From Monosiga brevicollis MX1 (lineage: Eukaryota; Opisthokonta; Choanoflagellata; Craspedida; Salpingoecidae): a stretch of 28,792 bases of DNA. Shown piece after piece: positions 1 through 28,792 of this stretch (within the stretch, counting starts at the first letter, position 1; every line of letters starts with the position of its first letter). The stretch lies in the NCBI RefSeq assembly GCF_000002865.3, contig NW_001865048.1, positions 981,574-1,010,365 on the forward strand. The letters run 5' to 3'. The position numbers and the translations under genes were made by a program. Under the pieces are notes generated by a model. It had not been told where the DNA came from. It saw only the letters and a program-made list of their open reading frames with translations, and did no database searches.

Positions 1-128
1 GTAATCATCATAGTAATCATCATAGTGATAAGAACCATCTAAAAGCCGGTGGCCCTTACGTACCCATAGCGTTGTTCTTCATCAGGCACGGCTGTGGGGA
101 CTCGGTGTCCACTGCGGCAGTTGCTGAT

Positions 129-1985
129 CTACCCCGTGGACGAATAGGGAATGAATGTCAAGGCCAAGTACCAGCAGTCTGAACATGCGCCGGCACCAAT
201 ACCTGGCTGAGTGAAGGGGCTGCCTTTGAGCATGGAGGCAGTGTCGACACCCGAGTCGGCAAAGGCAGAAAACTGGATGGAAGCCGCAAGGTCCTCACTC
301 AAGCTGGCCGAGGGCAGGTTGAGCAGGGGCTCTTTCTTGTTGGGCAGCACGTTTTGCGCTCCGGCTTCGCTCATCGGTGAGTCGGCGTGCTCAAGGTCGT
401 CCCCATGCGAGTGGCTCTGAGGCTTTGGGTGAGAGATTTGACCGGACGTGCATAAAGCCTTGTGCTGAACAAACTCATCTGAGTTTTTGAACATGAGATG
501 GCAGTCTTCACATTTTGTAACGCTGCGCTTGCTGCGGCGCTCATGGGACTTGAGATGGGCTTTGAGGCTTGAAGATACGGAAAAGGATCGCGAACACTGA
601 AAGCATAAGCAAGCAAGAACATAGCATAGCCAGCGCAAGTGAGACCACGGCTTTCGACTGGTGGGATTTTGCAGCATCATGACGCAGGTCCTCACCAAGT
701 GACAATCATACGGCTTTTCACCCGTGTGACGGCGGATGTGCGATCGAAGGTTGGAAGACTAGCAGAGAGGCATGGGCGGGTGAAATTTATTGTCGGAGCA
801 AAGACCCAGCAGCTGTTGAGATCGCTCGCCACAAGCACAAACCTGAACAAAGCCTCGGCCGCAGATGTGACAAACATGATCTTTGATGTTGAGATGAATC
901 TTATTGTGTATCTAAACACGCATCGGGGGGCACGGGTGACAAGGCGTGAACACTCTACGTGCTGCTTGAGTATGGCACGGGTAGACGAATCCACCTCTTG
1001 GCCCTTTGATTTCCTGTCTCTTGTCTCGTGTGATCTTCGCGGCAAACTTACGCTCAGATGGCTGCGTCGGGCAAAGCGTTTGCCGCATTTCTAAAAAGAG
1101 GACAAAACGCCAAGCTGCTTGAGTTTTTTTGTGCTTGGTGCTTGACTGGAAACCGCAAACGAGTAAACTCACGTCACACTCGAAGCGCTTGACCTTGGTG
1201 TGGGACAAGTTGTGAATCTAGAGGCACAATTCCATTGAGTGCGCTTGATGAATGGAACGAGACAGTTTGGACGACTTGGCAAAGAGGCAGGCGCACACCT
1301 CCAGGGCGGAACGAGAGATGAAGTTGCGGCAGCAGATGGAGCAGTGGAATTCACCGACGGTGGTGGCTTTTAGGAGTTTGATGGCAGAGGTGGCCTGCCC
1401 CGGCGAGGCCTGCGGCGAGCTTTGTTGGGAAGATTCTCCGGAGCTTGAAGACTCAAGGGAGCTCCACGGACGCTTCTGATCACGAGAACGCAACAGCAAG
1501 GGGTGAGAGGCGGCGCCAGCAACGAACTTTGTGCAAAATCATCACCAGTTGCTCTGCAGTAGCGACAAGCGGAGTGAAAGTGATTGGCTGACCATGGGGG
1601 ACCGCGGCGTGGGTAGCTGCGCGCTACGCTGCATGCTCTGATATTGCCGCAGCTTTTCCCCAGTCCAAGGCGCCACGTTGACATGGGGGACAACAACAAC
1701 CAGCGGGTCCAATGGGTCCAGCTCGAGGTCATCAAGTGGAGGCTCGATGGGCCCAATCGGCAGCCAAACCTCGTCCAAAGGCAGGGGCGCACCGTGATTT
1801 GCGCTCACACAAGCTGCTGGAGCCGATGGAACAAGCCGAGAGGTGGCGGCATAGCTGGATATCTCGCTCAGGGGATCCAGGAGCTCCATGGTGGCCTCGT
1901 GCTGAGGCGCAAAGGGGTCGGTTGGGGCAGATTGCAGGAATGGGTTTCCGCGGGGCGGCGTGGTTTGGGAAGGAAACACGAACAT
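129..1985 (-). CDS. C2H2 zinc-finger protein, 7 exons, about 417 aa
   Basis: Probable nuclear DNA-binding regulator. Exons on the minus strand, in transcription order: 1985-1593, 1475-1299, 1217-1173, 1090-1052, 911-843, 758-696, 596-129. All junctions are phase 0 and the sum is 418 codons including the stop. The N-terminal 170 residues are Pro/Ser/acid-rich and disordered. Then come four C2H2 fingers: C176/C179/H192/H196, C204/C207/H220/H224, C232/C235/H248/H252 and C260/C263/H276/H280. A TGEKPY linker precedes finger 4. A fifth finger has C2HC spacing (C291/C294/H307/C311). The tail is Ser/acid-rich. Every intron after the second exon cuts inside a finger. The ATG at 1985 has an in-frame TAG three codons upstream, but that TAG also ends a possible acceptor (ccatag), so a 5' exon within about 2000-2225 is possible. 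The last exon could instead splice near 190 (CCAG/gtattg) to an acceptor near 130. The family is certain; the specific orthologue is not recognised. Confidence 0.85.
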
Positions 1986-3018
1986 GAAAAGTGTCTATGG
2001 TCACGGGGCGTCGAGGCTGCCAATTCGACTCTTCTGCCAAAAGCAGGAATAAGGTTCACAAGGTGGAGGCGCGGCAAGTGCTTGGCTCAAGTTGAACGAC
2101 GAGGCGGGAGCAGAAAAATACGTTGCCATGTTCGCCATGGGTGGCGATATTGCTGCACGTTCAACGGCCATCATGAGACCTGCCGGTTGAGCCAGACATG
2201 TGGCGGCTCCACACAAACCGCACACAAGAGCAGGCTTGAGAGCACGAGAGCGGGAGTAGGCAGTAGGCTAGATCACTGCTGGTGAGCCTCGTTGCACGGG
2301 GTGATGCGGTCGTTCCCCAAGCAACACCGACGCCCGCCTTTGTCCCAAACCCAACCACGCCCCCGCCCCCCCCAGCCGCCTAGCGTATTGCAGCATACCC
2401 AGCCATCTGCTTGACTGGGCACGGGGGCAGCCAGCTTTGTCCGTTGGTGTGGACCTCCATGGCCATCGCTCGGCGACGGAGTCACGGATTGCCAAGACAA
2501 CACCCCGACACTGGCGCTGCTTGCGCAAGCAGCGCGGTTTGACAACGGTCATCTACAACAGCTGTTGTCAAATATAGTTGTCAGCATATGCGGAAGTGTG
2601 GTGCGGACACACTGAACAGGAATTTGTCTGACATTAGAGCACCCCGCACGAGCGATGAAGGACCGTGAGTGAGAGAGTGTGCATGAGCAGGGGAAATTTT
2701 TCAGAGGTTTCCTCAAAGCGCGGCATACGAGCTAGCGTTGCAACAAAGGCAAATACAGAGAATTGTGTTGGCGCTGGCGTTGGTGACAGAGATTCGAATG
2801 GGTGCTGAGGCGAGTCATTTCCCCGAGCGTGCACTGACGGCAACGGCGGCGGCGGCGACCAGAAGAAGCAGTGCGAGCGAGCGCGCGCGGAGCCTCGTCG
2901 CCTGGGAGGGGGGCACGCTTCACGCACGACGTCCCATAGAGGCGCTGGTGAGGCTGAAGCTGGGTATCGTTGAGCCGATCCGGCCCGCCTTTCTTTCTTC
3001 TTTTGCCTTTTTTCCAAG
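1986..3018. other. Intergenic region between two divergent genes
   Basis: This 1.0 kb separates the divergent zinc-finger gene (minus) and the WKR-motif gene (plus), so it should hold both promoters. A minus-strand open stretch at 2001-2225 could be a 5' exon of the zinc-finger gene, but I cannot fix its splice sites. A pyrimidine-rich stretch near 2990-3015 lies just before the downstream ATG. I see no TATA box or other gene. Confidence 0.5.
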
Positions 3019-5933
3019 ATGGACGCCATGATCAAGGAACGGAGTCGCCTCGTCAATGCGCGTCTGCGCGATGAACACAACCATGAATCCGGCTGGAAGA
3101 TGGCCCGCACCCCTTCCGACGAGGATTTGTGGAAACGCATCCAGAAACAGAACGACGATGCCATCGCTCAGGTTGGTGGCGCGCTTGCATTTAGTTGGTG
3201 GGCAGCGAATGCAGAGGCAGGGCTTCGGTGACCATCAGGCTGGTTAGGGCTGGCGTTGGTGCTGTATACTCTGTTCATGGATCGCATGACGTGCTTCTTT
3301 TGTACCGGTGCTTATGCCATGTCGTTCACAGCAAATCCAAGCTGATTCAGCCCCGGTCGAGGCCGGAGCCATCGAGACTGGCGAGGGCTATTCTCAGGTC
3401 GAATCCTCTTCTTGCTCGCATGCACTTCGTCCGTCGCCCTGCCTATGCCGACTCACTCTTCTTCTTCTTTTTCCGATCTGGCTTCCGGTAGGCTGACTTT
3501 TTGGCCTTGCTGAGTGGCGCAGCAGCGCCAGCACTCTCAGAGGACGATGAATCTGCCAGCATGGACACGAGCGCCGACGCTTCACCAGCCCCAGCACCAC
3601 CAGCCCAAGCGGGGAATCGACCCGTGCGCGCCGATTGGACTTTTGACCGGGCCTCATACAAGCCTGCGTTGGCTATGGACCCCGCTGCCCGTGCCCTCAA
3701 ACTTCGCCAAACCATGGCCAAAAGCGTACGCACCACTACCACCCAGTCCACGTCTGACACCCCCACCCCATTGGCTCACCTGCCCGGTCGCGACTCTTGT
3801 CCAATCACCTGTCTTGTCCCAACAGCGCCGGCGTGGGCATGCTGGCTCCAAACGAACGATCTTGCACAGTCGTGCCGTGGATGATGCCGACGTGAATCTG
3901 AGTCTTCAAGCGGGAGAGGTGCGTCCAACTCGACCGTTTCAAAAGGCATCACGCGATCGCGTACACTCACACACTTTCTTTGAAAAACTCTGCCTAGGTG
4001 TTGACCAAGGCCAAGGTCACGCGCAGTCCTCTGGGCTCACGTGCGGAAAGCCGCGCTGAGAGCGAGGGTCAGGCATCCTTTGATTCCGCCCTCTCAGACA
4101 GCGGTGGCTTGCGCCGGGTGGGCAATAACCGCCCTGGCATGTTCTTCCCCGAGCCAAACGAGGCATCTGCCTATGATCGCCGTTTCTCCGTGGATCTGAA
4201 CGAAGCGAGTCCGGACGATGATGAGACCACCGCCAAGCTTGAGCGAGCACTCAATCGCACCGACTCGATGCGCAGTCACGGTAGCGAAACGGGTCGCCCG
4301 CTCCCCTCAACTCGACCAGACCTTGATACGCTAGTGGAAGATGAGGACGACGATGGCCTGCCCAGCATCCATACCCCGCCCCCAACCGATGAGGTCGAGC
4401 CAAACTCCTCGGTCAGCATCAGTCAATATGATCGGGACTTCCGCGTCGCCTCCAGTGAGGCTTTGACAGAGGATTTGACTGAGGGTGCTGACGACGTATT
4501 TATTGCCGAAAGCGCGGCGAACACGGAAGAATGTGGGGCGACGTCCACGGAGGCCGCCGAGGGCACCGTCGTCATGCGCCGTGCCTCCTTTGCCATGGCA
4601 GCTCCAGGACGGCGCACCTCCTACGTGGGCCTGGTCCCTGCCGTCACCGTACAAGAACCGTCCAAGAGCCCCGTGCGTTCGGACACCGCTGCGAGCCACC
4701 CGTACCAGCCCACCCACAAGGATGAACCTCGGGCAGCTGCCCCGACACCCCCTCTGCTCAGGCGGCGCTCCAACAGCAACCCTGAGCGCATGCAAGGCAT
4801 TCTTAAGGTTTCCCTGCAAGCTCAGCAGAGCCTTGAGGTGAGCTGCGTGAAGTGGCCCATTGATGCGATTCGCTGCCCAGTCATTCAACACGTGCACCAC
4901 GAGAATGCTATGATGCTCGTCCATTCACCCTGCTTTGCACCTCCTGGCGTTGTGTACTTTTGGTTAGGACGAACGTCAGAACCGGTCATGCACACCACCA
5001 CCACCCCTTGAACGCCGCCACTCGGGCTCTTTGGATACCGCGTTGGACGCATTGGATGATGAAGATGAGGCGGGTCAGTCAAAGTGTTTTCGTTTCAAAT
5101 GTCAAATCCAAAGTTGCCGTTCCTTGCTTTGTTTTGCTTTATATTGCTTTGCATGCTATGGGCTTGTTTTTTTGGTTTTGCTTTGTTTTTGGTTTTTGGT
5201 CTCTTTTCCAATGTCCGGCAGCCGGGGCGGCTCGTGGGATCTCGTGGGATCTTGTCAATGTCCACTCATATCCTTGAACGGGCTTTCGATGCATGCGACA
5301 GTTACGGGCGTGGCCCCAACTCTGGTGCGCAAGGGCACCATCACCAAGGGCATCAAGGCTCACAAGCATCGCAAGCGTGGTGGTGTGCGTGCCGCTGGGT
5401 CCCGGTCGCCACCCCAAGCCAACGTGGTGCCGACCAAAGCTCGAGCCGGGGCTGCCACCTTGGCGGATACGCCTCAGGCCATGGAAACACAGATGAGCGA
5501 TGCTATTGCGGCAGAATCCAGCACTGAGGTGCCGACATGGAAGCGCGAGGCTTTGCGCCGACGCTCGGCTCGGCTGTCTAGCCGCCGCCAAAAATCGTCC
5601 AGCACTGAGCCTGAACCCAACTCGTCCGAAAACGAGCTCGCATCGGCACTTGAGCGCATTCGCCGGACTGGAAGTTTCAAGAAGACCAAGCCCTCGTCCA
5701 GTTCCGTTGGTACATCGGGACCAGCGACGATTCCTGAAGATCGGATCGCCTCGCATTCACCTGCTGCCGCTGCCACCTCGTCTGGGCGCCGCTCGCCTCG
5801 TGGCTCAGTGACGCTGCAGAATGAGTGGAATCGCGACTTTTCACAGGCAGAGTTGGATGCCATGCCACCTTGGAAGCGTGAGTTTGTGCTGCGCAAGCGC
5901 AGCTCGGCTCGGTTGCTGGATCCAACGTCTTAG
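3019..5933 (+). CDS. WKR(E)-motif protein, taperin/phostensin-like motifs, 707 aa
   Basis: Exons: 3019-3171, 3332-3397, 3492-3725, 3826-3918, 3998-4837, 4968-5073, 5302-5933. Phases are consistent and total 708 codons with the stop (TAG at 5931). The protein is mostly low-complexity, rich in Ser, Glu, Asp, Arg and Pro, with no globular domain I recognise. Two short basic motifs stand out: WKREALRRRSARL at W577 and PPWKREFVLRKRSSARLL at W688, ending five residues before the C-terminus. A looser LWKRIQKQND sits at W38. PxWKRE followed by basic helices is known from animal taperin, phostensin and related actin/PP1-associated proteins, so a cytoskeletal scaffold role is inferred. The exon 2 donor (CAG/GTCGAA) is weak, so this boundary is the least certain. 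The first exon has a good GATGG start context after a pyrimidine tract. Repeated RRxS sites (RRAS, RRTS, RRRS) look like AGC-kinase targets. Confidence 0.75.
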
Positions 5934-6466
5934 GGCTGAGTGAATTGTGTGTTGGCGGTTCGCGCGCGCCGCCTCTCAGTGTGGCCGTCCGCCCCTGTGT
6001 GTCCGTCTGGTCGCCAGCACGCGTTTGCGACTTGTTTTTTGTCCATATTCATGCTCTCTTCATTCTAGCAACCTATCCTAAACAAACTGTGTTCTCGAGC
6101 AGGGCTTTTTACCCAAGAAGCGCTGGTCGTCGTTGTCGTTGTCGTGACTGCTGTTTTCTATCGACAGTGTCCCGGTTTTTATGTTGTTTCGGTTTGCGGT
6201 CGCTGCTGGGCACAGCACCAACGTATGTCAGGTTTACGAAACATGAGTTTTTTTGGAGTGTAAGTGACCTCAATCAAGTGAGTGAGCGAAGCCTTTTCTT
6301 TCATCTATCAAAATCAATTTCACGAGTCAGAGGGAGTGGAGGTATGAACCAGCGCTTGTTCCGCTGCTCAGGGAAAACGCGGGCCGGAAGGCAAAGAGGC
6401 TGTAACACCGGCACGGCACCATTGAGGCGCAGCTTGATGCAAGATGGGGACGTGCCAGTTGCCTCT
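5934..6466. other. Convergent intergenic region
   Basis: This lies between the stop of the WKR-motif gene (plus) and the stop of the membrane-protein gene (minus), so it holds both 3' UTRs. It is T-rich in places (6020-6060, 6170-6255). The open frame at 5945-6646 is Cys/Arg/Phe-rich with no family resemblance and runs antisense into the membrane gene's last exons, so I do not call it. No clear AATAAA is seen for either gene. Confidence 0.5.
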
Positions 6467-7799
6467 TTACTGAGCCTTGGCCTTTTTGCCTTCGATGGCG
6501 GCCTTGACCTGATGTTGGGGAATGAACCGATGTGTCAAGTGCCAATGCAGGTCATGAGCGTTGCCATGATGATGACATGGGCTGGTGCGGTGCGACATCG
6601 TGTGCGTGTATTAACGGCACCACAAAGGCGTTTGCAAGGCCCATGACGGAAAAGAGACGTACAATGTGGCGCTCGTGGGAGCGGATGACGCGCTCCAGAA
6701 AGAATTGGCCGTTCCAGTAGAAGGTGATAATGACCACCCAAACGGCATAGCGGGCAATATGGGGTTCGACCAATGGGCGAGCTGAGTATTCCAGGCGATC
6801 CGGAATGGTCGGGTCCTCATAGCGCTTGACGGCCTCGACATAGTTGTGGTAGGTCAGCCACGCGTGCACGAGGCAGCCTGTTGATCAATCACGAGGAGGC
6901 GGAGAGGTCGGGTGGTAATGAGCCGCCAGATTGAGGGCAGGCCTGGGTGCATTGGCTATGGCTTATGTGCTTTTCAAACGTGTGGTGGATGTCCGAGCCC
7001 AGATTTTGTACATACCAGGGGCGCGCACCCAGAGCTGAATGTAGTTGTTGTAGTACTTCTCATCCAGCTTGCTAATCCAACCCAGCTTGATCATGACCAG
7101 CATCATGTAATCGAGGCCACCTAGGGAGCAAATGGAAAGCAGCGAATGAGGCGCGTTGGTGACAAGGGGGTTCGCGCGCTGGTGCAGTCGATCGGCAACC
7201 ACAAAAGTTTTGCTGATCCGATGCGGGGTCGCCCTTTTACCTGGTAAACCGCTAGCATAAAAGGCGCCGTGACCAAGGAGGTGACCGGGGGCCAAGAGGT
7301 AGGCGATGGGAAGCATGACGACCACCATAACGACGTGGTGCACCTAGCGGGACGGGCAGGTGAGATCTTGATGTATCTGGTGTCGACGTGGACTGCAAAA
7401 GTGGTGGCGCTGGCATCAAGAGGCATGGGGCGAGGAGAGAGCAGGACAGACCCAGTCGATGAAATCCAGAGGCTGGTAAAAGGCAATGTGGTACAAGTGA
7501 AGGGCATAGATGGCCATCACGCCGCGGGTATTGCAGGGGCCAAGGAATGCAACGCTGGGATCGCTGTAGGTGGCGATGATATCGGGCAGGTGCTCGAAGA
7601 CGACGTAGGCGTTGATGATGACGTGGAGGGAGAAGTAGCGGGTGGCGCTGTTTTTCTCGGGGAACCACTTGATGCGGACGAGGATGAAATCGAGAACAAA
7701 AATTGCCACAAACCACATGAGCGCATACTGGACATCGCCCATGAGGTCAAGCGGCACGCCCGTGTCATCCGTGGTGATGTTTTCGATGGTGTACTTCAT
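6467..7799 (-). CDS. Multi-pass membrane protein, TLC-like, 270 aa
   Basis: Exons on the minus strand: 7799-7452, 7343-7241, 7120-7016, 6877-6663, 6508-6467. Phases fit and total 271 codons with the stop. The ATG lies in a strong context (GCCGCCATGA). About six hydrophobic segments are visible: near residues 25-45, 55-80, 90-110, 117-140, 152-170 and 215-240. A LHLYHI segment is followed closely by DWVHHVV, a paired-His arrangement reminiscent of TLC-domain proteins (His-His at the start of a helix); ELO elongases have a related HxxHH, here degenerate. The last exon encodes only 13 residues ending KKAKAQ, which fits a KxKxx dilysine ER-retrieval signal, so ER membrane location is inferred. 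Substrate and reaction are unknown. The frame stays open upstream to about 8267 with in-frame ATGs, but that stretch is not convincing coding sequence. I am confident it is a gene and much less sure of the family. Confidence 0.8.
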
Positions 7800-8418
7800 G
7801 GCGGCGGTCGTGGCTGGTCCGAGGTGTGGCAATGCCTGTGTCGCGTTGAGCGAGAAGCAACACATGTGGCACGTGAGCGACTTGGCGACACGCGAAAGCC
7901 GACGGTGCTGGGTTCCAACACGTTGAGCAGCGAGGTGACAGAAGCATCGAGGCCACAAAGCGCAAAGAACATCAGTCCCAGTGGCAGTGCAGAGTGAAGC
8001 AAGGGTGTGGCCAGTGGAGGCAAGGCTTGCAGCATCACGCACGATTGGCCACCACTGGGTGCGCCACACTGCCATCCATGTACTGCCTTGCGCACCCCCC
8101 AACACCACCAACAGCAACCCGGAGATAGACAGACAAGAAAACAATCGAACAAGACGAAGGATCCAGAGGCAGGAAGCCACGCCCAGGGCCACTGGCTTCC
8201 CGGCAGGCGCAACGTACCTCAAGGACCTGAAGCTGCCAAAATCAAAAATGCAGCCGGGTGTGGCCAACGCAGCTGCTTATCGTGTATATAACTACCAAAA
8301 CTGCTGCAATAATTAACACGGTGGGCATTAACAAAACTACTACAAATGAGATATTTGTTACATGTAATCCCTTGTTCGTATCAACTCGTGTTTATTGTTG
8401 TGGTTCATTTTGACGACT

Positions 8419-8524
8419 TGATCTCTCTCTCTTGATCTCTCTCTCTTGATCTCTCTTGATCTCTCTTTCTCTCTCTCTTGATCTCTCTCCTCCCTTTCTC
8501 TCTCTGTGTTGATCTCTCTCTGTA
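8419..8524. repeat. Imperfect TTGATCTCTCTCTC minisatellite
   Basis: This is an array of short pyrimidine runs (CT)n interrupted at irregular spacing by TTGATC, about seven copies. It is a simple-sequence tract in the eS6/membrane-gene intergenic region with no visible coding role. The antisense reads as Arg/Glu-rich peptide only because of the repeat. Confidence 0.9.
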
Positions 8525-9157
8525 TTGGCTCCCTGACTGGCATATGTCGCCGGTTGCCACCTTGTACGCCTTGCATATGTCTCTCACGGTTTTTTTTGGC
8601 TGCCTCTCTTGTCTTGTCCCACTCGTGTGGCTCTCAATCTACACCGGAAGTATCCCATCGATCCTCCAAAAAACTTCAAAACGTTGCTGTAGACACGCAT
8701 ACACTCAATGTCATAAGCTACCGCACGTGCGTCGGTTTTGGACGCCACCACGATCTCAGCTCTGTGAAGGCACTTGAGTAGGCCACTGAACCATGAGCCC
8801 ATTGTGACATGATCCTGCCTTGCTTGGGCTCAAAGAGTCCCGATAACTCGTATCCGGCGCCCCGCCCCGCCCCGCTCGCCTCGCTCGTGGCCAGCCACCA
8901 CCCGCTGCCCATAAGAGAGCCCAAACAGGACCAATGTGTTTGCAACAGTAGTTACGCACAAACATACCCGTCCTGTAAAAGAATATTTTCAAATTTAGAG
9001 AATTTATCTATACTGTGACGGGGACACACTTCCCAAAGATGCTACCAAGTGGCAGTCATCGAGCCTGGTCAAAGGTGTTGGTGAAGATTTTGAATCAGTT
9101 TGAGGGGAGAAAACACGTGCACACCTATTCACAGCCAGAGCACACGCGAATGCCCCA

Positions 9158-9170
9158 CTTTTCTCTCCTC
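9158..9170 (+). promoter_or_regulatory. TOP-like pyrimidine tract of the eS6 gene
   Basis: A C followed by an unbroken pyrimidine run (CTTTTCTCTCCTC) ends 13 bp before the eS6 ATG. Ribosomal-protein mRNAs of animals begin with such 5' terminal oligopyrimidine tracts, which couple translation to TOR signalling. The sequence fits, but the actual transcription start is not shown. Confidence 0.45.
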
Positions 9171-9183
9171 GCGGACCGTCAAC

Positions 9184-10631
9184 ATGAAGGTGTGTACTCT
9201 TATCCCCTTGTCCTTGTCTCTCTCTCTCCTTCCTTCTCTCTCTCTTTGGCGATGGCAGCGCCATCCTGGTGGACCGTGAGGGAGGGGAGAGGGTGGTCGA
9301 CCTGGGCGTGATGGTTGGCGGTTTGTTTGGCTTGGTTGTGTGGAGGGTCTTGGTTGGATTGCCAGCTGCCTGCCGGGTCGCGTGGAATGCAAATGCACAC
9401 GCTGTCTGCCTAGCTCAGGCTCGTCAGGCCAGGGCCCTCTGAGCGGTGCACCATGTCCTCGCTCTCGTCCTGTGCGTTGATTGGCGGGGGCATGGATGCA
9501 AGTACAAGGCGGCAACCCGTTGACGATAGCAGGAATCTCAGCAGAAGGGGCTCGCACAATCACGTTGAATCTTTTTTTAGTTTGAGTTCTAGACGAGCGT
9601 ATCATGTCGATCGTCTTTTTTTTTTCTTTTTTCTGTCGTGGATGCATGTTCGATGGCAGTGTCACTCAGTCAAGTCGCGCCATGTTTGAGTGAACCGTGC
9701 GTGTCTTCTCACTTTTTTCTTCTCTGTGTAGTTGAACATTTCGTACCCGCCCAACGGTACGCAGAAGACGTACGACTTCGAGAACGAGGCCGCTGTGCGC
9801 CCCTTCTACGAGAAGCGCATCTCGGCTGAGGTCCCCGCTGACTCCCTCGGCGATGACTGGAAGGGCTACGTCCTCCGCATCTCCGGCGGTAACGACAAGC
9901 AGGGCTTCCCCATGCGTCAGGGTGTCCTCACCAACCGCCGCGTGAAGCTCCTCATGTCCGAGGGCCACTCTGGCTACCGCCCCCGCCGTTCTGGCGAGCG
10001 CAAGAAGAAGTCTGCTCGTGGTTGCATTGTCGACTCCAACCTGAGCGTCATCGCCTGCATCATTGTCCAGAAGGGCGAGAAGGAGATTGAGGGCCTGACC
10101 GGTGCGTCTTTGCTTGTGGTTCCACTTGCTCAACGTGTTTTCTCCGATGCAGATGCTTTGAGCCAAACCATCGCTATGCTTTTCTGGTGTCTGTGTGTTA
10201 TGGACTGGACCTTTTGAGTGTACTCAACTGTGCTGCTTTTTGCCCTTGGAACTTTGCTCTGCATAGATGTCACCCGCCCTCGTCGCCTCGGACCCAAGCG
10301 CGCCAACAACATCCGCAAGCTGTTCAACCTGACCAAGGAGGACGATGTGCGCAAGTACGTCATCCGCCGCAAGATCGAGAAGGACGGCAAGGTTGTCAAC
10401 ACCAAGGCCCCCAAGATCCAGCGTCTGATCACCCCTGAGCGTCTGCAGCGCAAGCGTTGCGAGCTCGCCCAGAAGCGTGCCAACCGCGCCCACCAGAACC
10501 AGCTCAAGGCCGAGTACTCTGAGATGCTCGCCAAGCTGCAGAAGGAGCGCGCTGATGCTCGCGCCGCCCTGCACCAGAAGCGTCGTATCTCGTCGCGCAA
10601 GTCGGAGAGCAAGTCGGAGAGCAAGGCGTAA
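9184..10631 (+). CDS. RPS6: 40S ribosomal protein eS6
   Basis: Component of the small ribosomal subunit. Exons: 9184-9189 (only ATG AAG), 9732-10101, 10267-10631. This gives 246 aa, against about 249 in animals. The N-terminus after splicing is [11 protein letters not shown], the family signature. The conserved block [18 protein letters not shown] follows the second intron. The basic C-terminal helix ends with [18 protein letters not shown], retaining the RRxSS cluster that S6 kinase phosphorylates in animals. The first intron is 542 bp, the longest in the window apart from uncertain cases, and starts after codon 2. Codon use is strongly biased to C-ending codons, as expected for a highly expressed gene. 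An AATAAA lies 64 bp past the stop. Confidence 0.97.
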
Positions 10632-11040
10632 ATGCCTCCCCCATTCTTCTCATTCTCGCCACCGCCTGAGTCCGCGCAGGCATGCTGCTCTTCGAATAAA
10701 ACACCCTGCCAAGCCTTTTGTGGTTGAATCGTGACACTGCGCCTTGTCTCCTGCCTTGCCGTGTCACTGTGCTTCGCACGGGAGCGATTTAATGACATAG
10801 TAAAGAATTGACGGGGATCAGCCATTTGTTTGAATTACTCTTCATGCCCAAGTCTTACTCAATGCGCATTTGTGTGGCAATTTCTCGTCACCGCTTGCAC
10901 ACTGATTCAAGGTCGTTCAACTGGTTTCAACCATTTTCATGTTGATGCGAGGCACAACTTTGAAGGCATGATTGAACAGTGGATTCATCCGAGCTCAGCT
11001 CATCGCGAACCACCGGTTTCAACATCTATGCATCCTGTCA
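10632..11040. other. Convergent intergenic region
   Basis: This is the shared 3' flank of eS6 (plus) and the chromo-like/PHD gene (minus). It holds the eS6 polyadenylation signal. I see no other gene. Confidence 0.6.
10695..10700 (+). terminator. Polyadenylation signal AATAAA of eS6
   Basis: A canonical AATAAA hexamer lies 64 bp after the eS6 TAA and is followed by TG/T-rich sequence. It is the likely 3' processing signal. Confidence 0.7.
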
Positions 11041-13388
11041 TCAAGATTCCTGAGCTGTTTGGGGTGAGGTTGGCGTTGGCGTTGGTGGCGTGGCCGGCCG
11101 CGAAGGCAACTCTATGGCAGCCAAAGACTGCCAAGCCGGGTTGTTCTGAATTCGGCCGGTGAACAAATGGCGCAGCCAATGCCAATGGTCCTGGAAGCGC
11201 TCCGGGTCAGTTTCAGACCGAATTTGGAACCGCTTGAGCGCACCGGCTCGGTCGTGCGCCAACAAGTCGTGCGCCTCACGTAAATCTCGAACCAACGCCA
11301 CCGGAACCATGCACAAGGGCCCAGCATCAGTGCCTGCAAACATGGCCTCAGTGGAGGTGCCCACAGAGCTTTTCTCAACCGGCCGGGGCGAGGTAGCAAC
11401 AGTTTGTTGAGTGACGGGTTGTGGTGCCCTGTGGCGTCGTTTACGCGGCGGCGCGCGTAGGCGCTTGGTCCGATGAGGCCCACCGTTCACCTCTTCGTCA
11501 CCCAAATCGTGACTGGAGTCTGAATCGAGGTATACAGGTGGCCGCTTGCCATGGTGCAGCGCAGCCGGTCGCTCTTGCTCGAACCGAGCCTCGCGTTCAA
11601 AGGGCGACTCTGCCACCCCCCGCACTCTGGACTTTTGGTGCAGGTCGAGCCGGTGAGCAGTATGAGGCGGCTCAGAGAGCTTCTCCTCGGTCTTGACGGG
11701 ACTCGACACCAGGAAATCCTCCTCAGCCGCACTCCACGGCTGTACATTATTATTCACATCCACCGTCTCCACCTCGCTGCGATCATCATATGAACTACTA
11801 GTGTCCTCAACAAAAACAGTCGACGCCTCGTGATGATCTTCCACAGACCCCGCCTCTCCGTCCATCTCCGCACCCACATCTGCCATGGATCCTGCTTCGT
11901 CCTCCTCAAATTCACCCTCTTCTGGCCCATCGCCTTCGGCCGAGTCAATGGTCACGGGGCCCGCTGCACGTCGGCCGGCAACCATGGCTCGACCTCGGCT
12001 GAGCACGCTTTTTGTCGCCGAAGACACCGCGCGGGGTAAAGAGGCAGCTGTCTTACTTGGAGGCGCCTTGTGAGTTGGTGTTCCCAGGAGTTTGGTGGCC
12101 CTGGGCTGCTGCAAGGACAAAGTCAAGCGCAGGGGGGGGTTGGGATTGTTGATGGCGGTTCGCTTGCCCGCAAGCACGTCCAGACAAGTAGGACAATAGT
12201 CGGCTTGCGTTGGAAGGGGTGGATCATACACGCAGGCCAAGTCAAAGCCGCGATCGCAGCGTTCACAAAGAAGCACCTAGACTCGGGCGAGCAGCATGAA
12301 GCGGTCAGGGCGGCGCCGAAAGCAGAACAGGAGATTTGTGGAAATGAAGTGGATGCTGGAGAAGCAAGGCCGCACCGACTCTGAATCTTTCCCACAGACG
12401 TAGCAGCTCCGACACTCGAGGCATTCCCACTAGCGACCAGACACAGGTGATGGATGAGCAAGCCGCCCCAGCAGGCATGATGCTGCAGCGCTCTGCAGCA
12501 TCATAAGGAAATGAAAAGGAGGTTTGAAGGTCGTGGGCTTGGTTTGGGTGTTTTTGCTCCTGTGTGTGTGTGTGTGTGTGTGTTTGTTCCGAATCCTATT
12601 GCTGTTCCTGATCCTGACCCTGCTCGTTTTTGATTGGCTGCGCGGTGGGGCCATCAAGCAGAGTTGGAACAGAACAAGATAAGGCTTACATTCCACTCGG
12701 TGGTGCAGATGCGATATTTCTCTTCACTGTAGTTGAGACGATTGGTGATGCAGTCGTGGCATGCAGCTTGGGTGTTGCACTTGGAACACACGAGACGACG
12801 AGGTCCTGCAATGGCCAGCAAATTCGGACACAGGGAGCACCATTCATTGATTTTTGTCTCCTGGTTGCCAAGTAGACGCTCCCATTGCTGTCAGGCAAAG
12901 GCGTGAACGCAGCCAAGGGCGTGAGTGCAGCAGCAAGGGAGGGCTCCCACACAAATAAGCATCCACCAGTGAGACTCCAGTATGCAACGTGGAAACTTAC
13001 AAGATTGTGTTCTTCATCCCGGCCAACGATGCGCATGGACCCGCTGTACTGATTGAATTCTTTGAGCAAGTTGGAAGGAACCTGGCTACCTGGAAGCCAT
13101 CGTCCAGTTGTGCTGTGAATTGCACAACACCCAAACGCGCACGAAAGTCAGCACTGCCAAATCATGTTGGCGGCAGCAGCGACAAGTCTAACAATGGGCA
13201 TCGTGCGCTGGCAGATTCTACGCCACACTAGACCACGCGCTACCAAACACTCTGGACAAGCATGGGCAGGGCGACTGCTTGACTTTGGACAACACCTACC
13301 GAGTTTCGCGGTCATCGACGACCAAGTACTCAAGAGGGCCCTTGGACGCAAACCGGCGTCCCGCGAGAACCACGGGCCGCATGGTCAT
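11041..13388 (-). CDS. Chromodomain-like and tandem PHD (DPF-like) chromatin protein, 562 aa
   Basis: Exons on the minus strand: 13388-13300, 13112-13001, 12887-12690, 12429-12376, 12276-11041. Phases fit exactly (563 codons with stop). An in-frame TGA four codons upstream of the ATG supports the start. Residues 6-53 resemble a chromodomain: GRRF..GPLEYLV, then RWLPGSQVPSNLLKEF. The usual aromatic-cage Trp/Tyr after the second strand are replaced (LVVDD). Residues 83-182 form two abutting PHD fingers in the DPF/requiem arrangement (W-E-C-L-E-C-R-S-C-Y-V-C linker). Finger 1: C84, C87, C101, C104, C110, C113, C136, C139. Finger 2: C142, C145, C155, C158, D163, C166, C179, C182. In both fingers the canonical His position is changed (Cys in one, Asp in the other). 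The remaining 380 residues are disordered, acidic then basic, ending in a short predicted-helical segment (about 485-540, RDLREAHDLLAHDRAG). Nuclear chromatin reading is inferred. I recognise no named orthologue. Confidence 0.88.
12560..12583. repeat. (GT)n microsatellite in an intron
   Basis: About twelve GT dinucleotides inside the third intron of the chromo-like/PHD gene (12430-12689). On the transcribed strand it reads as (AC)n. No coding effect. Confidence 0.9.
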
Positions 13389-13682
13389 GTCCACCAGTCA
13401 GTGTTGGGTCCTTTTTTGCCCAGTCAAAGGGACAAGGCCGCATGTCCCGCGCGAGGGCTGGACGCGCGCCAAGCCGTCTTTGCCACACCTCAACCAACAC
13501 GCAAATCACACACAATGCCTGACCGAGAGGGATGATCGATGCTCCTAGTGCCCGTCTGCCTCACACACACGCCTGCCGCTGTGGAGCCCCGCATGAGCCG
13601 ACCCAATCAGCCGTCACAAAGACGCCCCAAGCACACCGCCACTCTCGCACACATCCAGCTCGAGCATGCGCACGGCGCGCGA

Positions 13683-13686
<4 letters not shown>

Positions 13687-13718
<32 letters not shown>
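13687..13718. repeat. (GA)16 microsatellite followed by (TG)5
   Basis: Pure GA dinucleotide run followed by CG and (TG)5, about 300 bp upstream of the chromo-like/PHD start codon. GA runs can bind GAGA-type factors in animals, but nothing here shows that use. Confidence 0.9.
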
Positions 13719-13720
<2 letters not shown>

Positions 13721-13801
13721 TGTGTGTGTGAAGAGGGCGTGAAGGAAAGTGTGAAGTAGTGTAACATTTGGTTTTAAAAGTCTGACAAATCGCGACTTGA
13801 C

Positions 13802-13981
13802 CTGAGCTCCCACGCCCCTTATGCTTTGGGCACAGACTCGGGTGGTGGTCGGCGGCGGTTTGCGATGTGGCAGGGCACAGGGAAGAAGATCATGGTAGCG
13901 GCTGGCAGTCGTAAGGGTGGAGGCAAGGTTGTCGAGCTCCATCTGGGTGGCCTGAAGCAGGTGAAATGTCGGATTGACCAT
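13802..13981 (-). other. Possible short coding exon, unidentified
   Basis: A minus-strand ATG at 13981 opens a 60-codon stretch beginning MVNPTFHLLQATQMELDNLA that runs to CAG/GTCAAG, a plausible donor. Composition (amphipathic helix, then Pro/Thr-rich) is more protein-like than its surroundings. No continuation exon could be found and the other strand is also open, so this may be chance or an untranslated leader of the chromo-like/PHD gene. Confidence 0.2.
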
Positions 13982-14039
13982 GAGGGGCTTCTACGAGTAA
14001 ACAATTGGAAATAATTGTGTGGAAAATACGCGGAAAATC

Positions 14040-14135
14040 ATGGGAAAATTCTTTGGTTTTGATTCAGCCGAGGGCGACGACCTGATGACGCGGGTGCTTG
14101 AGCAAAGCAGTCTTTATGAGCCCCCCCGTGCATAA
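14040..14135 (+). other. Possible 31-codon small ORF
   Basis: ATG at 14040 opens MGKFFGFDSAEGDDLMTRVL and stops at TAA 14133. The codons after position 9 look like coding usage (GCC GAG GGC GAC GAC CTG ATG). It sits upstream of the BARD1-like gene on the same strand and could be an upstream ORF, a micropeptide or an orphan exon. No family is recognised. Confidence 0.2.
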
Positions 14136-14964
14136 ATCTGCTGGTGCTCTCCAGTTCTAGGCCCTCTCTTAGTCCGGGTAGATTAGATGAGAGCTAGAGC
14201 TGTCATATGGTGCAATTCTTTACAGCTGCAAATTCGCAACCTCGACATGAGCACATTCACCCGAGGTGTTCACTCTTTGCAGGCCAGAACCAAATTCAAC
14301 CTTCAAATGTAAGCGTCGTGCGCTGGCCAGCCCACCGAGCCACATCTGTCAACTGTCAAACGGCGCCATCCCATTTCAACGTGCTGACAAGCATCAACCG
14401 CTCAGCAACAAAACCCATGGTTACGCATTTCTGTATGCACATCGGACATCCGGCCTTTCTTTTTATGGAAGTAAGCTGAAAAGGCCTTTTCACGCTACTT
14501 GTGGGGCTTCTTGCATGTTGCCTCGGACCAGAATGAAGCTCATGCATCCAGCGGAGCAGAAGGTACCGTTTACAATAGCCATCTCAAATAGCCGAGAAGC
14601 ACTGTAGTGCAGGCACGGGCGCCTCTTCCCTACCGTTCCGCGTCGAGCCAGCACGATGAAAAACTGAGCATCGCCAAATTGTCAGACGATGTGGGTTGTC
14701 AGATAAATGATTGCGACCGTTTGAAGCCGTTTTTTTTTGTTCTCGTGCGTGTGTGTGTGTGACCGTTTTTTTTTCATTTGAAACGGCAGCGGGTGACAGG
14801 GCGACGAGCGTAGCAGCCCGACAAGGCGCCTGATATCACGGCAGGTAGGTCATCACGCGCATGCGCGCAAGTGACGGTGCGCTGTTGTGTCTGTTGTTCC
14901 CGGACTATCGTCCAAAGGAGGAGCGGGCTTGCGGCAGTTGACGAGCTGGGCATAGGACACCAGA

Positions 14965-17900
14965 ATGGCTGCCACCGGCTTGGGCTTTGCCGAGACGCGC
15001 CAGGAGCTGAGGCTGCTGCGCAGCCTCTTGTGCTGTTCACTCTGGTACGTTGGAAACATGTGTATTTGGCATCAGCATCAACAACGGCCTCCACGCACCC
15101 GCATACTCAACTCGACTGGTGGTTGACCTTTAGCAACTCTGGCCGGATCGAGAAGCCGTTCTATCTGGTGACGTGTGGTCATTACTTTTGCAAGTACGGC
15201 CTGGTCCTCTCGTCTCCTTGCGCCATCATTGCCGTCTGCCTCACATGAATGTATCATCTGTATCCTGTGTTGCAGAGAATGCATTGTTAGCAAGCTTCAA
15301 GAGCAAAGCTCTTGTCCCGAATGTCACCTGCCCGCGGTGCCCAAGGACTTGCGCTCGGAAGACAAGGTCATCTTTTGCCCTCACCTTGATATTCTGTTGA
15401 CATGCTGAGTTGGCGCCCTTTCTTACCTGCTTGTACGTGCTTCCACTCCAAAGGTGGACGCAGCCGCTCGCTGCTGCTTGGCTCTGGAACAAACGCTTGA
15501 CAAGCTCACCAGTCAGCCCCGGGGCCTCCTGGAACGCACCAACTTACCTCTGGGTCTCGGCTTTACACGCTCCAAGCGCTCACTCAGCCAGCAGTGCCCT
15601 GCATCCATCGAGCCCATGCTTGATCAGCCCTCCCTTGAATGCTCGTCCATCGATGATCTGAGCCTTCCGACGATAGACCTCCAGCCCCGAAAGGGCCGCT
15701 CTCGGCCGGCGTCGGCTCTTCGCTCTCAGTCTAAACCGCAGCCACAGATTTTGCCCGCCGCCGCGAGCAATTCGGTGTCAAGCAATTCGGTGTCAAAGGA
15801 TGTGACTTCCTTCCAGCAGGCTTCGCCAGCAGCCAAAAATGTCAATGACTCCCAGACCTCACCACTGCCAGACGCCAACGGCAACACGAGCATTCAGGCA
15901 GAGACGGAACCAAAGCGGGCCAAGCGGGCCAAGCCGGCCAAACGCACCAAGCGCACACGATCTGCCACCATCAATGACCCAACATCAGCAGCAGACGGCA
16001 AAATCAAGTCCGGGGTCAAGTGGCGTCGATCCAACTCCCTCAAGACTGCTACGCCTGACGCGGCCGCGGACAGCCCAGTCTCTGACGATGTGCAAAGTTC
16101 AGCAGATGACAAGAGTGAGATTATTGACATCAAGCCAATTATTCCCGACGCTTCTGACATTCACACTCCAAATGCCAGTCGTCAAGGCGCCAAGCCACGC
16201 TCAGCTCGCAAGGTCCGTTGCGCCTGTTTGCTATCCTCCTCGGACCCCGATCTAGATCGGACCGGAATCAAGTCGCCTTGACACACGCACACGCTTGCTC
16301 CTGGCTCATTGGCGTGCTCTGTGTCTTGTTGTGGGTCTGCAATGGTGTTAGTCGCCCAAGACACATGTCAATTCCGTCGGCGAATCGCTGCTTCAGTGTG
16401 CCTGCAAGCGACCGTACGTGCTCTGCATGGTGGCGACCTCCGTTCCGGTCACCCGACATTGCACTCATACAATTGGGGGGCTCTTTTTTCTGCTCGCGAC
16501 TTGCCGTCAGAACGCCAAAGATGGAAGTCATCACCAAGCTCTTGGAAGAGGGCGCGCACGTCAACCATCGCGACTATAATGGTTGGAGCCCATTGGTATG
16601 TCCTGACCCACTTACCCATTGCCGAGCCCCCTCCTCCCCCTGACCCTTTGGTTGGCTCACCCGTTTCCATGCACCGCAGCACGAGGCCGTGGCGCTGGGC
16701 CATCTTGCCGTCGTGCAACTACTGCTCACTCACAACGCCGATCCAAACCTACAAAGCCACAGTCGCACCACCCCGCTCCACGACGCAGTCATCAATGATG
16801 ACGTAGCACTCGTACAGGTTAGTCATGGGCACGTGCAGAGTTCTCCTGCTTGCCACTGGTTGCCAGCCGTCGCGCGGTGTTCGTGCCTGCTATCTCCTCA
16901 TGTGTCACGTGTGGTGCTAAAACAAAACACCCAACATGTAGGCTTTGATCCAAGCGGGGGGCAACCCGTATCTGACCACGGATCGTGGTCAGAGTGCCCT
17001 TGACCTTGCTCGCAGCGAAGGTGTCAAGTCTGTGTTGCAATCAGCCCCCCCGCCCCCCGCCCCCGGTACCGCCACCAAGGCCGCCGTGGGCAAGGACGGC
17101 ATGAGTCCCATCCGCTTTATTGCCATCTCGGGGCTGGACGCCGACAGCAAGGTGTGTGCCATATCATGGAAAGCGCCATAAAAGGAACCGGGTTGCTGCC
17201 TGGCCATTTCAGTGGCTGATAAACTTGAATGTGACTTGGTGATGATAGGCATTAGTAGAGGAACTATGCCAACAGTTTGAGTTGGAGCTATGCCCTGAAG
17301 TCAACGAGTCTGGTACGCTAATAACATATTTTTTTTTGTTTCTCTGTGACACAGTATATGGCACCTCACAATTGGTTGTTTGGGGTGGGCAACACCACTT
17401 TGCATCGCAGTGGACGTGGTGATTATGGAAGCCGACGAGAAGGGCCTTGTGAAGCGCACCTTGAAGTATCTCGCCGCTTTGCTCTGCGGTTGCTGGATCG
17501 TCAATGCCACATGTGCGTTTTGTTCCAATCTTGCTTTTTTTTTTTTTAAAGGTCTGAGCACGAGGTTTTCGGCATGCTGTGACTTGATTGGTACTCATCT
17601 GGTCCATGTGCAGACTTGCGCGAGTGTCTGGAAGCACAACGACTTTTACCGTGCGAGGCATTTGAGGTCAAGGGGTGTTCTTCCACCTCGCATGTGGTGC
17701 GTCGGCAGTAAATACACTCGAGACATGCGGCGAGACCACCGTGTGACGTGTCATTTATTGGCGTTGTCCATCAATGCGTGTCTGTGGAAGCATCATGCGC
17801 CGCGCCAACTCACCTCATGGCTTCAATTTTCCCCTTTGCATTTTCCCCTTTGTAATTCTGCCAAATATGTTTGTCCTAGGATGTGCCACAGTTGGCGCGA

Positions 17901-18262
17901 ATCTCACGGATGAGCAACGTCAAGCCACTTTTTGACAGCGTGTCTTTTTTCATCGAGGGATCGACTCGCCGCACTTCCGGCACAGCGGCAGGCACACCTC
18001 CCAACGCCGATCTTCGCCGCCTCATCGAGCTTGGTGGTGGCAAGGTCAGCGTCCAAATTCCTGGCATGGGGTTCAAAAAAAAGCTCAACTCACGGATCCT
18101 GGTCTTGTGTAGGTGGTCACGCGCCGAAGCGAGTCGACCGTGGTGTTGCGAAGCTCGATGCCACGACACCCGAGGCGCTCGCAATCTTCAGGCAATTGCT
18201 TCACGCCAGCGGATCTACTCGATTGCATTGCCAATCAAGAGTTTCTACCATCTCTTTCCTAA
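14965..18262 (+). CDS. BARD1: BARD1-like RING / ankyrin / tandem-BRCT protein, 682 aa
   Basis: In animals BARD1 pairs with BRCA1 as a nuclear ubiquitin ligase that marks H2A and steers homologous recombination. Exons: 14965-15044, 15134-15193, 15276-15366, 15454-16212, 16352-16413, 16511-16595, 16680-16817, 16942-17151, 17249-17312, 17411-17512, 17614-17696, 17880-18044, 18113-18262. The sum is 683 codons in one frame. An upstream in-frame TAG supports the start. RING ligands: C24, C27, C41, H43, C46, C49, C60, C63. Residues 78-330 form a disordered linker with a basic NLS-like KRAKRAKPAKRTKR. Four ankyrin units (about 338-460) include GWSPLHEA and TTPLHDA: W376, E381 and D414 match the spacing of the human H4K20me0-reading residues, but A384 replaces the Asn. 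Two BRCTs follow: BRCT1 with GCW (W545) and pocket-type S488, T533, K535; BRCT2 with GGGK, rather short, ending at PADLLDCIANQEFLPSL. The intron 3 donor (AAG/GTCATC) is weak; other joins are well supported. Confidence 0.92.
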
Positions 18263-18578
18263 ATGCCTACCGACCAGGGCGCTAGCTTGCGAGTATTGCT
18301 GGCTGCCCCTCTCAGAACCAAATCATTCACTACTGCAGAAGGAAAACGTTGTCGTTGATTCAGTGCTGCAGTTCCTTTCTTTTACTTGTTGTCCTCTTCG
18401 CTTGCTGTTCATGGCCAGCTAACCACGGCGCCTCTAGCATAATCGACCTATCTTGCCAGTTTCACGAGCCTCTTGCCACGTTTTTTCCAACGCCCGCGAT
18501 CCCCACCCCCCTCTCAACCTCTCGTGCCTTCTCATGATCATATGGGGGTTGTTGATGTTTTTTTTTCAGAACAACAAC

Positions 18579-18606
18579 AAAAAAAAAAAAAAAAAAAAAA
18601 AAAAAA
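18579..18606. repeat. A28 homopolymer run
   Basis: An uninterrupted 28-bp A run preceded by ACAACAACAA, 317 bp downstream of the BARD1-like stop. It resembles a retroposed poly(A) tail, but no retroposon body or target-site duplication is evident upstream. Confidence 0.85.
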
Positions 18607-18799
18607 TGAAAAGCGATCGTACAACATAAAATGCGAAAAAAGCGAAACAGTTGCAGATATAGTAATATGTGTAGTTGTAATTAATGCAGCAGTTTCTGAT
18701 GTTATTGTCGCTGCCTTTGAACTGTGACTCCTCTTCCTTGCTTCTGCTGCTTGCTGTGTGCTCCTCCATCATCCTCCATCGCGGTGACCGCTTCTCCTT

Positions 18800-18835
18800 G
18801 CTGCTGCTGCTTCTGCTGCTGCTGCTGCTGCTGCT
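18800..18835. repeat. (CTG)n trinucleotide tract
   Basis: About eleven CTG units with one CTT interruption. The complement encodes poly-Gln in one frame. The surroundings are not convincingly coding. Confidence 0.85.
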
Positions 18836-19259
18836 TCTCCTTGCTGCCGTCGCTGCTGGGGGCGGCTGTTACTTGTTTGGTTGGGGTTGGGGGAGGGCGG
18901 GGGTGTTGCGGACGGTTTCGCCTTGTCCCTGGAGCTGCCTTTGGCGGATCGGAGTTTGATAGTTTGTGGTCCAGAGCCGCGCTCGCTTCCTTGGAGGGGC
19001 TCAGCTTCCGGCCTGTGGGCCGAGCGGGATCAAACCTGTGGGTGCAGTGACTGCCTCTGCAAAACCACACTGGCAAAGTTGAGCACGAGCAATGGCGGCG
19101 AGCCTGTGGTGTCTGGATACTCTGATCGACAACATCTCAAGCCTGCTGGGGAGGATTCCTGTTTAGCTCAAAACCGCACTCGAATCGACACGGCTGCGTC
19201 CGATACGCTGGACTGCAGGTTGAAACTCGTCGTGTTTGCCACGGCTTGACCGTCCAGCC

Positions 19260-22200
19260 ATGGAGCATATCACGGGACGCCTGCCCAAAATGGAAGGCTG
19301 GACGCTCTTCTTTGTGCGTTTCAAATCCACGCTCACGGCCCTCGATCAAACGCGTGTTTGGTTGCTGCTGTGCCTTTGCTCCACAGCGCCCTCTTGCGAT
19401 GCAAACCTTGCGCACTGACGGGTTCATCTTTCTTGATCTGGCCCCCAATAGATGGTAACGGGTGGCTGGGCGCTGATGGGGTGGCTGTGCTTTGCGTCCT
19501 TCTTTGGCTTTTGGGCGGCCAGTAAACTTTTCATTTTGCTCGTGGTCACCTTGATCAGGTCAGCCACCCTGTACATTGTCCAAGACGTGCGCCTTGCAGG
19601 CATCTCTTCTGGCGCATTCTTACCCAACACCAATGATCCTCTTCCTTCGTGCGTGATGTAGTGCCCTTGGTATCCTCTGGCACTTGTTTCTCCAGCATGG
19701 GCAGCAACACTCTGCTAAGCAACCCACTTCCAAATTAGCAAGCCCCTCTACATTTCGCCTCGGCTTGTCGTTTGTGCGTGCCAGGACGGTTTAAAGGCAG
19801 CCCGGCCCATTCTCCACCGTGCTTGCCTTTCTCTTGGCTCATGTCACCCGTACATCGGCTTGCCTTGCCCCTCTTACAGCCCGAGGTGCATCCCGTGCCC
19901 CGCGTGGACAAACGCGTGAGCGGCGCCTTGGTGATTGATGAGAAGATCCAAACGGTTTGTTCATCGCATAGTAATTTGTTTTGGCTCTGTCCGGGTCGGC
20001 GTCCATCTCTGCCCGCTTCATCATGTTCCGCTCCCTAGGTCATCTCCCTGCTGCTGCGCGACTACCTCGAGTGGTGGTTCAAGTCTTCGAGTGACGATCA
20101 AGACTTTGTGATTGAATGCGAGCGGCTGATCCACAACATTCTCATCGAGCTTTCGGTTCGCTGCAAGGAGATTGACGTGACGGAGTTTGTGACGACAACC
20201 GTCGTTGACGTGCTCGTGAAGCATATTCGTTTGTACCGTGCCACCCAAGCCGAGGTGGCGAAGAAGTTCAAGGCCGTGGCCCCATCCAACGAGGCCGAGG
20301 CCATCAAGCTCGAGGTTTGTCCCATGCCACCGTAACCGGGGTGGTCGACCGGCGTTTTGCCCGTCATCACAAAGCTCAGTTCTGTATTGATGCTTGAGAT
20401 GCAGAATGATCGAGCCGAGTTTTTCGTGCAGAAGGCCTTTAACAAACAGCAACTCAAGGGGATTTGCACCAAACCTGAGAACGAGCTGAGTTCGTTGTTG
20501 CTCTTTTGCTTCCGCCGGCTTCTTGCACAAAAATGGTTGCTCAAATCTTTGCTCATGGCTCAATGTGCGCGGCGGGACGGTGATGGGTCGAGCGCAGACT
20601 ACCTTCGTGACGTGTCTGAAATGCTGCTGTACCTTCTTCTTCCCGAATCGGACTTTCGGGCCTTGCCCATGCGCTATGTTCTGCGGGTCAGTTGCCTCAA
20701 ATCATGCCTCCTCAAGCTGCGAGTGGCCCAAGACCACTGCAAAAGCAAAACGTCTTGGCCCAGGGTTGACTGGATTCAACGTTCTTGCTGATGACGCATG
20801 GGCGTGGCCGTTGTATGGTACTTTTTCTGGGGAGCAGGAAATTTTGACAACGTGCACGTTTGCACCCACTTGGGCCATGATATCAGATGGCGACTACATC
20901 AATTCGTTTCCTGCTTGCTTACTGGACGAAAACTTGCTCTCCTATCAAGCCATTTTGGACGTGGCTAACATCTCCTCGGACGTGCAAGAGATCAAGTGGA
21001 TGCTGCAGCGTGTTGAAGAAGCCATTCAGGCCACGGTCCAGTCTCAAGACGAGGTACGAGCGTGATACTATTGGTTTTGGTTATTGATACAGACAGCTGA
21101 ACGAACAATCTCTGGGCCAGAGAGGAGGTGTTGGCAGGACAAAAGCTCCTCATCCGTCTGAATATGAGACGGTAACTGATTGAGCATCCTCACGAGCTTC
21201 TCCGCGATGCGATCCGGTTGCTACACAGGGGACGGTGCGCCAATCCTATCTTCACCAGATGGAGGCTCTTTTGTTTGCTCAGGTCCGGGTTCACGTCCCG
21301 ACCGTGCTCCCCGTCGCCCTTGCGACCAGCCTGAGGCCAAAAAAACCAACCCACTCACTGCGTTTTCCTGTTAGGCTCAAGTGGCAAACCGATATGCTGT
21401 TTTGACGGGACGGCCACGGACACAATCAGCGCCCAGCACCAACTCGCAGCAGGAGATTCTACCACTCAAGTTTATCCTTCGCAACTCTGTTGCCATTGTC
21501 TACTTTGAAGAATTCATGCTGGCCAAAGAGCAGAGCCACCTGCTTGCATTTTGGCGTGAGGTTAGCAACTGGCGACGCAAAACCTTTGAAGCGCGAAGTC
21601 GCATGGCCAAGGTGAGTCGGCCCCCCTCTTCTCCTTCGATCTGGATGAAGGCCGGGATCTGTTTGCGTCGCCTAATGTTTGTTTTTCAAGCAGGAGACGC
21701 TTCCCGTTGAACGGATGCAGATGGCCGAGCGACGCATCAAGGAGGACGCGCTGCGCATCTTTTTCCTGGTGAGCACCTCATTTGGGTCATACTTGTGGCC
21801 GATCATTTCGACCCTTCCTACTTTGGTGGCTCCATCCTGCCTCATTTTGCGCTCTGGACTTGCTCCTTCATAGTACTTGACTGACGATGCAGAGCAGCAC
21901 ATTGCCATGCCGCTGGACTTGGTCGCAGAGACCCACGAGCTCATCTGTCAGTCCACAGCCGAGGTCACAGCCTTTGACCAAATTCACGCCACGGTGCGCT
22001 CATACCTCTCAAGGCTCCGTATGCCTCGTCAAAGGTTTCTTCCCGTGCTCTCCTTCTCATACGGCCTTTTACTTGGATGACATTGCCAGGTGCAAGAGCT
22101 GTTACATAGTGACTTTTATCCCGAATTCCTCAAGTCTGACGCTTATGATCGATGCCTGTACACGCTCAAATTTGACGATCAGTTGGATCCCGCTCAAGCT

Positions 22201-23579
22201 TCCATTCCAACCGCCACCGAGCCCGGTCCCGCAGGCAAGAGGCCTGCCCTGCATGAATGCTATCTCGCTGCTCATCTGGGGGCTCCGCATTGCGTTTCGC
22301 CGTTCTCGTGGCCTTGTGGGCCACTTCGCTTCCAACGACGCCTTGTCTTACACAGCACGCAACTTGTTCTTTATGCTTCTGACAGGTGCAGCACCAGAGG
22401 CGAGCGGGCCCGTGCTGCAGCAGCCGGTCTCGGCGGCAAGTGCGACAGATGGCAAAGACATCAACCTGGAGGAGCATGAATACGTGGGCTGGTGGAGCGC
22501 CGAGTTATTGGACCACGAGGAAGGCGAAGATGAGTCGCGCAAGTCGTTTACCGTCTACGTACTCAAGATTCGCTTCCAATCGGAGACCACCGGGGAGATT
22601 CGCGAATGGATTTGCAAGCGGCGCTACAGCGAGTTTGACAACTTTACCAACCGGGTACGTGGCTTTTCTTGTGCGCGAGGCGATTTCCTTAGGTGCATGC
22701 GATGCGAATTAACCCACCTTCACCTCAAATTGTGGTCAACTTGCCGCCGTGGCCTTTTGCAGCTCAAGGGGCTTTATCCCGATCTCAAGAGCCGCTTGAA
22801 CTTGCCGAAAAAGAAGCTTATGGGTCGCAAAAACTCGGAGTTTGTGGAGAAACGCCAGTCCGGACTGCGCACATGGCTCAAGGAGCTGCTCAGCGTAGAC
22901 ACCCTGAAAAAACGTAAAGAGCTGCAAAAGGTCAGCACTTGCTCCCTGCAAGGTCCACCTCATCAAAGCCATCGAGTGCCAAGCTGAACTCGAACACGTA
23001 CGCTGACACCGTCATATCACGGCAACTGGTTTTACATGCAGGAAATTGCCATTTTTTTGCGCGAGGGTACCTTTGAAAAAACCAACGTGTCTTTTGCGTC
23101 CAAAGTTCTTGGTCGCCACCGAGTATGGCTCTTCGCGCTCCCTTGATCACATCAGTCGTATGCGAGCGGTATGGCAATATGAAAACCTCACCTGACGCGT
23201 GTGCTTGACACTATTTTTGCGTCCTATGTGCTAGACGACAAGCATCCGCTCTGAGGAGGAGCACGACTCGGATGAGCAAAATTTGACGGAAGTACGAGCG
23301 TCGTGTCCATGTTATCACCTTATTTTGAACCAATCTGATATCGCATCCTTTGACATGGTGCTTGTGCTGACACTGGCTGTGTTCCTGTTGCCCACTCGAA
23401 ACTTGTGCACCCCTATGCAATGTAGAGCTTGCAAAAGGACAACCTGTTGAGCATTTTGCTGCGCGTGGCAGAGGTGGTGTTTGAGCTCAATGCCAATCCG
23501 GTACGCATTGAAAACCAAAGTCACGAGGGGTGCCGCAACTCATATCTTGCTCTTGTTCCTCATCATGGCCTGACTGCCG

Positions 23580-23614
<35 letters not shown>

Positions 23615-24282
23615 GGCTGCGACGTCGTGTGATGGGGATGCTCGAGACCTTTGTGACGGCCACGTATGGTTCGAGCATCAATCGCAAGGTCGGCGCCGCG
23701 ATTGATGCCGCTTTTGCGCCGGATCAGGTGGCCGCGTGGGTCACGCAGTATCAAGAAGCCACCTGGCCCAATGACACGCTGGCCGTTGAGTTTCCCCCAC
23801 GCACCCAGGTAAGCTTGGCAGTCTTTGCGAAACCATGCCGAGAACACTGGGGAGGCCTGTATTCGGATGTGCGCATGTGTCTGATTTGGCCTTTTTTTGG
23901 TGGCAGGATGCACGTGCCCTCACACGCCTTGAGGCTCGTCTGAAGCTACTGGGCTGCCTTCCCGATGAGGTCAAGGGCATTATTGGCCGCGAAACTGCCA
24001 AGCGCGGCGTTATGAGGTATGTCGACTTTGCTGACCGTGAACTCAACTCATTTTAATTTTGAAGAAGAGGGATGATTCGCTGCTGCAATTTGAGCGTACC
24101 TACCTAATGTACTACATGCACCTGCCTTGTCTGCACTGCGCAGTGTGTTTGACATGCTGCAGTATGCAGCGTTGAACAAACGCTTGTTTTATCAGCTTTT
24201 GGAGGCATTTATCATCAAGTTGTTTCCGGGCAACAAGCTTGAGGCGGCGTTTAATCGGTTCCATGCGGCGCATTGCAAATGA
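19260..24282 (+). CDS. Sorting nexin with TM, PXA, RGS, PX and nexin-C domains (SNX25/SNX13-like), about 860 aa
   Basis: Endosomal/ER membrane protein family; RGS acts on G-alpha, PX binds phosphoinositides. Exons: 19260-19313, 19452-(about 19558 or 19586), 19880-19954, 20039-20314, 20405-20489, 20598-20686, 20838-21053, 21375-21611, 21694-21768, 21874-21993, 22090-22234, 22386-22654, 22763-22930, 23042-23122, 23235-23291, 23426-23500, 23614-23808, 23907-24016, 24144-24282. From 19880 the frame is continuous for 803 residues if 21054-21374 is one intron. A hydrophobic anchor follows the start. PXA: LRDYLEWWF, YLRDVSEMLLYLLLP, DGDYIN. RGS: YFEEFMLAKEQSHLLAFW to YPEFLKSDAYDR. PX: WICKRRYSEFDNF with LPKKKLMG. 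An acidic EEEHDSDE segment and nexin-C (TYGSSINRKV, TWPNDTLA) follow. The IQAT and GWWSAELL contexts favour SNX25 over SNX13. Unresolved: the exon(s) between 19452 and 19880 (one option ends at CAG/GTCAGC 19559 and adds 19739-19766), and a possible exon at about 21125-21172. The stop is 31 bp from the opposing PXK-like stop. Confidence 0.88.
23581..23610. repeat. (TG)15 tract directly before a 3' splice site
   Basis: Fifteen uninterrupted TG dinucleotides end directly at the CAG acceptor of sorting-nexin exon 23614-23808, taking the place of a normal polypyrimidine tract. The intron (23501-23613) is only 113 bp, so the tract fills over a quarter of it. Confidence 0.95.
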
Positions 24283-24313
24283 TCTGTTCCCGTGTTGAGC
24301 CTTCATGGGCTTG

Positions 24314-27300
24314 TTATAGGAGGGGCCCGCTGCGGTCGTTTGTTTCGGCCTTTTTCAACCCGCGTTTGCTAAATGACTGAATCGATCCCAACAGTGCGCC
24401 ACGTCCCGGGTCACCGCCAGCTGACGGTGTCGGGGCTGGAGGAGGTGGAGCAGGGGCCGATGTTGGAGCCGAGGCCGGTACGGGAGGTGCCGGAGCTGGT
24501 GCTGGTGCCGGGGGAGCCGGAGCCGCCGAAGGTGCAACAGGAGCTGAAGCCGACGCCGAAGTCGAGGTCGAGGCCGTGGAAGTTGACACCATATCAGACT
24601 ACAAAAACGTGCGTTTGCATGTGCATGGCAGTGAGGGGCGCGTTGCACGATGAAACAAGGGGCGAGTGGGAAAACAGGGAAAATGCGAGTGGTGAGTCGC
24701 TGGGGTCAGCAAAAGGGGATCACATCTCAGACCTGTGGACGAGGGTTGGAGACGGAGGGGGCCGGTGCCACGAAACTACCCAGTTCATGCGTCTGAAAGA
24801 TTGGCGGTGAGACAAGTCGCATTCCAAAGCACCGGGGACGCGAGCGAACATCGATGTGTACATCGTACCGAGCCATTGTTGGTGCGCACTTGGCGGCTGA
24901 GTTCTCTGTCGCGCTGGCGACTACGTTTTTCTTCGTCACGCACTTGCTCGTCCTGACGCTTGCGTGCCATGAGCTGAGAAAAGCTGGGGGTGAGAAGCAC
25001 ATTTGAAAACAAACACCAAACAAATTGGGAGTTGCCGCCAAGGTGCCACGTCTCACCTGAGCTTGTTGCTCACGCAAGACCTGGTGAGCGCTCGTTTGTG
25101 CTGACGCCAAGGCGTCGCGTACACGTGCGCTCAACTGTGCCATAAATAACAAGAGCATCAAGGTACCCGAGGACGGGAACAAGGTCAGAAGAGCCAGAGT
25201 CGAAAAGGAAGCTGGCACACTCATAGTCGGCAGGAAGGAAGCGGACAGGGCCCAGGACCCACCTTAAAGCTGCCACGCTCAACAGCCCCGAGATTGACGT
25301 CCTTGAAGTAGGGCATGGCCAAAAGTTGGGAGACTGTGGGAAGGCTACGCACACCACGGGGCGAGAGCAGCAGTTCCAGGATTTCCTTATGGGGTCCACT
25401 CGGTAGGGCCTCATCGAGGGTCAATTGACCGAGCGGGCGGCCAAACACCATCTATTCGGTCCAAGGAAGCCATGATGGCGTTCAGACTCGGTGCTGACTG
25501 CCTGGGCCTTGATGCGTGCAGGCAAGGCGTGCACAAGGGGTGGGTGGGCAAGTGCGCACCTCAAAGAGCACATGCCCGAAGCAGTAGACATCCCGGCGCT
25601 CAAGGGTATTGACTTTTTTGAGTTGCTTGACGTGGCCGTCGTAAAAGCCAGAAATGCCTGCTCATATGGAAAATCCATGAGGTCAGTGCAAAAGGGAGAT
25701 GGGGTGCAACGGTTCATTTACCTAGGATGCCTGTTTCAATATCCGTCAGGTGCACGAGCTGATCGCTCACCACCATTATGTTACCTGTGAAAAAAACGAG
25801 AGCATGAGTGGACCAGGTGCATTAGCATGGATGAATAGGAAGAAGCAAGCCGGCCATGGGTGGTGGTGGTGGTGGTGTACGCAGGGCGCCAACCAGAATG
25901 AATGTGGCCAAGAGGGATGTTTTTGGCGTGACAGAAAGATATGGCCTCTAGAATTTGGCGTCCGTAGAGCTTTGTACGGCGCTCGTCAAAGGGTTTGTAT
26001 TTGGTGCAACAGTACTTTTTCACGAAGCTTTCCTATCAATAGGGTGAACAGCAGCAGAATAGGGTGAAACGGGAGCTGACCCATCTGGGCAGGTGCGGAA
26101 AGCGTGATGCTGCATGGGGTCGTTTGGCCACTGTTCCTCCAAAGCTTGGGCCGGATCTAGTGGAGCGCGAGCGTCAAAGGAGGGCCAACCTGTGGGTTTT
26201 TGTTTTTGCAAACATGATCACGGATGGAGCCTTTGGGATAGAGGTTGCGGACGACGACGGCGTTGAGACCCGAGGCCTCATGGATGCCTCCGAAAATGGC
26301 AGGGGCAATGAAGGGATGTGATATGCCAGCAAGATATTTGAGGGCGCTGGCGAGGGCACCCGCCTCAACGTGGGGATGGCCCCCGACGCGTGTCTGGGTG
26401 AAAGTAGGCGTACGGAAAACCAGACCCAAAGGCGTGAGGCAGCGCTGTCTAGGGCTGGGCACGCGGGTGATGGGGAGGGGGAGCGACGCACCCATGCAAG
26501 GTACTTGGGGCCCTGGCTATCCTGGGTGGCATAGCCTTGGGTCTGGACGAGAACGAATTCCTTGGCGACTCGCCAACCCACGAGTGGGGTATCTTGTTGG
26601 CGCAGCCAGTTGGGATTGCTGCGAAAAAAGAGGCTAACGCCGCGCATATTCTCATCTGCGATTCAGGATTGGTTTGGGTGAGGACGTAGGGCGAGAGATT
26701 GCATGGTGCGGGTGGCAGCTGTAGGGGTAGGAACACAGATAGGATGCCCTGCCTTTGCTGGAATGGCATCTACCTGCAAGGTGATCGGAGACGAGGGTGG
26801 GCAGGAGAAATTGGCGGACAGCCATGTCATGGCGAAGGATGGGATGGCGGGCAAGGGTTTGCAGCATGCCCTGCACGGAAGAGTTATGGAAGATGCACGG
26901 AGGAGGGGAGGAAATTAAATCGGGATAGTTGGACGCGTGCGCAAGGGCTCTGAGGCTTTGAGCAGAGTATTCAGGATGAAAGGGGCTAGCTGCACGGGGC
27001 AGGTACGTACTTCCAGGGCGCGCTTGCGTTCCTCAATGACCGCGGCGGTCTTGTTTCCCATGAAGCGTTTGGGGGGAAGAGGGATATCGACGTTGGTGAG
27101 AGCAGTCACGTGGGCAGCCAGGGCGACGAAATCAGAATAGCGGTGCGGCGCCTGATAACTTTCGCCGAGGACGCCAACAGTGGTTTCGATGAGGTAGACC
27201 TATGCGATGGCACGTCCGAACATGACAAGAAGGGGGAGGGAAGGGGTTGCCCACAAGGCAGGAGGCACGGATCGGGCGGGAGCCGTGAGCCGTGAGCAGC

Positions 27301-27482
27301 AAGGACAGACGCAGGGAAAGGTGTGCGCAGGGGAGGAGAGGGATTGGTCAGGGGAGAGGAGGCACACGTACGATATGGCCCTGATCCTGATGGCTGACAA
27401 TGGTCACGTCGAGCCCGTCCGTCACATCGGGATCCGTCGCTGCGGCAGCCCCAGTGGCCGTGGTACCGGATGGGGCGGCCAT
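24314..27482 (-). CDS. PXK: PXK-like PX / kinase-like / WH2 protein, 573 aa
   Basis: In animals PXK binds phosphoinositides, acts in endosomal trafficking and binds actin. Exons on the minus strand: 27482-27372, 27199-27011, 26870-26774, 26655-26492, 26393-26190, 26032-25894, 25784-25722, 25657-25560, 25451-25263, 25134-25057, 24973-24869, 24598-24314. These total 574 codons in one frame, against 578 aa for human PXK as I recall it. The PX domain (about 24-130) has HRYSDF and the phosphoinositide loop IPLPPKRFMGN. The kinase-like domain (about 134-420) has GWRV, VKKYC, LYGRQILEAI and CFGHVLFEMVFGRP. The catalytic-loop position reads GHIHSGN (298-303), with no HRD Asp, and the DFG position reads DIE (316-318), so it is probably a pseudokinase, as suspected for PXK. 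A basic coiled segment (445-475), an Ala/Pro-rich stretch (484-545) and a WH2-like RGALLGSIQSF end the protein. An in-frame ATG at 27611 could extend the N-terminus, but 27482 (GTCATGGCC) fits the family better. Confidence 0.93.
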
Positions 27483-27704
27483 GACGCCCCCGTCGTCCAG
27501 CCGGGCAGACGTGTGTGTCGTGCACCTCCTCCAACACCCAAGAGCATCCGCGTGACTACCCGAGCACACCACCACCAGCACCGCCCGGCAAAACACAGAG
27601 TGAGAGGTCATCCGCTATTGCTTCATATCACATTGGATCCACTTGTACGAAAAGAGATAGATAGCGGGGGGGGGGGACAGGGAAAGAGTTGTCCATAGCA
27701 GAAG

Positions 27705-27745
27705 CAGAGGCAGAGGCAGAGGCAGAGGCAGAGGCAGAGGCAGAG
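27705..27745. repeat. (AGAGGC)n hexanucleotide array
   Basis: About seven tandem AGAGGC units (TCTGCC on the other strand). It lies 220 bp upstream of the PXK-like start codon, within its presumed promoter or 5' UTR. Confidence 0.9.
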
Positions 27746-28331
27746 GGAGGCGCTGCCGTTTCACTCACACACACATACGCGCGCACGTACTTTTTTATAC
27801 TTTTTGCTTGTCCTCCAGATGCACACACACACACGAAAACACATTCGCTGAATTTTTCTTACATCCGGATGAAAATTTTAAATTTGAGGGGGAGAGAGAG
27901 TTTTAAGAATTGTCAGACGATATAGCGATAACAGTGATAATATGGGCGGGTCTGCTGGGAGATTGGCAGAGACTGGGAAACGCTTGGGGAGAACTGCTTG
28001 TGCAAGCGGCGGCACGCGTCTTTCGCGACCCAGACCCAAAACCAGATGTGTGGGATTCATGTTGATGCAGCACAATGACAAGATGATGCAGTTTATCAGG
28101 TCTCACTCACTAGAGTTACTGTAGCGGATACCATGGTTCCTGCACTTGGAAATTCTGTCCCGCACAGACCTTTTTTTGACAGAGATAGGGAGACCGAGAC
28201 GGCAGAGACATCGAGAGACACCGAGCGACCGAAAAAACAGAGAGCGAGAGCGAGAGGGAGAACGTCGAAGACAATAAACATTATCGAGTGACCGCTTTGA
28301 GGGGTTTATTTATACAGGCAGGAGTAATTGT

Positions 28332-28354
28332 GCGGCGGCGGCGGCGGCGGCGGC
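28332..28354. repeat. (CGG)7 trinucleotide run
   Basis: Seven consecutive CGG units in a GC-rich stretch near the right edge, with no coding context. Confidence 0.85.
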
Positions 28355-28792
28355 TGATCACAAACACGGGACATCCATCTCTTCCCTCTGGATGTCCCCA
28401 CAGAGAGCCCAAAACAAAAGGAACCAATGACGGCTCACACAAAACAAAAACCCGAGCAGACACTTGGGCGTCTTTGCTTCTCTGACACACGTGACGTACG
28501 TCCTGTTTGGCTACACGTTGTCGCCTACGGAGTGGTCGGTCGCAGAGGTATGTCTAGCGTCGGCAGGCAGGCACAGCCCACCGTCGCGAACATGGACGAA
28601 CACGCACCTGAGACGCACCAGACGCGTTGTTACTTCCGAACGGGAGGGCTGCACGTGGGCTCTCGCGCGAGGACGGGTCTTGCGGGTCTTCACCAAACAG
28701 GACGGGCGGGCGCAAGGGTCAGAGGTGCAGCCAGACACGGCGTTTGACGAGCGGCAAGAGCAAGGGCCAGTGTGAGGGTGGTCAGAGGTTTT

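What the first reader, a model, noticed from the sequence alone, without database searches (positions are those of the whole stretch)
14965..18262. Complete BARD1-type protein outside animals with histone-reader and phosphopeptide-pocket residues
The hand-spliced 682-aa product has RING, four ankyrin units and two BRCTs in BARD1 order. The GWxPLHEA Trp/Glu and the PLHD Asp keep the exact +5 and +38 spacing I recall for human BARD1 W462/E467/D500 (H4K20me0 reading), but the third pocket residue (N470 equivalent) is Ala384. BRCT1 keeps Ser488 and Thr533/Lys535 at phosphopeptide positions. This suggests that coupling of ubiquitin ligation to replicated chromatin predates animals. The residue numbers for human BARD1 are from memory.
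Basis: partly seen in the sequence, partly recalled or inferred. Interest (0 to 1): 0.75.

Follow-up and report, generated by a model that had tools for sequence, protein, structure and literature searches.

The report
BARD1 gene in a choanoflagellate
The window carries a complete BARD1-like gene from a single-celled relative of animals, the choanoflagellate Monosiga; its ankyrin part keeps five of the six residues thought to hold unmethylated histone H4, but its BRCT end lacks the loop that human BARD1 uses to read ubiquitin-marked histone H2A.

Summary
A 13-exon model at 14965-18262 gives one 681-aa protein with RING, ankyrin domain and two BRCTs in BARD1 order. The genome is Monosiga brevicollis or a very close relative. 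The four best PDB matches of the RING part are BARD1 RINGs, over both flanking helices; a RING2-BMI1 chimera follows closely but covers less. Ankyrin-BRCT aligns collinearly with human BARD1. The H4-tail pocket is specific: E341, D372, W376, E381, D414 match human E429, D458, W462, E467, D500; N470 is Ala. Of 60 other ankyrin alignments from 30 loci of this genome that cover all six positions, none matches more than two. By spacing, the five are the K20 and H18 contacts of SLF1, the lost Asn the R17 contact. New here: of the H2AK15-ubiquitin motif R705, D712, Q715 only the Arg is kept; about 26 residues there are absent inside one exon. So H4K20me0 reading may be older than H2AK15ub reading. 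A BRCA1 partner was not found, by searches that are not splice-aware. BARD1 before animals was already in print; the pocket and missing loop were not seen in my ten searches.

The parts
14965..18262 (+). whole coding span of the BARD1 orthologue, 13 exons, 681 aa
   Evidence: spliced; domains
14965..15044 (+). exon 1: N-terminal helix and first RING cysteines (C24, part of C27)
15134..15193 (+). exon 2: RING core (C41, H43, C46)
15276..15366 (+). exon 3: rest of RING (C49, C60, C63)
15454..16212 (+). exon 4: helix after RING, then linker with a Lys/Arg-rich run at residues 231-246
   Evidence: open for 253 codons, other two frames hold 3 and 13 stops
16352..16413 (+). exon 5: start of ankyrin unit 1, carries E341 (human E429)
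16511..16595 (+). exon 6: ankyrin units 1-2, carries D372 and W376 (human D458, W462)
16680..16817 (+). exon 7: ankyrin units 2-3, carries E381, A384, D414 (human E467, N470, D500)
16942..17151 (+). exon 8: ankyrin units 3-4, linker, start of BRCT1 with S488 (human S575)
17249..17312 (+). exon 9: BRCT1
17411..17512 (+). exon 10: BRCT1, carries T533 and K535 (human T617, K619)
17614..17693 (+). exon 11: end of BRCT1 and linker; followed by a donor GTGGTG that looks weak
17880..18044 (+). exon 12: start of BRCT2
18113..18262 (+). exon 13: end of BRCT2 and stop; keeps R636 (human R705), lacks about 26 residues around human D712 and Q715

Best explanation
This is the Monosiga orthologue of BARD1. 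Most likely it pairs through its RING and flanking helices with a BRCA1-type RING to make an E3 ligase for the H2A C-terminal tail (inferred). Its ankyrin groove most likely holds the H4 tail and prefers unmethylated K20, which marks newly replicated chromatin (pocket residues shown, binding inferred). Its BRCT1 keeps the residues of the phosphopeptide pocket (shown). It most likely does not read H2AK15 ubiquitin by the human BUDR motif, because D712 and Q715 have no conserved counterpart (shown); only the Arg of that motif is kept. Shown: domain order, RING ligands, five of six pocket residues, missing loop. Inferred: partner, ligase activity, histone binding, role in recombination after replication.
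For: One frame through 13 exons with GT-AG introns. RING: the four best PDB matches among 177,635 sequences are BARD1 RINGs, aligned over residues 8-92 (best E 2.3e-8), BRCA1's RING E 0.003; eight zinc ligands. Ankyrin-BRCT: one collinear match to BARD1 7e8i_K, residues 335-639, E 1.1e-29; 101 identities in 324 aligned positions; 128 bits against at most 23.1 in 200 shuffles. Pocket: 5 of 6 against at most 2 of 6 in 60 other alignments. SLF1 K20me0 contacts E808, D838, E847 and H18 contacts W842, D881 fit the kept five by spacing (two of the spacings differ by one residue). BRCT: all matches with E below 0.005 are BRCA1 or BARD1 chains; S, G and TLK invariant among human BRCA1, human BARD1 and the window. 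Setting: SET8-like SET exons at C53:800295-800901, BRCA2 OB1 match at C37:197007, H2A genes with the Lys pair of K13/K15 and an H2A.X ending SQEF. No second copy: with the window's BRCT as query only the window scores below E 0.01.
Against: No BRCA1 candidate recognised, in exon-by-exon searches. The fifth RING match, a RING2-BMI1 chimera, has E 4.6e-8, close to BARD1's, though over residues 11-66 only. BRCT alone is a little closer to a BRCA1 chain (1l0b, 9.6e-11) than to BARD1 (2e-8). zf-RING_6 is below its cut-off. N470 is Ala; human K423, H426, R427, near DNA in structures, are H335, S338, V339. Human pocket residues and BRCT pocket residues are recalled, not read in a BARD1 paper. No expression data.
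Confidence: 0.72

Rival explanations
1. It is BARD1 by descent, but its ankyrin domain no longer reads H4K20me0 and serves as a scaffold or binds another partner.
For: N470 is Ala and the three finger-0 residues are changed; ankyrin similarity to human is no higher than that of another ankyrin frame of the genome.
Against: The five places that fit the K20 and H18 contacts are kept, two of which (E429, D500) match in 0 of 59 other alignments.
Confidence: 0.17
2. It works without BRCA1, as a homodimer or with another RING protein, because the species lacks BRCA1.
For: Human BRCA1 RING and BRCT and a recalled plant BRCA1 RING led to no gene recognised as BRCA1 among the hits examined.
Against: The same kind of search misses the window's own gene: human BARD1 BRCT finds no window frame at E 0.05 and the BRCA1 queries do not list the window. 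Five of 17 hits and eight of 15 hits were not examined. PMC3969565 dates BRCA1 to early eukaryotes (passage).
Confidence: 0.1
3. The model joins two neighbouring genes, a RING gene and an ankyrin-BRCT gene.
For: No transcript was available; the junction of exons 4 and 5 rests on one 139-nt intron.
Against: 139 nt leaves little room for an end and a new start; phases fit throughout; RING and ankyrin-BRCT each match BARD1 on their own.
Confidence: 0.03

Closest known systems
Animal BARD1 (PDB chains 7lyc_N, 7e8i_K, 8off_Ea, 7lyb_N)
   Same: RING with flanking helices, long linker, ankyrin domain, two BRCTs, five of six H4-pocket residues, Ser/Thr/Lys of the phosphopeptide pocket
   Different: Ala for N470; D712/Q715 region of the H2AK15ub motif missing; finger-0 residues changed; Val where human has the Trp after the RING (W91, number recalled)
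SLF1 and TONSL ankyrin domains
   Same: acidic pocket for H4K20me0 said to be conserved among SLF1, TONSL and BARD1 (PMC11551741, section 19)
   Different: SLF1 has its BRCT pair at the N-terminus and an Nse5-like end; TONSL has TPR, UBL and LRR parts (PMC9409234 legend)
BRCA1
   Same: RING at the start, tandem BRCT at the end; BRCT of the window is as near to BRCA1 as to BARD1
   Different: no ankyrin domain (recalled); its RING matches far less than BARD1's
Plant BARD1
   Same: RING and tandem BRCT (recalled)
   Different: no ankyrin domain (recalled, not tested here); plant TSK likewise lacks TONSL's ankyrin domain (PMC9409234, passage)

Membership tests
BARD1 | N-terminal C3HC4 RING with a helix on each side for pairing with BRCA1 | tested here: met
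   four best PDB matches are BARD1 RINGs over residues 8-92, a RING2-BMI1 chimera close behind over 11-66; eight ligands; zf-RING_6 below cut-off
BARD1 | ankyrin domain between linker and BRCTs | tested here: met
BARD1 | tandem C-terminal BRCT with Ser, Thr, Lys of the phosphate pocket | tested here: met
   S488, T533, K535; human residues recalled
BARD1 | H4K20me0 pocket E429 D458 W462 E467 N470 D500 (list recalled, fits SLF1 by spacing) | tested here: met
   5 of 6 kept, N470 is Ala
BARD1 | BUDR motif R705 D712 Q715 for H2AK15ub | tested here: not met
   Arg kept; D712 in a gap or on Thr; Q715 in a gap in both. Known from human BARD1 (PMC8373961); whether it defines the family outside vertebrates was not tested
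BARD1 | forms a ligase with BRCA1 | tested here: inconclusive
   no BRCA1 recognised by searches that are not splice-aware
BARD1 | branches with animal BARD1 in a tree | not testable with these tools
   no collection of eukaryotic proteins other than PDB chains
H4K20me0 readers of ankyrin type (BARD1, TONSL, SLF1) | binding to the H4 tail, blocked by K20 methylation | not testable with these tools
   needs peptide or nucleosome binding

The most novel reading that the evidence does not exclude
Monosiga BARD1 would then be a living form of the older, replication-only sensor. Not excluded either: the loop was lost in Monosiga.
Probability: 0.35. Interest if true: 0.62.

Novelty: new member of a known kind. 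Interest (0 to 1): 0.42.

Why it matters
BRCA1-BARD1 steers homologous recombination by combining two chromatin signals, H4K20me0 and H2AK15ub. A choanoflagellate BARD1 that keeps the residues for the first and lacks the loop for the second lets the order in which the two were acquired be tested by binding assays, and offers a natural separation-of-function protein.

Tried and rejected
BRCA1 partner: human BRCA1 RING gave 17 hits at E up to 1; I looked at 12 (ten loci, one, one). By eye and recall several look like LONRF-, RNF10-, TRAF- and RING1-type genes; none was recognised as BRCA1. C52:191982, the one that looked most like BRCA1 by eye, has no BRCT match in 20 kb around it, but that test is insensitive, see below. 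C51:926116 looks by eye like Polycomb RING1. Human BRCA1 BRCT gave one hit, C32:631837, by eye a microcephalin-like gene. The plant RING query gave 15 hits; 7 had been looked at, 8 not. BRCT families gave 8 places (PF00533) and 1 place (PF16589), none of them the window, so these searches miss split domains.

Ankyrin similarity by score was rejected as evidence: another ankyrin frame scores 75.9 bits against 74.7. The SET search's best match, C40:165574 (E 1.3e-15), is by eye not SET8-like; the SET8-like call rests on C53 (three pieces, 44-57% identity). The 53BP1 Tudor search found nothing, and its controls rang nowhere either, so it says nothing. A scan of viral contigs found no relative. 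A PDB search with exon 2 alone found nothing. The 10 kb fetched as L065 were not scanned.

Full report
Gene and organism. The thirteen exons join at GT-AG borders into one frame of 681 residues and a stop. The twelve introns are 68-186 nt and richer in T than the exons (0.31 against 0.20). The window lies at C47:981574-1010365 of a 39.5-Mb genome of 57 contigs. A 47-residue piece of that genome's Unc18 gene matched PDB 2xhe_A with 46 of 46 aligned residues identical, and PMC3693963 (passages) names 2XHE as Monosiga brevicollis. The species is thus Monosiga brevicollis or a very close relative, a choanoflagellate, the sister group of animals (last point recalled).

Domains. Pfam finds RING, ankyrin and two BRCT matches over cut-off in the order of BARD1; zf-RING_6, the BARD1-type RING, reaches 24.4 of 35 bits. 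The four best PDB matches of residues 1-101 are BARD1 RINGs (best E 2.3e-8), aligned over about residues 8-92, so over both flanking helices. The fifth, a RING2-BMI1 chimera, has E 4.6e-8 but covers 11-66; BRCA1's RING has E 0.003. Zinc ligands are C24, C27, C41, H43, C46, C49, C60 and C63. The ankyrin-BRCT part matches human BARD1 as one collinear stretch, 335-639, E 1.1e-29; longer ankyrin proteins rank higher in that list by adding up many repeat matches. BRCT alone matches BRCA1 chain 1l0b best (9.6e-11) and BARD1 next (2e-8); all 25 matches with E below 0.005 are BRCA1 or BARD1 chains.

Pocket. The alignment to human BARD1 423-777 has 101 identities in 324 aligned positions. E429, D458, W462, E467 and D500 are kept as E341, D372, W376, E381 and D414; N470 is A384. 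In the SLF1-H4 crystal structure (PMC11551741, section 19 read) K20me0 is held by D838, E808 and E847, H18 by W842 and D881, and R17 by N850; the paper says the pocket is conserved among SLF1, TONSL and BARD1. Matching these to BARD1 by spacing is my inference: three of the five spacings from the Trp are equal and two differ by one residue. On that basis the K20 and H18 contacts are kept and the R17 contact is lost.

Control for the pocket. I took 30 ankyrin loci of the genome (226 Ank_2 matches reported, 150 of 1004 candidates scored). Aligned to the human ankyrin domain at E up to 1e-3 there are 137 alignments, 61 covering all six positions: 17 with no match, 42 with one, 1 with two, and the window's with five. 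Some of the 60 others repeat, because loci overlap or are near-copies. Single positions among 59 distinct ones: E429 0, D458 29, W462 5, E467 2, N470 7, D500 0. A motif count in the same loci agrees: W in 2 of 55, E in 1 of 55, both in 0 of 55. By plain score the window's ankyrin domain is not distinguished, so the pocket is the evidence, not the similarity.

BRCT and the missing loop. S575, T617 and K619 (recalled) are kept; S, G and the TLK motif are invariant among human BRCA1, human BARD1 and the window. The BUDR motif that binds H2AK15ub was mutated as R705A, D712A, Q715R in PMC8373961 (passages). R705 falls on R636. D712 falls in a gap in one alignment and on Thr in another; Q715 falls in a gap in both. 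About 26 residues are missing there. Human BRCA1 is also shorter than BARD1 at this place, by fewer columns. The stretch lies inside exon 13, an uninterrupted frame, so a wrong splice cannot explain it; intron 12 is only 68 nt and would shift the frame if kept.

Chromatin setting. SET8-like SET exons lie at C53:800295-800901, three pieces of 44, 52 and 57% identity; the best match by E-value, C40:165574, is by eye another SET type. A BRCA2 OB1 match lies at C37:197007. Three H2A genes keep the Lys pair of K13/K15; two have one Lys in the tail after KK118-119, and one, an H2A.X ending in SQEF, has two (positions by eye, numbering recalled). Human BRCA1-BARD1 ubiquitylates H2A K125/127/129 (PMC10639053, passages). 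53BP1 could not be judged.

Partner. No BRCA1 was recognised (see Tried and rejected). The searches read exon by exon and miss the window's own gene with foreign queries, so the partner question is open.

What is known. PMC3969565 (passages; figures not seen) surveyed 47 species, mentions Monosiga brevicollis in one of its trees, and dates BARD1 before the plant split, BRCA1 to early eukaryotes, 53BP1 to animals and RNF168 to Chordata. Against leaning on its absences: it reports BARD1 as lost in C. elegans, whereas the abstract of PMC6211623 (seen in the listing) describes the C. elegans orthologue BRD-1. A BARD1 outside animals is thus not new. BARD1 with choanoflagellate gave one review on other ligases, BARD1 and BRCA1 with Monosiga two papers. 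In the listings of ten literature searches (those were cut to 20 of 23, 15 of 42 and 12 of 167) I saw no paper on the H4K20me0 pocket or the BUDR loop in a choanoflagellate. The library holds open-licence papers only, so this is a weak negative. Plant TSK lacks TONSL's ankyrin domain (PMC9409234, passage).

Verdict. An orthologue of BARD1 with a well-kept H4K20me0 pocket and without the H2AK15ub loop. The loop may be younger than the pocket, or lost here; other early-branching BARD1 sequences, which these tools do not hold, would decide.

Noticed in passing
window 9732-10628 (+): Ribosomal protein S6e gene: PF01092 at 3.2e-51 in the frame 9732-10214; the frame 10218-10628 reads by eye like its C-terminal part but has no Pfam match.
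   Followed up: partly
window 20039-22984 (+): PXA (20039-20332) and PX (22433-22984) domain frames of a sorting-nexin-type gene; a further PX frame lies on the minus strand at 27001-27199.
   Followed up: partly
window 132-758 (-): C2H2 zinc-finger frame (PF00096, 6e-6).
   Followed up: no
window 18577-18606 and about 18797-18845: Long A run about 315 bases after the stop codon, and a CTG-rich run further on (by eye).
   Followed up: no
L056 about 4456-7192 (-), G000:C32: Gene that by eye looks like microcephalin, with a BRCT at the start and a BRCT pair at the end.
   Followed up: partly
L070, G000:C55:1461354-1461719 (-): H2A.X-type histone ending in SQEF.
   Followed up: no
L071, G000:C51:925300-927800: RING exon pair that by eye looks like Polycomb RING1.
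   Followed up: partly
window 15913-15960 (exon 4): Lys/Arg-rich run (residues 231-246) in the linker, possibly a nuclear signal or DNA-binding stretch.
   Followed up: no
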